64,000 nt of DNA from Corynebacterium bouchesdurhonense (GTDB lineage Bacteria > Actinomycetota > Actinomycetes > Mycobacteriales > Mycobacteriaceae). The stretch is from assembly GCF_900078305.2 (NCBI RefSeq), contig NZ_LT546028.1, forward strand, positions 814,570 through 878,569. Direction: 5' to 3'. The translations under genes were made by a program, and so were the position numbers. The stretch's first letter is position 1. Every line of letters begins with the position of its first letter. Positions 1-64,000 of the stretch are shown here, in pieces. The notes under the pieces are model-generated. The model was given only the letters and a program-made list of their open reading frames with translations. It was not told the DNA's origin and ran no database searches.

Positions 1-1388
1 CGGGTTAAGGGTCAAAAAGTGTGTCTGGCGTCGGCGTGTCGCTGGGGTTAGATCTGGCCTTTTTGGATGCCTGTTGAGTGGTTGTAGTTGGTGTCGATAG
101 CGTTGTCGTAGAGGGCTGGTCGTCCTGTTTCGTGGTCGGCGCGGTTCTCGTCGTGGGTCAGGATCTGGACTTTGGCGAGTTGATCCTTTCCCCAGTTGGA
201 CTGTCTGGCGATCTTGATGGGGTCGTCAGGCAGTTCTGTTTTCAGATACAGCCACCAGTCGAGCATGCGGCGTTGGTGCTCGTTGGTGCGCCCGCGGTGG
301 GCGTGGGCAAGTGCTTTGACTTGGGCGTTGATCCCGCCTTCAAGACTGTTGGTTGTGGCTTTGACTCGGGCGGGATCGAGTACGCCTTCGGGTGGGTCGA
401 GGTAGACAAACAGCAGGTTGTTTCGCCACAGGTGATTGAGGCTGTTGTAGGCCTTGCGCACGTTTGCGTGGGTCCAGGTGGTGACCCACATTCCGGTTGC
501 GGGGTCTTTGCTTCTGGTTTTCTCGTTCATCCATTTTTGGTAGATGGTGGAGAATTCATGCAGCTGCCCACCCCAGGTGGCGGCCTGGTCCAATGTGGTG
601 ATCTGGGTGAGGTTGAGCGCCAGCCGGTAGATCGTTTGTCCTGCGTCGGTGCGCGGGCGCGAGGTGGTGTGGCGGCGCACAACGCGTTGAGCGTGAACTA
701 AGCAACGCTGCACTTTGGTAGTTGGCCAACACGTTTTGATCGCGCTTGCTGCGCCTTGCCCACCGTCGAGCACAACGATCAAGGGGGCGGGGATACGTGA
801 GAGCAGGTGTTGGTAGTCGCGACTGGTTTCCCGGTAGCACCAGTGCCAGGCAATGACGTGGTCGATAGTTGCGGCGACGATAAGGCACCCGCCTGCGGTG
901 TAGGTGCCGTCAATGAAGATCTGGTCGTAGACGCGCCCGGTGTGACTGATGGTGGGATCAGGCACGTCAACGAGCCAACACCAGGTGAAACGCCGTTTCA
1001 GTGTGGAGCGGCTCACGCCGAGTCGTTTCGCGGTGACCGAGAGGGTCTCCGTGGTGGTGCAGTGCGTGATGAATTGGGCGAACGTGGCGGCGTTGGTGAC
1101 GTCGGGGCGTTTTTTGGAGGCGGAGAAGCCACAGGCTTTACACCGCCACCGGGTTGTGCCTTTAGATGTGGTGCCGTTGCGTTTCATTTCAGCGCCGCAG
1201 TGGCAGCGTGGTCGGTTCTTTGGCATTGGGCTACAACACCAAAAGCGCATACCACATCCCGATTGCCACACCGAGGATTTCGCCGACCCCAGCTCGGTAT
1301 ACGCCCTGGAAGCGTATACTTTCGCTGAAGAACGAGGTCAGGTCCCGGAAATCACCGATTCCGGACACACATTCTGACCCTTAACCCG
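1..1388 (-). mobile_element. Complete IS1249-like insertion sequence (IS256 family)
   Basis: The element is bounded by inverted repeats. The first 28 bases match the reverse complement of 1361-1388 at 25 of 28 positions, and the outer 14 bases (CGGGTTAAGGGTCA) are identical. It encloses one intact transposase on the minus strand. Its length of about 1.39 kb fits IS1249. It begins at the first base of the window, so the left flank and any target-site duplication cannot be seen. The right end lies about 160 bp before the tRNA-Thr gene and about 75 bp before the proposed tRNA promoter. Confidence 0.9.
48..1271 (-). CDS. IS1249-type transposase (IS256 family, DDE)
   Basis: DDE transposase of the enclosing insertion sequence, which cuts and pastes the element. 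An N-terminal zinc-ribbon segment (CHCG near residue 23 and CKAC near residue 44) is followed by a helix-turn-helix-like stretch (VTAKRLGVSRSTLKRRF). The RNase H-like core shows the expected acidic residues: the first Asp in IDGT, the second Asp in LDGG followed by the CLVHAQR segment, and the Glu in NSLEGG. Starts at 1250 (400 aa) and 1226 (392 aa, MPKNRP) are also possible, and no clear ribosome binding site separates them. The longest frame is given here. There is no frameshift or premature stop, so the copy looks functional. Confidence 0.88.
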   Translation of the reverse strand: MWQSGCGMRFWCCSPMPKNRPRCHCGAEMKRNGTTSKGTTRWRCKACGFSASKKRPDVTNAATFAQFITHCTTTETLSVTAKRLGVSRSTLKRRFTWCWLVDVPDPTISHTGRVYDQIFIDGTYTAGGCLIVAATIDHVIAWHWCYRETSRDYQHLLSRIPAPLIVVLDGGQGAASAIKTCWPTTKVQRCLVHAQRVVRRHTTSRPRTDAGQTIYRLALNLTQITTLDQAATWGGQLHEFSTIYQKWMNEKTRSKDPATGMWVTTWTHANVRKAYNSLNHLWRNNLLFVYLDPPEGVLDPARVKATTNSLEGGINAQVKALAHAHRGRTNEHQRRMLDWWLYLKTELPDDPIKIARQSNWGKDQLAKVQILTHDENRADHETGRPALYDNAIDTNYNHSTGIQKGQI

Positions 1389-1415
1389 CGCTTGGGGTGG
1401 GGGCGGGGTAGGGGA

Positions 1416-1429
1416 GCGTCGAGAAGCAA
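1416..1429 (+). repeat. 14-bp motif copy (exact), between IS and tRNAs
   Basis: GCGTCGAGAAGCAA. It is flanked by GGGG before and by GCCCC a few bases after, so it could form a short G/C-clamped hairpin. It lies just outside the insertion sequence, not within it. Confidence 0.85.
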
Positions 1430-1461
1430 AATGCCCCAAAAAAACGCTTTCAGCTGGCGAT

Positions 1462-1491
1462 TTGTGTTCTAAAACAGTATCGGGTTACTCT
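1462..1491 (+). promoter_or_regulatory. Putative promoter of the tRNA-Thr/Met/Trp-secE region
   Basis: A TTGTGT -35-like box is followed by an 18-nt spacer and TACTCT, which fits the corynebacterial TAnnnT -10 pattern. It ends about 60 nt before tRNA-Thr and lies between the insertion sequence and the tRNA cluster. No other good promoter is visible before secE. Confidence 0.45.
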
Positions 1492-1551
1492 TTTCAAGGC
1501 TTCAACGGAGCGGGCCACACCGGAAGGTGAGGTTCACAACATAGAGGCTGT

Positions 1552-1624
1552 GCCCCCTTAGCTCAGTCGGCAGAGCGTTTCCATGGTAAGGAAAAGGTCG
1601 ACAGTTCGATTCTGTCAGGGGGCT
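1552..1624 (+). tRNA. tRNA-Thr (anticodon GGT)
   Basis: A 73-nt cloverleaf. The acceptor stem pairs GCCCCCT with AGGGGGC, the D arm is GCTC/GAGC, the anticodon stem TTTCC/GGAAA encloses the loop ATGGTAA (anticodon GGT), and the T arm is GACAG/CTGTC around TTCGATT. CCA is not encoded. Confidence 0.95.
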
Positions 1625-1672
1625 CTGTTGTTTGTCCGCCTAGTGCCACGGGCGCGAGCGGCGCGAACACAT

Positions 1673-1744
1673 GGCGGTGTAGCTCAGTGGTAGAGCAAGC
1701 GACTCATAATCGCTGTGTCGAGAGTTCAATTCTCTCCATCGCTA
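1673..1744 (+). tRNA. tRNA-Met (anticodon CAT, elongator type)
   Basis: A 72-nt cloverleaf. The acceptor GGCGGTG pairs with CATCGCT using two G-T wobbles. The anticodon stem AGCGA/TCGCT encloses CTCATAA (anticodon CAT), and the T arm GAGAG/CTCTC encloses TTCAATT. The anticodon stem lacks the three G-C pairs of initiator tRNAs, so it is called elongator. Confidence 0.92.
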
Positions 1745-1816
1745 CTCACCTTGAAACGGGGGCCTAGGCGCCCGTGGTAGGGTCTAGGTGCATTGCGGAC
1801 TGCTCCGCGGTGTCCT

Positions 1817-1889
1817 AGGGGCGTGGCGCAATTGGTAGCGCAACGGTCTCCAAAACCGTAGGTTGCAGGTTCGAGTCCTGTCGCCCCTG
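1817..1889 (+). tRNA. tRNA-Trp (anticodon CCA)
   Basis: A 73-nt cloverleaf. The acceptor AGGGGCG pairs with CGCCCCT, and the anticodon stem ACGGT/ACCGT encloses CTCCAAA (anticodon CCA). It lies directly upstream of secE, the usual actinobacterial arrangement, and probably shares a transcript with it. Confidence 0.95.
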
Positions 1890-1917
1890 CAAGAACGTGG
1901 AAGTTGGAGGAGTTCTT

Positions 1918-2238
1918 TTGACTAATCCGAACGGTCAGACCCCCGCGCAGCCGACCGGCAAGCGTCAGCTGCAGGGGACTTCTCCTGTCTCATCCTCCTC
2001 GTACGAGGAGAAGCGCGCTCCCGCCAAGCAGGAGCGCGACGAGGACACCCCCGGGGGCGGGATCGGGGCATTCCCCGGCGAGGTGGCCTCGGAGATGAAG
2101 AAGGTGATCTGGCCCACCGGTCGCCAGATGCTCAACTACACGCTGATCGTGTTCGCCTTCCTCATCGTGACCACCCTGCTCATGTGGGGCACCGACCTGC
2201 TCGGCGCGAAGCTAGTTGAGTGGACCCTGATCCGCTAG
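1918..2238 (+). CDS. secE: Preprotein translocase subunit SecE
   Basis: Small membrane subunit of the SecYEG channel. The protein is 106 aa with a disordered, charged N-terminal half and the conserved SecE core (EMKKVIWPTGRQ) followed by one membrane helix near residues 75-97. This matches the single-helix SecE of actinobacteria. The start is the TTG at 1918 because GGAGGAG lies 5 nt upstream; an in-frame GTG at 1897 would put that ribosome binding site inside the gene. It follows tRNA-Trp and precedes nusG. Confidence 0.93.
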   Translation: MTNPNGQTPAQPTGKRQLQGTSPVSSSSYEEKRAPAKQERDEDTPGGGIGAFPGEVASEMKKVIWPTGRQMLNYTLIVFAFLIVTTLLMWGTDLLGAKLVEWTLIR

Positions 2239-2261
2239 CTATACTCACCCACGTACCAATT

Positions 2262-2300
2262 CCCGCCACCTCGGACGCCGAGGGAGGCGGGATACGTTTT
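2262..2300 (+). terminator. Hairpin between secE and the small ORF/nusG
   Basis: CCCGCC-A-CCTCGG (2262-2274) pairs with CCGAGG-GA-GGCGGG (2278-2291) around a 3-nt loop, followed by a short T run (2297-2300). It could act as a partial terminator or attenuator that lowers nusG transcription relative to secE. Confidence 0.5.
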
Positions 2301-2372
2301 AGGCTCACCTCATGCAAGGGTGGGTACGCTTACAACGCAGCAACGGGTAACCGAGTACGAGAGGAGCCGACC

Positions 2373-2507
2373 ATGGCTGACGCGAAGAACGACGCGAAGA
2401 ACAACGAGAGCAACCTCGAGCAGCGCGAGGAGAAGATGATCGCGGAGGGAGGCCCCGTGCAGCCCAGCACCGACCCGGAGCGCGAGGAGGAGGAAACCTC
2501 CAACTAG
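2373..2507 (+). CDS. Small acidic protein related to the NusG N-terminus
   Basis: A 44-aa ORF starting MADAKNDAKN and ending EEEETSN, with GAGGAG 6 nt before the ATG at 2373 and a stop 13 bp before nusG. Its middle, MIAEGGPVQPSTDP, closely matches MIDEGAPVQPETEP inside the acidic N-terminal extension of the adjacent NusG. The two stretches are also similar at the DNA level, including an identical CCCGTGCAGCCC. It looks like a partial duplication or split of the NusG N-terminal region. No domain or function is recognised. The ribosome binding site and the likely co-transcription with nusG support real translation, but the short length keeps confidence moderate. Confidence 0.5.
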   Translation: MADAKNDAKNNESNLEQREEKMIAEGGPVQPSTDPEREEEETSN

Positions 2508-2519
2508 GGGGGAACACGC

Positions 2520-3557
2520 ATGGATAACGAGCAGGACCTGAACGTGGAGCGCGAGGACCGCGACGGCCGCGACGGCCGCGACGGCGCCGCCGAGGCCGGC
2601 GCGCCGGAATCCGAGCTGGAGGCGGCGGCGGAGGCCGGCTACCTCGAGGACACCCCGGAGGGCGAGGCTGCCGAGGCCGAGCTTGAGACCGAGCCTGAGA
2701 GTGCCGAGGCCGCCGAGTCGATCACCGAGGTTGTCGAGGAGATCGAAGACAACCAGGAGATGATCGATGAGGGCGCGCCCGTGCAGCCCGAGACTGAGCC
2801 GCTGCTGGACACCTCCGCCGAGGTAGAGGCTGAGGTTGAGGAGGAGCCGATCCAGGACGGCGACTTGGCCGCGGCCGAGGCGGCGCTTGGCGGGGAGGCG
2901 GAGGAGAGCGACTCCGAGTACCGCCGCCGTCTGCGCGAGTACACCAAGGAGCTGAAGAAGCTCCCCGGCGAGTGGTACATCATCCAGTCCTACTCGGGCT
3001 ACGAGAACAAGGTGAAGACCAACCTGGATATGCGTATCCAGACCCTCGAGGTGGAGGACTCCATCTTCGACGTGGTGGTGCCCATCGAGCAGGCCTTGGA
3101 GCTCAAAGACGGCAAGCGAAAGCTGGTCAAGCGCAAGCTGCTGCCGGGCTACGTGCTGGTGCGCATGGAAATGAACGACGCCGCCTGGTCCGTGGTCCGC
3201 GAGACCCCGGGCGTGACCAGCTTCGTGGGCAACGAGGGCAACGCCACCCCGGTCAAGCACCGCGACGTGGCCAAGTTCCTCATGCCCAAGACCGAGCCGG
3301 TTGCGGGCGAGAAGGCCGCGGCGAACGAGGATGGCGAGACCGTCATCGCGATGCCGGAGGAGGACAACGCGCCGAAGGTTGCGCACGACTACAAGGTGGG
3401 CGAGGCTGTGACCATCCTCTCCGGCGCGCTCGCCAGCGTCTCCGCCACCATCAACGCGATCGATCCGGAGACCGGCAAGATCGAGGCGCTCGTGTCCATC
3501 TTCGGCCGCGAGACCCCGGTGGAGCTCACCGCCGACCAGATCGAGCGGATCATCTAA
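2520..3557 (+). CDS. nusG: Transcription termination/antitermination factor NusG
   Basis: Binds RNA polymerase and links it to Rho or to the ribosome. The protein is 345 aa. Residues 1 to about 140 form an acidic, Glu/Ala-rich disordered extension that is much longer than in E. coli NusG (181 aa). The NGN domain follows from GEWYIIQSYSGYENKVKTNL at about residue 150, with RKLLPGYVLVRM and the loop WSVVRETPGVTSFVG. A C-terminal KOW domain follows (KVGEAVTILSG onward, about residues 290-345). A strong hairpin terminator lies 42 bp after the stop. A G-rich Shine-Dalgarno (GGGGGGAA) precedes the ATG at 2520. The N-terminal extension is typical of actinobacteria, though this one is on the long side. 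Confidence 0.96.
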   Translation: MDNEQDLNVEREDRDGRDGRDGAAEAGAPESELEAAAEAGYLEDTPEGEAAEAELETEPESAEAAESITEVVEEIEDNQEMIDEGAPVQPETEPLLDTSAEVEAEVEEEPIQDGDLAAAEAALGGEAEESDSEYRRRLREYTKELKKLPGEWYIIQSYSGYENKVKTNLDMRIQTLEVEDSIFDVVVPIEQALELKDGKRKLVKRKLLPGYVLVRMEMNDAAWSVVRETPGVTSFVGNEGNATPVKHRDVAKFLMPKTEPVAGEKAAANEDGETVIAMPEEDNAPKVAHDYKVGEAVTILSGALASVSATINAIDPETGKIEALVSIFGRETPVELTADQIERII

Positions 3558-3598
3558 CACGTTTTTGCGTTCGCCCGCACCGACCGCGTAACATCAAG

Positions 3599-3637
3599 CG
3601 CCGCGCATGCCTGCATACAGGCTGCGCGGCGTTTTTT
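3599..3637 (+). terminator. Rho-independent terminator after nusG
   Basis: A long GC-rich hairpin (CGCCGCGCA-GCCTG pairing with CAGGC-TGCGCGGCG, loop CATA) followed by six T residues separates secE-nusG from rplK-rplA. Confidence 0.92.
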
Positions 3638-3732
3638 GATCGTTCATCCCCGGTGGCTGGGTCACTCCCGGCATCCGGAAGGCCCCGTTAAGCATCGTGG
3701 CGCGGCCTGTACCAAGGAAAAGAGGTAATCCG

Positions 3733-4161
3733 ATGGCTAAGAAGAAGGTCAGCGGCCTGATCAAGCTGCAGATTGAGGCTGGCATGGCTAACCCGGCTCC
3801 GCCGGTCGGTCCGGCGCTGGGTGCGCACGGCGTGAACATCGTCGAGTTCACCAAGGCGTACAACGCGGCTACCGAGTCTATGCGCGGCAACATCATCCCG
3901 GTCGAGATCACGGTCTACGAGGACCGCTCCTTCGACTTCGTGCTGAAGTCCCCGCCGGCTGCGTCCCTGCTGCTGAAGGCCGCCGGCCTGCAGAAGGGCT
4001 CCGGCGTCCCGCACACCGACAAGGTGGGCAAGGTGACCTGGGAGCAGTGCAAGGAGATCGCCGAGACCAAGAAGAACGACCTCAACGCCCGCGACATCGA
4101 GGCTGGCGCCGCGATCATCGCCGGTACCGCCCGCTCCATGGGCATCGAGGTAGAGAAGTAG
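3733..4161 (+). CDS. rplK: 50S ribosomal protein L11
   Basis: L11 binds 23S rRNA in the GTPase-associated centre and takes part in factor binding and the stringent response. The protein is 142 aa, the usual length. It starts [17 protein letters not shown], carries the Pro-rich [10 protein letters not shown] motif (target region of thiopeptide antibiotics) and ends with a [11 protein letters not shown]-terminal RNA-binding region. The ATG at 3733 has AAGAGG upstream; the in-frame GTG 36 bp earlier is not needed. It forms a two-gene unit with rplA. Confidence 0.97.
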
Positions 4162-4229
4162 CACCTCGCTCACTTCTCGTGGCAGGGCCGTGCCAGGCCC
4201 GCTCACCACAATCCTGAAAGGAACACAAC

Positions 4230-4940
4230 ATGGCTACTAAGTCCAAGCACTACAACGAGCAGTCCTCCAAGGTTGACCGCGAGAAGCTCTACAGCCCTCT
4301 CGAGGCTGTGAAGCTCGCGCAGGAGACCTCGTCCAAGAACTACGACGCGACCATCGACGTGGCAATGCGCCTCTCTGTCGACCCGCGCAAGGCTGACCAG
4401 CTGGTCCGCGGCACCGTCAACCTGCCCAACGGCACCGGTAAGACCGTGCGCGTGGCCGTCTTCGCCGAGGGCGAGAACGCGACCAAGGCCCAGGAGGCCG
4501 GCGCGGACATCGTGGGCACCGACGAGCTGATCGAGCAGATCAACAACGGCCAGATCAACTTCGACGTGGCCATCGCCACCCCGGACCAGATGGCCAAGGT
4601 AGGCCGCGTCGCCCGCGTGCTCGGCCCCCGCGGCCTGATGCCGAACCCGAAGACCGGCACCGTCACCCCTGACGTGGCGAAGGCCGTGCAGGACTCCAAG
4701 GGCGGCAAGATCGCCTTCCGCGTGGACAAGGCCTCCAACCTCCACGCCCTGATCGGCAAGGCATCCTTCACCCCGGAGCAGCTCGCCCAGAACTACGGCG
4801 CGCTGCTGGACGAGGTGCTGCGCCTGAAGCCGGCGTCCGCCAAGGGCATCTACCTGAAGAAGATCACCGTGTCCGCCACGCAGGGCCCGGGCATCCAGGT
4901 TGACCCGTCCGTGCAGAAGAACTACACCGAGCAGGCGTAG
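4230..4940 (+). CDS. rplA: 50S ribosomal protein L1
   Basis: L1 forms the mobile stalk at the ribosomal E site and in many bacteria represses its own rplKA mRNA. The protein is 236 aa with the family signature [21 protein letters not shown] near residues 124-144. GAAAGGA precedes the ATG. The 68-nt rplK-rplA gap contains a short GC-rich inverted repeat that could be an autoregulatory site, but this is inference. A GC-rich terminator follows. Confidence 0.97.
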
Positions 4941-4964
4941 CCCTTTAGCGCCCCGACGGCCCCA

Positions 4965-5009
4965 GCGCCCCCGCCCAGGAACTGCCCGGGTGGGGGCGCC
5001 GCTGCTTTT
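4965..5009 (+). terminator. Rho-independent terminator after rplA
   Basis: GCGCCCCCGCCC pairs with GGGTGGGGGCGC, followed by a TTTT run at 5006-5009. Confidence 0.88.
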
Positions 5010-5023
5010 CTCAGAAGGGCGAT

Positions 5024-5053
5024 TTGGAGTTTGCCGCCCGCCAGCGCTAGCAT
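5024..5053 (+). promoter_or_regulatory. Putative promoter of rplJ-rplL
   Basis: TTGGAG, an 18-nt spacer, then TAGCAT (TAnnnT). It is placed immediately upstream of the structured leader RNA. Confidence 0.45.
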
Positions 5054-5069
5054 TACCGCTCGAAGTTTG

Positions 5070-5235
5070 AACGGGCTTTGGCCCGAGCTCAAGTTTCACC
5101 GAAGACCGTCGGCTACTCCCGGCGCAACAGCAACGGGAGTCGAAGGTATCCCCCTTCAAGGGGATCGGCCCACGCAGGAGAAACGTGGCACCTCTTAAAC
5201 AAGACTGCCTCGTGCTTCTGCACGGGGCAGTTTTT
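5070..5235 (+). promoter_or_regulatory. Ribosomal protein L10-type leader with attenuator hairpin
   Basis: A structured 5' leader of roughly 270 nt precedes rplJ. Its 3' part holds a perfect intrinsic terminator: CTGCCTCGTGC (5205-5215) pairs with GCACGGGGCAG (5220-5230), loop TTCT, then TTTTT. Upstream are several short inverted repeats (for example GGGCTTTGGCCC). The arrangement fits the known L10 leader, in which L10(L7/L12)4 controls read-through or translation of its own operon. The 5' boundary is approximate. Confidence 0.7.
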
Positions 5236-5274
5236 GTTTCGGTACTCCGTTGGGGCTGGTTGGTTCCATCGGGA

Positions 5275-5288
5275 GCGTCGACAAGCAA
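5275..5288 (+). repeat. 14-bp motif copy (exact), rplJ leader
   Basis: GCGTCGACAAGCAA between the leader attenuator and the rplJ ribosome binding site, flanked by GGG before and GCCCC after. Confidence 0.85.
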
Positions 5289-5337
5289 CTGCCCCGGGCG
5301 GATACAACAAGACAAGTATTGGAAGGAGGCGTGTGTC

Positions 5338-5862
5338 ATGGCAAACCCGAAGAACGTTGCTGAGCTTGCAGAGCTGAAGGACAAGTTCGCAGGCTCCAGC
5401 GCTGTGTTCCTCACCGAGTACCGCGGTCTGACCGTGGGCCAGCTGCAGCAGCTGCGCGGTGAGCTCGGATTTGATGTTGAACTGCACGTCGCCAAGAACA
5501 CCCTCGTGAAGATCGCTGCCAACGAGCAGGGCATTGAGGGTCTCGATGATCTCCTTGTCGGCCCGACCGCCGTCGCCTTCATCAAGGGCGACGCCACGGT
5601 TGACGCCGCGAAGGCGATGAAGAAGTTCGCCAGCGACAACGACGCGTTCGTTGTCAAGGGCGGCTACATGGACGGTAACCCCCTCGACGCAGCCCAGGTT
5701 GCTGCCGTCGCGGAGATGGACAACCGCGAGACCACCCTTGCCAAGCTCGCCGGCGCGTTCCAGGGCTCTCTGGCGAAGGCTGCCGGCCTGTTCCAGGCTC
5801 CGGCATCCAAGACGGCACGACTCGTTGCCGCGCTGCAGGACAAGCAGGAGGACGCCGCGTAA
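5338..5862 (+). CDS. rplJ: 50S ribosomal protein L10
   Basis: L10 anchors L7/L12 dimers to the ribosomal stalk and binds its own leader RNA. The protein is 174 aa, beginning MANPKNVAELAELKDKF, with the FLTEYRGLTVGQLQQLR motif and the C-terminal helix that carries L7/L12. The ATG at 5338 is preceded by GGAAGGAGG, and upstream in-frame starts fall inside the leader RNA. It is the first gene of rplJ-rplL. Confidence 0.97.
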   Translation: MANPKNVAELAELKDKFAGSSAVFLTEYRGLTVGQLQQLRGELGFDVELHVAKNTLVKIAANEQGIEGLDDLLVGPTAVAFIKGDATVDAAKAMKKFASDNDAFVVKGGYMDGNPLDAAQVAAVAEMDNRETTLAKLAGAFQGSLAKAAGLFQAPASKTARLVAALQDKQEDAA

Positions 5863-5934
5863 GCGGCGCCCGCACCAACAACTACACACCCCATTTACCG
5901 GCCGCATGCGGCGGCCGAAAGAAAGGATGCCATC

Positions 5935-6324
5935 ATGGCTAAGCTCACCAAGGACGAGCTCATTGAGCAGTTCAAGGAAATGACCCTCATCGAGCTCTCC
6001 GAGTTCCTGAAGGAGTTCGAGGAGGTCTTCGACGTGACCGCTGCTGCTCCGGTTGCAGTTGCGGCCGCTCCGGGCGCTGCCGGCGGCGAGGCTGCTGCGG
6101 CTGAGGAGAAGGACGAGTTCGACGTCGTGCTGGAGAACGCCGGCGACAAGAAGATCGGCGTGATCAAGGTCGTGCGCGAGCTGGTTCCGGGCCTGGGCCT
6201 GAAGGACGCCAAGGAAATGGTCGAGGGTGCCCCGAAGGCCATCCTCGAGGGCGCCAGCAAGGACGACGCCGAGGCCGCCAAGACCAAGCTCGAAGAGGCC
6301 GGCGCTACCGTCACCCTCAAGTAA
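5935..6324 (+). CDS. rplL: 50S ribosomal protein L7/L12
   Basis: Stalk protein that recruits translation factors. The protein is 129 aa. The N-terminal dimerisation domain ([20 protein letters not shown]) is followed by an Ala/Gly/Glu-rich hinge and the C-terminal factor-binding domain ([21 protein letters not shown]). GAAAGGA lies 7 nt upstream. A hairpin terminator follows. Confidence 0.97.
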
Positions 6325-6345
6325 GAGCTTCTGCTTTTCAGCGTC

Positions 6346-6381
6346 ACCCCCTCCGGTCGCAACCGCGAACGGAGGGGGTTT
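6346..6381 (+). terminator. Rho-independent terminator after rplL
   Basis: ACCCCCTCCG pairs with CGGAGGGGGT around a 14-nt loop, followed by a short TT. Confidence 0.8.
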
Positions 6382-6420
6382 CGCGTTCCTCCCCTCGGCC
6401 GCCGATTGAGGGGGCTGCGG

Positions 6421-6426
6421 TAAGGT
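6421..6426 (+). promoter_or_regulatory. -10 box TAAGGT of a probable leaderless promoter
   Basis: TAAGGT ends 7 nt before the ATG at 6434, which would place transcription initiation at or next to the start codon. Confidence 0.5.
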
Positions 6427-6433
6427 GCCTGCC

Positions 6434-7387
6434 ATGCGGAAATCTCGGGCGCTCCCCGCGCTGCTTGTCGGACTCGGCATCGCCCTCATCGTGGGCGGGT
6501 TGCTCGCTCCGAGGGCATTGCTTATCGACGCCCGCTTTCCACTGTCCCTAACCAACACCACGTGGACCATGTCGGACCCGGACGGCGTGCGCGACGGGCG
6601 CCGCGAGCCGGTGGTGCGGCAGCTGCACATGGAGGTGCGCAACCCCTCCGACGGGGACACGGTGAACGTGCGCGTGGGCGACTCCCTGCGCGCGGGCGTG
6701 GCCGGCGCCGACTTTGACAACCTGGTGTCCGCCTCCACCTGGGCCTTCGCCTTCGACCGCGTGACCGGCGAGGTGCCCGAGCCCGCCAGCGCGCAGCTGG
6801 TGATGGCCATGCCCGCTGCCGAGGTGCCCGTCGAGGGCGTGTGGTTGAAGTTCCCCGTGGACGTGGAGCAGCGCAGCTACGACGTCTTCGACCCGGTGCT
6901 GCGCGGAGCGGCTCCCGCCGAGTTTGTGGGCGAGGACGAGCTGGAGGGGCGCAGCGTGTACCGCTTCCACCAGCGCATCGCGCCTACCAACCTGGCGCAG
7001 CGCTTCGCCGACGAGCGCAACACCACGTACGTGGAGGGGCCCGGCGGGGAGCCGGTGCGCGCCTTCCTCTTCCACTCCGCCGAGCGCGTGCTGACGGTGG
7101 ATCAGGTGAGCGGCCTCGTGGTGGGCATCGATGAGAAGGTGGATGACTACTACGGCGACGCGCAGGGCCGCGGCATCCGCAACGTGGTGACGTACGACGC
7201 GCGTGCGGACGAAGCCCAGGTGCGCGCCCTGCTCGGGGAGCTGGCCGGCGTGGAGCCTGAGTCCCGCGGCCGCTCGATCTCCTGGGCCGTCGCGGCCGCC
7301 GGCGCGCTGCTCGCACTGGTGGGGCTTGCCATGGCCGCGGCTCGGCGTCGCTCCCGCGAGACCCGCCCGCCGCGGCACGCGCGCTGA
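6434..7387 (+). CDS. DUF3068 (PorA-family-like) membrane protein
   Basis: A 317-aa protein of the DUF3068 family, which is found mainly in Corynebacteriales and is often annotated only as a porin PorA family protein. It has an N-terminal signal anchor (ALPALLVGLGIALIVGGLLA), a large extracytoplasmic domain of about 240 residues and a C-terminal membrane helix (WAVAAAGALLALVGLAMAA) with an Arg-rich cytoplasmic end. The biochemical role is not known to me. The ATG at 6434 is preferred over the GTG at 6425 because a -10 box ends 7 nt before it. It stands alone between rplL and rpoB on its own promoter. Confidence 0.8.
   Translation: MRKSRALPALLVGLGIALIVGGLLAPRALLIDARFPLSLTNTTWTMSDPDGVRDGRREPVVRQLHMEVRNPSDGDTVNVRVGDSLRAGVAGADFDNLVSASTWAFAFDRVTGEVPEPASAQLVMAMPAAEVPVEGVWLKFPVDVEQRSYDVFDPVLRGAAPAEFVGEDELEGRSVYRFHQRIAPTNLAQRFADERNTTYVEGPGGEPVRAFLFHSAERVLTVDQVSGLVVGIDEKVDDYYGDAQGRGIRNVVTYDARADEAQVRALLGELAGVEPESRGRSISWAVAAAGALLALVGLAMAAARRRSRETRPPRHAR
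6518..6531 (-). repeat. 14-bp motif copy (exact), inside DUF3068 gene
   Basis: TTGCTTATCGACGC on the plus strand. It encodes LLIDA using the uncommon Leu codons TTG and CTT. It is bracketed by GGGC and GCCC. Confidence 0.85.
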
Positions 7388-7497
7388 TTTCCCGCGCGGG
7401 CGGCTGGTGGTGGTAGGCTTCCGGCTACATCGCGCAGCGGCGCCCCGGACGGCTATACGGGGCGGCGGCGCGGGAAGAGGCGCTGGGGTGGGTGCCC

Positions 7498-7526
7498 TTT
7501 ACAAGCGCACGATTGTGGTATAGGCT
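7498..7526 (+). promoter_or_regulatory. Putative rpoB promoter
   Basis: TTTACA, a 17-nt spacer, then TAGGCT. It sits about 210 nt before rpoB inside the 351-bp gap 7388-7738. The rest of that gap is an apparent long 5' leader, with no convincing ORF, ending in the rpoB ribosome binding site GGAAGGA. Confidence 0.6.
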
Positions 7527-7738
7527 AACTCGTTGCGCTGGAAGCCGTCTCCAGTGTGCGCGCAAACCTTGCTCGAGCGGTTTTACACACCGATTTGACA
7601 AGGTGATTTTGTTGTCTCTGGGGGCGGGTCTTCCGAAGCAGACCAAATGCTAATTTAACCAGCGGAAACGCCGCGATCTTGCTGTGCCAGAGCAGGGTGT
7701 ACGCGGCGTCCGCCTGAGGTGCTGGAAGGACCCAAAAC

Positions 7739-10700
7739 TTGGCAGTCTCAAACCAGACCATGAACCAGACCAGGTCAGTGGCTGAAATCCCCGGGGCGCC
7801 CGAGCGCTACTCGTTCGCCAAAATCGCCGAGCCCATCTCCGTCCCGGGTCTCCTCGACGTGCAGCTCGAATCCTTCGCGTGGCTCGTGGGCACGCCGGAG
7901 TGGCGCGAGCGCGAGCAGGAGCTGCGCGGCGACGCGGCGCGCGTGACGAGCGGCCTCGAGGACATCCTCGAGGAGATCTCCCCGATCCAGGACTACTCGG
8001 GCAACATGAGCCTGTCCCTGTCGGAGCCGCGCTTCGAGGACGTGAAGTACTCCATCGAGGAGGCGAAGGACAAGGACATCAACTACTCCGCGCCCCTCTA
8101 CGTCACCGCGGAGTTCATCAACAACGAAACGCAGGAGATCAAGTCCCAGACCGTCTTCATCGGCGACTTCCCGCTGATGACGGACAAGGGCACCTTCATT
8201 GTTAACGGCACCGAGCGTGTCGTGGTCTCCCAGCTCGTGCGCTCACCGGGCGTGTACTTCGATGAGACGATTGATAAGTCCACCGAGCGCCCGCTGCACT
8301 CCGTGAAGGTCATCCCGTCCCGCGGCGCCTGGCTCGAGTTCGACGTGGACAAGCGCGACACCGTGGGCGTGCGCATCGACCGCAAGCGCCGCCAGCCGGT
8401 GACCGTGCTCCTGAAGGCCCTGGGCTGGACCACCGAGCAGATCACGGAGCGCTTCGGCTTCTCCGAGATCATGATGGCCACCCTGGAGTCCGACGGCGTG
8501 GCCAACACCGACGAGGCCCTGCTGGAGATCTACCGCAAGCAGCGCCCAGGCGAGCAGCCGACGCGCGACTTGGCGCAGTCCCTGCTGGAGAACGCCTTCT
8601 TCAAGGCCAAGCGCTACGACCTTGCGCGCGTGGGCCGCTACAAGGTCAACCGCAAGCTGGGCCTGGGCGGGGACCACGAGGGTCTGATGACGCTGACCGA
8701 GGAGGACATCGCCACCACCCTCGAGTACCTCGTGCGCCTGCACGCCGGGGAGACCGAGATGAAGGCGCCGAACGGCGACATGATCCCGATCAGCACCGAC
8801 GACATTGACCACTTTGGCAACCGCCGCCTGCGCACCGTGGGCGAGCTGATCCAGAACCAGGTCCGCGTTGGCCTGTCCCGCATGGAGCGCGTGGTCCGCG
8901 AGCGCATGACCACCCAGGACGCGGAGTCCATCACCCCGACGTCCCTGATCAACGTGCGCCCGGTCTCCGCCGCCATCCGCGAGTTCTTCGGCACCTCCCA
9001 GCTGTCGCAGTTCATGGACCAGAACAATTCCCTGTCCGGCCTGACCCACAAGCGCCGCCTGTCCGCGCTGGGCCCGGGCGGCCTCTCGCGCGAGCGCGCC
9101 GGCATCGAGGTGCGAGACGTGCACCCGTCCCACTACGGCCGCATGTGCCCGATCGAGACCCCCGAGGGCCCGAACATCGGCCTGATCGGCGCGCTCGCGT
9201 CCTACGCGCGCGTGAACCCCTTCGGCTTCATCGAGACGCCGTACCAGAAGGTGGACAACGGCCAGCTCACCGACCAGATCGACTACCTCACCGCCGACGA
9301 GGAGGACCGCTACGCCATCGCGCAGGCGGCCACCCCGATGGATAAGGACCGCAACCTCACCGGCGAGCGCATCGAGGTGCGCCTGAAGGACGGCGACATC
9401 GGCGTGGTCGGCCCGCAGGGCGTGGACTACCTGGACATTTCCCCGCGCCAGATGGTGTCCGTGGCCACCGCCATGATTCCGTTCCTGGAGCACGACGACG
9501 CGAACCGTGCCCTCATGGGTGCGAACATGCAGAAGCAGGCCGTGCCCCTGCTGCGCTCCGAGGCGGCCTACGTGGCCACCGGTATGGAGCAGCGCGCGGC
9601 GTACGACGCGGGCGACACGGTGATTACCAAGAAGGCCGGCGTGATTGAGAACGTCACGGGCGATTTCATCACCGTGATGGACGACGAGGGCGTGCGCGAC
9701 ACCTACATGCTGCGCACCTTCGAGCGCACCAACCAGGGCACCTGCTACAACCAGACCCCGATTGTGAGCCAGGGCGAGCGCGTCGAGGCCGGCCAGGTCA
9801 TCGCCGACGGCCCGGGCACCAAGAACGGCGAGATGGCGCTCGGCCGCAACCTGCTCGTGGCGTTCATGCCGTGGGAGGGCCACAACTACGAGGACGCCAT
9901 CATCCTCAACCAGCGCGTGGTGGAGGAGGACATCCTCACCTCCGTGCACATCGAGGAGCACGAGATCGACGCCCGCGACACCAAGCTGGGTGCCGAGGAG
10001 ATCACCCGCGAGATCCCGAACGTGTCCGAGGACGTGCTGAAGGACCTGGACGAGCGCGGCATCATCCGCATCGGTGCGGACGTGCGCGACGGCGACATCC
10101 TGGTGGGCAAGGTCACCCCGAAGGGCGAGACCGAGCTGACCCCGGAGGAGCGCCTGCTGCGCGCCATCTTCGGCGAGAAGGCCCGCGAGGTGCGCGATAC
10201 CTCCCTGAAGGTGCCGCACGGCGAGACCGGCAAGGTTATCGCGGTGCGCCGCTTCTCCCGCGAGGACGATGACGATCTGGCCCCGGGCGTGAACGAGATG
10301 ATCCGCGTCTACGTTGCTCAGAAGCGCAAGATCCAGGATGGCGACAAGATGGCTGGCCGCCACGGCAACAAGGGTGTCGTGGGCAAGATCCTCCCGCAGG
10401 AGGACATGCCGTTCATGGCGGACGGCACCCCGGTGGACATCATCTTGAATACCCACGGCGTGCCGCGCCGTATGAACATCGGCCAGGTCCTCGAGGTGCA
10501 CCTGGGCTGGCTGGCCAAGGCCGGCTGGACCGTGAACCCGGACGACCCGAAGAACGCCAAGCTGCTGGAGACCCTGCCGGAGCACCTCTACGACGTGCCG
10601 GCCGAGTCCCTGACCGCCACCCCGGTGTTCGACGGCGCGACGAACGAGGAGATCGCGGGCCTGCTCGCGAACTCCAAGCCGAACCGCGACGGCGACGTGA

Positions 10701-11230
10701 TGGTGGACGGCAACGGCAAGACCACGCTGTTCGACGGCCGCTCGGGCGAGCCGTACAAGTACCCGATCTCGGTGGGCTACATGTACATGCTCAAGCTGCA
10801 CCACCTCGTGGACGAGAAGATCCACGCCCGCTCCACCGGCCCGTACTCCATGATTACCCAGCAGCCGCTGGGTGGTAAGGCCCAGTTCGGTGGCCAGCGC
10901 TTCGGCGAGATGGAGGTGTGGGCGATGCAGGCGTACGGCGCCGCCTACACCCTGCAGGAGCTGCTCACCATCAAGTCGGACGACGTGGTTGGCCGCGTGA
11001 AGGTGTACGAGGCCATTGTGAAGGGCGACAACATCCCGGATCCGGGCATTCCGGAGTCCTTCAAGGTGTTGCTGAAGGAGCTGCAGTCCCTCTGCCTGAA
11101 CGTGGAGGTGCTCTCCACCGACGGCACCCCGATGGAGCTCGACGGCGACGACGACGAATTCGACCAGGCAGGATCCTCCCTCGGCATTAACCTCTCGCGC
11201 GACGAGGGGTCCGCGGCGGATACGGCCTAG
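7739..11230 (+). CDS. rpoB: DNA-directed RNA polymerase subunit beta
   Basis: Beta subunit of RNA polymerase, 1163 aa, a normal actinobacterial length. The start is the TTG at 7739, with GGAAGGA at 7724-7730. Conserved blocks run from [17 protein letters not shown] at the N-terminus through the rifampicin-binding cluster at about residues 418-450 ([25 protein letters not shown]) to the C-terminal [19 protein letters not shown]. The cluster keeps the Asp, His and Ser positions usually changed in rifampicin-resistant strains, so the target site looks wild type. It is followed by rpoC after a 119-bp gap that holds two inverted motif copies. Confidence 0.98.
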
Positions 11231-11247
11231 CGCCAGGTTCGAAGGGG

Positions 11248-11261
11248 GCGTCGGCAAGCAA
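11248..11261 (+). repeat. 14-bp motif copy (exact), rpoB-rpoC gap, left arm
   Basis: GCGTCGGCAAGCAA, preceded by CGAAGGGG. It directly abuts an inverted copy at 11262-11275. Confidence 0.88.
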
Positions 11262-11275
11262 TTGCTTCTCGACGC
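11262..11275 (-). repeat. 14-bp motif copy (exact), rpoB-rpoC gap, right arm
   Basis: TTGCTTCTCGACGC. Together with 11248-11261 it makes a near-perfect inverted repeat able to fold into a hairpin between rpoB and rpoC. There is no T run after it, so if it acts on transcription it would be a pause or processing site, not a classical terminator. Confidence 0.88.
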
Positions 11276-11349
11276 AACCCTTTCGAAAAACGAACTAGCA
11301 CTAATAAACGAACACCCTTCCGAACGTGGAAGGTGAAAGGGATATTTAC

Positions 11350-15348
<3,999 letters not shown>

Positions 15349-15378
15349 CCCACTGGCACTGTAGCTAGGTCTGCTTCA

Positions 15379-15414
15379 AAAGGGCGGGTTCCCCACTTCA
15401 GGGGCCCGCCCTTT
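15379..15414 (+). terminator. Bidirectional terminator after rpoC
   Basis: AAAGGGCGGG pairs with CCCGCCCTTT, with an inner CCCC/GGGG. A TTT follows on the plus strand, and TTTT on the minus strand also serves the convergent gene ending at 15465. Confidence 0.88.
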
Positions 15415-15421
15415 CGCATGT

Positions 15422-15435
15422 TTGCTTATCGACGC
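15422..15435 (-). repeat. 14-bp motif copy (exact), downstream of rpoC terminator
   Basis: TTGCTTATCGACGC lies 7 nt after the terminator, in the short gap between the convergent rpoC and DUF1707 genes. Confidence 0.85.
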
Positions 15436-15464
15436 CAATTCCACCCGCCGCGCGACTCCGACCC

Positions 15465-16097
15465 TCAGCCCACCTCGGCGTCGCGCGCGGCGCGGATAAC
15501 TTCAACACCTCCCATCAAGGAGAAGCCGGAGATGGTGATCGACGGCGCGTTGGGGGGAAGCTCGGATTGGGGCACGGTCACGCTCGGGTGGTCGACGATG
15601 CCGAAGCCGCCCATGATTGCGGCGCCCTCGCTCTTGACGCGGACGTCCTCGGGAACGACCACGCGCCCCCCGCCCATGACCGCCGCGACACGTATCGACG
15701 TGTGCGCGGAGCTTAAGCGTGCGCGCTGGAGGTTGAGGTCGGTGCCGCCCATGAACGCGATGGAGAGGTGGCTGGGTGCGATGAGCCAGTCGCCGTGGTG
15801 CTCAACTCCGCCCATGACTGCGAATGAGGTGGCTACGCCGCCGGGTTCGCCGGTGGGGAGGACGGGGTGGGTGGAAGTGACGTCGGCAAGCGTGGGCTCC
15901 GCTATGTCGAGGTCTGCGATGAGCGGGATAAGGTCGTCGTGGAAGGTCGCGCGCCACGCGGCGGCGGAGCGCTCGTCGAACTCCTGCGTGCTGAGCTGGC
16001 CGTCGGAGTACGCGGCGGTGAGGGTGTCAACGGCGTGCTGGCGTGCGACCTGGGAGACGCGTTTGCGGGGGAGGTTGTCGCTGTGTGGCTGGCTCAT
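15465..16097 (-). CDS. DUF1707 protein with LiaF/DUF2154-like C-terminus
   Basis: A 210-aa soluble protein. Its N-terminal DUF1707 segment (VSQVARQHAVDTLTAAYSDGQLSTQEFDER pattern, residues 14-43) is a small helical domain common in actinobacteria. The C-terminal half contains repeated VMGG/FMGG/IMGG strands like the cell-wall-active antibiotic response (LiaF-type) beta domain. No membrane helix is seen. The function is unknown, and a link to envelope stress is inferred only from the C-terminal fold. It is divergent from rpsL. A -10 box (TACACT) ends 6 nt before the ATG and no Shine-Dalgarno is present, so the transcript is probably leaderless. Confidence 0.82.
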   Translation of the reverse strand: MSQPHSDNLPRKRVSQVARQHAVDTLTAAYSDGQLSTQEFDERSAAAWRATFHDDLIPLIADLDIAEPTLADVTSTHPVLPTGEPGGVATSFAVMGGVEHHGDWLIAPSHLSIAFMGGTDLNLQRARLSSAHTSIRVAAVMGGGRVVVPEDVRVKSEGAAIMGGFGIVDHPSVTVPQSELPPNAPSITISGFSLMGGVEVIRAARDAEVG

Positions 16098-16103
16098 ACT
16101 TTG

Positions 16104-16109
16104 AGTGTA
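16104..16109 (-). promoter_or_regulatory. -10 box TACACT for the DUF1707 gene (leaderless)
   Basis: The minus-strand TACACT ends 6 nt upstream of the ATG at 16097. Confidence 0.5.
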
Positions 16110-16131
16110 CTAAGCAACCGGGGCAGGGGAT

Positions 16132-16161
16132 TTGCCTGTTGTGGCCGCGCTGTAGTACTTT
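16132..16161 (+). promoter_or_regulatory. Putative rpsL promoter
   Basis: TTGCCT, an 18-nt spacer, then TACTTT, about 160 nt upstream of rpsL, which leaves a GC-rich leader. Confidence 0.5.
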
Positions 16162-16321
16162 GAGCAAGGTTTCGTTCGCGCGTGCGCGGTACGAAGTTTC
16201 AGAACTCCATGCGGCACCCGCCGCGTGCGTTGGTTCGTGCAGACGGAAGGGCCCCGCAAAGAGCCCCCATTTTTGCATGTACGGGCGCGTGCGCTGGCCG
16301 CAGACACAGAAAAGAGTGTGA

Positions 16322-16693
16322 ATGCCTACTATTCAGCAGCTGGTCCGCAAGGGCCGCCACGATAAGAAGACCAAGGTCGCTACGGCCGCCCTGAAGGGCT
16401 CCCCGCAGCGCCGCGGCGTGTGCACCCGCGTGTACACCACCACCCCGAAGAAGCCGAACTCCGCACTGCGCAAGGTCGCCCGTGTGCGCCTGACCTCCGG
16501 TGTCGAGGTTTCCGCCTACATCCCGGGCGAGGGCCACAACCTGCAGGAGCACTCCATGGTGCTCGTGCGCGGCGGTCGTGTGAAGGACCTGCCGGGTGTG
16601 CGTTACAAGATCATCCGCGGCGCGCTGGATACCCAGGGTGTCAAGGACCGCAAGCAGGCTCGCTCCCGTTACGGCGCGAAGAAGGGACAGTAA
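16322..16693 (+). CDS. rpsL: 30S ribosomal protein S12
   Basis: Decoding-site protein, 123 aa. It starts [12 protein letters not shown] and carries [11 protein letters not shown] and [12 protein letters not shown], where the Lys residues associated with streptomycin resistance when mutated are unchanged. It is the first gene of the str unit rpsL-rpsG-fusA. Confidence 0.98.
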
Positions 16694-16699
16694 AGAATC

Positions 16700-17167
16700 A
16701 TGCGTAAGCAGCAAGCTCCGAAGCGTCCCGTTGTTAAGGATCCGGTGTACAACTCCGAACTGGTCACCCAGCTCGTGAACAAGGTCCTCCTGGACGGCAA
16801 GAAGTCCACCGCCGAGCGCATCGTCTACGGTGCCCTCGAGATGTGCCGCGAGAAGACCGGCACCGACCCGGTGGGCACCCTCGAGAAGGCCCTCGGCAAC
16901 ATCCGCCCGGATCTCGAGGTCCGCTCCCGCCGCGTGGGTGGCGCCACCTACCAGGTGCCGGTGAAGGTCGAGCCGTCGCGCTCGAACACCCTCGCCCTGC
17001 GCTGGATGGTCACCTTCACCCGCCAGCGCCGCGAGAACTCCATGACCGAGCGTCTCGCCAACGAGATCCTGGATGCATCCAACGGTCTCGGCGCATCCGT
17101 GAAGCGCCGCGAGGACACCCACAAGATGGCCGAGGCCAACCGCGCCTTCGCCCACTACCGCTGGTAG
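16700..17167 (+). CDS. rpsG: 30S ribosomal protein S7
   Basis: Primary 16S rRNA-binding protein of the small-subunit head, 155 aa (family norm about 156). It begins [10 protein letters not shown] and contains the [14 protein letters not shown] motif and the terminal [13 protein letters not shown]. It lies 6 bp after rpsL and is clearly co-transcribed with it. A 249-bp gap with inverted repeats follows before fusA. Confidence 0.98.
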
Positions 17168-17191
17168 TTCTGGCTCCCGTTCGCACGCATG

Positions 17192-17273
17192 CCGACCCGG
17201 TGGACAATGTGCCCGCGCCCCGCGCAGGCCTCATGCCGCCCCCTTGCGGGGCTGTGAGTTGCCACCGGGTCGG
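17192..17273. repeat. 12-bp perfect inverted repeat in the rpsG-fusA gap
   Basis: CCGACCCGGTGG (17192-17203) is exactly repeated in reverse complement as CCACCGGGTCGG (17262-17273), enclosing about 58 nt that include a CCCCTTGCGGGG hairpin. It could be a large branched RNA structure downstream of rpsG or a protein-binding site. Confidence 0.6.
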
Positions 17274-17349
17274 ACGTGTATGCGCCGGACTTCACGCTGC
17301 TACTTAGGCTAAGTAGTGGAATAATCGATCAAGGACAATATCCGCTATA

Positions 17350-17389
17350 GGCGCCGCCGGCCCCGGGCAACCGGGAGGGCGGCGGCGCC
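17350..17389 (+). promoter_or_regulatory. Stable hairpin in the fusA 5' leader
   Basis: GGCGCCGCC (17350-17358) pairs with GGCGGCGCC (17381-17389), with an inner CCGG-GCAA-CCGG. It ends about 27 nt before the fusA start and has no T run, so it is more likely a leader or mRNA-stability element than a terminator. Confidence 0.55.
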
Positions 17390-17416
17390 GACAACGTAAA
17401 AGTTGGGGTAATAAAC

Positions 17417-19537
17417 GTGGCACAAGAAGTGCTTAAGGATCTGAACAAGGTCCGCAACATCGGCATCATGGCCCACATCGATGCTGGTAAGACCACCACC
17501 ACTGAGCGCATCCTCTTCTACACGGGTATCAACCGCAAGGTTGGTGAGACCCACGACGGTGGCGCCACCACCGACTGGATGGAGCAGGAGAAGGAGCGCG
17601 GCATCACCATTACGTCCGCCGCGGTGACCTGTTTCTGGAACAGCAACCAGATCAACATCATCGACACCCCGGGCCACGTGGACTTCACCGTTGAGGTGGA
17701 GCGCTCCCTGCGCGTGCTCGACGGCGCCGTTGCCGTGTTCGACGGCAAGGAGGGCGTTGAGCCGCAGTCTGAGCAGGTGTGGCGTCAGGCCGCTAAGTAC
17801 GACGTGCCCCGTATCTGCTTCGTGAACAAGATGGACAAGCTGGGTGCGGACTTCTTCTTCACCGTCAGCACCATCGTGGATCGCCTCGGCGCGAAGCCGC
17901 TGGTCATGCAGATCCCGGTCGGCGCCGAGGACGACTTCGACGGCGTTATCGACCTGCTCGAGATGAAGGCCATGATGTGGCCGGGCAAGGTCGAGACCGG
18001 CACCCCGCCGCAGATCCAGGAGATCCCGGCCGAGCTGCAGGAGAAGGCCGAGGAGTACCGCGAGAAGCTGCTCGAGACCGTCGCCGAGTCCGACGAAGAG
18101 CTGATGGAGAAGTACTTCGGCGGCGAGGAGCTCACGATCGAGGAGATCAAGGGCGCCATCCGCAAGCTGACCGTCAACTCCGAGATTTACCCGGTCTTCT
18201 GTGGCTCCGCGTACCGCAACAAGGGCATCGAGCCGATCCTCGACGCTGTTGTGGACTACCTGCCGAGCCCGCTCGACATCGGCGAGGTGCACGGCACCTC
18301 CGTCGACGGCGACCAGGACCTGACCCGCAAGCCGTCCGTGGAGGAGCCCTTCTCCGCGCTGGCGTTCAAGATTGCCGTCCACCCCTTCTTCGGCAAGCTG
18401 ACCTACGTCCGCGTGTACTCCGGCCAGGCCATCCCGGGTGAGCAGATGCTCAACTCCACCAAGGGCAAGAAGGAGCGCGTGGGCAAGCTCTTCCAGATGC
18501 ACGCGAACAAGGAGAACCCGGTCGAGCACGCCGACGCCGGTAACATCTACGCGTTCATCGGCCTGAAGGAAACCACCACGGGTGACACCCTGTGCAACCC
18601 GGATCACCCGATCATCCTTGAGTCCATGGACTTCCCGGACCCGGTTATCCAGGTGGCCATCGAGCCGAAGACGAAGGCTGACCAGGAGAAGCTGGGCACC
18701 GCCATCCAGAAGCTGGCGGAGGAGGACCCGACCTTCACCGTGAAGTTGGATGAGGAGACCGGCCAGACCGTCATCGGCGGCATGGGCGAGCTGCACCTCG
18801 ACGTGCTGGTGGACCGCATGAAGCGCGAGTTCAAGGTTGAGGCCAACATCGGTTCCCCGCAGGTGGCGTACCGCGAGACCATCCGCAAGAAGGTCGAGCA
18901 CCTGGACTACACCCACAAGAAGCAGACCGGTGGTTCCGGCCAGTTTGCAAAGGTCATCGTCACCATCGAGCCGTACAACCCGGAGCCGGAGGAGCTGGAG
19001 GAGGGCCAGTCCGCCACCTACGCCTTCGAGAACGCCGTCACCGGTGGTCGCGTGCCCAAGGAGTACATCCCGTCCGTGGATGCCGGTATCCAGGACGCGA
19101 TGCAGTACGGCTACCTCGCTGGCTTCCCGCTGGTGAACATCAAGGCCACCCTCGAGGACGGCGCCTACCACGAGGTCGACTCCTCTGAGATGGCCTTCAA
19201 GGTCGCCGGCTCCCAGGCTCTGAAGGAGGCTGTGGCAAAGGCGAAGCCGGTGCTGCTCGAGCCGCTCATGGCCGTCGAGGTTGTGACCCCGGAGGAGTAC
19301 ATGGGCACCGTCAACGGTGACATTAGCTCCCGCCGTGGCCAGGTGTACGCCATGGAGGACCGCTCCGGCGCCAAGGTGGTCAAGGCCAAGGTGCCCCTGT
19401 CCGAGATGTTCGGCTACATCGGCGATCTGCGTTCCTCGACCGCCGGCCGCGCGAACTTCACCATGGTGTTCGACTCCTACGCTGAGGTTCCGCAGTCCGT
19501 GGCCCAGGAGATCATCGACGAGCGCAACGGCAAGTAA
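17417..19537 (+). CDS. fusA: Elongation factor G
   Basis: Translocation GTPase, 706 aa. The GTG at 17417 gives [20 protein letters not shown]. The G motifs are intact: [12 protein letters not shown] (G1), RGITITSAA (G2), DTPGHVDF (G3) and NKMDKLG (G4). Domains II-V follow, including the ribosome-contacting [11 protein letters not shown] and the C-terminal [15 protein letters not shown]. It is separated from tuf by a 345-bp gap that carries a good promoter. Confidence 0.98.
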
Positions 19538-19728
19538 GTCGCACGCAGCACCCGCCCCCGCGCTCCACGCCGCCGGTCGTGAAGCACGGGAATAGAGGTG
19601 GGTGCCGCTGCCCGGTGGGTAGCGGCTTGCTGAGCCCGGACCCGCAACCCCGCTTTGCTGGGTGTGCGGGTGGCGCTGAGCTGGCCGTTACCCGCTCGGG
19701 AGACCAGGATTTCTCCGGATCGCTTGGT

Positions 19729-19757
19729 TTGAAAAACGGTCTCGAGATATCTAGGAT
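19729..19757 (+). promoter_or_regulatory. Putative tuf promoter
   Basis: TTGAAA, an exact 17-nt spacer, then TAGGAT. It lies about 125 nt before tuf, inside the 345-bp gap 19538-19882, which otherwise shows short GC-rich repeats (GGGTAGCGGC, GTGCGGGTGG) and no ORF of note. Confidence 0.65.
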
Positions 19758-19882
19758 TATGTAACTGGCACATTGTGAAATGGTCGTGCAGCATGTCTCG
19801 CGCATGCGGGCCATGAGGCAAGGCAAATGTAAACACGTGGCTGCGAAGGTCGTAGCCACCACGAAGTCCAGGAGGACAACAA

Positions 19883-21073
19883 GTGGCAAAGGCAAAGTTC
19901 GAGCGTACGAAGCCGCACGTCAACATCGGCACCATCGGTCACGTCGACCACGGCAAGACCACCACCACGGCTGCCATCACCAAGGTGCTCGCTGACGCTT
20001 ACCCGGAGGAGAACAAGGCCTTCGCGTTCGACGCGATCGACAAGGCTCCGGAGGAGCGCGAGCGCGGTATTACCATCAACATCTCCCACGTGGAGTACAA
20101 CACCCCGAAGCGCCACTACGCTCACGTGGACGCCCCGGGCCACGCCGACTACATCAAGAACATGATCACCGGTGCTGCGCAGATGGACGGCGCCATCCTC
20201 GTTGTGGCCGCCACCGACGGCCCGATGCCGCAGACCCGCGAGCACGTGCTGCTCGCCCGCCAGGTGGGCGTTCCGTACATCCTCGTTGCGCTGAACAAGT
20301 GCGACATGGTGGACGACGAGGAGATCATCGAGCTCGTCGAGATGGAGGTCCGCGAGCTGCTGGCCGAGCAGGACTACGACGAGGAAGCTCCGATCGTCCA
20401 CATCTCCGCTCTGAAGGCTCTCGAGGGCGACGAGAAGTGGGTTCAGTCCGTGCTCGACCTCATGCAGGCCTGCGACGACGCTATTCCGGACCCGGTCCGC
20501 GAGACCGACCGCGACTTCCTGATGCCGATCGAGGACATCTTCACCATTTCCGGCCGCGGTACCGTGGTTACCGGTCGTGTGGAGCGCGGTGTCCTCAACC
20601 TCAACGACGAGGTGGAGATCATCGGTATCCGCGAGAAGTCCCAGAAGACCACCGTCACCTCCATCGAGATGTTCAACAAGCTGCTCGACACCGCTGAGGC
20701 CGGCGACAACGCCGCTCTGCTGCTCCGCGGTCTGAAGCGCGAGGACGTCGAGCGCGGCCAGGTCGTCATCAAGCCGGGCGCTTACACCCCGCACACCAAG
20801 TTCGAGGGTTCCGTGTACGTCCTGTCCAAGGACGAGGGCGGCCGCCACACCCCGTTCTTCGACAACTACCGTCCGCAGTTCTACTTCCGCACCACCGACG
20901 TGACCGGTGTGGTGAAGCTGCCGGAGGGCACCGAGATGGTCATGCCGGGCGATAACGTTGAGATGACCGTCGAGCTGATCCAGCCGGTCGCTATGGACGA
21001 GGGCCTGCGCTTCGCTATCCGCGAGGGCTCCCGCACCGTCGGCGCCGGCCGCGTGACCAAGATCCTCGACTAA
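19883..21073 (+). CDS. tuf: Elongation factor Tu
   Basis: Delivers aminoacyl-tRNA to the ribosome. 396 aa from a GTG start with AGGAGG 8 nt upstream. The nucleotide-binding motifs are [31 protein letters not shown] and NKCDMVD. The C-terminal barrel domains end in [15 protein letters not shown]. Codon use is strongly biased, as expected for one of the most highly expressed genes. It has its own promoter and terminator. Confidence 0.98.
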
Positions 21074-21110
21074 TCCAGCCGGATCCTGGCTAGCACCAGC
21101 TGCCTGAGCT

Positions 21111-21146
21111 AAGGGCCGCGCTCCCCGCCTGGGGGCGCGGCCCTTT
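21111..21146 (+). terminator. Rho-independent terminator after tuf
   Basis: AAGGGCCGCGC-CCCC pairs with GGGG-GCGCGGCCCTT, followed by a T run. Confidence 0.9.
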
Positions 21147-21150
21147 CGCG

Positions 21151-21156
21151 TACACT
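21151..21156 (+). promoter_or_regulatory. -10 box TACACT, probable leaderless promoter
   Basis: TACACT ends 8 nt before the GTG at 21165, only a few bases after the tuf terminator. Confidence 0.5.
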
Positions 21157-21164
21157 CACCCGTT

Positions 21165-21854
21165 GTGCGCGAGCTAGACCCGACCCGGATCCCGGCGCTG
21201 ATGGCCGCCCTCCAGGAGGCGTGGGAGGGGCAGCCGGACCTTTCTCTCCCGGCATTTCTGGGCATGCTGCAGGCACGGGGCCTGACGTGGGCGTGGAGCG
21301 AAGCGGAACTCCTGGCGCTGCTCGCCGACCTTCGCGACGAACGCCCCAGCCGCATCGCCTCCCCGCTGGACCGGCCCGTGCTCATCACCACTACCGCACC
21401 CCGCCACGCGGTCACGCTCATCGGGGACACCGCGGTGGTGCGCAGTGTCGAGGACCCGCAGCGGCCACCAGCGGTCTGGTCCGCCACCGGGTTCCGCCCC
21501 ACGGGCCCGGGGCGCCCGCTCGTGGTCGCCGACGCCGAGGGTGTCGAGCACCGGCTCGGCGTGGTCGAGGCGGTGCGCCCGTTCGATTCGCCCGTCTCCC
21601 TCCCGCGGGTGCTGCGGCAGGGGGAGATCGGCGGGGAGCGGTGGCTTGTGCTTTTCGACGCACCCGCCCGAGCGCTCATCGGCCCGCGCATCCGCATCTG
21701 GGAGAGCGTGGGGCGCGAGACGCGGGTGGAGGCGTTGGCTTGGGGGAGCGTCGACAAGCTTGCCCCCGGTGAGCGCATGCAAATAACCCCAGCAGGCGGC
21801 GGGAAGCCGGTCCTGCTGGGGCGGGTGGAGCGGGTGCTGCTTGTGGAGGCCTAG
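21165..21854 (+). CDS. Hypothetical protein, tuf-proximal
   Basis: A 229-aa protein with no domain I recognise. It starts at GTG 21165 (MRELDPTRIPALMAALQEAW), has an N-terminal helical region to about residue 60, and then a beta-rich part with the pattern VLITTTAPRHAVTLIGDTAVVRS. No signal peptide or membrane helix is seen. Its stop overlaps the stop of the convergent minus-strand operon in a shared CTAG. A 14-bp motif variant near its 3' end and the terminator of the opposite operon are both encoded within its coding sequence. Length and codon pattern support a real gene. Confidence 0.65.
   Translation: MRELDPTRIPALMAALQEAWEGQPDLSLPAFLGMLQARGLTWAWSEAELLALLADLRDERPSRIASPLDRPVLITTTAPRHAVTLIGDTAVVRSVEDPQRPPAVWSATGFRPTGPGRPLVVADAEGVEHRLGVVEAVRPFDSPVSLPRVLRQGEIGGERWLVLFDAPARALIGPRIRIWESVGRETRVEALAWGSVDKLAPGERMQITPAGGGKPVLLGRVERVLLVEA
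21748..21761 (+). repeat. 14-bp motif variant (12/14), inside the hypothetical gene
   Basis: GCGTCGACAAGCTT, flanked by GGGGGA and GCCCCC. It encodes SVDKL. Confidence 0.55.
21781..21821 (-). terminator. Terminator of the Asp23/Gls24 operon, inside the convergent gene
   Basis: CCCCAGCAGG (21787-21796) pairs with CCTGCTGGGG (21812-21821). On the minus strand the hairpin is followed by TTATTT. It lies about 30 nt beyond the operon's last stop and is wholly inside the 3' coding end of the opposite gene. Confidence 0.75.
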
Positions 21855-22411
21855 GCGGCCACCCGGTCGAAGTGGAGCTTCCACACTGTGTCGATCTCCA
21901 TGGTGTGGTTAGCCACGCGGAAATCCTCGTTGGCGCGCTCCACGAGGTCGATGAGGTCATCCATGCTGAACGCGGGGTCCGCCGTGACCGTGAAGGTGGC
22001 GGTCGGGCGCTCACGCTCCACCGCGACGCGGCAGTCCGCTTTCTGCACCGCCTCCGTCTGCGTGAGGGCCGCGCAGGCGGCGTCGCCGAGGCGCTGGACG
22101 TTGATCACCGTCTCGCCGTGCTCTGGGTCGGCTGCCTCGATCGCGCGGTTGGAGAACGCGCGGCTGCGGATGTTCGCGAGCACGAACCAGAGGCCGAGCA
22201 GGAAGAGCACCACCGCGGTGGCGATCAGCGCGTTGATGTACCACGGGTAATTGGGCAGCTCGGTGAGCTCACCGCGGTTGAGCCGGTTGACGTACTCGCT
22301 GACGTAGGGAATGTCCCAGTACATCGCGGCCGGCAGCAGCCCGGCGAGGAGCAGCAACAGGCCGATCAGAAACACAATGAAGCGGTCAAAGAACGCCAGG
22401 GTCTTGCTCAT
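21851..22411 (-). CDS. AmaP-like alkaline shock membrane anchor protein
   Basis: A 186-aa membrane protein with two N-terminal membrane helices (FFDRFIVFLIGLLLLLAGLLPAA; NALIATAVVLFLLGLWFVL) and a cytoplasmic domain rich in charged residues. In Firmicutes AmaP anchors Asp23 at the membrane; the same arrangement with Asp23-family genes here supports that role. It is the last gene of the six-gene minus-strand operon, and its ATG overlaps the previous stop by 4 bp. A terminator follows at 21781-21821. Confidence 0.72.
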   Translation of the reverse strand: MSKTLAFFDRFIVFLIGLLLLLAGLLPAAMYWDIPYVSEYVNRLNRGELTELPNYPWYINALIATAVVLFLLGLWFVLANIRSRAFSNRAIEAADPEHGETVINVQRLGDAACAALTQTEAVQKADCRVAVERERPTATFTVTADPAFSMDDLIDLVERANEDFRVANHTMEIDTVWKLHFDRVAA

Positions 22412-23058
22412 CGGAGCTCCTCCTCTACCTGGTCGAGGTCGGTGCGGTGGGGCTCTACGGGCTGGGGTGCCGTCTGCTGCGAAGATCCCGTGCGGGGCAG
22501 CACCTTCACTGCAACAGCGGGCGGGTGAGAGAGGCGGCGCAGCTCGCGCCCCACGGCACCCTGCACTAGCTCCTCGACGTGGCCCGAGCCGTCGTCCTCC
22601 ACGGAGACGGTGACGCGCTTGCGGTCCGCCTTGGAGCGGACGCTCTCTCCGCCGACTTCGGCGCGCGCGGCGTAGGTGGACTTGCGCGCCACATCCACCG
22701 GGCGGACCCAGATGGAGGCGGGAGATTCCACCTGCATGTGCGTGCGGCCGCGGGGCATGAACGAGCTGATGATCAGCCAGAGGCCCAGAAGCGAGATGAT
22801 GATGCCTACGGTCACCGCGGCGGCATCGACCGCCCGGGTGCCGAGAAAGTCGAGCACGGGCCGCACCCAGGACGTGAACGGCTGGTCCTGGTAGTGGAAC
22901 CAGAGCTCGCGGGCGAGCAGGCCGGACAGCGCGAGGAAGGTCACGCCCACCAGGATGGTGACCCAGCGCGCGGCGGGGTTGCGGCGCGGCTCGAGGCCCG
23001 GGTGGGGGCCGAACGGGCGGTGGGCCTCGGTCTCGTGGGCGTTAGCGGGTGCGGTCAT
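22408..23058 (-). CDS. DUF6286-type membrane protein of the Asp23 operon
   Basis: A 216-aa protein with two membrane helices (WVTILVGVTFLALSGLLA, about residues 32-50, and AVTVGIIISLLGLWLIISS, about 81-99) and a C-terminal soluble part. It resembles DUF6286 proteins that travel with actinobacterial Asp23/Gls24 clusters, but I know of no biochemical function. It overlaps both neighbours (17 bp upstream, 4 bp downstream), so translation is probably coupled. Confidence 0.68.
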   Translation of the reverse strand: MTAPANAHETEAHRPFGPHPGLEPRRNPAARWVTILVGVTFLALSGLLARELWFHYQDQPFTSWVRPVLDFLGTRAVDAAAVTVGIIISLLGLWLIISSFMPRGRTHMQVESPASIWVRPVDVARKSTYAARAEVGGESVRSKADRKRVTVSVEDDGSGHVEELVQGAVGRELRRLSHPPAVAVKVLPRTGSSQQTAPQPVEPHRTDLDQVEEELR

Positions 23059-24061
23059 AGTACTTCTCCACCGGTTGGATGGTGATCTGCTTCAGCGGCT
23101 GCGGGCGCGGCGCGACGGGGTGCAGCACGGCATCCGGCTGCGGCGGGACGACGCGGCGTAGTGGCGCGGCCGGCTCGATGCGGATGGGCACGAGGGGTTG
23201 GCGCTGCACCACAACCTGCTTGAGCGGCTGCCGCGGTGGTACCACTGGCCGCGCCACGCGCACCGGGTGTTCGACCACCGGGGGGATCAGGCGGCGGGGA
23301 GGTTCCATGCGCACCGGACGCAGCGCGGCAGGGGCCGGGGTGCGCACGGGCCGCACCTCGGGTTCCCGGACCATGATCGGTACGAGCGAGCGCTCGCGCG
23401 GCGGCAGCGGCACGCGCACCGGACGCGGCGCGGGCGCCTCGGGGTGGACCAGCGGCGGCACATGACCCACAAAGCCGGAAACCCGGGGCTCGATTGGCTC
23501 CGGCGTTTCCACGCTCTCCACCGCGGGCGGTTCCGGCGTGCGGATGTGCTCGACCTCCGGCGGGGCCGGTACCACCACGTGGCGCAGGTGATCTGCGGAG
23601 GACTCCACGTCGATGGGGAGCAGGTCCTTGCGCTCCGCCACCACGGGGGAGGAGACCTCGGACGGGGTGACCAGCACAGGAACCGGCACAACGCCCGCGG
23701 TGTGGCTTGCCACGTCGTCCCACGTCACCCGGCCGCCGGCCGGGTCTGCCTCGACGTTGGCAACGTTCACCTTCACGCGGGAGACGTCCAGCCCGCAGAG
23801 GGTGCGGATGTGGGCGATAATGGTGGCCCGCACCGCGTCGGTGATCGCTGCCACGGGGGAGGGGTACGTGGTGGCGATGTCCGCCTCCACCGCCGCGGTG
23901 GCGGTGGCGCGGTCTAGGCGCACCTCCACGCGGGGGAAGCTCCGGCCCGCCAAGCCGGCGAGCTTGGCGTCCAGCGCGCGGACGCCGGGCACGGTCAGCG
24001 CAGCCGTCTCGGCGACACGCTCCACCGCTTTCTCACTGATGTGGTAAAACGATGTGTCCAT
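23042..24061 (-). CDS. Asp23/Gls24-like protein with a long Pro/Arg/Val-rich tail
   Basis: A 339-aa protein. Residues 1-115 resemble the Asp23/Gls24 fold (SEKAVERVAETAALTVPGVRALDAKL, then a VEADIATTYPSPVAAITDAVRA strand-helix pattern and VNVANVEAD). From about residue 145 to the end it is disordered and dominated by Pro, Arg and Val, with loose repeats such as PLVPIRIEP, RPVRxPxP and PLKQ(V/I)xxQ. The ATG at 24061 (MDTSFYHISEKA) overlaps the stop of the previous gene by 1 bp; a longer upstream frame is an artefact. The basic, Pro-rich tail is unusual for the family and could bind the cell wall, a membrane or a protein partner (inference). Confidence 0.7.
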   Translation of the reverse strand: MDTSFYHISEKAVERVAETAALTVPGVRALDAKLAGLAGRSFPRVEVRLDRATATAAVEADIATTYPSPVAAITDAVRATIIAHIRTLCGLDVSRVKVNVANVEADPAGGRVTWDDVASHTAGVVPVPVLVTPSEVSSPVVAERKDLLPIDVESSADHLRHVVVPAPPEVEHIRTPEPPAVESVETPEPIEPRVSGFVGHVPPLVHPEAPAPRPVRVPLPPRERSLVPIMVREPEVRPVRTPAPAALRPVRMEPPRRLIPPVVEHPVRVARPVVPPRQPLKQVVVQRQPLVPIRIEPAAPLRRVVPPQPDAVLHPVAPRPQPLKQITIQPVEKYYDRTR

Positions 24062-24261
24062 CAGCCTCGGCCCTTGCCGGACGCGGAGCTCATCAGCTGG
24101 GCGAGGTCGAGGCGCCCGTCGAGTTGGGCGCCGACGATGCCGCCGACCACGGAGAAGAGCAGCAGCCACAGCAGGCCCTGGGCGCCGCCGAAGGTGACGA
24201 AGAACGCCACAACTACGCCGATGAGGATCCCGGTGAGGGTTTTGTTAGCAAAAATGTTCAT
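24061..24261 (-). CDS. DUF2273-like small membrane protein
   Basis: A 66-aa protein with two closely spaced membrane helices (LTGILIGVVVAFFVTFGG; GLLWLLLFSVVGGIVGAQL) and a short charged C-terminus. DUF2273 proteins are routinely encoded with Asp23 and AmaP. Its TGA stop overlaps the ATG of the next gene. The 75 bp before it (24262-24335) are GC-rich with no gene seen. Confidence 0.7.
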   Translation of the reverse strand: MNIFANKTLTGILIGVVVAFFVTFGGAQGLLWLLLFSVVGGIVGAQLDGRLDLAQLMSSASGKGRG

Positions 24262-24335
24262 GTTTGCACCTAATTGCCCGATTGCCCGGCCGCGCGGGAC
24301 GCGGCGCGGGCTGAGTAGGGGAGGGAGCTAGCGGG

Positions 24336-24671
24336 CTAGTTCCCGGATGGGGATGCGGGTTGCGGCCTGGCTACGGCATCGGCCACAACCACGTCGACGA
24401 CGTCTACGCCCGCCGCGCGGGAGACTTGCTCGCGCACGCTGTCCGCCACGGCGCGCACGTCTCGCTCCGAGCTGACGTCGAACACGATGTGCACCTCGAG
24501 GCCGGATTCGTCGCCGCGGTTGGCGGCGCGGATGCCCTCGATGCGCGTGCCGGGTAGCAAGAGCGCGACCTCGCCGACGCGGCCGCCGTGGAGCCCGGCC
24601 ACGCCGGGGACGGACAGCGCGGCGTCGCGCGCCTTCTCTCCGGTCTCGCGGGTGACGGAGGCCGGCGCCAT
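24336..24671 (-). CDS. Short Asp23/Gls24-like protein
   Basis: A 111-aa protein with the family pattern RDAALSVPGVAGLHGGRVGEVALLLPG, followed by a VHIVFDVS strand and ADSVREQVSRAAGVDVVDVVVAD. It starts 2 bp after the previous stop. It is probably a paralogue of the first operon gene and a candidate partner in a hetero-oligomer at the envelope. No membrane segment is present. Confidence 0.7.
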   Translation of the reverse strand: MAPASVTRETGEKARDAALSVPGVAGLHGGRVGEVALLLPGTRIEGIRAANRGDESGLEVHIVFDVSSERDVRAVADSVREQVSRAAGVDVVDVVVADAVARPQPASPSGN

Positions 24672-24673
24672 GG

Positions 24674-25240
24674 CTACTGGCCCAGGGCCGGGTTAGCGGC
24701 CTGGTAGTTCACCGGCTCCTCGTACTGCTCGGCGTTGGTCTCCTGCTCCGGCAGGTTCACGTCGTGCACGGTGACGTCCACGCGGTCCACGATCAGGCCG
24801 GTCATGCGGGTGATGGCCACGGTGATGTTCTCGCGGATGGCGTTGGCCAGCTCGTGGATGGCCACGCCGTACTCGGCGATGATGGCAACGGCAACGTTGA
24901 CGTGGCCGTCCTCGACCGCCACGTTCACGCCCTGCTGCACGTTGGTGGAGGAGGTGAAGGACTCGCGCACCGCGCCCCACATGCGGGCGGCGCCGCCACC
25001 GAGGTTGTGCACGCCGGACACCTCGCGCGCGGCGATGCCGGCGATCTTGCCCACAACGTTGTCGTCGATGGTGGTGGTGCCGTGGTCGGTCTCGAGGTTC
25101 TCGTTGCGCGGGCGCAGCTGCTCCGGCTCGACGGCGGAGGAGGTGGAGGCCGCCGGGGCGGAGGTGTTCGCCGAGGTCGCAGCGGTGTTAGCGGCGGTGG
25201 TGTCGTTCTCGCGGTTGGTGTTCGGGGTGTTGTTAGCCAT
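24674..25240 (-). CDS. Asp23/Gls24 family envelope stress response protein
   Basis: A 188-aa protein and the first gene of the operon. An Asn/Thr/Ala-rich disordered N-terminus (about residues 1-45) precedes the Asp23 domain: TTTIDDNVVGKIAGIAAREVSGVHNLGG, VAVEDGHVNVAVAIIAEYG, ELANAIRENITVAITRMTG and VDRVDVTVHDVNLP. A classic GAAAGGA ribosome binding site lies before the ATG at 25240. In Staphylococcus, Asp23 forms filaments at the membrane through AmaP and affects cell-wall stress; the same is only inferred here. Confidence 0.85.
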   Translation of the reverse strand: MANNTPNTNRENDTTAANTAATSANTSAPAASTSSAVEPEQLRPRNENLETDHGTTTIDDNVVGKIAGIAAREVSGVHNLGGGAARMWGAVRESFTSSTNVQQGVNVAVEDGHVNVAVAIIAEYGVAIHELANAIRENITVAITRMTGLIVDRVDVTVHDVNLPEQETNAEQYEEPVNYQAANPALGQ

Positions 25241-25338
25241 GATGGTCCTTTCGTGGATGGGCCGTGGATAGCGGCGTGCCCGCCGAGCGGGCGCACGCGA
25301 CCAATCGTACCCGGTTTCGCCCTACCTGGGAGGGGCTG

Positions 25339-25352
25339 TTGCTTTTCGACGC
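25339..25352 (-). repeat. 14-bp motif copy (exact), upstream of rpsJ
   Basis: TTGCTTTTCGACGC, flanked by GGGGC before and CCC after. It is the left arm of an inverted pair with 25380-25393. Confidence 0.87.
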
Positions 25353-25379
25353 TTCCCTGCGACGTGTTGCTCAACGCGA

Positions 25380-25393
25380 ACGTCGAAAAGCAA
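25380..25393 (+). repeat. 14-bp motif copy (13/14), upstream of rpsJ
   Basis: ACGTCGAAAAGCAA. It can pair with 25339-25352 across a 27-nt loop that itself contains a degenerate TTGCTCAACGC. Confidence 0.82.
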
Positions 25394-25823
25394 AGCTTGC
25401 AATACTTTCCGCGGTGTGCTTAACTACTCGGGTTGCTTTGACATGGCCCGCCTCGAGCGGGCGGTGGTGAAGCGACCATGACACCTTCGGATGAAGGCTC
25501 CGCGGAAGCGGAACCGGCGAGGGCCATGGCAAATAAACAGCGGCAGTACGCGAGGGTCACGCACCCTTCCGAGCCTGACACCCGGCGCCCACCGTGCGCG
25601 CTAGGCGGAAGCACTGATGTACGCGCTTGTTTGCGCCGTGCCCACCTTCCGGAACCGTCATGGCAGTCATAACGACACTGGCGTTGAGCCAAGGGCCCAG
25701 CCCGGACAACGTTATAGAGAAACTAGAAGCTACAACCCCACCGCTTCGCGCTCGTTCCACTCACTCGAGGTTCGCTCGAGCGGGGCGAGAGGCTGAACGT
25801 GGGGATGCGAGGAAGAGGTAAGC

Positions 25824-26129
25824 GTGGCGGGACAGAAGATCCGCATCAGGCTCAAGGCCTACGACCACGAGGCGATCGACGCATCCGCGAAGAAGATCGT
25901 CGAGACGGTCACCCGCACGGGTGCCCGCGTCGTTGGACCGGTGCCGTTGCCCACCGAAAAGAACGTGTACGCCGTTATTCGTTCTCCCCACAAGTACAAG
26001 GATTCTCGCGAGCACTTCGAGATGCGCACGCACAAGCGCCTCATCGATATTCTCGATCCGACGCCGAAGACCGTCGACGCGCTCATGCGCATCGACCTCC
26101 CGGCCAGCGTTGACGTGAACATCCAGTAA
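25824..26129 (+). CDS. rpsJ: 30S ribosomal protein S10
   Basis: 101 aa from a GTG at 25824 ([20 protein letters not shown]). It has the conserved loop [20 protein letters not shown], which is shared with NusE function in antitermination. It is the first gene of the S10 operon, and GAGGAAGAGG lies upstream. Confidence 0.97.
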
Positions 26130-26170
26130 TCACCAGAGATTCCCGACTGTTAGTAGTGGAGAACTGATAC

Positions 26171-26827
26171 ATGTCTGACAACCAGATGAAGGGCATTCTG
26201 GGCAAGAAGATCGGCATGACCCAGATCTTCGACGAGGAGAACCGAGTGATTCCGGTGACCGTCGTCGAGGCTGGTCCGTGCGTGGTCACCCAGATCCGTA
26301 CCCCCGAGACCGATGGCTACTCCGCCATCCAGATCGCTTACGGCGACGTTGATCCCCGTAAGACCAAGAAGCCGCAGGCCGGCCACTTCAAGAAGGCCGG
26401 CGTGAACCCGCGCCGCTACGTCGCTGAGATCCGCATGGACGACACCTCGGAGTACGAGGTGGGCCAGGAGTACAACGCGACCATCTTCGACGGCGACGTG
26501 TTCGTCGACGTGGTTGGCACCACCAAGGGCAAGGGCTACGCCGGCGCAATGAAGCGCCACGGCTTCGCCGGCCAGGGCGCCTCCCACGGTAACCAGGCAG
26601 CCCACCGCCGCGTCGGCGGCATCGGCGCCTGCGCCACCCCGGCCCGCGTTTTCAAGGGCACCCGGATGGCCGGCCGCATGGGCGGTAACCGCGTTACTAC
26701 CCAGAACCTGAAGATCCAACGCATCGACGGCGACAACAACCTGATCCTGATCAAGGGTGCCATCCCCGGCGCCAAGGGCAGCGTTGTTACCGTCAAGACC
26801 GCAGTGAAGGGCGGTGCTCACGCATGA
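26171..26827 (+). CDS. rplC: 50S ribosomal protein L3
   Basis: Early-assembly 23S rRNA-binding protein near the peptidyl transferase centre, 218 aa. The signature region is [22 protein letters not shown], with the Gln of GNQAAHRR where L3 can be methylated. It overlaps rplD by 4 bp (ATGA). Confidence 0.97.
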
Positions 26828-27498
26828 CGAACCTGACGCTTGACGTCCACACCGCAGACGGGAAGACCAACGGTTCCGTCGAGCTTCCGGCAGAGTGGTT
26901 TGACCGCGAAGCTTCCATCCCCCTGATGCACCAGGTGGTCACCGCTCAGCTGGCGGCCGCTCGTCAGGGCACCCACGCCACCAAGACCCGCGGCATGGTC
27001 AGCGGTGGCGGCAAGAAGCCGTTCCGCCAGAAGGGCACCGGCCGCGCCCGCCAGGGCTCGACCCGCGCGCCGCACTTCACCGGCGGCGGCACCGTCCACG
27101 GTCCGCAGCCGCGTTCCTACGCGCAGCGGACCCCCAAGAAGATGATCAAGGCCGCCCTCGCGGGCGCCTTGACCGACCGCGCCCGCGGCGGCCGCATCCA
27201 CGTGGTTGAGGAGCTCGTGCCGGGCCAGACCCCGTCCACGAAGTCCGCGCGCGCGTTCATCGAGCGACTGTCCGACCGCAAGTCCGTGCTGCTGGTGGTT
27301 GGCCGTGAGGATCTCAACTCCCGCCTCTCCGCAAGGAACCTGCCGGGCGTGAACATCCTTGAGCCTTCCCAGCTGAACACGTACGACGTGCTCAACGCCG
27401 ACGACGTTGTGTTCTCGGTCGAAGCGCTGCACACCTTCATTAACCGCGGCAGCGAGAACGCCGTTCTCGCCGGCGCCAACGCGGAGGAGGAGAAGTAA
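26824..27498 (+). CDS. rplD: 50S ribosomal protein L4
   Basis: 224 aa. The extended exit-tunnel loop [21 protein letters not shown] lies at about residues 60-80. L4 regulates the S10 operon in E. coli; no matching leader is proven here. It is immediately followed by rplW. Confidence 0.96.
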
Positions 27499-27804
27499 AT
27501 GGCTAAGACCGCGAATCCGCGCGACATCATCATCGCCCCGGTCCTCTCCGAGAAGACCTACACGCTGATGGAGCAGAACACGTACACGTTCTTCGTGGAC
27601 CCGTCTGCCAACAAGACCCAGATCAAGATCGCCGTGGAAGAGATCTTCGGCGTCGACGTCGCTTCGGTGAACACCACCAACCGCGAGGGTAAGCGCAAGC
27701 GCTCCCGCACCGGCTTTGGTAAGCGCAAGGACACCAAGCGCGCCTACGTCACTCTCCGCGAGGGCAGCGACTCCATCGACATCTTCGGCGGCGCGACGGC
27801 CTAG
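27499..27804 (+). CDS. rplW: 50S ribosomal protein L23
   Basis: 101 aa. Tunnel-exit protein that docks signal recognition particle and trigger factor. It contains [20 protein letters not shown] and the basic loop [13 protein letters not shown]. It starts on the base after the rplD stop. Confidence 0.97.
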
Positions 27805-27845
27805 GGCCGTCGCCTCTATGAAGAGACGATAGAAAAGGACACACT

Positions 27846-28679
27846 ATGGCTATTCGTAAGTACAAGCCGACAACCCCGGGTCGCCGCAACAGCTCTGTTT
27901 CCCAGTTCGACGAGATCACTCGTTCCGAGCCGGAGAAGTCCCTGCTGCGCCCGCTCCCGAAGAAGGGTGGCCGCAACACGCACGGCCACATCACCACGCG
28001 CCACCGCGGCGGCGGCCACAAGCGTCGCTACCGCGTGATCGACTTCCGTCGTTCGGACAAGGACGGCGTGCTGGCCAAGGTCGCCCACATCGAGTACGAC
28101 CCGAACCGCACCGCCAACATCGCGCTGCTGCACTACTACGACGGTGAGAAGCGCTACATCATCGCGCCGAAGGGCCTGACCCAGGGCACCGTCGTCGAGT
28201 CCGGCCCGAACGCCGACATCAAGGTGGGGAACAACCTGCCGCTGCGCAACATCCCCACCGGTACCACCATCCACGCCGTGGAGCTGAAGCCGGGCGCGGG
28301 CGCCAAGCTCGCCCGTTCCGCAGGCACGTCCATCCAGCTTCTGGGTAAGGAGGGCAACTACGCCGTGCTGCGTATGCCGTCCTCCGAGATCCGCCGCGTG
28401 GACATCCGCTGCCGTGCAACCGTTGGTGAGGTGGGCAACGCCGACCAGATCAACATCCGCTGGGGTAAGGCTGGCCGCATGCGTTGGAAGGGCTGGCGCC
28501 CGACCGTTCGTGGTGTGGTTATGAACCCGGTCGACCACCCGCACGGTGGTGGTGAGGGTAAGACCTCCGGTGGCCGCCACCCGGTTTCGCCGTGGGGCCA
28601 GAAGGAAGGCCGCACCCGCAACCCGAACCGTTACTCGAACAACATGATCGTGCGCCGTCGTCGCACGAAGAAGCGCTAA
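27846..28679 (+). CDS. rplB: 50S ribosomal protein L2
   Basis: 277 aa. Highly conserved protein near the peptidyl transferase centre. The C-terminal [13 protein letters not shown] contains the conserved His residue. AAAGGA lies about 7 nt before the ATG, and the 41-bp gap after rplW has no terminator. Confidence 0.98.
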
Positions 28680-28695
28680 GAGGAGGTAAGTCAAC

Positions 28696-28971
28696 ATGCC
28701 ACGCAGCCTGAAGAAGGGCCCGTTCGTCGATGAGCACCTCCTCAACAAGGTGGATGCTCAGAACGAGGCCGGCACCAAGCAGGTTATTAAGACCTGGTCT
28801 CGCCGCTCGACCATTCTCCCCGACTTCATCGGTCACACCTTCGCCGTCCACGACGGCCGCAAGCACGTGCCGGTGTTCGTCGACGAGTCCATGGTCGGCC
28901 ACAAGCTCGGTGAGTTCGCACCAACCAAGACCTTCAAGGGTCACGTTAAGGAACAGAAGGGACGTCGATAA
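28696..28971 (+). CDS. rpsS: 30S ribosomal protein S19
   Basis: 91 aa. It starts [16 protein letters not shown] and has the [12 protein letters not shown]-terminal signature. GAGGTAAG lies upstream. Its stop codon is part of a 14-bp motif copy that runs into the rplV start codon. Confidence 0.97.
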
Positions 28972-28975
28972 GCAA
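28962..28975 (+). repeat. 14-bp motif copy (13/14) spanning rpsS stop and rplV start
   Basis: ACGTCGATAAGCAA. The TAA inside is the rpsS stop and the last A begins the rplV ATG. It may be partly a coincidence of conserved coding sequence (Arg-Arg-stop). Confidence 0.6.
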
Positions 28976-29334
28976 TGGCTGACACGATCACCACTGCATC
29001 TGCGACGGCCAAGTTCGTCCGTACTTCCCCGATGAAGGCCCGCCGCGTGCTGGCTCTCGTCCGCGGCAAGTCCGTCTCCGAGGCCCTCGCAATTCTGAAG
29101 TACGCTCCGCAGGACGCCGCCAAGCCGGTGGCCAAGGTTGTCGCTTCCGCGGCAGCCAACGCAGAGAACAACTTCGGCCTGGACCCGCGCACGCTCGTCA
29201 TCTCCGAATGCTGGGCGAACGAGGGGCCGACCATGCGCCGCTACCAGCCGCGCGCCCAGGGCCGCGCCTTCCAGATCCGGAAGCGCACCTCCCACATCAC
29301 CGTTGTTGTCGAGTCCGAGGAAGGGGCTAAGTAA
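28975..29334 (+). CDS. rplV: 50S ribosomal protein L22
   Basis: 119 aa. Exit-tunnel protein. It contains [17 protein letters not shown] and the beta-hairpin [21 protein letters not shown], whose tip region is the site of macrolide-resistance changes in other species. It overlaps rpsC by one base (TAATG). Confidence 0.97.
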
Positions 29335-30086
29335 TGGGCCAGAAAATTCACCCACACGGCCTGCGCCTGGGTATCACTTCTGACTGGAAGTCCCACTGGT
29401 ACGCCGACAAGAACTACGCCGACTACGTCGCCGAGGACATCAAGATCCGGGAGTACCTGGAGAAGAACCTCGAGCGCGCCGGCATCGCCGATGTGGTTAT
29501 CGAGCGCACCCGCGACCGCGTCCGCGTTGACATCCACACCGCCCGCCCGGGCATTGTGATCGGCCGCCGCGGTGCTGAGGCCGACCGTATCCGCCGTGAG
29601 CTGGAGAAGCTCACCGGCAAGATGGTCGCCCTCAACATCCTCGAGGTCAAGAACGTCGACGCCAACGCGACCCTGGTCGCGCAGTCCGTTGCGGAGCAGC
29701 TTGTGAACCGCGTGGCGTTCCGCCGCGCGATGCGCAAGGCTATCCAGTCCGCAATGCGCAACCCGCAGGTCAAGGGCATCAAGATCATGACCTCTGGCCG
29801 CCTGGGTGGCGCCGAGATGTCCCGTGTCGAGCGCTACCACGAAGGCCGTGTGCCCCTGCACACCCTGCGTGCGGAGATCGACTACGGCACGGCAGAAGCA
29901 CACACCACCTTCGGCGTCATCGGCGTCAAGGTGTGGATCTACAAGGGCGATGTCGTTGGTGGCGTCCGCGAGTCCGAGCTCAACGCACCGAGCAACGACC
30001 GCCGCGGCCGCGGTGACCGCGACCGCCGCCCGCGCCGCGGCGGCCAGCGCCGCCAGCAGCGCGCTGACCAGAAGCAGGAGGGCTAA
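29334..30086 (+). CDS. rpsC: 30S ribosomal protein S3
   Basis: 250 aa. mRNA-entry protein. It begins [20 protein letters not shown] and has a KH domain with [16 protein letters not shown]. The C-terminal tail (about residues 220-250) is a disordered Arg/Gly-rich extension, common in actinobacterial S3 and absent from E. coli S3 (233 aa). Confidence 0.97.
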
Positions 30087-30088
30087 GC

Positions 30089-30505
30089 ATGCTTATTCCT
30101 AAGCGCGTGAAGTACCGCCGCCAGCACCGCCCGGGCCGTTCCGGCGTGTCCAAGGGCGGCAACAAGATCACCTTCGGTGACTACGGCCTGCAGGCTCTCG
30201 AGCCGGCCTACATCACCAACCGCCAGATCGAGTCCGCTCGTATCGCCATCAACCGCCACGTCAAGCGCGGCGGCAAGGTGTGGATCAACATCTTCCCGGA
30301 CCGCCCGCTGACCCAGAAGCCGCTCGGCGTGCGTATGGGTTCCGGTAAGGGCCCGGTGGAGAAGTGGGTGGCCAACGTGAAGCCCGGCCGCATCCTCTTC
30401 GAGATGTCCTACCCGAACGAAGAGGTCGCCTTGGAGGCACTGCGCCGCGCCGGCGCCAAGCTTCCTTGCAAGGTCCGCGTGATCAAGAAGGAGGACCAGT
30501 TCTAA
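30089..30505 (+). CDS. rplP: 50S ribosomal protein L16
   Basis: 138 aa. It starts [16 protein letters not shown] and carries [19 protein letters not shown] (residues 71-89). It overlaps rpmC by one base. Confidence 0.97.
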
Positions 30506-30744
30506 TGGCTGCCGGTACCCCCGCATCCGAATTCCGCGAGCTCAACGACGACGAGCTGCGCACCCGCCTGTCCGAGGCGAAGGAAGAGCTGTTCAACCTG
30601 CGCTTCCAGCTCGCCACCGGGCAGCTGACCAACAACCGCCGCATCTCCACCGTGAAGCGCGACATCGCACGCATCTACACCGTGCTGCGCGAGCGCGAGC
30701 TCGGCCTGTCCGTTGTCCCCGAGTCCACGGGAGCTGAGGCGTAA
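30505..30744 (+). CDS. rpmC: 50S ribosomal protein L29
   Basis: 79 aa. A two-helix protein at the tunnel exit with the [21 protein letters not shown] and [16 protein letters not shown] motifs. The ATG at 30505 overlaps the rplP stop (TAATG); a longer upstream frame is ignored because it lies inside rplP. Confidence 0.96.
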
Positions 30745-30746
30745 CC

Positions 30747-31037
30747 ATGACTGAGGCAAACGTGACTGAGAACCAGAACAAGAAGGAAAAGGGCCTGCAG
30801 AAGCGCCGCCGCGGCTACGTCGTGTCCGACAAGATGGACAAGACCATCGTGGTCGAGGTGGAGGACCGCAAGTCCCACCCGCTGTACGGCAAGATTGTCC
30901 GCACCACCAAGCGCGTGAAGGCTCACGACGAGCAGAACATCGCTGGTGTCGGCGACCTCGTCCACATCGAGGAGACGCGTCCGCTGTCCAAGGACAAGCA
31001 CTTCCGTCTCGTGGACATCATCGAGAAGGCTCGTTAA
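30747..31037 (+). CDS. rpsQ: 30S ribosomal protein S17
   Basis: 96 aa. Primary 16S rRNA-binding protein with [17 protein letters not shown] and [22 protein letters not shown] terminator follows, so the S10 operon ends here. rplN, which usually follows, is displaced by about 11 kb. Confidence 0.97.
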
Positions 31038-31042
31038 GCACT

Positions 31043-31056
31043 CCGCTTTTCGACGC
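31043..31056 (-). repeat. 14-bp motif variant (12/14), rpsQ 3' side
   Basis: CCGCTTTTCGACGC, 5 nt after the rpsQ stop and just before the terminator. Confidence 0.6.
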
Positions 31057-31063
31057 ATCCTCG

Positions 31064-31104
31064 AAGAGCCCACCGCCCCCGCCCGGGGCGCGGTGGGCTC
31101 TTTG
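31064..31104 (+). terminator. Rho-independent terminator after rpsQ
   Basis: AAGAGCCCACCGC (31064-31076) pairs with GCGGTGGGCTCTT (31090-31102), with a T at the end of the stem. The stem is 13 bp and perfect. Confidence 0.92.
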
Positions 31105-31140
31105 CTGTCCGCCACCGTCCGGCGCATTTGGAGCACTAGG

Positions 31141-31146
31141 TAAACT
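31141..31146 (+). promoter_or_regulatory. -10 box TAAACT, probable leaderless glmS promoter
   Basis: TAAACT ends 7 nt before the glmS ATG. No Shine-Dalgarno lies between them. Confidence 0.5.
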
Positions 31147-31153
31147 GGCCCGC

Positions 31154-33010
31154 ATGTGTGGAATTGTTGGATACGTAGGCGGCGGCCGGGACGCGAAGAG
31201 CGTCATCATCGAGGGGCTGCGTCGGCTGGAGTACCGCGGCTACGACTCGGCCGGTGTGGCCGTGGTCGCGGACGGCCGTATCGAGTGCCGCAAGAAGGCC
31301 GGCAAGGTCGCTGACCTGGAGGCAGAGATCGCGGCGCACCCGCTGGACGCCTCCCACCTCGGCATCGGGCACACCCGCTGGGCCACCCACGGCGGCCCGA
31401 CCGACGTCAACGCCCACCCGCACGTGGTTGGCGGCGGGAAGCTCGCCGTGGTGCACAACGGCATCATCGAGAACTTCGCCTCCCTGCGCGCCGAGCTCGA
31501 GACGAAGGGCTACACCTTCCTCTCGGAGACGGACACCGAGGTTGCGGGGGCCCTGCTTTTCGACGTCTACGTCAACCAGGCATCCCAGGATCTGACGCGC
31601 GCGATGCAGCTGACCGCCCAGCGCCTCGAGGGCGCGTTCACCCTCCTCGCCATCGAGGTGGGCCAGCCGGACCGTATTGTGGCCGCGCGCTGGAACTCCC
31701 CGCTGGTGATCGGCGTGGGCGAGGGCGAGAACTTCCTTGGCTCCGACGTGTCCGGCTTCATCGAGTTCACGCGCGACGCCGTGGAGATGGACAACGGGCA
31801 GATTGTCACGCTGACCGCCGACGGGTACAGCATCACCACCTTCGACGGCGCCTCGGCCGAGGGCAAGCCGTTCCGCGTGGAGTGGGACGTCACCGCCGCG
31901 GAAAAGGGCGGCTACAACTCCTTCATGGAGAAGGAGATCCACGACCAGCCGGCGGCGGTGCGAGACACGCTGTACGGCCGCTTCAACGAGGAGGGCCGCC
32001 TCACCCTCGACGAGCTGCGCATCGACGAGTCGGTGCTGCGCTCGGTGAACAAGATCATCATCGTGGCCTGCGGCACCGCCGCGTACGCGGGCCAGGTGGC
32101 GCGCTACGCCATCGAGCACTGGTGCCGCATCCCCACGGAGGTGGAGCTGGCCCACGAGTTCCGCTACCGTGACCCAATCGTCACCGAGCAGACCTTGGTG
32201 GTGGCCGTCTCCCAGTCCGGCGAGACGATGGACACGCTCATGGCGGTGCGCCACGCGCGCGAACAGGGCGCCAAGGTCATCGCTATCTGCAACACGGTGG
32301 GCTCCTCCATCCCGCGCGAGGCGGACGCGGTGCTCTACACCTACGCGGGGCCGGAGATCGCGGTGGCCTCCACCAAGGCCTTCATCTCCCAGATCGTGGC
32401 GGCCTACCTGCTGGCGCTGTACCTGGCCCAGGTGCGGGGGAACAAGTTCACCGACGAGATCCGCGGCATCATCGAGCAGTTGCAGGAGATGCCGGACAAG
32501 ATCGCCTCGGTGCTGGAGAACGCTGACCAGGTGCGCGAGCTGGGCCAAGAGCTGGCCAATTCCAAGTCCGTGCTGTTCCTGGGCCGCCACGTCGGCTTCC
32601 CGGTCGCCCTCGAGGGCGCGCTGAAGCTGAAGGAGGTGGCGTACCTGCACTCCGAGGGCTTCGCGGCCGGCGAGCTGAAGCACGGTCCAATCGCCTTGGT
32701 GGAGGAGGGGCAGCCGGTGTTTGTCATCGTGCCGTCGAAGTCCTCGCGCCACAGCCTGCACGCCAAGGTGGTTTCCAACATCCAGGAGGTGCGTGCTCGC
32801 GGCGCGGTGACCATCGTCATCGCGGAGGAGGGCGACGAGGACGTGGTGCAGTTTGCTAACCACATCATCCGCATCCCGGAGTCGCCGGGGCTGCTGCAGC
32901 CGCTGCTGGCCACGGTGCCGCTGCAAATCTTCGCGTGCGCCGTGGCGGAGGCCCGCGGCCTGAACGTGGACCAGCCGCGTAACCTGGCTAAATCCGTCAC
33001 CGTGGAGTAG
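31154..33010 (+). CDS. glmS: Glutamine-fructose-6-phosphate aminotransferase
   Basis: Makes glucosamine-6-phosphate from fructose-6-phosphate and glutamine, the first step to UDP-GlcNAc for peptidoglycan. 618 aa, full length. The N-terminal class II glutaminase starts MCGIVGYVGG with the catalytic Cys2. Two SIS sugar-binding domains follow (IIVACGTAAYAG; VLFLGRHVGFPVALEGALKLKE), ending in RNLAKSVTVE with the catalytic C-terminal loop. It sits alone between the end of the S10 operon and an efflux pair. The known corynebacterial glmS is usually elsewhere in the genome, so this may be the only copy, moved here, or a second copy; the window cannot tell. Confidence 0.95.
   Translation: MCGIVGYVGGGRDAKSVIIEGLRRLEYRGYDSAGVAVVADGRIECRKKAGKVADLEAEIAAHPLDASHLGIGHTRWATHGGPTDVNAHPHVVGGGKLAVVHNGIIENFASLRAELETKGYTFLSETDTEVAGALLFDVYVNQASQDLTRAMQLTAQRLEGAFTLLAIEVGQPDRIVAARWNSPLVIGVGEGENFLGSDVSGFIEFTRDAVEMDNGQIVTLTADGYSITTFDGASAEGKPFRVEWDVTAAEKGGYNSFMEKEIHDQPAAVRDTLYGRFNEEGRLTLDELRIDESVLRSVNKIIIVACGTAAYAGQVARYAIEHWCRIPTEVELAHEFRYRDPIVTEQTLVVAVSQSGETMDTLMAVRHAREQGAKVIAICNTVGSSIPREADAVLYTYAGPEIAVASTKAFISQIVAAYLLALYLAQVRGNKFTDEIRGIIEQLQEMPDKIASVLENADQVRELGQELANSKSVLFLGRHVGFPVALEGALKLKEVAYLHSEGFAAGELKHGPIALVEEGQPVFVIVPSKSSRHSLHAKVVSNIQEVRARGAVTIVIAEEGDEDVVQFANHIIRIPESPGLLQPLLATVPLQIFACAVAEARGLNVDQPRNLAKSVTVE
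31554..31567 (-). repeat. 14-bp motif variant (12/14), inside glmS
   Basis: CTGCTTTTCGACGT, encoding LLFDV, with the uncommon CTT Leu codon and GGGGGCCC upstream. Confidence 0.5.
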
Positions 33011-33052
33011 CGCGCCGAGGTTTCTTTGGTGTGGGAACACACCTGTCCTTGC

Positions 33053-33058
33053 TAATCT
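33053..33058 (+). promoter_or_regulatory. -10 box TAATCT before the adaptor gene
   Basis: TAATCT ends 6 nt before the GTG at 33065, consistent with a leaderless transcript. Confidence 0.45.
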
Positions 33059-33064
33059 GTGCGC

Positions 33065-34639
33065 GTGCGAAAGACGAAGATCCTGGGTGCTGTAACGCTG
33101 TTATTCTCCGCAACAACTCTGGCGGCGTGCGGGTCGAGCGTTCCCGAGGTGCCGGCGGCGGACACGGTGGAGCTTGAGCCCAAGGACGTCGTCTCCAGGG
33201 TCTCGGCCAGCGCGACGATTGACTCGCGTGAAGTGGTGGCGCTGACCACGGCGCTCACCGGCCCAGTGACCGCGATTGATGTACGGGTGGGGCAGCCCGT
33301 GCAGGAGGGCCAGGTGCTCGCCCGGGTTGATACATCCAGCGTGCAACGCGAGCTCGATACCCAGCGGGCGCAGCAGATGGTGTCCGAGGCGACGTCACAA
33401 AGCCAACTGCAAGCCGCGCAGCAGGAGCTGAACCAGAAGCAGGAGGCGATGAACCGTGGCCTCAACCCGCAAATCGCCCAGGCGCAGGCCGCGCAGCGAG
33501 ACGCGGATGCGGCGCTCAGTGAAGCGAACGCATCCTTCCAGCAGCGCAAGGCTGAGGTGGATGCGGGCCTGGATGCGCGGCTGTTTCAACAGGGCAACGC
33601 TGTTGACGCGGCTCGCCGCAACATCACCATAGCGGGGCTTGCGTCGGTACGCGCAAATGCCGTGAACTTCATCAACGCGCTCACCGGTCAGGTTGACCAG
33701 ATCACGCCGGTGGTGGGCATCCTGGAAACGGACGAGGCCTACAAGGGCGCGAGGCGCGAGCTCGCGGACGCGCAGCGTGGCTACGAAATCGCGCTGCACG
33801 AGGTGGACGCCGATTTGGAGGCCAAGCAGCGCGCAGTGGGCCAGGCATACCTGGCTAAGAGCAACGCCGACGTTGCGCTGGAAGTGGCGCGGCTTGCCGC
33901 GCAGCAGGACTTGCAGGCCAGCGCCGCAGGCGTAGAGCAAGCGCAGCGCGGCCTCGATGCGTCCCGCACCGCCGGCGCGGTGGGACAGGGCCAGCTGCAA
34001 GTGGACCTGCAAAACGGGGAGGTGCGCTCGCCGATCAACGGTGTGGTGACCAACGTGGTCGCGCAGCGCGGCCAGCCCTCTTCGGGCCACCTGCTCACCG
34101 TTGCGGACCCGGAGCGGCTGCTGCTCACGGCCAACGTGAATGAGGTGGACTCCGGGCGCATCAAGGTGGGCAACGAGGTTACGTTCACCACCCCCAGCAC
34201 CGGCATGAAGGAGTTCCGCGGGCGCGTGGAGGACATCTCCCCAGTGGCGGCGCCGAGTGCGGGTGGGGCGGAGGGCCCGGCGCAGACGCCCGCACGGCCG
34301 GAGTTCCCCGTCACCATCGAGGTGATTGGGGATAAGGAGGGTCTGCGGATCGGCGGTTCGGCGAAGGCGCAGATTGTGACGGGGACCGCGCGGGCGTCGT
34401 TAAGCGTGCCCCGCGAAACCATCATCGATGACAACGGTAAGTACTCCCTGCTCACGCTGCGCGACGCGGGCGAAGGCGAGTACGAGGTCACCGAGGTGCC
34501 TGTGACGCTCGGGCTGGTGACGGACCTTGAGGTGCAGGTGAAGGGGGTTGACCCGCAGACCCGCGTACTGAAGAACCCGGGGGATTACCGCTCGCAGGTT
34601 GGCCAGCGGGTGCGCGTGCCCAGCGGCAAGGCGCAGTAG
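33065..34639 (+). CDS. MacA/HlyD-type efflux adaptor lipoprotein
   Basis: A 524-aa membrane-fusion-type adaptor. A lipoprotein signal peptide ends in the lipobox LAAC (Cys about residue 20). The biotinyl/lipoyl-like half-motifs flank a long coiled coil (residues about 85-310, rich in Gln/Ala) and meet again at VRSPINGVVTNVVAQRGQPS. A beta-barrel and membrane-proximal domain complete the protein. The GTG at 33065 is preferred because of the -10 box spacing; the GTG at 33059 is in frame too. Its stop overlaps the start of the permease gene by 1 bp, so the two products act together. The substrate is unknown. Confidence 0.85.
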   Translation: MRKTKILGAVTLLFSATTLAACGSSVPEVPAADTVELEPKDVVSRVSASATIDSREVVALTTALTGPVTAIDVRVGQPVQEGQVLARVDTSSVQRELDTQRAQQMVSEATSQSQLQAAQQELNQKQEAMNRGLNPQIAQAQAAQRDADAALSEANASFQQRKAEVDAGLDARLFQQGNAVDAARRNITIAGLASVRANAVNFINALTGQVDQITPVVGILETDEAYKGARRELADAQRGYEIALHEVDADLEAKQRAVGQAYLAKSNADVALEVARLAAQQDLQASAAGVEQAQRGLDASRTAGAVGQGQLQVDLQNGEVRSPINGVVTNVVAQRGQPSSGHLLTVADPERLLLTANVNEVDSGRIKVGNEVTFTTPSTGMKEFRGRVEDISPVAAPSAGGAEGPAQTPARPEFPVTIEVIGDKEGLRIGGSAKAQIVTGTARASLSVPRETIIDDNGKYSLLTLRDAGEGEYEVTEVPVTLGLVTDLEVQVKGVDPQTRVLKNPGDYRSQVGQRVRVPSGKAQ

Positions 34640-35895
34640 TGGATGCCCGCGACGCGATCGGGCTGGCCGCCACCAGCCTGAGGGCAAACAAGCTGCGCTC
34701 GGTGCTCACGCTCCTCGGCGTGATCATCGGCATCGCCGCGGTGGTGGCGATCATGTCCCTGGGCAAGGGGATGCAGCAGCAGCTGCAGTCCGACTTTGAG
34801 CAGTTCGGGCTTAACGACGTCAACGTGCAAGTGAAAGCGCGCGACACCGGCGACGAAAACACCTGGTACTACGAGGACATCCCTGACTCGGCCCTCATTA
34901 CACCGGACATGGTGGACCAGCTGCGGGGATACATCGGCGGACAGATCCAGGGCATCGCGCTCGACGCTGGGCGTGAAACCGGCAAGCTTACCCGGGGCCT
35001 GAACGAGGGCCGGGCGGGCGTGGAGTTTGTCAACGCCGATTACGTAGAGATGCAGCGCCACACCATGACCGCCGGGCGCATTTTCAACGAGGACGACATC
35101 TCGGCCGACAGGGCAGTCGCGGTTATCTCGCCTGAGGTGGTGGACACCTACTTCAACGGGGACCCAGCCTCGGCGATCGGCGCCAACCTGGATATCGACA
35201 TAGACGGTCGCTTTGGAAGCTTTCAGGTAGTGGGCACCTACGGCCGCGCGGAGACGTCCTCCCCGCTGGTGATGATGCCGGAGGACGCCGTAGTCTACGT
35301 CCCCTACACCGCGCAGGCCCGGCTGAGTGCCAACCCGGTGCAGGGCTTCCGTGGACTGCAGATCCGCGCGCTCACGCCGGAAGGCACCGCTGAGGTGGCC
35401 CAAGACGTTGCCACCTGGTCCTCCCAGGCGTATCTCGATGACCCGGATTATGAGGCGCAGGTGCTTGACACCAAGTCTGAGATTGACCAGGTGAATCAGA
35501 CTATGGGGATGATCAGCCTGGTGATCTCCGCCATTGGCGGGATCTCGCTTTTGGTTGGCGGCATTGGCGTGATGAACATCATGCTGGTGTCCGTCACCGA
35601 GCGCACCCGTGAAATCGGCGTGCGTATGGCGTTGGGCGCGACGAGGCGGGCGGTGCGCACGCAGTTTGTCACCGAGGCAATGATGATCTGTCTGCTCGGC
35701 GGGGCACTTGGGGTGCTCCTAGGTGCCGGGGTGGGCATGGCCGGCACCGCGGCCATGGGCGTGACGGTGCTGCCGCCGGTGACGGCCATCGTGGTTGCAC
35801 TGCTCTTTTCTCTGGCGATCGGGTTGTTCTTCGGTTGGTACCCGGCGAATAGGGCGGCGAAGATGAACCCGATCGAGGCGCTGCGCTACGAGTAG
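34639..35895 (+). CDS. MacB-like ABC transporter permease (FtsX family)
   Basis: A 418-aa permease. An N-terminal membrane helix (SVLTLLGVIIGIAAVVAIM) is followed by a large extracytoplasmic MacB_PCD domain (about residues 45-280) and three C-terminal helices with the conserved VTERTREIGVRMALGA motif and the final ANRAAKMNPIEALRYE. It begins at GTG 34639, overlapping the adaptor stop. Unlike most MacAB-type operons there is no ATP-binding-cassette gene in or beside the pair, so an ATPase encoded elsewhere must energise it. It is convergent with thiD-tenA. Confidence 0.87.
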   Translation: MDARDAIGLAATSLRANKLRSVLTLLGVIIGIAAVVAIMSLGKGMQQQLQSDFEQFGLNDVNVQVKARDTGDENTWYYEDIPDSALITPDMVDQLRGYIGGQIQGIALDAGRETGKLTRGLNEGRAGVEFVNADYVEMQRHTMTAGRIFNEDDISADRAVAVISPEVVDTYFNGDPASAIGANLDIDIDGRFGSFQVVGTYGRAETSSPLVMMPEDAVVYVPYTAQARLSANPVQGFRGLQIRALTPEGTAEVAQDVATWSSQAYLDDPDYEAQVLDTKSEIDQVNQTMGMISLVISAIGGISLLVGGIGVMNIMLVSVTERTREIGVRMALGATRRAVRTQFVTEAMMICLLGGALGVLLGAGVGMAGTAAMGVTVLPPVTAIVVALLFSLAIGLFFGWYPANRAAKMNPIEALRYE

Positions 35896-35910
35896 CGCTA
35901 GCGCTCGGCA

Positions 35911-37482
35911 TTAGAGGTCGCCGCTGCGGCTGGACTGGTCGAAGAACTCCAGCTCGTAGTAGCAGGCGTACATGAATGCGTCCGCGGCCTTTTCGCGTGC
36001 CTCGGGCGAAGCCGCCTCGAGCGCGCGCTCCACTGTGGCAAGAGCTGTACGGACGTCGCTGGTGAACTCCTCGCCGCCGTACATGGACAACCAGGCGTTG
36101 TACGGGTGAGCATCGTGGTTCGCCTCCGCCAGGTGCAGGCCTACCTCGGCGTAGAGCCAGAAGCAGGGCAGCACTGCCGCTGCGCCCACCGCATAATCTT
36201 CCAGCGCAACCTGCGCCTTGAGGAAGTTGGTGTACGCGGCGGTAATGGGGGATACCTCGGAGCCGGAGAAATCCAAATCGTGGCTGCTAAACCAGGTGTG
36301 GTGCAGGTCAGATTCGGCCTCAATTGCCACCACCGCGCTCTGCGCCCACCACACCTGGTCATCCGGGGTGTGAGCCTTCACGCTGAGGTTGGCCAGAGCG
36401 CGGGAGTACTCCTGCAGGTAGTGCGCGTCTTGCAACAGGTAGAACTCGAACTCTTCGCGTGGTAGTTCGCCGGAGCGCAGCGCCTGGATGTGAGGCAGGT
36501 TGAGGGTGTCCGGCCACACCTTCGCCGCGGCGCGGTCCCACAGGGCTTGGGTGTGCGGGCCTGCCGCCTCGATCTTCGCCGCGAGTAGCTCTGCGCCTTC
36601 GTCGGGAGGGGTGCCCGACAGGTCCCACGGCTGGGTGGAGGCGTTGCCCGCCAGGCGGCGTAGCTGGTGGAAGTGGTTGACGGGGCCGTGGCCCTGGCCA
36701 ACGTTTAGCTCGTCAGCGGTTGCAATTGCCTCGTGCAGCCAGTGGGAGGTCCAGCGCAGGGCACGAGCCTGATCCCCGCTGAGTGCGATGCGCGCGGCCA
36801 GCGCGGAGGAGAGGGAGCAACCTGTGCCGTGGGTGTTCTTGGTGTCCACGCGCGGTACCTCCGCCACTTCCACCGACCCGTCCGGGCTGACCAGCGCGTT
36901 GGAGGCAGCGCCTTCCTTGAGGTGGCCGCCCTTGACCACCACGGCCACGCCCGTCTCGGAGGCGAACTTGTGGCCCTGCTCAATTGCCTGGTTGAAGTCC
37001 TGGGCAACCTCTTCGCCGGTGAGCACGGCGAGCTCCGGGAGGTTGGGGGTAACAACTGTGGCGTGCTCACGCACGAACTCGCGCAGCGCGTCCTCCGCGT
37101 CGGCGGTGAGCAGGCGGTCGCCGGAGGTGGCCACCATCACTGGGTCCACCACCACGTGGCGCACCGGGTGCTGGGCGAGGTACCGGGAGACGGTGGCGGT
37201 GGTTTCGGCGTCCCCCAGCATGCCGATCTTCACGGCGTCCACCTCAACATCGTCGAAGACGGCCTCAAGCTGGGCGGCCAGGAACTCTTGCGGGGGCGTG
37301 TGGATCTCGCGCACGCCCTGCGTGTTCTGCGCCACCAGCGAGGTGACCACGCACATGCCGTAGCCCCCGGCCGCGGCGATGGACTTCAGATCTGCCTGGA
37401 TCCCGGCGCCGCCGGTGGGATCCGTCCCGGCGATGGACAAGATATTGGGGGTGGTGTGGCGCTGCGCGGGTTGCGTGGGCAT
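35911..37482 (-). CDS. thiD: Bifunctional HMP(-P) kinase ThiD / TenA-type thiaminase II fusion
   Basis: A 523-aa two-domain thiamin enzyme. The ThiD part (residues about 10-265) phosphorylates hydroxymethylpyrimidine: NILSIAGTDPTGGAGIQADLK, DPVMVATSGDRLL and the anion-hole motif THGTGCSLSSALAA. The TenA part (about 300-523) salvages thiamin breakdown products: DAHYLQEYSRAL, the catalytic-Cys region VLPCFWLYAEVG and the C-terminal CYYELEFFDQ. The ATG at 37482 has GAAAGGA upstream and is preferred over a longer frame. No TPP riboswitch core is visible in the short upstream region. It follows two dynamin-like GTPase genes on the same strand after 79 bp. Confidence 0.93.
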   Translation of the reverse strand: MPTQPAQRHTTPNILSIAGTDPTGGAGIQADLKSIAAAGGYGMCVVTSLVAQNTQGVREIHTPPQEFLAAQLEAVFDDVEVDAVKIGMLGDAETTATVSRYLAQHPVRHVVVDPVMVATSGDRLLTADAEDALREFVREHATVVTPNLPELAVLTGEEVAQDFNQAIEQGHKFASETGVAVVVKGGHLKEGAASNALVSPDGSVEVAEVPRVDTKNTHGTGCSLSSALAARIALSGDQARALRWTSHWLHEAIATADELNVGQGHGPVNHFHQLRRLAGNASTQPWDLSGTPPDEGAELLAAKIEAAGPHTQALWDRAAAKVWPDTLNLPHIQALRSGELPREEFEFYLLQDAHYLQEYSRALANLSVKAHTPDDQVWWAQSAVVAIEAESDLHHTWFSSHDLDFSGSEVSPITAAYTNFLKAQVALEDYAVGAAAVLPCFWLYAEVGLHLAEANHDAHPYNAWLSMYGGEEFTSDVRTALATVERALEAASPEAREKAADAFMYACYYELEFFDQSSRSGDL

Positions 37483-37561
37483 CAGGCGATCCTTTCGCGG
37501 TTCCGGGTTCGGGGTATCACTCCCGCCCACGCTACACATGCGGCGCGCGTGCTTACCCGGG

Positions 37562-39160
37562 CTAACCGGCTGCGATTGCTACGTGATCCGCGAAGCGGTC
37601 GTAATCCCCCCGGATCTGCGCCAGCGGGTCCACCACGGCCGACTCCGACGCGGCCGCCACCTCGCGCTGGATTGCGGCCCTGGTGCGCCGCTTCACGCCG
37701 GCGCCGATCACCCCGCCGAAGACGGTGGTGGTGAGCCCTACCAGGAGGCCGGTGAGCAGGCCCGCCATGATCAACAGCGTGGGCACCGGCCACCCCTCAA
37801 CCTCCGGCACGAGGTCCCCGCCGAAGATCGGGGCCAGTGCGCCGGGGACAAAGGCGGCGGCCAGGTACCACAGCACGCCTACCAGCGCGGCGAGCAGCGC
37901 GAGCCACTGCAGCACGGTGAGGGCGGACCAGCCCCTCGACGGCTCCGCCGGCAGCTTGGTGCGGGCCACCGCGCGGTCCAGCTCCGCCGGCACCGCCCGC
38001 GAGATCTCCTCCGCGCGGTCCTCCACGGCGGCCGCCCACGCGTGCGGCAGGCCCTCGGCCGCGGCCGCGGCGTACCCGCGCACGCCGCGGTTGGCCACCG
38101 CCTTGGACGGGGCGTCCAGCTCCGGCATCGAGGTGCGGTGCACGCCGATCTCGTCTGGGGCCTCCCGCAGCCCCAACCGCTTCAGCGGATCCGGCCGGAA
38201 CTTGGTCACCCAGGACGTGAGCAGCCACCCGGTGCGCTCGTGGAGGCGCTTGCGGTACGCCGCCGCGGTGGTCTCCGCGATGCGGTCGGCACCCGCGGCC
38301 TGGGAGAGGGCCGCATCCATTTCGCGCTTCGCTTGCTTGTCGACGCCCCCCGCCCGACCAAGTCCCACATACTCCCCGGTCACAGCCCGGATATCCGCCT
38401 CGATGCGCGCTGACTGGGCGGTGTGGGCGCGCGCCACCTTGGTGATGGCGGCGCGCAGGTCGTCCACACCGGCGCCGGTGAGCGTGGAGGTTGGGATGAC
38501 CTGGACACCGCGTAGGCCGTCGCGGACAAGCAACTGCTCAAATGAGCGGGCAACCACGTCTATGTCCGCGCCGCGCAGAAGGTCGGACTTGTTGAGCACG
38601 GCGAGGGTGACGGCGGAGTGCGCGGCGTGGGGGCGGATGAACTCGTCGTGGATGACGCTGTCCGCGTACTTCTCGGGGTCCGAGACCCATACGAGGATGT
38701 CCACTTGGCCGGCGAGGCGGGTGGCAATCTCGCGGTTGGACAGCTCCACCGAGTCGAAATCCGGCAGGTCCAGGAGGATCAGTGGGCCGGCGCCGGGGGC
38801 GAACTCGCCCTGGCGCGGGCGGCGGTCCTCCACGCCCAGCCAGTCCAGCAGCTGCTCGGACCCCTCCGGCTGCCAGATCGCGGCCAGCGGGGAGGAAGTG
38901 GTGGGGCGCCTGGCGGCGGCTTTGCCCAAGTCCTCGCCCACGACAGCGTTGAACAGGGACGTCTTGCCGGAGCCCGTGGCGCCGAAAAAGCCGACTACGG
39001 TGTGCTCGGCCGAGAGGGAACGGCGCTCCGCCCCGGCGGTTGCCACCCGCTCGAGGCGGGCCAGCTCGTCCTGCGGGAGGTAGGGGCGCGCGATGTCCGC
39101 GGCTTCGCCGAGCGCGGCCAGCCTGTCCCCCAGCGGGGCCTTGCGCTTGAACACCGCCAT
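37562..39160 (-). CDS. Dynamin-like GTPase with two membrane helices (second of a pair)
   Basis: A 532-aa large GTPase. G1 is FFGATGSGKTS (residues about 58-68), G3 is LLDLPDFDS and G4 is NKSD. A helical middle region is followed by two membrane helices (WLALLAALVGVLWYLAAAF; TLLIMAGLLTGLLVGLTT) and a helical C-terminus. Its ATG overlaps the stop of the preceding GTPase by one base, so the two are probably made together and act as a pair, as with actinobacterial DynA/DynB-type proteins that remodel membranes. The division or membrane-repair role is inferred from the family. A 14-bp motif copy encodes VDKQ in its middle. Confidence 0.78.
   Translation of the reverse strand: MAVFKRKAPLGDRLAALGEAADIARPYLPQDELARLERVATAGAERRSLSAEHTVVGFFGATGSGKTSLFNAVVGEDLGKAAARRPTTSSPLAAIWQPEGSEQLLDWLGVEDRRPRQGEFAPGAGPLILLDLPDFDSVELSNREIATRLAGQVDILVWVSDPEKYADSVIHDEFIRPHAAHSAVTLAVLNKSDLLRGADIDVVARSFEQLLVRDGLRGVQVIPTSTLTGAGVDDLRAAITKVARAHTAQSARIEADIRAVTGEYVGLGRAGGVDKQAKREMDAALSQAAGADRIAETTAAAYRKRLHERTGWLLTSWVTKFRPDPLKRLGLREAPDEIGVHRTSMPELDAPSKAVANRGVRGYAAAAAEGLPHAWAAAVEDRAEEISRAVPAELDRAVARTKLPAEPSRGWSALTVLQWLALLAALVGVLWYLAAAFVPGALAPIFGGDLVPEVEGWPVPTLLIMAGLLTGLLVGLTTTVFGGVIGAGVKRRTRAAIQREVAAASESAVVDPLAQIRGDYDRFADHVAIAAG
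38333..38346 (-). repeat. 14-bp motif copy (exact), inside GTPase gene
   Basis: TTGCTTGTCGACGC on the plus strand. On the coding (minus) strand it reads GTC GAC AAG CAA within GVDKQ. Confidence 0.82.
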
Positions 39161-41064
39161 TACTGGCCACCCCCTTGGGCACCGAACGTGCCGCGCAGCT
39201 GGTCGAACAGGCCGCGCAGTGTGCCGCGCTCAAAGCTCTCCGCCACGTCGTCCGCGCCAGTGCCGTCACCGGCGCCGGTACCCGCGCCGGGCTCGAGCGC
39301 GGCCGGGGCGGGGGAGAGGATGCCGGGGAAGCGCTCGTCCACGCTGCGGCGGGCCTCGCCCGCGGCGGCGCGCAGCTCCTCGGCGCCCGCGCCGTCCAGC
39401 AGCGGGTCCGTCAGCTCGTAGTAGCGCTCGCGCTCCACGCGCAGGAGGGCGTCGAGGCGCTGGTTGAGGTCGTTGCGCGCGTCCGTGGCCATCTTGCGCA
39501 CCGTGTCCTCGCCGAACACCGTCTCGAGCAGCCTCTGGCTGAGCACGGCAGAGCCGCCGGCGATGGCCACCTCGCCGCCGGTCAGGCCCGCGGTGGAGGC
39601 GAACACCATGAGGATGAGCGCCACGGTGAGCACGTTGAGGCCTAGTGACATCACGCGGGCGCGCTGGCGCTTCTCGCCCGCGGTGCCCTGGATCTGCTCG
39701 ATGATGCCGGCCTGCCACTCGCGCACTAGCTGGGCCGCGCGCTCGTCGATGTCCGCGCTCGCGCGGGCGAGCGCGGGGTCCGCGCCCGCGCGCAGCTCGG
39801 GTGCGACGGCGCCGATGTGGGACCAGGAGCGGGCGGCCGCCGTGTCCGCGGCGTCCACGATCACGGCGTGCAGGCCGGACTCCAGCTCCGTCTCCACCTC
39901 ACGCAGGGGTGCGGGCTCGCCGCTGAAGAAGCTGCCCAGCTTGTCCACGGCCTGGGAGAACCAGCGCTCGAAGCCGCGGCCAACGTCGGAGGTGCCCACC
40001 ACGTCCTGCCAACGGTCCATCACCTCGGTGCGCAGCATCTTGCCGTCCGAGGTGGCGTCGATGATGTGGCGGTGCGCGTCCTTGTAGTGCTCGAAGACGC
40101 TCTGGTCCAGCTGGTGGGCGAACGCCTCCTGGCGTTCGCGGCGCTCGATCAGCGCGTCCACCCTCTCCAGCGCGCCCTCCACCGCACCCGCCACGGTCTT
40201 GCCGGCCACCGCGCGGCGTGCGGCCGAGTCCTCGGCGAGCCGGGTGAGGTAGGCGCGCAGCGGCTCGACCGTCTCGGGGGAGAGGAACTCTCCGGCGGTG
40301 TCGTCGCCCAGATCCGGGACAAACGGCACCGTGAACACGGTCGCGCCGCCGAGGCCCGCCTGGTCCATCATGCGCCGCAGGTCCTGCGGCACGGTCTGCG
40401 CGGCTGCCGCGTCGAGGCGGTTGAGCACCACCACCACCTCGACCCCACGGCCGGCGGCGTCGTTGAGGAAGTTCCACACCAGCTGGTCTGCGTAGCGGGC
40501 GGGCGTGGTAACGAAGATCCAGAGGTCCGCCGCCGCGAGCAGCTGGCTGGCCAGGGCGCGGTTGCGGTCGTCGATGGAGTCGAAATCGGGAGCGTCGAGA
40601 AGCGAAAGCCCCGCGGGGATCGAGGGTGTTTCCACGATGCGCAGCGCGGTGGACTGCTCGTCCCCGGCACCGTGGGAGCGGGTAAGGCCCGGCAGGACGC
40701 GGGGGGAGTTGAACCAGCCGGCGTCCTCGGGGTTGGCCACGAGGATGGGCTGGCGGGTGGTGGGGCGGATCACGCCCGGGTTGGAGACCCGCTCGCGCAA
40801 CAGGCCGTTGACCAGCGTGGATTTGCCGGAGCCGGTGGAGCCGCCGATGACGGCCAGCAGCGGGGCGTCCAGGTTGGCCAGGCGCGGCAGGATGTAGTCG
40901 TCGAACTGGTTCACCACGGCCCGGGCCTCGGCGGCCGCGTCTGGCGGCAGGGCGGAGGCGGCAACGGTGTCGCGCAGGCGGCGCACCGCCTGCGTCGGGT
41001 CATCCTGGTGGGAGGGGACTCTGTCTGCGTCTGCGCGCTCGGGCAGCTGCTCGGGTGTGCTCAC
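39160..41064 (-). CDS. Dynamin-like GTPase (first of a pair)
   Basis: A 634-aa large GTPase starting at GTG 41064 (MSTPEQLPERADADRV). G1 is VIGGSTGSGKSTLVNGLL (about residues 72-89), G3 is LLDAPDFDSID and G4 is LNRLD. A long helical region follows, with a hydrophobic segment near residues 490-520 (LNVLTVALILMVFASTAG) that probably anchors it, and a low-complexity Gly/Ala/Asp tail. It is encoded directly upstream of the second GTPase. CACAAT ends 7 nt before the GTG and may be a -10 box. The membrane-remodelling role is inferred. Confidence 0.78.
   Translation of the reverse strand: MSTPEQLPERADADRVPSHQDDPTQAVRRLRDTVAASALPPDAAAEARAVVNQFDDYILPRLANLDAPLLAVIGGSTGSGKSTLVNGLLRERVSNPGVIRPTTRQPILVANPEDAGWFNSPRVLPGLTRSHGAGDEQSTALRIVETPSIPAGLSLLDAPDFDSIDDRNRALASQLLAAADLWIFVTTPARYADQLVWNFLNDAAGRGVEVVVVLNRLDAAAAQTVPQDLRRMMDQAGLGGATVFTVPFVPDLGDDTAGEFLSPETVEPLRAYLTRLAEDSAARRAVAGKTVAGAVEGALERVDALIERRERQEAFAHQLDQSVFEHYKDAHRHIIDATSDGKMLRTEVMDRWQDVVGTSDVGRGFERWFSQAVDKLGSFFSGEPAPLREVETELESGLHAVIVDAADTAAARSWSHIGAVAPELRAGADPALARASADIDERAAQLVREWQAGIIEQIQGTAGEKRQRARVMSLGLNVLTVALILMVFASTAGLTGGEVAIAGGSAVLSQRLLETVFGEDTVRKMATDARNDLNQRLDALLRVERERYYELTDPLLDGAGAEELRAAAGEARRSVDERFPGILSPAPAALEPGAGTGAGDGTGADDVAESFERGTLRGLFDQLRGTFGAQGGGQ
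40592..40605 (+). repeat. 14-bp motif copy (13/14), at the GTPase G3 motif
   Basis: GCGTCGAGAAGCGA, with GGGA before and GCCCC after. On the coding strand it lies over SLLDA of the conserved G3 sequence, so protein constraint may explain part of it. Confidence 0.6.
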
Positions 41065-41134
41065 CTTGCCTATTGTGGCAGATCGCGCCCGCGCCCATGC
41101 CCCGCAGGCCGGCCGGCGCGCGGCGAGCCGCGGG

Positions 41135-41926
41135 TTAATCCTTGTAGTCGGTCTTGGTCAGGTTGAGCCAGCCGTAGAGGCCACCCATGATGAAGCCGCC
41201 GCCGACGAAGTTGCCCAGCCACACCACGGTCCAGTTGCGGATCACGTTCCAGGCGGTGAAGCCGTCGATCGCGTCCGGCCCGAGGGTGAAGCCGCCGAGC
41301 GTGGTGAGGATGAAGTTGGCGATGGAGTGCTCGTAGCTCATCGTTGCGAAGGACGGGATGATCAGGATGACGCCCCACAGCTTCGCGCTGTAGTCTTTGC
41401 CGGCCTGGGTGGCCAGCATGAAGGCGATGTTGACCACCATGTTGGCCAGGATCGCCTCAACAAACAGGGTGGCGGATGACTTCTGCAGCTTGGCCACGAG
41501 GAGCCCGTGGAGGAAGCTGTCCGCATCGACGTGCTGGCCGATGGTGGTTCGCGAGATGAGCCAGGCGATAGCAACGGCGCCGACCAGGTTGAACAAGGTG
41601 ACGAACAGGACCAAAAGGACGCCGCGCCAGAACGAATTCAGTTTGTGTATGGACCCGTAGGTCATGAACATCATGTCACCGGTGGCGAGCTCGCCTTGTA
41701 GGACGATGATGATATAGAGCGTCGAGGCGAAGATGGCGCCGAACGCGTACTTGCCCCAGCCGGGCGCGTACTCGTCGAGCAGCTGCGCGGTAGTGGCCGC
41801 GAACGCGGTCATGATGCCGAGGTAGACGCCCGCGAGGACTGCGCGGGTGGCGAAGCGGGCCGGCTCCTGCCCGAACAGAGCCAGCTTGTTCGAAATGATT
41901 TTGGGGGCTGCTTCAAAGAAACTCAC
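41135..41926 (-). CDS. Formate/nitrite transporter family channel (copy 1)
   Basis: A 263-aa FNT-family protein with six membrane helices. Family features include the ELATGDMM segment (about residues 78-85), NLVGAVAIAW and NMVVNIAFMLATQ. These channels pass formate, nitrite or hydrosulfide; the exact substrate is not deducible. It starts at GTG 41926, with no Shine-Dalgarno and a TAGATT box 6 nt upstream, so it is probably leaderless. A perfect palindrome AGGTAATACCT (41943-41953) lies just upstream and may be an operator. It is a paralogue of the transporter at 43685-44467 and ends in the same TxxYKD. Confidence 0.88.
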   Translation of the reverse strand: MSFFEAAPKIISNKLALFGQEPARFATRAVLAGVYLGIMTAFAATTAQLLDEYAPGWGKYAFGAIFASTLYIIIVLQGELATGDMMFMTYGSIHKLNSFWRGVLLVLFVTLFNLVGAVAIAWLISRTTIGQHVDADSFLHGLLVAKLQKSSATLFVEAILANMVVNIAFMLATQAGKDYSAKLWGVILIIPSFATMSYEHSIANFILTTLGGFTLGPDAIDGFTAWNVIRNWTVVWLGNFVGGGFIMGGLYGWLNLTKTDYKD

Positions 41927-41932
41927 GCCACA

Positions 41933-41953
41933 AATCTATTACAGGTAATACCT
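41933..41953 (-). promoter_or_regulatory. -10 box and palindromic operator candidate of FNT copy 1
   Basis: The minus-strand TAGATT (41933-41938) is followed upstream by the perfect palindrome AGGTA-A-TACCT (41943-41953), which falls between the -10 and -35 positions where a repressor would block transcription. The rest of the 326-bp gap to rplN (41927-42252) holds one 14-bp motif copy and must carry the rplN promoter, which I cannot place with confidence. Confidence 0.45.
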
Positions 41954-42159
41954 AAAAGCGAGACCGATAGACGGATCCTCCCCGCGATTCTCCAGAGCTG
42001 ATTTTCCAGGAGCTGATTTTGGGAAACCGCCACCGACGTGGTTGAATACTCCAGTTGTCTAATGCTGGTCGGCTGGAACGCGCGTTTCCGAGTGAACCGG
42101 CCGAGACCCTTCGACCACGTTGCGCGCTTCTCCGCTTGAGGGGAACGGGCGCGCGGGGT

Positions 42160-42173
42160 TCGTCGATAAGCAA
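42160..42173 (+). repeat. 14-bp motif copy (13/14), upstream of rplN
   Basis: TCGTCGATAAGCAA, preceded by GGGGT and followed by TAGGCTCC, 80 bp before rplN. Confidence 0.78.
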
Positions 42174-42252
42174 TAGGCTCCGAGAAAACATTGACCACGT
42201 GCGTACAGGACGGAAATCTGACGCACATCGATCCAGGTCAGGAGACCAAGAA

Positions 42253-42621
42253 GTGATTCAGCAAGAATCGCGCCTGAAGGTCGCCGACAACACGGGCGCA
42301 CGCGAAATCCTGTGCATCCGCGTTCTCGGCGGTTCTGTCAAGCGCTTCGCCGGCATCGGCGACACGATCGTCGCCACCGTGAAGGAAGCTGCCCCGGGCG
42401 GCAACGTCAAGGAGGGCGAGGTTGTCAAGGCCGTCGTCGTCCGCGCGAAGAAGGAGACCCGTCGTCCGGACGGCTCCTACATCGCCTTCGATGAGAACGC
42501 CGCCGTGATCATCAAGAACGACACCGAGCCCCGCGGCACCCGCATCTTCGGCCCCGTGGCCCGCGAGCTGCGCGACAAGAAGTTCATGAAGATTGTGTCT
42601 CTCGCACCGGAGGTGATCTAA
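42253..42621 (+). CDS. rplN: 50S ribosomal protein L14
   Basis: 122 aa. It starts at GTG 42253 ([18 protein letters not shown]) with GGAGA upstream; a longer frame upstream is rejected because L14 always begins here. It contains [20 protein letters not shown]. It is the first of the rplN-rplX-rplE fragment of the spc operon, isolated between two FNT transporter genes. Confidence 0.97.
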
Positions 42622-42624
42622 CTT

Positions 42625-42939
42625 ATGAAGATCAAGAAGGGCGACATGGTGCAGGTCATCTCCGGCAAGGACAAGGGTGCCCAGGGCAAGGTCATCGAGG
42701 CCTACCCGCAGCGCCACAAGGTCCTCGTCGAGGGCGTCAACCGCATCAAGAAGCACGTTGCTAACTCCTACAACGAGCGCGGCGCCGAGTCCGGCGGCAT
42801 CGTTACGCAGGAGGCTCCGATCCACGTCTCCAACGTGATGCTGCTCGACTCTGACGGCCGCCCCACCCGCGTGGGCTACCGCTTCGACGAGGACGGCAAG
42901 AAGGTCCGCGTGGCCAAGTCGAACGGGAAGGACATCTAG
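42625..42939 (+). CDS. rplX: 50S ribosomal protein L24
   Basis: 104 aa. The KOW motif is at the N-terminus ([22 protein letters not shown]), followed by EGVNRIKKH. It starts 3 bp after rplN. Confidence 0.97.
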
Positions 42940-42941
42940 AC

Positions 42942-43538
42942 ATGACTGAATCCACTTCGGCTGTGAACACGTACACCCCGCGTCTGAAGACGCGCTACCA
43001 GGACGAGATCCGCGCGAAGCTGAACGAGGAGTTCGGCTACGACAACGTGATGCAGATCCCGGGCCTGACCAAGATCGTGGTCAACATGGGTGTGGGCGAC
43101 GCCGCCCGCGACTCCAAGGTGATCAACGGCGCGCTCGAGGACCTCACCGCCATCACCGGCCAGAAGCCGCAGCTGCGCCGCGCCAAGAAGTCCATCGCGA
43201 ACTTCAAGCTCCGCGAGGGCATGCCCATCGGCGCGAAGGTCACCCTCCGCGGCGACCGCATGTGGGAGTTCCTGGACCGCCTGCTCACCGTGGCACTGCC
43301 GCGTATCCGCGACTTCCGCGGCCTGAACGACAAGCAGTTCGACGGTAACGGCAACTACACCTTCGGCCTGTCCGAGCAGACTATGTTCTACGAGATCGAC
43401 ATCGACAAGATCGATCGCGTGCGCGGCATGGACATCACGCTCGTGACCACCGCCACCAACGACGACGAGGGCCGCGCGCTCCTGCGCCACCTCGGCTTCC
43501 CGTTCGTGGACAAGGACGGCAAGATGCAGCAGGCCTAA
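42942..43538 (+). CDS. rplE: 50S ribosomal protein L5
   Basis: 198 aa. 5S rRNA-binding protein. It contains [20 protein letters not shown] and the P-site-tRNA-contacting [19 protein letters not shown] loop, ending in the family C-terminal [11 protein letters not shown]. The terminator after it closes the three-gene unit. The usual next gene, rpsH, is 3.8 kb away. Confidence 0.97.
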
Positions 43539-43557
43539 ACGCCAGCTGAGGGAGCAT

Positions 43558-43571
43558 GTGCTTCCCGACGG
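43558..43571 (-). repeat. 14-bp motif variant (12/14), after rplE
   Basis: GTGCTTCCCGACGG, next to the rplE terminator. Weak match. Confidence 0.4.
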
Positions 43572-43605
43572 CCCCCTGTACCGGCTTCCCGGTCCAGGGG
43601 GCTTT
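43571..43605 (+). terminator. Rho-independent terminator after rplE
   Basis: GCCCCCTG (43571-43578) pairs with CAGGGGGC (43595-43602), with an inner CCGG/CCGG and TTT after. Confidence 0.88.
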
Positions 43606-43671
43606 CGCATGGGCTCGTTCGCGCCGGCAACTGGGCGGGCAGCGAACTATGTGATGCAGCACACCCGCTGC

Positions 43672-43677
43672 TAAGGT
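43672..43677 (+). promoter_or_regulatory. -10 box TAAGGT of FNT copy 2 (leaderless)
   Basis: TAAGGT ends 7 nt before the ATG at 43685; no Shine-Dalgarno is seen between. Confidence 0.5.
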
Positions 43678-43684
43678 ATCGCTC

Positions 43685-44467
43685 ATGTCTCTCGCAGAAA
43701 CCATTGACAAGGGCGCGGCCAAGAAGGTCGAGCTGCTCGATCAGGACTTCGGCCGCTTCGCCGGCCGCGCCGTCCTCGCCGGCATTTACCTCACCGTGGC
43801 CACCGCGTTCGCGGGCGTTGCGGGCAACGCGGTGGAGAAGCTGGCTCCCGGCCTCGGCAGCGTGGTATTCGCCCTGCTCTTCGGCTTCGGCCTCTTTGCC
43901 ATCGTGGTGCTCAACGGTGAGCTGGCCACCGGCGACATGATGTTTGGCTCATGGGCCTCGGCCAAGGGCAACCAGTCCTGGGGAAAGACCGTCTGGTTCG
44001 TCGTCGCAGCGACCCTGTGCAATTTGGTCGGCGCGTTCTTGGTAGCCGCCATCCTGAGCCAGTCGGCCAAGCTCGGCTCGATGGACAACACCCATCTCAT
44101 CGCCACCATCTCCGAGGGCAAGCTGAACAAGTCCGCGTGGGGCGCGTTCATTGAGGCGGTGCTGGCTAACTTTGTGGTCAACATGGCCATCGTGATGGCG
44201 CTGCAGTCCAAGGAGATCGTGTCCAAGTTCTTCGCCATCGTGCCGATCATCGCCATCTTCGTCGGCCTGGGCCTCGAGCACATCATCGCCAACTTCTCGC
44301 TGATGACCATGACGCTGTTCGCCGACCCGCAGCCGGACAACTTTACGCTCGGGGCCGTCGGCCTGAACTGGCTGATGGTGTGGCTGGGCAACTTCGTCGG
44401 CGGCGGCCTCGGCATCGGCGCCGTGTACGCCTGGTTGAACAACACAAAGACCGTGTACAAGGACTAG
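43685..44467 (+). CDS. Formate/nitrite transporter family channel (copy 2)
   Basis: A 260-aa FNT-family protein with six membrane helices. It shares with copy 1 the GRAVLAGIYL/TRAVLAGVYL start, GELATGDMMF, NLVGA, NFVVNMA/NMVVNIA, WLGNFVGGG and the final TxYKD. The two are clear paralogues on opposite strands around rplN-rplX-rplE. fdhD lies nearby, which hints at formate, but neither the substrate nor the direction of transport is proven. Confidence 0.88.
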   Translation: MSLAETIDKGAAKKVELLDQDFGRFAGRAVLAGIYLTVATAFAGVAGNAVEKLAPGLGSVVFALLFGFGLFAIVVLNGELATGDMMFGSWASAKGNQSWGKTVWFVVAATLCNLVGAFLVAAILSQSAKLGSMDNTHLIATISEGKLNKSAWGAFIEAVLANFVVNMAIVMALQSKEIVSKFFAIVPIIAIFVGLGLEHIIANFSLMTMTLFADPQPDNFTLGAVGLNWLMVWLGNFVGGGLGIGAVYAWLNNTKTVYKD

Positions 44468-44486
44468 GCCGAGGCTTCGCACGAGT

Positions 44487-44531
44487 AAACCCGCATCTCC
44501 CCTTGCTCGTTCACTGGGAGGTGCGGGTTTT
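44487..44531 (+). terminator. Terminator after FNT copy 2
   Basis: AAACCCGCA-CTCCC pairs with GGGAG-TGCGGGTTT, followed by TTTT. It probably serves both this gene and the convergent gene ending at 44560. Confidence 0.85.
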
Positions 44532-44559
44532 GACGTGTGCCGGCGCGCGGCGCGGGGGG

Positions 44560-45027
44560 TTACTGGGCGAGGTCGAACTCGCTGGCGCCCTCGACCTTCG
44601 CCGGGTCCATCTGCGCCGCGATGCCGAAGCGGTTGAACACGTTCATGGTGATGATGGCCACGAGCACGTTGCGGGTGCCGTCCTTGCCGTAGTGGTCCTC
44701 CATCCGCGCCCACAACTCGTCGGGCACCGCGGCTTCGCGGCCCTCGAGCGTGGTCACCGCGTCGGTGAACTCAAGCAGTGCGATCTCCTTGTCTTCGAAT
44801 TCGGCCCTGTGCTCGGTCCAGTGCTCGATGGCGGTGATCTTGGCTTCCGGGAATCCGAGGCCGCGCGAGTTGCGGCGGTGCGTGGCGGTGCAGACCCGGC
44901 AGCCGTTCAGGGCGGACGCACGCAGGAAAGCGTACTCGGCGATTTCGGGCTCGAGCGCCGACTCGAGGTACTGCACCGCGGGGTAGAAGGGGGCCTGGTA
45001 CTCGGGGGAAAGATCACGGGTGGTCAT
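44560..45027 (-). CDS. AhpD/carboxymuconolactone decarboxylase-like protein
   Basis: A 155-aa all-helical protein with the AhpD active-site signature CxxCxxxH (CRVCTATH, residues about 43-50), suggesting a thiol peroxidase or reductase-type activity. The rest follows the carboxymuconolactone decarboxylase fold (EKEIALLEFTDAV-like helix, RNVLVAIITMNVFNRFG). The true substrate is unknown. It is the last gene of the minus-strand group DUF6457-fdhD-ahpD-like, 9 bp after fdhD, and so is probably co-transcribed. Confidence 0.8.
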   Translation of the reverse strand: MTTRDLSPEYQAPFYPAVQYLESALEPEIAEYAFLRASALNGCRVCTATHRRNSRGLGFPEAKITAIEHWTEHRAEFEDKEIALLEFTDAVTTLEGREAAVPDELWARMEDHYGKDGTRNVLVAIITMNVFNRFGIAAQMDPAKVEGASEFDLAQ

Positions 45028-45036
45028 GCCCCCACG

Positions 45037-45885
45037 CTAACGCACCGGGGCGGCCACGTCCCCGGAATAGAGGTTGAAACGGTCCCGGCGGGTGAAGCCC
45101 GCCAGCACCATCCCCGCCTCGCGGGCCAGCTCGACGGCCAACGAGGAGGCGGCCGAGACCGCCACGAGCGCGGGGAAGCCGGCCATCGCGGCCTTTTGCA
45201 CCAGCTCAAAGGATGCCCGGGAGCTTATGACGAGGATGGTGTTGCGGGCGGGGAGGGCGCCGCTAAGCAGCAAATGCCCGATGACCTTGTCGGCTGCGTT
45301 GTGCCTGCCAATGTCCTCCCGCACCACGATCGCGTTGCCGTCCATGTCGAAGGCGCCGGCAGCGTGTATGCCGCCGGTTTTCTTAAACTGCTGCTGCTCG
45401 GCCGCGAGCAGGTCCGGCAGTGCCATCACCAGCTCTGGATCGAGCGCCACCGGCTCGATGGGCTGGTGCACCTTGTGCAGGAGCTCGCTGATGGACTGCG
45501 TGCCGCACACTCCGCAAGCGCTGGTGGTGGGGGTGAGGCGGATGAACTCCGGGGTGACCGGCGTGGCGCTGGCGGCGAGGTCGATGTCCAGGAGGTTATA
45601 GGTGTTCTCCCCGTCGGGCCCGGTGGCGCCCGCGCAGTAGCGGGCGGTGGTGACGTCCCGGGCGGAGGTGATGAGGCCTTCGGCGTAGAGCCAGCCGTGG
45701 GCGAGCTCGACATCGTGGCCGGGCGTGCGCATGGTGGTGGTCAGCGTCTCGCCACCGGCGCGGATCTCCAGCGGCTCCTCGGCCGTGACGGTGTCCGCGC
45801 GGGTGTCCGTGAGGAAGCGCCCCTCGTTCGCGCCCGTGCCGCGGGTGACTTTGGTAACGGCGAATCGTCGGTTGATCCGGCTCAT
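45037..45885 (-). CDS. fdhD: Formate dehydrogenase sulfurtransferase FdhD
   Basis: 282 aa. FdhD passes sulfur from a cysteine desulfurase to the molybdenum/tungsten cofactor of formate dehydrogenase. The functional CxxC (CGVCG, residues about 115-119) is present, as are EEPLEIR near the N-terminus and the conserved GGIHAAGAFD and VREDIGRHNAADKVIG motifs. No formate dehydrogenase subunit is in the window although the two formate/nitrite-type transporters are. The DUF6457 gene stops 5 bp before its start. Confidence 0.95.
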   Translation of the reverse strand: MSRINRRFAVTKVTRGTGANEGRFLTDTRADTVTAEEPLEIRAGGETLTTTMRTPGHDVELAHGWLYAEGLITSARDVTTARYCAGATGPDGENTYNLLDIDLAASATPVTPEFIRLTPTTSACGVCGTQSISELLHKVHQPIEPVALDPELVMALPDLLAAEQQQFKKTGGIHAAGAFDMDGNAIVVREDIGRHNAADKVIGHLLLSGALPARNTILVISSRASFELVQKAAMAGFPALVAVSAASSLAVELAREAGMVLAGFTRRDRFNLYSGDVAAPVR

Positions 45886-45889
45886 GTGG

Positions 45890-46198
45890 TTAGCGCAGGT
45901 CCTTTGCTTGCGGGGTGCGGGCGGCGGGGCTGTCGTAGCGCCCGAGCAGCTCCGTGACCTGCCCGATCAGCGCGCGGGTCGGGTCGGGTCCGGGCTGGTC
46001 TTGGCGCGCGGCGGCGAAACCCAGTACGAAGGCGGTCAGCGGGGCCGCGGGGCGGGCGGGTCCGTTGGGGGCCACGGCCGCCGTCATATCGAGCACGTCG
46101 CCGACGAGCTCGCGCGTGAGCTGGGGGTCGACCCCGAGCTCGCGGGAAACGGCGTCCAGCCATTCGTGGGTGGTGCGCAGTGGTTCCTTCTCGGACAT
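45890..46198 (-). CDS. DUF6457 protein
   Basis: A 102-aa small protein starting MSEKEPLRTTHEWLDAVSRELG, with the pattern LTRELVGDVLDMTAAVAPNGPARPAAPLTAF that is typical of DUF6457. These proteins are commonly encoded with fdhD and formate dehydrogenase or molybdopterin genes in actinobacteria, but no activity is known to me. The ATG at 46198 is chosen over a longer frame because the family starts here. It is the first gene of the minus-strand group. Confidence 0.75.
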   Translation of the reverse strand: MSEKEPLRTTHEWLDAVSRELGVDPQLTRELVGDVLDMTAAVAPNGPARPAAPLTAFVLGFAAARQDQPGPDPTRALIGQVTELLGRYDSPAARTPQAKDLR

Positions 46199-46345
46199 GC
46201 GCACGACTCTAGCCGTGCGCATGGGGGTTATCCACACCCCAATTTCGCCGAATTCCACAGGCCGGGCGTCGAGCACTTCCGCGTGTTGGGGGCGGTTGCT
46301 ATAACCGATGCAACAGCAAGGAAACTACCGAAACAAGGGGGATAC

Positions 46346-47065
46346 ATGCGGGACATCGACAAGATCAAGGAGAAGGTGCAGAAGCTGCTCAACCTGGCGG
46401 CGGACCGCGCCGGCACGCCCGAGGGGGACTCCTTCTACGAAAAGGCGTTTGCCCTCATGGCGGCCTACGGCTTCGATGAGCGGGACCTGACCGCGCCCGA
46501 CGAAGGGGATCTGGTGGCCCATAAGCACTACGAGTTCGCCGGCGCGTACAGCGACATGCAGTCGCGGCTGCTGCTGGCCATCGCACAGGCGCTGCACTGC
46601 ACCGGGTACTACCAGGGCGTACCCCAGTCCACGCGCGTGGAGAGTGCGGACGTCTTCGGGCTGCGGCGGCACATGGAGCGCGTGGACCTGCTCTATTCCA
46701 TGTTGCTGCCTGTCATGATGGCCGGAGCGCGCGGCGTGGAGCCGGACGGCTGGGCCTCTGCGGTGGTGCGCCGGCGCTCGTTCATGCGCGGCTTCGCCGC
46801 CACCGTCGCGAAGCGCCTGCAGAGCGCGGAGCGCACGGTGTCGCCCGCCGGCTCCGCGTATGAGCTCGCGCTTGTCGACGATGCCTTGGAAGCCGAGCGC
46901 GCCCGCAACGCGTACGCCGAATCCCAGGGGCTGTACTTTAAGGCGGGCGCCACCCGCCGCAGCCGCGCCTTCGACGCCGACGCGTACTACCGGGGCCAGG
47001 ATGCCGGGAGCATGACCGACCTCGGCCAGACGCGAGTGCAGTCGCGGCCCGCACTTCCGTTTTGA
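46346..47065 (+). CDS. DUF2786 protein
   Basis: A 239-aa protein. The N-terminal DUF2786 segment (DKIKEKVQKLLNLAADRAGTPEGDSFYEKAFALMAAYG, residues about 5-45) is a short zinc-independent domain seen in actinobacterial and phage proteins. The remainder matches a common DUF2786-associated region (RRRSFMRGFAATVAKRL). The function is unknown. AAGGGGG precedes the ATG at 46346, and a longer frame that starts 620 bp upstream crosses the opposite-strand genes and is rejected. Confidence 0.78.
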   Translation: MRDIDKIKEKVQKLLNLAADRAGTPEGDSFYEKAFALMAAYGFDERDLTAPDEGDLVAHKHYEFAGAYSDMQSRLLLAIAQALHCTGYYQGVPQSTRVESADVFGLRRHMERVDLLYSMLLPVMMAGARGVEPDGWASAVVRRRSFMRGFAATVAKRLQSAERTVSPAGSAYELALVDDALEAERARNAYAESQGLYFKAGATRRSRAFDADAYYRGQDAGSMTDLGQTRVQSRPALPF

Positions 47066-47087
47066 AGGCGTTGAGGGCGCGAAGGGG

Positions 47088-47101
47088 GCGTCGACAAGCA
47101 A
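47088..47101 (+). repeat. 14-bp motif copy (exact), upstream of rpsH
   Basis: GCGTCGACAAGCAA. It is preceded by CGAAGGGG, exactly as in the rpoB-rpoC gap copy at 11248, and its end overlaps the proposed -35 box of the rpsH promoter. Confidence 0.87.
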
Positions 47102-47102
47102 T

Positions 47103-47132
47103 TTGCTAATGCGCAGCCGGGGCAGGTAGCTT
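47103..47132 (+). promoter_or_regulatory. Putative rpsH (spc part 2) promoter
   Basis: TTGCTA, an 18-nt spacer, then TAGCTT. It leaves a leader of about 235 nt that contains a hairpin (CCCCGCG at 47253-47259 with CGCGGGG at 47268-47274). The gap 47066-47372 has no gene. Confidence 0.5.
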
Positions 47133-47372
47133 AGACCGTCGGACTTGTGCGCCGGTGTTGCCGTGCGCGCGTTTCCGACAAGAACGTAAGAAACCAACTT
47201 TGTTGCAGGCCCCCCGCCGAATGCGGACCGCGTGCAAGGGAGGCGGCGAGCGCCCCGCGTTACTGAGCGCGGGGAGCGTGAAGTAGCCCCCGACAGACCA
47301 CACGGAGAACGCGACCTTTCACGGGGTCAGGTGGGCAAGGGAACCGCAACGAGAAAGGGAAACGGTCACCTT

Positions 47373-47771
47373 ATGACCATGACTGATCCGATCGCGGACA
47401 TGCTGTCCCGCGTGCGCAACGCGAACAACGCGCAGCACGACAGCGTGTCCATGCCCTCCTCCAAGCTCAAGGTGAACATCGCCGAGATCTTGAAGCAGGA
47501 AGGCTACATCAACGACTACCAGGTGGAGGACGAGAAGGTGGGCAAGAAGCTCACCCTCGACCTCAAGTACGGCCCGACGCGCGAGGCTTCCATTGCTGGC
47601 CTGCGCCGCGTGTCCAAGCCGGGCCTGCGCGTGTACGCAAAGTCCAACGACCTGCCGCAGGTGCTCGGCGGCCTGGGTGTGGCTATCATCTCCACCTCCC
47701 AGGGTCTGCTCACCGACCGCCAGGCAAAAGAGAAGGGTGTAGGCGGGGAAGTCCTCGCTTACGTCTGGTAA
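47373..47771 (+). CDS. rpsH: 30S ribosomal protein S8
   Basis: 132 aa. It starts [20 protein letters not shown] and ends in the family signature [26 protein letters not shown]8 is the translational repressor of the spc operon in E. coli; the long leader may carry a site, but none is proven. GAAAGGGAAA lies upstream of the ATG at 47373. Confidence 0.97.
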
Positions 47772-47789
47772 AGGGAGGTTGCACAGACT

Positions 47790-48326
47790 ATGTCGCGTGT
47801 AGGTAACGCACCCATCGCCATCCCGAACGGCGTGGAGACCAAGATTGACGGCCGCAACGTTGAGGTGAAGGGCCCGAAGGGCACCCTCTCCCTCGAGCTG
47901 CCGGAGCCGATCACCGCTTCCGTTGAGGACAACCAGATCCTGGTGTCCCGTCCGGACGACCACCGCAAGAACCGCGCTCTGCACGGCCTGTCGCGCTCGC
48001 TGGTCAACAACCTCGTTGTCGGCGTGACCGAGGGCTACAAGATCAACATGGAGATCTTCGGTGTTGGTTACCGTGTGCAGCAGAAGGGCAAGGACCTCGA
48101 GTTCTCGCTCGGCTACTCGCACCCGATCCTGATCGAGGCGCCGGAAGGCGTCTCCTTCGCGGTCGACGGCAACACCAAGTTCTCGATCGAGGGCATTGAC
48201 AAGCAGAAGGTTGGCCAGACCGCAGCGATCATCCGCCGCCTCCGCAAGGATGACCCGTACAAGGGTAAGGGCATCCGCTACGAGGGTGAGCAGATCCGCC
48301 GCAAGGTCGGAAAGACGGGTAAGTAA
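47790..48326 (+). CDS. rplF: 50S ribosomal protein L6
   Basis: 178 aa. It starts [17 protein letters not shown] and ends with the conserved [21 protein letters not shown]. It belongs to rpsH-rplF-rplR-rpsE-rpmD-rplO. Confidence 0.97.
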
Positions 48327-48328
48327 TC

Positions 48329-48742
48329 ATGAGCAATACCGCAGAGAACGCAGCAAACGCGAAGCGCACTCCGGTGGGCAAGGACATCTCTACCCGCCGC
48401 CGCGAGGCTCGCGCTCGTCGCCACTACCGCATCCGCAAGGAGCTGCGCGGCACGCCGGAGACCCCGCGTCTCGTCGTGCACCGCTCCTCGCGCCACATCC
48501 ACGTGCAGGTCATCGACGACCTGGCGGGCCACACGCTCGTTTCCGCCTCCTCCATGGAGCCGGAGATCCGCGCGTTTGAGGGCGACAAGAAGGAGAAGGC
48601 AGCCAAGGTTGGTGCACTCGTGGCCCAGCGCGCGAAGGACGCCGGCATCGACGCCATCGTCTTCGACCGCGGCGGCTACAAGTACCACGGCCGCGTGGCG
48701 GCCCTGGCTGACGCAGCTCGTGAAGGTGGTCTGAAGTTCTAA
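48329..48742 (+). CDS. rplR: 50S ribosomal protein L18
   Basis: 137 aa. 5S rRNA-binding protein with [23 protein letters not shown] and the C-terminal [21 protein letters not shown]. It starts 3 bp after rplF. Confidence 0.97.
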
Positions 48743-48782
48743 TGATCACCGCCAACAACATCAACAACGGAAGGATCGCGTA

Positions 48783-49430
48783 ATGGCCGAACGTGAACGG
48801 CGTGACGGCGGGCGCTCCGCCGACAACGAGAACAACAACAACCGCGGCGAGCGCGGCGATCGTGGTGGCCGCGGCCGCCGCGACCGCGACGACCGCCGCA
48901 ACCAGAACGACGAGCGCGATAAGTACATCGAGCGCGTCATCACCATCAACCGCGTGGCCAAGACCGTCAAGGGCGGCCGCAACATGTCCTTCACCGCCCT
49001 CGTGGTGGTCGGCGACGGCCAGGGAATGGTCGGCGTGGGCTACGGCAAGGCGAAGGAAGTTCCGGCTGCCATCCAGAAGGGCGCCGAGGAAGCTCGCAAG
49101 AACTTCTTCCGCGTCCCGATGATCGGCGGCACCATCCCGCACCCGGTGCAGGCTGAGGAGGCCGCGGGCATCGTCATGCTCCGCCCGGCAGCCCCCGGTA
49201 CCGGTGTCATCGCCGGCGGCGCTGTCCGCCCGGTGCTCGAGTGCGCTGGTATCCAGGACATCCTGGCGAAGTCCCTCGGTTCCGACAACGCCCTGAACGT
49301 TGTCCAGGCAACCGTTGCCGGCCTGAAGCAGCTCGTTCGCCCCGAGGAGATTGCGGCGAAGCGCGGCAAGGCCATCGAGGACGTCGCTCCGGCCCGTATG
49401 CTGCGCGCCCGCGCAGGTCAGGAGGCGTAA
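48783..49430 (+). CDS. rpsE: 30S ribosomal protein S5
   Basis: 215 aa. The first 45 residues are a disordered Arg/Asn/Gly/Asp-rich extension ([17 protein letters not shown]), absent from E. coli S5 (167 aa). The conserved S5 N-terminal domain follows ([21 protein letters not shown]) with the [15 protein letters not shown] fold and a C-terminal domain. Such extensions are common in actinobacteria. Confidence 0.97.
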
Positions 49431-49435
49431 GCGAA

Positions 49436-49621
49436 ATGGCACTGAAGATTACGCTGCACCACGGCAAGGTGGGCGAGAAGCCGGCGACCCGCAAGAACCT
49501 GGAAGCTCTGGGTCTGCGCAAGATCGGCCAGTCTGTGATCAAGCAGGACAACGCCGCTACCCGCGGCCAGATCCTCAAGGTGCGCCACCTGGTCACCGTT
49601 GAAGAAGTAGCAGGGGAGTAG
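49436..49621 (+). CDS. rpmD: 50S ribosomal protein L30
   Basis: 61 aa. It begins MALKITLHHGKVGEK and contains TRKNLEALGLRKIGQSV. The ATG at 49436 follows the rpsE stop by 5 bp; a longer frame is an extension inside rpsE. Confidence 0.96.
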   Translation: MALKITLHHGKVGEKPATRKNLEALGLRKIGQSVIKQDNAATRGQILKVRHLVTVEEVAGE

Positions 49622-49628
49622 ATAGAAC

Positions 49629-50237
49629 ATGGCTGACATCATTAAGCTCCATGATCTGCGCCCGGCTCAGGGCGCCAACAAGGCGAAGACCCGCGTCGGT
49701 CGCGGTGAAGCGTCGAAGGGTAAGACCGCCGGCCGCGGCACCAAGGGCACCAAGGCTCGCCGCCAGGTGTCCGCCGCGTTCGAGGGTGGCCAGATGCCGC
49801 TGCACATGCGTCTGCCCAAGCTCAAGGGTTTCAAGAACCCGAACCGCGTCGAGTACCAGGTTGTCAACGTTGCCGACCTGGCCAAGGCGTTCCCGGAGGG
49901 CGGCACCATTGCCATTGCCGACATCGTCGCCGCGGGCCTCGTGCGCCCGAAGGAGCCGGTGAAGGTTCTGGGCAACGGCGACATCGACGTCAAGCTCGAC
50001 GTCACCGCCACCAAGTTCTCCAAGTCCGCTGTGGAGAAGATCGAGGCCGCAGGCGGCTCCGTGAGCACGGAGTCCTACAGCAAGCGCGCCCCGAAGAACG
50101 TCGAGGGACCGTCCGCGTCCGCAGCTGGGGAGGCTACCCCGGCCGCTGAGGCAACCGAGGGTGCCCGCGGCGTGCTGGATTCCGACCCGCTGCAGGGCGG
50201 TTCCACCGCAATCAAGGCTGACCAGACCGAGGCGTAA
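49629..50237 (+). CDS. rplO: 50S ribosomal protein L15 with extended C-terminus
   Basis: 202 aa against the usual 145-150. The standard L15 body includes [22 protein letters not shown] and [22 protein letters not shown] and ends near residue 150 ([15 protein letters not shown]). The extra 50 or so residues are Ala/Glu/Thr-rich, with no domain I know, ending in [10 protein letters not shown] terminator follows. Confidence 0.96.
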
Positions 50238-50281
50238 GCCGCCGCGGCAGCCCGTGCGTACGCAGCGGGTTAGCCAGCCCG

Positions 50282-50325
50282 AGACCCCCGCCTTCCGGCA
50301 CTGTGCCGGGACGGCGGGGGTCTTT
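50282..50325 (+). terminator. Rho-independent terminator after rplO
   Basis: AGACCCCCGCC-CCGGCAC pairs with GTGCCGG-GGCGGGGGTCT, followed by TTT. It closes the spc part 2 unit. Confidence 0.92.
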
Positions 50326-50542
50326 GCGCGTGGAGGCACAGGTGGCTGCAGATGGCTGCAGACGGCTGAGGCGCACATAGCGGTGGCGCAAATACCGGAT
50401 GCGGGGGGACGGCTGCTAGGGTGGTGGGGTCGAAGACGGCTGGGTCGGATTTGACGTGCCCAACTTCGGGTGCGCCGCATCTGCCAGTGTCAACTGTCCG
50501 CTACCTCCCGAGCGCGGTACGTGCTGGGAGCCAGGAGGCTTT
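50326..50542 (+). promoter_or_regulatory. secY upstream region
   Basis: It contains a direct repeat of ATGGCTGCAG/GTGGCTGCAG (near 50341-50366) and a possible -10 box TAGGGT with a poor -35. This leaves secY-adk-map on its own promoter about 125 nt before the start. No gene is seen in it. Confidence 0.4.
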
Positions 50543-51871
50543 GTGTCCGCAATTGCTCAGGCGTTTAAGGATCCGGATCTGCGCAAGAAGATCCTGATCA
50601 CCGTCGCGCTGATGGTTTTGTACCGGCTCGGTGCCCAGATCCCCACCCCGGGTGTTGACTACGCGCTGATCAACCAGCGCTTGCAGGACATCTCGCAGGG
50701 CGACCAGGCCACGATGTTCTCCATCATCGGCCTGTTTTCCGGCGGGGCGCTGCTGCAGCTGTCCATCTTCGCCATCGGCATCATGCCCTACATCACGGCG
50801 TCCATCATCGTGCAGCTGCTCACTGTGGTGATTCCGAAGTTCGAGGAGCTGAAGAAGGAAGGCCAGTCCGGCCAGGCGAAGATGACGCAGTACACGCGCT
50901 ACCTCACTGTGGCGCTGGCGTTGCTGCAATCCGCCGGCATCGTGGCGCTCGCCGACCGCGAGCAGCTGCTCGGTCGCGGCATGCCCGTGCTGGTGGAGGA
51001 CCGCAACATTTGGACTCTGGTGATGATGATCATCGTTATGACCTCGGGCGCCATCCTTATCATGTGGCTGGGTGAGATCATCACCGAGAAGGGCGTGGGC
51101 AACGGTATGTCGCTGCTCATCATCGCCGGTATCGCCACCAAGATTCCGTCGGAAGGCGTGTTCATTTACCAGAACTCCGGCCCGTTGACGCTGACCTTGG
51201 TGGTACTGGCAATCATCGCGCTCGTGGTGGGCATCATCTTCATTGAGCAGGGCCAGCGCCGGATCCCGGTGCAGTACGCCAAGCGCATGGTGGGCCGCCG
51301 CCAGTACGGCGGCTCGTCCACCTACCTGCCGCTGAAGGTGAACCAGGCCGGCGTGATCCCGGTGATCTTCGCCTCCTCGCTGATGTACGTGCCGGTGCTC
51401 ATCACCCAGATCGTCACCATGAACAAGCCGACCCCGCCGGACAACTGGTGGATGAACCACGTGATGGCGTGGCTGCAGAACCCGGGTTCGTGGCAGTACA
51501 TCCTCAGCTACGTGGTGCTGATCATCTTCTTCTCCTACTTCTACGTGTCCATCCAGTACGACCCGGTCGAGCAGGCGGACAACATGAAGAAGTACGGCGG
51601 CTTCATCCCGGGTATCCGCCCGGGCCGGGCCACCGCCGAGTACCTCGGGTTTGTGATGAACCGCCTGCTGTTCGTCGGCTCGATCTACCTGGCCGCGATC
51701 GCTGTGTTGCCGAACCTGGCCATGGATGCCGGTGTGACCGGTTCCGGCAGGATGGGTATGAGCGCGTTCGGCGGCACCGCGATCCTGATCATGGTCTCCG
51801 TCGCGCTGACCACGGTCAAGCAAATTGAATCCCAACTCCTGCAATCCAACTACGAAGGACTTCTGCGATAA
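50543..51871 (+). CDS. secY: Preprotein translocase subunit SecY
   Basis: 442 aa. The ten-helix pore of the Sec translocon. It contains IPTPGVD (early loop), [28 protein letters not shown], the cytoplasmic loop with [16 protein letters not shown], and [17 protein letters not shown]. The GTG at 50543 with AGGAGG 5 nt upstream gives [16 protein letters not shown], matching other corynebacterial SecY; an 87-bp longer in-frame start has no such site. The stop overlaps the adk ATG by one base. Confidence 0.97.
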
Positions 51872-52416
51872 TGCGTCTCGTACTTCTCGGCCCTCCCGGC
51901 GCCGGCAAGGGCACCCAGGCTGCCATCCTCTCCACCAAGCTGGGCGTTCCCCACATCTCCACGGGCGACTTGTTCCGCGCCAACATCGGCGAGGGCACCC
52001 CGCTGGGTGTGGAGGCGAAGAGCTACATCGACGCAGGCAAGCTGGTGCCCACCGACGTGACCGCCCGCATGGTCGAGGCCCGCCTCGCGGAGCCGGACGC
52101 GGCCGACGGCTTCCTGCTGGACGGCTTCCCCCGCACCGTGGAGCAGGCGGAGATCCTCTCGGAGCTGCTGCAGAAGTCCGGGCACTCGCTGGATGGTGTG
52201 CTGAACTTTGTGGTGGACGAGGACGTGGTGGTCGAGCGCATGCTGGCCCGCGGCCGCGCCGACGACAACGAGGAGACCATCCGCACCCGCCTCGGCGTGT
52301 ACCGCGACGAGACCGCCCCGCTGATCGAGCACTACGGCGACCAGATCATCTCCATCGACGCCGTGGGCGACGTGGACGAGATCAACGAGCGCGCCATGCA
52401 GGCACTCAAGCGGTAG
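51871..52416 (+). CDS. adk: Adenylate kinase
   Basis: 181 aa. Interconverts ATP + AMP and 2 ADP. The P-loop is [10 protein letters not shown] (residues 7-16), with AMP-binding LLDGFPRT and [12 protein letters not shown]. It is the short form without the zinc-type LID insertion, typical of actinobacteria. TAATG overlaps the secY stop. Confidence 0.97.
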
Positions 52417-52432
52417 CCTTCGCGTTGTTCAG

Positions 52433-52456
52433 GGCCGGTGCGTGCACCGGCCTTTT
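52433..52456 (+). terminator. Hairpin terminator between adk and map
   Basis: GGCCGGTG pairs with CACCGGCC around a CGTG loop and is followed by TTTT. It suggests partial termination before map. Confidence 0.8.
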
Positions 52457-52460
52457 GCAT

Positions 52461-52474
52461 TTGCTTATCGACGA
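52461..52474 (-). repeat. 14-bp motif copy (13/14), adk-map gap
   Basis: TTGCTTATCGACGA, placed between the terminator and the map ribosome binding site AAGGAG. Confidence 0.8.
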
Positions 52475-52494
52475 AACCTGAAGGAGACACCGCA

Positions 52495-53286
52495 ATGGCC
52501 TTCCGCAAACGCAAGATCGCGGCCAAGACGCCCGAGCAGCTCAACGCCATGGAGGCAGCCGGGCGCATCGTCGGTACCGCGCTGCAGGAGGTGCGCGCCG
52601 CCGCGAAGCCCGGGGCGACCACGCTCGACCTGGACCGCGTGGCGGAGGCCGTCATCCGCGACCACGGCGCGATCCCGACGTTCCTCGGGTACAACGGGTT
52701 CCCGGGCTCCATCTGCGCGTCGGTGAACGAAGTGGTGGTGCATGGGATTCCGTCGGCAAGTGTGGTGCTAGGCGAGGGCGACCTGGTGTCCATCGACTGC
52801 GGGGCCACGCTCGACGGCTGGGTGGGGGACTCGGCGTGGACCTTCGGCGTGGGCGAGCTGGACCCGGCGGTGGCGAAGATGAACGACGCCACCGAGTGGG
52901 TGCTGGCGCGCGGCATCGAGGCGATGGTGCCCGGCAACAAGCTCACCGATGTCTCCCACGCGCTGGAGGTGGCCACCCGCGAGGCCGAGGAGCGCTTCGG
53001 GGTTGAGCTCGGCATTCTGGACGGCTACGGAGGCCACGGCATCGGGCGCACCATGCACGAGGAGCCGTTTTTGGCCAACGAGGGCCGGCCCCACCGCGGG
53101 CCGCTCATCCAGGAGGGGTCGGTGCTGGCCATCGAGCCGATGCTGATCCTCGGCGGCGAGGTGGATTCGGAGGTGCTCGAGGACGAGTGGACCGTGGTCA
53201 CCGTCGACGGCTCCCCGGCGGCCCACTGGGAGCACACGGTGGCGGCCACCGCCGGCGGGCCGCGCATCCTCACGCCGCGCACGTAA
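52495..53286 (+). CDS. map: Type I methionine aminopeptidase
   Basis: 263 aa. Removes the initiator Met from nascent proteins. The five metal ligands can be traced: the Asp pair in [19 protein letters not shown], the His in [12 protein letters not shown], the Glu in LAIEPML, and the Glu in LEDEWTVVT. The ATG at 52495 has AAGGAG 8 nt upstream; an upstream in-frame GTG at 52438 lies inside the terminator and motif and is rejected. It lacks the N-terminal SH3-binding extension seen in one of the two mycobacterial paralogues. Confidence 0.96.
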
Positions 53287-53344
53287 CGAACGCCTGCGAA
53301 AACCTGTGAGGCGTTTCCATATATGCGGTGCGTTGCATGGGGGC

Positions 53345-53350
53345 TATACT
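53345..53350 (+). promoter_or_regulatory. -10 box TATACT of the transpeptidase gene (leaderless)
   Basis: TATACT ends 7 nt before the ATG at 53358; no Shine-Dalgarno lies between. Confidence 0.55.
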
Positions 53351-53357
53351 TCGACGC

Positions 53358-54143
53358 ATGTCTTACACTCCCCGTCACGCGAAGCCGTCCCCGTGGAAGC
53401 GCCGAGCTGCGTCCGTCGCTGCCGGCCTCGGCGTCGTCGCATCGCTGGCCGCTCACCCGGGAGCGGCTGAGGCCGCCCCGAGTGTTGCTGGCTTGTCCTC
53501 CGGCATTGACGCCTTCAACGCCCAGGTAACCGAGCAGCTCTCGGGCCTCGGCTCCAGCAACAACCAGGCCGCGCGCGACGCCGCCTGGAACACCCGCAAC
53601 ACCCTGCGCCAGCAGGCCGACGCCCTGTCCGTGTTCGGACCGCAGGCCCCGGCGCAGGCGAAGGCAGGCATCGACCAGACTGTGGAGGCCTTCTTCCCCG
53701 GCCTGATCGCGGAGCGCACGCCCAAGCCGGCTCCCGCCCCGGCACCGGCGCCGGCTCCGGCTCCGGCCCCGGCACCCGCGCCGGCACCGCGAGCGAACCC
53801 GTGCCCGGCCGACGCGAAGGCCTGCATCGACCTGAAGAACCAGAAGTCCTGGCTGCAAAACAACGGCCAGATCTACTACGGCCCGGTGCAGGTGAGCACC
53901 GGCCGCGTGGGGTACGAGACCCCGCGCGGCACCTTCTACGTCAACCGCAAGGTCAAGGACGAGATCTCCTGGGAGTTTGGCAACGCCCCGATGCCGTACT
54001 CCGTCTACTTCACCAACAACGGCATCGCCTTCCACGAGGGCGATCCGTACGTGATGTCCCACGGGTGCATCCACCTGTACCACAACGACGCGGTCCGTTA
54101 CTTCAACGATCTGCAGTACGGCGACAAGGTGTACGTGTTCTAG
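53358..54143 (+). CDS. Exported L,D-transpeptidase (YkuD fold)
   Basis: A 261-aa secreted protein that should form 3-3 cross-links in peptidoglycan. A basic N-terminus and signal peptide (about residues 1-40, cut near AEA-APS) precede a helical N-terminal part and a Pro-Ala repeat linker (PAPAPAPA, roughly residues 125-145). The YkuD catalytic domain follows, with the HGxxH-like IAFHEGDPY and the catalytic MSHGCIHLY containing the active Cys (about residue 237). It ends GDKVYVF. The leaderless ATG at 53358 fits the -10 spacing. A terminator follows at 54166. Confidence 0.9.
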   Translation: MSYTPRHAKPSPWKRRAASVAAGLGVVASLAAHPGAAEAAPSVAGLSSGIDAFNAQVTEQLSGLGSSNNQAARDAAWNTRNTLRQQADALSVFGPQAPAQAKAGIDQTVEAFFPGLIAERTPKPAPAPAPAPAPAPAPAPAPAPRANPCPADAKACIDLKNQKSWLQNNGQIYYGPVQVSTGRVGYETPRGTFYVNRKVKDEISWEFGNAPMPYSVYFTNNGIAFHEGDPYVMSHGCIHLYHNDAVRYFNDLQYGDKVYVF

Positions 54144-54165
54144 CCGGCGCGCGCCGATCCCCGTC

Positions 54166-54200
54166 AACCCAGTGCCCGTGTGGTACTGGGTTGTCTTTTT
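54166..54200 (+). terminator. Rho-independent terminator after the L,D-transpeptidase gene
   Basis: AACCCAGT (54166-54173) pairs with ACTGGGTT (54185-54192), followed by TCTTTTT. Confidence 0.85.
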
Positions 54201-54219
54201 GCTGGTAGTTGGATAAAGT
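54191..54219 (+). promoter_or_regulatory. Putative infA promoter, overlapping the preceding terminator
   Basis: TTGTCT (54191-54196), a 17-nt spacer and TAAAGT (54214-54219). The -35 box is the T-run side of the terminator, so termination and initiation are tightly packed. Confidence 0.55.
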
Positions 54220-54333
54220 TTCCCGTTGGTGCTGCTCCAGAAGCCGGGCTTCCGGGTGCGGTGCCACGTAGCAATTGGTGGAAAAACGTTAAGTACCTGC
54301 GCAAATGCGCGGGCACTGTAGGAAGTGGAGTGT

Positions 54334-54552
54334 ATGGCAAAAGAAGGCGCAATCGAGGTTGAGGGCCGCATCGTCGAGCCCTTGAAGAACGCGATGTTCC
54401 GTGTCGAGCTCGACAACGGGCACGAGGTTCTCGCCCACATCAGTGGCAAGATGCGCCAGCACTACATCCGCATCCTCCCCGAGGACCGGGTCATCGTGGA
54501 GCTCTCCCCGTACGACCTGGACCGGGGCCGCATCACCTACCGCTACAAGTAA
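54334..54552 (+). CDS. infA: Translation initiation factor IF-1
   Basis: 72 aa, the usual length. Single S1-like domain: [37 protein letters not shown] and [22 protein letters not shown]. The ATG at 54334 has GGAAGTGGAG upstream. It begins the alpha operon infA-rpsM-rpsK-rpsD-rpoA-rplQ. Confidence 0.97.
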
Positions 54553-54732
54553 GTAGCTTTTCGCCTCCTTACCCAGACGCGGCCAGCCCGGCCGCGCCGC
54601 CTACCTCCGGCCACGGTGGCCAGAGCCGCGCGAAATCACAACCCATCCTCCGGCACGGCCCGGACAAAGCGTTGCTTGGCGTGGACGGGTAGGGAGAAAA
54701 CCACCGTAACAACCCGAAAGGAACGTGACCAC

Positions 54733-55101
54733 ATGGCACGTCTTGCAGGTGTTGATCTGCCGCGCAACAAGCGCATGGAGATCGCACTCACCTACATCTA
54801 CGGCATCGGCCCGACCCGAGCGAAGGAACTGCTCGAGAAGACCGGTATCTCTCCCGACCTGCGCACGGACAATCTGAGCGACGACCAGCTGTCCGCACTG
54901 CGTGACGCGATCGAGTCCTCCTACACGGTGGAGGGCGATCTGCGCCGCGAGGTGCAGGCTGACATCCGCCGCAAGATTGAGATCGGCTCCTACCAGGGCC
55001 TGCGCCACCGCCGCGGTCTGCCGGTTCGCGGCCAGCGCACCAAGACCAACGCGCGTACCCGCAAGGGCCCGAAGAAGACCATCGCAGGAAAGAAGAAGTA
55101 A
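54733..55101 (+). CDS. rpsM: 30S ribosomal protein S13
   Basis: 122 aa. It starts [24 protein letters not shown] and ends with the basic [21 protein letters not shown] tail. The ATG at 54733 has GAAAGGAAC upstream; a longer frame is not needed. Confidence 0.97.
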
Positions 55102-55104
55102 CAC

Positions 55105-55506
55105 ATGCCTCCGAAGACTCGTTCCGGCGCGCGCCGCGGGCGTCGCGTCGTCAAGAAGAATGTGGCCGCAGGCCACGCGTACATCAAGTCCACCTTCAAC
55201 AACACCATCGTGTCCATCACGGACCCGTCCGGTGCTGTGATCTCCTGGGCCTCCTCCGGCCACGTCGGCTTCAAGGGCTCCCGCAAGTCCACGCCGTTCG
55301 CCGCGCAGATGGCTGCCGAGAACGCCGCCCGCAAGGCGATGGAGCACGGCATGAAGAAGGTCGACGTGTTTGTCAAGGGTCCGGGCTCCGGCCGCGAGAC
55401 CGCCATCCGTTCGCTCCAGGCCGCCGGCCTGGAGGTGTCCTCGATCTCCGACGTGACGCCGCAGCCGTTCAACGGCTGCCGTCCGCCGAAGCGTCGTCGC
55501 GTTTAA
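55105..55506 (+). CDS. rpsK: 30S ribosomal protein S11
   Basis: 133 aa. It contains [22 protein letters not shown] and the final [19 protein letters not shown] through [13 protein letters not shown]. It starts 3 bp after rpsM. Confidence 0.97.
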
Positions 55507-55534
55507 CAGGCTGAAAGGAAAGAGGTAACTAGAC

Positions 55535-56140
55535 ATGGCTCGTTACACCGGCCCTGCTACCCGTAAGTCCCGTCGCCTCCGCGTCGACCTCGTCGGCGGC
55601 GACATGTCCTTCGAGCGCCGCCCCTACCCCCCGGGGCAGGCTGGCCGCGCCCGCATCAAGGAGTCCGAGTACCTGCTCCAGCTGCAGGAGAAGCAGAAGG
55701 CCCGCTTCACCTACGGCGTGATGGAGAAGCAGTTCCGCCGCTACTACGAGGAGGCTAACCGCCTCCCGGGCAAGACCGGCGACAACCTGCTCATCCTGCT
55801 GGAGTCCCGCCTGGACAACGTCGTCTACCGCGCAGGCCTGGCCCGCACCCGCCGCCAGGCACGCCAGCTTGTGTCCCACGGCCACTTCACGGTCAACGGC
55901 AAGGCTGTGGACGTCCCGTCCTTCAAGGTCACCCAGTACGACATCATCGACGTGCGCGACAAGTCCCGCTCGATGCTGTGGTTCGAAGAAGCTCAGGACA
56001 ACCTGCTCGACGCAGTAGTCCCGGCCTGGCTGCAGGTCGTTCCGGACACCCTGCGCATCCTCGTGCACCAGCTGCCCGAGCGCGCTCAGATCGAGGTGCC
56101 CCTGCAGGAGCAGCTCATCGTCGAGCTCTACTCGAAGTAA
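55535..56140 (+). CDS. rpsD: 30S ribosomal protein S4
   Basis: 201 aa. Primary 16S rRNA-binding protein with the S4 domain (LESRLDNVVYRAGLARTRRQARQLVSHGHFTVNG). It lacks the zinc CxxC of some S4 proteins. AAAGGAAAGAGG lies upstream. A motif copy and an S4-rpoA leader of about 155 nt follow. Confidence 0.97.
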   Translation: MARYTGPATRKSRRLRVDLVGGDMSFERRPYPPGQAGRARIKESEYLLQLQEKQKARFTYGVMEKQFRRYYEEANRLPGKTGDNLLILLESRLDNVVYRAGLARTRRQARQLVSHGHFTVNGKAVDVPSFKVTQYDIIDVRDKSRSMLWFEEAQDNLLDAVVPAWLQVVPDTLRILVHQLPERAQIEVPLQEQLIVELYSK

Positions 56141-56211
56141 CCCCGGATTTCTTCCGCGGTCGCTTCGAACCGCGCAGTATCCCGCAGTGTCTCGCAGTCT
56201 CTTCCAAGGTT

Positions 56212-56225
56212 GCGTCGAAAAGCAA
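56212..56225 (+). repeat. 14-bp motif copy (exact), rpsD-rpoA gap
   Basis: GCGTCGAAAAGCAA, inside GTTGC...GCAAC, so that it can form its own 5-bp stem. It is about 75 nt before the rpoA start. Confidence 0.87.
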
Positions 56226-56298
56226 CGAGCCCTGCGAAATCTTCCACACATCCATCCCGACCGGCATCAAATAGTGGTTGCCGAAAAAGGAGAAGTTC

Positions 56299-57312
56299 AT
56301 GCTCATCTCTCAGCGCCCTCAACTGACCGAGGAGTACATCGACACCAACCGCTCGAAGTTCGTCATCGAGCCGCTCGAGCCCGGTTTCGGTTACACCCTG
56401 GGCAACTCCCTGCGCCGCACGCTGCTGTCGTCCATCCCGGGCGCGGCCGTGACCTCCATCAAGATCGACGGTGTGCTCCACGAGTTCACCACGATCAACG
56501 GCGTGAAGGAGAACGTCTCTGAGATCGTCCTCAACGTCAAGGATCTGGTGCTTTCCTCCGACTCCGACGAGCCGGTGGTTATGTACCTCAACGTTGAGGG
56601 CCCGGGCGATGTCACCGCCGCCGCCATCGACGCGCCGGCGGACGTGCAGATCCACAACCCGGAGCTGCACATCGCGTCGCTCAACGAGCAGGCCCGACTC
56701 GAGATGGAGCTCGTTGTCGAGCGCGGCCGCGGCTACGTCCCGGCCATGCCCAACTCCGGCGGAGAGGTCGGCCGCATCCCGGTCGACCAGATCTACTCCC
56801 CGGTCACCCGCGTCGCCTACAAGGTTGAGGCGACCCGTGTTGAGCAGCGCACCGACTTTGACAAGCTCATCATCGACGTGGAGACCAAGAACTCCATGTC
56901 TGCCCGCGACGCCCTGGCCTCCGCAGGCTCCACCCTGGTGGAGCTGTTCGGCCTGGCGCGCGAGCTGAACACGGCCGCCGAGGGCATCGAGATCGGCCCG
57001 TCCCCGCAAGAGACGGAGTACATCGCCGCCTACAACATGCCCATCGAGGACCTGAACTTCTCCGTGCGCTCCTACAACTGCCTCAAGCGCCAGGAGATCA
57101 GCACCGTCGGCGAGCTGGCCGAGTACACGGAGTCCGACCTGCTGGACATCCGCAACTTCGGCCAGAAGTCCATCAACGAGGTCAAGATCAAGCTCGCCAG
57201 CTTGGGCCTGACTCTGAAGGACGCCCCGGAAGATTTCGACCCGACCCAGATCGAGGGCTACGACGCTGAGACCGGCGACTACGTTGACACCAGCGCGGAA
57301 GAGACCGAGTAA
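56299..57312 (+). CDS. rpoA: DNA-directed RNA polymerase subunit alpha
   Basis: 337 aa. Two N-terminal dimerisation domains ([25 protein letters not shown]) and a C-terminal domain for DNA and activator contacts ([33 protein letters not shown]). The ATG at 56299 has AAAGGAG upstream; an in-frame start 21 bp earlier is less likely. It is followed by rplQ after 46 bp. Confidence 0.97.
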
Positions 57313-57358
57313 CCACACTGAGCACGCGCTCAACTAATCGCACACGAGGAGTACGAAC

Positions 57359-57934
57359 ATGCCTACCCCGAAGAAGGGTGCCCGTCTCGGAGGGTCCGCC
57401 AGCCACCAGAAGCACATTCTGTCCAACCTGGCCCAGTCCCTGTTCGAGCACGGTGCAATCAAGACCACCGAGGCCAAGGCGAAGATGCTTCGCCCCTACG
57501 CCGAGAAGCTCATTACCAAGGCGAAGCGCGGCACCCTGGCTGACCGCCGCGCTGTGGCCGCTGAGCTGCCGAACAAGGCCATCGTTGCCCACCTGTTCAA
57601 CGACCTGGCCCCGCTGTTTGCGGGCCGCGACGGCGGCTACACCCGCACCATCAAGCTGGAGAACCGTTCCGGCGACAACGCCCCGATGGTGCAGATCTCG
57701 CTGGTGACCGAGGAGACCGTCTCTTCCGAGGCCACCCGCACCGCCCGCGCCGCCGCTTCCCGCGAGGCGCAGGCCGCTGCTGAGGTCGAGGCTCCGGCCG
57801 AGGAGACCACCGAGGTTGTCGAGGCTCCCGAGGCCGCCGAGGCTCCGGCCGAGGAGACCACTGAGGTTGTCGAGACCCCCGAGGCCCCCGAGGCCACCGA
57901 GGCTCCGGCCGAGGAGACCACCGAGGAGAAGTAG
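57359..57934 (+). CDS. rplQ: 50S ribosomal protein L17 with repeat-bearing acidic tail
   Basis: 191 aa compared with about 125 for typical L17. The normal body is present ([69 protein letters not shown]). From about residue 125 the tail is Ala/Glu/Thr/Pro-rich with three near-identical units APAEETTE(V/E), encoded by three exact 23-bp direct repeats. It ends the alpha operon. Confidence 0.97.
57788..57921 (+). repeat. Three direct repeats encoding the L17 tail
   Basis: An identical 23-bp unit (starting GAGGCTCCGG) occurs at 57788-57810, 57839-57861 and 57899-57921, spaced 51 and 60 bp, in frame. Repeat-number change could alter the tail length without a frameshift. Confidence 0.85.
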
Positions 57935-57985
57935 TCCGGCGCTCGCAGCGCGCCCAGCGCCCCAGCGAGCTCCTACCGGGCCGAA

Positions 57986-58019
57986 GCGCCCCGCCGCATT
58001 CGTGCGGCGGGGCGCTCTT
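57986..58019 (+). terminator. Rho-independent terminator after rplQ
   Basis: A 13-bp perfect stem (GCGCCCCGCCGCA/TGCGGCGGGGCGC) with a TTCG tetraloop and TCTT after. Confidence 0.93.
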
Positions 58020-58047
58020 CGCATTTCCGGCCCGCCGGGGGGTGGGG

Positions 58048-58099
58048 TACGCGGAGTGGGTACGCGGTGTGGGTACGCGGTGTGGGTACACTGCCTGGG
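58048..58099 (+). repeat. 13-bp tandem repeats before truA
   Basis: TACGCGG(A/T)GTGGG occurs at 58048-58060, 58061-58073 and 58074-58086, then a degenerate fourth unit TACACTGCCTGGG at 58087-58099 that supplies the -10 box. They lie immediately upstream of the truA promoter, so they are either slipped-strand repeats or regulator-binding iterons. Confidence 0.85.
58087..58092 (+). promoter_or_regulatory. -10 box TACACT for truA
   Basis: TACACT lies within the degenerate fourth repeat and ends 9 nt before the ATG at 58102. Confidence 0.5.
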
Positions 58100-58101
58100 C
58101 A

Positions 58102-58947
58102 ATGAACACGGACACGGTGCGCATCCGCCTCGACATCGCCTACGACGGCACGGATTTCCACGGCTGGGCCCGCCAGACCTCGGGCGTGCGCACGGTGCAG
58201 GCGGAGATCGAGGACGCGCTCACCCTAGTGCTCCGCACCCCGGTCTCGCTCACGGTGGCGGGGCGCACGGACGCCGGTGTCCACGCCTCCGCCCAGGTCG
58301 CCCACGCCGACATCCCCCGCGCGAGTTTGGAGCAGCGGTCGCTTCGGGGTGATGCGGGTGCTCTTGTGCGTCGATTAGCAAAGCTCCTCGAACCGGACGT
58401 GCGGGTCTTCGCAGTGCGGGAGGTGCCTTTGCTTTTCGACGCCCGCTTTGCAGCACTCTCCCGCCACTACACGTACAGGGTGACTACGCATCCCGCCGGC
58501 GCGCTACCCACGCGGGCGCGGGACACCGCCGTGTGGGGCAAACCGGTGGACTTGGCCGCCGCGCAGCAGGTGGCGGACGCGCTGGTGGGCCTGCACAACT
58601 TCGCCGCCTTTTGCAAGCCGCGCGAGCACGCCACCACCATCCGCGAGCTGCACGCCTTTCGCTGGCGCGACGCCTCCACACCCCACGAGCCGGACCTGTA
58701 CGAGGCGGAGATCACCGCGGACGCGTTCTGCTGGAACATGGTGCGCGCCATGACGGCCGCGTGCCTGACGGTGGGGGAGGGCCGCCGCGACCTCGCGTGG
58801 GCGCTGGCGCTGCTGGAGAAGACGTCGCGCGACCCCTCGGTGCAGCTGGCGCCGGCGAAGGGGCTGACGCTTGCCGGCGTGGACTACCCGCGGGATGAGG
58901 ATTTGGCGGCGCGCGTGGAGGTGACGCGGGACCGCCGCAGCCTCTAG
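58102..58947 (+). CDS. truA: tRNA pseudouridine synthase A
   Basis: 281 aa. Modifies uridines 38-40 of the tRNA anticodon stem. The catalytic Asp is in GRTDAGVHA (residues about 54-62), the conserved YDGTDFHGWARQ is near the N-terminus, and NMVRAMTAACLTVGEGR follows. The ATG at 58102 is favoured by the -10 box spacing; the longer in-frame start would be translated through the 13-bp repeats. It carries two inverted copies of the 14-bp motif in the coding sequence. Confidence 0.95.
   Translation: MNTDTVRIRLDIAYDGTDFHGWARQTSGVRTVQAEIEDALTLVLRTPVSLTVAGRTDAGVHASAQVAHADIPRASLEQRSLRGDAGALVRRLAKLLEPDVRVFAVREVPLLFDARFAALSRHYTYRVTTHPAGALPTRARDTAVWGKPVDLAAAQQVADALVGLHNFAAFCKPREHATTIRELHAFRWRDASTPHEPDLYEAEITADAFCWNMVRAMTAACLTVGEGRRDLAWALALLEKTSRDPSVQLAPAKGLTLAGVDYPRDEDLAARVEVTRDRRSL
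58368..58381 (+). repeat. 14-bp motif copy (13/14), inside truA
   Basis: GCGTCGATTAGCAA, encoding RRLAK with the very rare Leu codon TTA. It is the left arm of an inverted pair with 58429-58442. Confidence 0.78.
58429..58442 (-). repeat. 14-bp motif copy (exact), inside truA
   Basis: TTGCTTTTCGACGC, encoding LLFDA with the uncommon codons TTG and CTT, 47 bp after the copy at 58368. Confidence 0.85.
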
Positions 58948-59024
58948 GCGGCACGGGTGCGCCCGCGCGGGTGGGGAGGCAATAGAATGCTTGCGGTACG
59001 CAGCAACCGGAGACAGGAGGCGAG

Positions 59025-61163
59025 ATGAGCGCGATTGCCGCCGCCTGGTTCGCCGTCGCCTTCTTCCTGGTGCCCGGGTTCCTCATTGCGTGGGTGGCCG
59101 GCATGCGCGGCGGCGAGGCGCTGTGGGCGGCGCTGCCCGTCACGTTCGGCGTGATCGGCATGGGCGGTTGGTTGTGGGGGCTGACCAGCGCGCGATTCAC
59201 CTTGTGGACGTACGGGGTGAGCCTTGCCATGGCGCTGGGGCTCGCCGCCGCGTGGCGCTACGCGTTCGCCCGCCGGGCGCGCTCGCGGGGCGCCGCTGGG
59301 TGGCGCGAGGCGCTCTTCCCCGGCGGATTCAGGGCCAGGCTTGCCGACGCCTCCTGGGTCCTGCCCACCGCAGGCATGGCCGTCGGCGCCTGGATGGGCG
59401 CGAACAACCGGCTGCAGTGGCAGCTGCGGGTGCCCCACGGCACCTGGAACATCGTGCAGGGCTGGGACGTGCAGTGGCACGCCAACGCGGTGCGATTCAT
59501 CATGGAAACCGGCGTGGCCTCGGCGACGCGCATGGGCGAGCTGCAGAACCCTGAGACGCACGCGGCGTCGCTGTACCCGGTGGGCTACCACGCCGGCATC
59601 GCACTGTTTGCGGAGGCGGCGGGCCTGGAGCCCATCCCGGCCCTGAACATCGCGCAGGCCGTGCTACCGGCGCTGGCCCTGCCCATCTCCATGGGGTGTC
59701 TGGTGCTGGCGTTCATGCGCTCGCGGGGGCTGACCGCGCAGATCGGCGCAGGGCTCGCCGCCGTGGGCATCTACGCGGCGCCGCAGTTCCTGTGGATCTC
59801 GGATTACGTGGGCATGTGGCCCTTCTTGTTCGCCATGGCCATGACCGGGATCGTGGTTTGGCTGTTCCTGAGCGTGCCTGGGCGGCACGCGGCGGCGCTG
59901 CCCGCGGCCCTCGGCTTTTTGGGCGTGCTCACGGTGCACCCGTCATCGGCCACCGTGGTGGTGCTGGCGGTGGCGCTGAGCTGGCTCACGTCCACCCTGG
60001 TGCGTCCGGAGCGCGGGCGCCTCGCGGACACGCTGTGGCTGGCGGTCCCCGCGCTCGGGGCGTCGCTGGCCTTCCTGCCCCAGCTGCTGGCCGGCTCCGA
60101 GCAGGCCGAGGAGGTCTCCGGCTGGCAGGCGGCGGAGAACGCCGAGAACACCGACGGCTGGCACTCCACCTTCTTCATGGACACCCGCCACGTGGCCGAG
60201 TTCTTCCCAGACTTCGACCCCACGATCCTGCTGTGGCTGGCGGGCTTCGGGGCGCTCGCGCTCATCCTCTGGCGCGGCCAGGTGTGGCCGGCGCTGTTCT
60301 ACGCGGTGAGCGTGTGCGTGGCCGCCAACGCCGTCACGCCGGTGGGCGGCACCTGGGGCGACCTGCTCTCGGCCGTGGGCAACCTGCACTACAACACGCA
60401 GCACCGGCTCATCCTGCCGGTGGTGATGTGCGTCTACGCGGCGGCCGCCATCGCCGTGGCGGTGATGCTGCGGGCCATCCTGCTCGCACCCGTGGCGGCC
60501 CGCAAGGACAGCGCTGTGGGCAGGCGCATCACGGCCGGCGCCTCGGTCGTGGTGGCGCTGGGCGTCGGCGCCTGGGCCGTGCCGGCCGTGCGCGACGCGG
60601 CTACCGCGGGGGCGCAGCACGCCTACTTCGGGTCGCGCGACGGCGGTCGCATGGTCACCGAGGAGGACCTCGCCGCCTTCAACTGGCTCGGCTCGCAGCC
60701 CGCCGCGTACGAGGGCTACACCATGGGCGACCCGGCGGACGGCCACTCCTGGATCTACGCCTACAACGGCGTACCCACGCTCACCCGCCACTACCTGGGC
60801 CCGGTGGGCTACCCGGGGGCGAAGTTCAGCATCCTCGCCGACGCGTCGGATTTCCTCGGTGAGGGTGTGCGCGGGGAGGCGTCGGCAAGCAATATCGCGG
60901 ACGAGGCCGCGCGGGACCTCGACGTGCGCTTCTACCTCGTCAGCCCCGGCCCCTTCTGGGCGTTCCAGCGCCCGCACCTGGAGCTCGAGCGGGGGCTGTG
61001 GCTCACGCGCGGCGTAACCCCCGTCTACCGCAAGGGCGACACGGTCATCTTCGCCGTCAACAGTGCGTTCAGCGCAGACGAGCTGAAGGAGCTGCAGCGC
61101 GACGCGGTGCGCCACGGCTCCGACGACTTCACCGAGCTCAGCGCGCCCGCCTCCGCCGGCTAA
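59025..61163 (+). CDS. Polytopic membrane protein (DUF6541-like)
   Basis: 712 aa with about 12 predicted membrane helices in residues 1-530 and a C-terminal soluble domain (about residues 530-712). The helices include AWFAVAFFLVPGFLIAWVAG, LPALALPISMGCLVLAFM and LFAMAMTGIVVWLFLSV. The topology and periplasmic loops resemble GT-C-like glycosyltransferases, and DUF6541 proteins are typical of Corynebacteriales, so a cell-envelope glycan role is possible but not shown. GGAGGCGAG precedes the ATG at 59025. A 14-bp motif copy lies in its C-terminal part. Confidence 0.72.
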   Translation: MSAIAAAWFAVAFFLVPGFLIAWVAGMRGGEALWAALPVTFGVIGMGGWLWGLTSARFTLWTYGVSLAMALGLAAAWRYAFARRARSRGAAGWREALFPGGFRARLADASWVLPTAGMAVGAWMGANNRLQWQLRVPHGTWNIVQGWDVQWHANAVRFIMETGVASATRMGELQNPETHAASLYPVGYHAGIALFAEAAGLEPIPALNIAQAVLPALALPISMGCLVLAFMRSRGLTAQIGAGLAAVGIYAAPQFLWISDYVGMWPFLFAMAMTGIVVWLFLSVPGRHAAALPAALGFLGVLTVHPSSATVVVLAVALSWLTSTLVRPERGRLADTLWLAVPALGASLAFLPQLLAGSEQAEEVSGWQAAENAENTDGWHSTFFMDTRHVAEFFPDFDPTILLWLAGFGALALILWRGQVWPALFYAVSVCVAANAVTPVGGTWGDLLSAVGNLHYNTQHRLILPVVMCVYAAAAIAVAVMLRAILLAPVAARKDSAVGRRITAGASVVVALGVGAWAVPAVRDAATAGAQHAYFGSRDGGRMVTEEDLAAFNWLGSQPAAYEGYTMGDPADGHSWIYAYNGVPTLTRHYLGPVGYPGAKFSILADASDFLGEGVRGEASASNIADEAARDLDVRFYLVSPGPFWAFQRPHLELERGLWLTRGVTPVYRKGDTVIFAVNSAFSADELKELQRDAVRHGSDDFTELSAPASAG
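60879..60892 (+). repeat. 14-bp motif copy (exact), inside DUF6541-like gene
   Basis: GCGTCGGCAAGCAA, encoding ASASN, preceded by GGGGAG. Confidence 0.83.
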
Positions 61164-61224
61164 ACGGGCGGGCGCGCCGCTGGCGTTGTAGGCTGTGCGC
61201 AGCACACTCGGGGGAGGGTACGTG

Positions 61225-62472
61225 ATGGCGAAGCTTCTGCCAACCACAAAGACGCAGGTGTCGGGGCACAGGTTCATGCGCCGCCGCGTCGAGCACGGAC
61301 TGATTTTCGGCGACGTGCGCATGATCCACGACCCGCTGGGGTCGAGGCGCCGCGCCACCATCTTCGGCCTGATCGCCGTGGCGATGATTGCCGGCGTGAT
61401 GGGCCTATTCGCCTGGATGCGGCCCAACCCGGATCCCGGCGACGCGCCGATCCTGCGCGCGGCGGACGGCACCCTCTACGTGCGCGCCGGGGACGCGCTG
61501 CACCCGGTGACCAACCTGACCTCCGCGCGCCTGATCACGGGCGCCCCGGCGGATCCCGAGCGCGCCGGCGACGAGTTCCTCGCCGCCCAGGCCCGCGGCG
61601 TGCCCGTGGGCATCCCGGCCGCGCCCAGCCTGTTCGCCCCGGCCGAGTCGGGCCCGGAGGCGTGGTCCGTCTGTGCCGCTGGCGCGCGGGTGGTGGTGCG
61701 CGCCGGCGACGCGCCCGCCGAGCTGGCCGGGGACGAGGCGGTGCTCGCCGCCGCGGACGGCCGCGAGTGGGTGGTCACCGCGGCGGGTCGCACCCAGCTG
61801 CCCAGCGCGGATGATCCCGCGGGCCGCCTCATGCGCCGGGCGCTGGGCATCGACGCGTCCACCCCGCGCTGGCGCCCGCCGGCGCAGGTCCTGAACGCGG
61901 TGCGCGAGCAGCCGCCGTTCGCGCTGCCGTCCCCGCCGCCGCGCGTGCTGCGCACCGGCGACGGCTGGTGGATCCTCGTCGGCGCGGCGGTGCAGCCCGT
62001 GACGGCCTTGCAGGGGCAATTGCTTATCGACGCCACCTTCCCACCAACCCCCGTCAAAGACACCGACCCCGCCGAGCTCGCCGCCTACCCCGACCTGGAC
62101 CCGCCGCTCGACCTGCGGCTGCCCGCCGACGTCCCGCGGTGGGTGGACCCCGGCGAGCGCGCCGTCTGCGCGGGCCCGGAGGGCGAGGGCGCGTCCGCCC
62201 CGCTCGACGCGGCGGCGGCGGGGGCCGTCGAGCTGCCCGGCGACGGCGCCGCCACCCACTTCGCGGGCCTGCGCGCGGGTGCGGTCGCGGTGGATTCCGG
62301 CCACGGCTTCCATGTGGTGTCGGCGGCGGGAATCCGCCACCCGGTGCCGGACGCGGACACCCTCGCCGCCGTCGGCGCGGCGCGGACCGACGAGGTGCCC
62401 TGGACCGTCCTGTCGTTGCTGCCCGAGGGCGAGGAGTTGACGCGGGAGGCGGCGTTGGCGCCGGCGTACTAG
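61225..62472 (+). CDS. eccB: Type VII secretion protein EccB
   Basis: 415 aa. Periplasmic-domain component of the ESX (type VII) secretion membrane complex. The short cytoplasmic N-terminus (MAKLLPTTKTQVSGHRFMRRR) with the family pattern is followed by one membrane helix (ATIFGLIAVAMIAGVMGLFAW) and a large beta-rich periplasmic domain with repeated VRAG/LYVRAGDALHPV units. The ATG at 61225 has GGGGGAGG upstream. Its stop and the mycP stop share one CTAG. Confidence 0.9.
   Translation: MAKLLPTTKTQVSGHRFMRRRVEHGLIFGDVRMIHDPLGSRRRATIFGLIAVAMIAGVMGLFAWMRPNPDPGDAPILRAADGTLYVRAGDALHPVTNLTSARLITGAPADPERAGDEFLAAQARGVPVGIPAAPSLFAPAESGPEAWSVCAAGARVVVRAGDAPAELAGDEAVLAAADGREWVVTAAGRTQLPSADDPAGRLMRRALGIDASTPRWRPPAQVLNAVREQPPFALPSPPPRVLRTGDGWWILVGAAVQPVTALQGQLLIDATFPPTPVKDTDPAELAAYPDLDPPLDLRLPADVPRWVDPGERAVCAGPEGEGASAPLDAAAAGAVELPGDGAATHFAGLRAGAVAVDSGHGFHVVSAAGIRHPVPDADTLAAVGAARTDEVPWTVLSLLPEGEELTREAALAPAY
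62020..62033 (-). repeat. 14-bp motif copy (exact), inside eccB
   Basis: TTGCTTATCGACGC, encoding LLIDA with uncommon codons (also CAA before it), preceded by GGGGCAA. Confidence 0.85.
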
Positions 62473-63635
62473 GGGCGTCGGGAAGCAAAAGCCCCGCACG
62501 CGGCGAGGAGGGCGAGCCCGGCGGCAAGCCGCAACCAGCGGGCGGGCGCGGCCGACTCCAGTGCGGGCTTGGTGCCAACCGCTAACTGGCGCGGGGCGAT
62601 CGCAGCGGGCGGCAGCTGCTCCACCGCGGCGAGGGGTTCGACCGCGGCGCCGCCCGGCTGGGCGGCTGCGCGGATCAGGGCGCGCAACTGCGCGGGCGAA
62701 AGGTGCGGGTAGCGCTGGATGAGCAGGGCGGCCGCGCCGGAGCCCGCGGGGGCGGCGAAACTGGTGCCGATGTACGGCTGCACCGTGTTCTGGGGGCCCG
62801 TGCCGCCCGCGGTGCCGCCCGCCCAGCCGGAGCCGTCGGAGGCCAGCGCCGCCTCCACCAGCCCGGGCGCGGAGACGGACGGGCCGGGCACGGGCAGGGA
62901 GTACGCCGCGATGCTGTGGTCCCCGTCGCGCGCGCCGACCGCGAGCACCGTGGGCTCGTGGGCGGGCACTACGGTGTAGCCGGGCTCGCAGCTTTCCGAC
63001 GCATTGCCCGCCGCCGACACCACCAGCGCACCCTCCGCCTCCGCGCGGGCGAGCGCCGCCCGGATCGGGCCCATGTCCACCCGCCCCGCCAGCTGCGGCG
63101 GCAGGCAGGAGACGACGGAGACGTTGATCACGCGGGCGCGCTGGTCCAGCGCGAAGTGGATGGCGTCCGCCAGGGTCTGCAGCGACCCGGCGCCGCCCGG
63201 GGAGTTACCAGCCTGGCGGGCGCGCATGGAGGTTTGGCGGATGGAAAGGATCTCGGCGTCCGGGGCGATGCCGCGGGTCGCGCCCGCGATCACGCCGGCG
63301 ACCACGGTGCCGTGGCTGTCACAGTCGAACAGCGGGTCCGGCGCCTGCGGGTCAACGAGATCGATGCCCGGGGTGAGGCGGCGCAGCTCCGGGTTTGGGG
63401 CGACGCCCGTGTCGATCACCGCCACGCGCACCCCGGCCCCGGTGGCGAAGCGGCGCAGCTGCGCGAGCTGCGGGTCCGGAGCCGGGAGGTCGGCGGCGGC
63501 GACGCGCGCGGGCATGGCGCAGGCGTCCTCGGCGGCGGGGAGCTCCTGGGCGCGCGCGGCGGGCGGGGTCAGCGCGAGCGCCAGCGCCGGTGCCAGCGCC
63601 GGTGCCAGCGCGGGCAGGCGGGCGGCGCGGCGCAT
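62469..63635 (-). CDS. mycP: Mycosin-type subtilisin protease MycP
   Basis: 388 aa. Membrane-anchored serine protease of ESX secretion systems. A signal peptide (ALAPALAPALALALTPPAARA) precedes the catalytic triad: Asp in VAVIDTGVAPN, His in CDSHGTVVAGVIAG, Ser in GTSFAAPAGSGAA. A C-terminal membrane helix follows (WLRLAAGLALLAACGAFAS). The ATG at 63635 overlaps the eccD stop by one base (TGATG); a much longer frame upstream is inside eccD and is rejected. A motif copy encodes the last residues (SRRP). Confidence 0.92.
   Translation of the reverse strand: MRRAARLPALAPALAPALALALTPPAARAQELPAAEDACAMPARVAAADLPAPDPQLAQLRRFATGAGVRVAVIDTGVAPNPELRRLTPGIDLVDPQAPDPLFDCDSHGTVVAGVIAGATRGIAPDAEILSIRQTSMRARQAGNSPGGAGSLQTLADAIHFALDQRARVINVSVVSCLPPQLAGRVDMGPIRAALARAEAEGALVVSAAGNASESCEPGYTVVPAHEPTVLAVGARDGDHSIAAYSLPVPGPSVSAPGLVEAALASDGSGWAGGTAGGTGPQNTVQPYIGTSFAAPAGSGAAALLIQRYPHLSPAQLRALIRAAAQPGGAAVEPLAAVEQLPPAAIAPRQLAVGTKPALESAAPARWLRLAAGLALLAACGAFASRRP
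62475..62488 (+). repeat. 14-bp motif copy (exact), at the mycP 3' end
   Basis: GCGTCGGGAAGCAA, bracketed by GGGG and GCCCC. It lies directly after the eccB stop and forms the end of the mycP coding sequence. Confidence 0.85.
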
Positions 63636-64000
63636 CACAGCCCCCGAATCGCGGCGAACACGCCGGTGAGGTGGACGGCGAGCGGGACCGCGGCGATGAT
63701 GGCCGCCGTCTCGGCCCGCTCGAACCACACCACCGTGGTGGGCTCCAGCTTGGGTAGGTGCGTCGCCCACAGTGGGGCGGTGCCCATCAGCGCCGCCGCG
63801 CCGGCAGCGATCACCGCCAAGGCGGGGTGCGCGCCGGGCCGCGCGGCGATCACCGCGCACCCCGCCACCGCGCACAGCGTGGCGGCGGCGAGCGCCGCCC
63901 GGGGCACCGGGTAGTGCTGGCGCAGGGCGTGCAGGGCCAGCGCCCCGGCGGTGCTGAGCAGCAGCGCGAACGCCCACCCGCTCGGCGCGGCCGCGAAGGC
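63635..64000 (-). CDS. eccD: Type VII secretion integral membrane protein EccD (C-terminal part)
   Basis: The frame is open from the window end (64000) to the stop at 63635, so only the last 121 residues are seen. They contain at least three membrane helices (WAFALLLSTAGALALHAL; LAAATLCAVAGCAVIAA; AIIAAVPLAVHLTGVFAAI), and the segment ERAETAAIIAAVPLAVHLTGVFA matches the final helix region of EccD. Its stop overlaps the mycP start, which is the usual ESX operon order. Confidence 0.8.
   Translation of the reverse strand, partial: AFAAAPSGWAFALLLSTAGALALHALRQHYPVPRAALAAATLCAVAGCAVIAARPGAHPALAVIAAGAAALMGTAPLWATHLPKLEPTTVVWFERAETAAIIAAVPLAVHLTGVFAAIRGL

Follow-up and report, generated by a model that had tools for sequence, protein, structure and literature searches.

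The window, a stretch of 64,000 nucleotides of Corynebacterium bouchesdurhonense (positions 814570-878569 of contig C18, in a 2.26 Mb genome of 18 contigs), carries the rpoB and rpoC genes one behind the other on the plus strand. The rpoB gene extends from 7739 to 11230 and ends in a TAG codon (11228-11230); its start is uncertain and may be the TTG codon at 7739 or a later start near 7778. The rpoC gene begins with a GTG codon and occupies positions 11350 to 15348. Both were delimited as open reading frames, by a gene finder and by tblastn, which was run against the rpoB ends of relatives for the former and against relatives for the latter. The named records that share this arrangement belong to Corynebacterium. 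A megablast comparison of the region with plasmids yielded distant rpoBC matches only, and no Rfam family matched at E values up to 1 between positions 7000 and 16000. Elsewhere in the window a tandem repeat with a 51-bp unit (57787-57926) overlaps a predicted gene.

The gap between the two genes contains two copies of a motif placed head to head. The first has the core CGTCGGCAAGC at 11249-11259 on the plus strand, within the 14-mer GCGTCGGCAAGCAA (11248-11261), and the second has the core CGTCGAGAAGC at 11264-11274 on the minus strand, within the 14-mer TTGCTTCTCGACGC (11262-11275). The two 14-mers abut with no spacer over 11248-11275, as the initial annotation had it, and the long inverted repeat described there was recovered in a repeat search as overlapping arms of 17 nt that are 88% complementary. 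The GGGG and CCC runs said to frame the pair do exist, as GGGGG at 11244-11248 and CCC at 11278-11280, but they lie opposite each other only partly. On the plus strand the RNA of the gap (11228-11330) folds with a z-score of -3.9, none of 200 shuffles being as good, and the predicted energy for the first 70 nt of the gap is -30.5 kcal/mol. The repeat search, the folding and the covariation described below all point to an intercistronic stem-loop at 11238-11287 on this strand that comprises both copies and their flanks. A second hairpin, CCTTCC-GAACGT-GGAAGG (11316-11333, plus strand), stands before the GAAAGGGA (GAAAGG) stretch that precedes rpoC; its stem is also seen on the other strand.

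A dispersed motif in Corynebacterium

The core of both copies, CGTCGNNAAGC, occurs 1,235 times in the genome (630 and 605 by strand) compared to 65 reversed controls, and the longer CGTCGRNAAGCAA occurs 364 times (186 and 178 by strand) compared to a single copy of its reversed control. The window itself holds 31 cores, where a first-order Markov sequence would give 1.2, and 37 matches to the motif with up to 3 mismatches, 12.9 being expected. The motif is also strict. In a 464-kb sample made up of the window and twenty 20-kb stretches, CGTCGANAAGCAA is present 74 times, and each variant with one of the nine fixed core letters replaced is found 0-2 times. CGTCGA and AAGCAA are separated by a spacer of one only, with 0-1 copies for other spacings, and the core is looser at its two outer A's and at the A that follows CGTCG. 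In the host genome G prevails in the 30 nt upstream of the core (GC skew about +0.4 to +0.5) and C in the downstream flank; the flanks differ in samples from other genomes. A hairpin formed around the core of each single copy (GGGG...CCCC) was considered and rejected, the two flanks being uncoupled (2.46 versus 2.47 with shuffled partners).

Among the 257 cores of the sample, 210 lie inside predicted genes, 42 are intergenic and 5 straddle a gene border, with genes, as placed by our own simple gene finder, covering 88% of the sequence. One antisense frame dominates inside genes (125 of 210). Counted along the contig, with the origin not located, the cores show no strand polarity over 20 stretches of one contig (118 and 108), and both orientations are mixed in each copy-bearing stretch.

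Preferential retention of the core is indicated by the one genome pair tested, G109 and G004, which share 96.3% identity over 166 kb: of 82 cores, 74 are preserved in the other genome, the figure for the sites of 400 permuted motifs being 657 of 859 (p = 0.0024). A 20-kb prophage stretch of the host genome (L004, C18:120001-140000) has no core at all, where 11.6 would be expected. Of the 20 proteins predicted in it, the six that were tested each match a phage family, with tape measure, major tail, capsid, portal and terminase represented; its terminase relates the prophage to the corynephages phi673 and BFK20, and its portal protein has an identical copy in a 39-kb IMG/VR contig. A viral locus identical to the prophage over the portal also lacks the core in 21 kb, and among the three next closest viral loci two have 2 cores each in 21 kb and one has none. 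Two corynephages, whose hosts may be motif-rich or motif-poor, contain no core in 84.6 kb, and eighty viral loci of mixed hosts contain 23 cores and 19 controls in 995 kb. Over-representation throughout the genome, equal numbers on the two strands, occurrence in genes as well as between them and under-representation in newly acquired DNA (here one prophage stretch) are what would be looked for in an uptake sequence, and all are found with this core.

The motif is widespread in the genus. Taking as motif-rich those genomes in which cores are at least four times as numerous as reversed controls, 104 of 151 Corynebacterium genomes are rich and 47 poor, six of the latter being intermediate (ratio 1.5-4). 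Outside the genus, 120 genomes of the order have 0-6 copies of the 13-mer, a number similar to that of its control. A species variant was found in G016 (L068-L071), where a T directly precedes CGTCG in 80% of 50 copies, and G009 (L064-L066) has a second repeated word, GATAGCGCACAA(C) or GATAGCGCGCAA(C), with 6-7 copies of each in 60 kb. A search for other dialects of the motif in Tad-bearing, motif-poor genomes, over 60 kb each, gave nothing in G014 and weak words in G132. In the motif-poor G039 (L250-L252), in which T2SSF is present, the words GATCCGCTCC, CGCGATCGCG and CCTCGCGCAG are over-represented and are possibly another dispersed element. In three motif-poor genomes the core is rarer than its reversed control (8 versus 61 in G081, 20 versus 73 in G072, 22 versus 54 in G066), reflecting either avoidance or composition.

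Competence genes and the nature of the motif

The initial annotation had likened the motif to uptake sequences, the marks through which certain unrelated bacteria know their own DNA, and the comparison stands up well where the motif is concerned. PMC7811141 (2020) ascribes strong uptake sequence preference to two families, the Pasteurellaceae and the Neisseriaceae, and characterises such sequences as abundant, changing by point mutation and scarce in acquired DNA; it also counts 1,465 nine-bp USS cores in Haemophilus influenzae. The Corynebacterium core, with its 1,235 copies, is similar in number to the USS of Haemophilus and the Pasteurellaceae, and like them it combines a core with looser flanks, changes by point mutation and is scarce in new DNA. 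The flanks of the USS are AT-rich, whereas the motif described here is actinobacterial, has a gapped core between a G-rich and a C-rich flank, and is a putative uptake sequence. The DUS of the Neisseriaceae differ from it in sequence; they resemble it in being genus-wide, in having species variants and in occurring both between genes and in coding regions. DUS act with the type IV pilus and ComP, while the Corynebacterium core would presumably act with a Tad/Flp pilus. No prior description of the motif or of a Corynebacterium uptake sequence was found in the open-licence part of PubMed Central, judged by listings and abstracts, and the four PMC papers that contain one of six 12-mer versions of the motif are unrelated by title.

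Genes that could take part in uptake are present in the host. By profile matches comEA adjoins comEC, and a tad locus encodes a TadZ/Ssd-like protein, TadA, two T2SSF proteins, a Flp-like DUF4244 peptide and two TadE-like proteins, with the matches of the TadZ/Ssd-like protein and of one TadE-like protein lying below the curated cut-off. The host ComEC (553 aa) has the Competence domain only. Transformation of the actinobacterium Micrococcus luteus requires tad genes (PMC4322843). Like the host, M. luteus is an actinobacterium with tad genes; the term 'uptake sequence' is absent from that paper, and transformation of Corynebacterium would be a prediction.

A comEC match over the cut-off was obtained in all 151 genomes, as was a comEA-type HHH match (143 over the cut-off), and since both genes are present in motif-poor genomes too, they fail to explain where the motif is found. 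A T2SSF match (E below 1e-7) was found in 99 of the 104 motif-rich and in 19 of the 47 motif-poor genomes (Fisher 3e-13), a contrast that stems mostly from one clade. On a tree, 1.6-1.8 independent pairs go in the same direction and 0.1-0.2 in the opposite one, the rest being equal, which is not significant; the 13-mer behaves similarly. As an explanation of rich and poor genomes, the presence of Tad is strong in raw counts but lacks significance on the tree. Five motif-rich genomes are without a good T2SSF match. One of them, G071, has 1,535 cores, is rated 100% complete and has no T2SSF match; it has possibly lost its tad locus recently. Judged by eye, the comEC frame often has a length of about 650-790 aa in the large clade of motif-poor genomes and of 450-600 aa in many of the motif-rich ones, though exceptions are numerous.

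We favour a reading in which the fixed core, flanked in the host by a G-rich upstream and a C-rich downstream sequence, would mark DNA for preferential uptake. Preferential uptake of core-bearing DNA and its recombination would in turn lead to accumulation of the core throughout the genome. The core might instead be a site bound by a protein that organises the chromosome or serves in repair or recombination (nucleoid, segregation, Chi-like), with no relation to uptake. The abundance of the core, its strictness, its retention and its absence from the prophage stretch would fit such a site equally well, and the failure of comEA and comEC to separate rich from poor genomes also speaks for it. KOPS and Chi motifs show strand polarity and are polar along the replichore, whereas the core has no strand bias in the genome or in the 20 stretches, the origin not being located. 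Its absence from 47 of the 151 genomes would need explaining if it were a host-wide site, and both its copy number and its turnover by substitution, set out below, resemble those of the USS as described in PMC7811141. We consider such a binding site possible but unlikely. That CGTCGNNAAGC is a DNA-uptake-type sequence of Corynebacterium, and that the rpoB-rpoC pair is a kept stem, hardly a terminator and likely intercistronic, seems to us rather probable on the whole.

The stem between rpoB and rpoC

The gap was compared in 141 of the 151 genomes, ten having no match, a weak match or a match outside those listed. In 17 of the 141 gaps the two cores, both exact, face each other head to head across a loop of 4-6 nt. 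The exact pair follows the rpoB stop codon at a distance of 6-18 nt, or directly in the case of G122. Two further genomes, G067 and G088, have a decayed pair. In G067 each core has been lost by one letter through a paired A-U to C-G change, and the predicted stem, now devoid of cores, consists of 14 pairs with a single mismatch among them. Other lineages have tail-to-tail versions, which are exact in G149 and G047 and closely paired with one mismatch in G045; nine of the 12 tail-to-tail rows are weak and support no claim alone.

With the cores split into 630 forward and 605 reverse, a simple calculation predicts about 0.17 head-to-head pairs for each spacer length in a genome. In the whole host genome there is one 13-mer pair whose spacer measures 0-8. 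A scan of 84,980 species genomes for the same pair with a spacer of 0-6 yielded 12 stretches. Corynebacterium records account for ten, and three of the stretches are the orthologous rpoB-rpoC gap. Neighbouring cores at most 60 nt apart number 7 in the 464-kb sample, where 9.9 are expected, and five of the 7 pairs are inverted; close inverted pairs are not enriched in this sample. Inverted pairs of the kind reported for the USS of Haemophilus (PMC5217627) are thus not customary in this genome. Taken by itself the rpoB-rpoC pair is less improbable; it is its maintenance in 17 of 141 genomes, each core being exact, that exceeds chance.

The stem was aligned in 18 of the 19 head-to-head rows, including that of the window; G122 was left out as its flank runs into rpoB. 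Of the stem cells, 81.9% are paired, compared to 29-54% when the arms are slid. The covariation score is 0.189 versus 0.097 in shuffles, a value that none of 500 shuffles reaches, although related rows may beat such shuffles without any structure. There are 27 double-changed cells versus 15.5 in shuffles, all but one in the flanks and at the NN positions, while the number of stem pairs with a double change (6 versus 5.6) and of pair types (17 versus 16.4) is not above that in shuffles. Seven invariant pairs are uninformative because the motif itself is fixed. The flanks beside the core covary, with GC/GC, GGG/CCC and GGT/ACC rows, whereas pairing is missing at the two NN positions in 6 and 9 of the 18 rows and at the three outermost flank pairs in 9-13. 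Conservation accompanied by compensatory change speaks for a role as a stem in RNA (or DNA), and within the local clade the alignment indicates that the stem is kept as a structure.

The second hairpin offers a further view of the gap. A hairpin before rpoC is present in 120 of the 141 genomes, compared to 7-12 of 141 in five shuffles, and 139 have GAAAGG or AAAAGG among the final 22 nt before rpoC. Of the 17 genomes with the exact pair 12 have no such leader hairpin, compared to 9 of the other 124 (Fisher 1.6e-8); the remaining five of the 17, to which the window's own genome belongs, have both hairpins. In four of the nine others without the leader hairpin (G149, G045, G047 and G091) the cores form tail-to-tail stems, the quality of which varies. 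On a quick tree built from 1.2 to 1.9 kb of rpoB/rpoC (140 rows, G081 being too short), 1.9 to 3.5 independent pairs agree with the association and 0 to 0.1 oppose it, depending on the definition of the stem; these are too few for significance. Wider definitions add weak tail-to-tail rows, three with one mismatch or nine with up to 3. Since the pair accompanies the loss of the leader hairpin, the data suggest that one stem can replace the other. In our view the gap requires a stem, and the motif pair is able to supply it: the two head-to-head copies would form a stem-loop in the rpoBC transcript, and this may take the place of the usual hairpin before rpoC.

The pair could also be a chance meeting of uptake-type copies that are kept by their own drive, perhaps perfected by template switching, with a stem that has no role. 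The expected 0.17 pairs per spacer length make such a meeting credible, and the near constancy of the core pairs in the stem is what drive by itself would produce too. A stem without a role would be harder to reconcile with the covarying flanks beside the core, with G067, which retains the stem without the cores, and with the loss of the leader hairpin that the pair accompanies, though not significantly on the tree. We regard this alternative as improbable, to a degree comparable with that of the protein-binding site.

A terminator is a good deal less probable still. The products of rpoB and rpoC are needed in equal amounts, and a terminator or attenuator lowering rpoC relative to rpoB, after the manner of the inverted uptake sequences of Haemophilus, would stand in an odd position between them. 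The pair has the G+C-rich stem of an intrinsic terminator and lacks the U tract directly after it: the sequence directly 3' of the pair is CAACCCTTTCG, with 2 T in its first 8 nt, and a terminator scan found no terminator-like site on the plus strand at the pair. Because of this missing U tract, it is hardly an intrinsic terminator. The strength of the stem is in favour of termination, as is the finding, in PMC5217627, that paired USS often form terminators in H. influenzae. Like the terminators made from inverted USS or DUS, the pair is head-to-head, follows a stop codon and has a strong stem; unlike them it has no U tract, lies inside an operon and is the one 13-mer pair genome-wide, close inverted pairs not being enriched. 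The doubt already voiced about a terminator at this place is borne out. Of the earlier interpretation as a whole, this doubt and the uptake-like character of the motif stand. The stem-loop is most likely an intercistronic stem that would act in RNA processing, in stability or in the insulation of rpoC translation; a pause site is likewise conceivable.

Turnover of the copies and implications

The 18 full copies in the window were set against three relatives, and 25 of the 54 comparisons give an alignment that spans the site. In 21 of the 25 the alignment passes through the site by identity or substitutions, and in 4, all intergenic, it is gapped. These alignments indicate that copies arise and decay mainly by substitution. 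Inside genes, the copies on the minus strand at 6518-6530, where it is the antisense strand, and at 58429-58441 have substitutions in relatives, and the core of that at 38333-38345, likewise on the minus strand, is kept in one relative and substituted in another. On the plus strand, the core of the copy at 28963-28975, which lies at a gene end before the next gene, is kept in three relatives. Three more full copies are also on the plus strand: the intergenic one at 5276-5288 falls in an alignment gap of the sole aligning relative, another intergenic one lies at 1417-1429, and that at 60880-60892 is identical to the first copy of the pair. Small inserted mobile elements of the REP or MITE type, which the dispersed repeats with extended flanks and the four gapped sites might bring to mind, can be dismissed with near certainty, given the 21 ungapped alignments, gaps without constant borders, and flanks that vary and are uncoupled on the two sides of a copy.

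The fuller reading, to which we give about even chances, is that Corynebacterium has its own uptake sequence, CGTCGNNAAGC, read by a competence pilus of the Tad/Flp type, and that the rpoBC pair has been adopted as an RNA stem able to replace the usual rpoC hairpin. The stem would then be an example of how an uptake-type sequence may be drafted into an RNA structure. If the reading is true, it would add a third, independent case of choosy uptake, in a Gram-positive genus and beyond the two families to which such preference has been ascribed. Natural competence would be predicted in many Corynebacterium species, and the motif would provide a handle for finding the receptor on the Tad pilus. Self-recognition in transformation would be absent from about a third of the sampled genomes of the genus, and why uptake becomes choosy would become testable by comparison.
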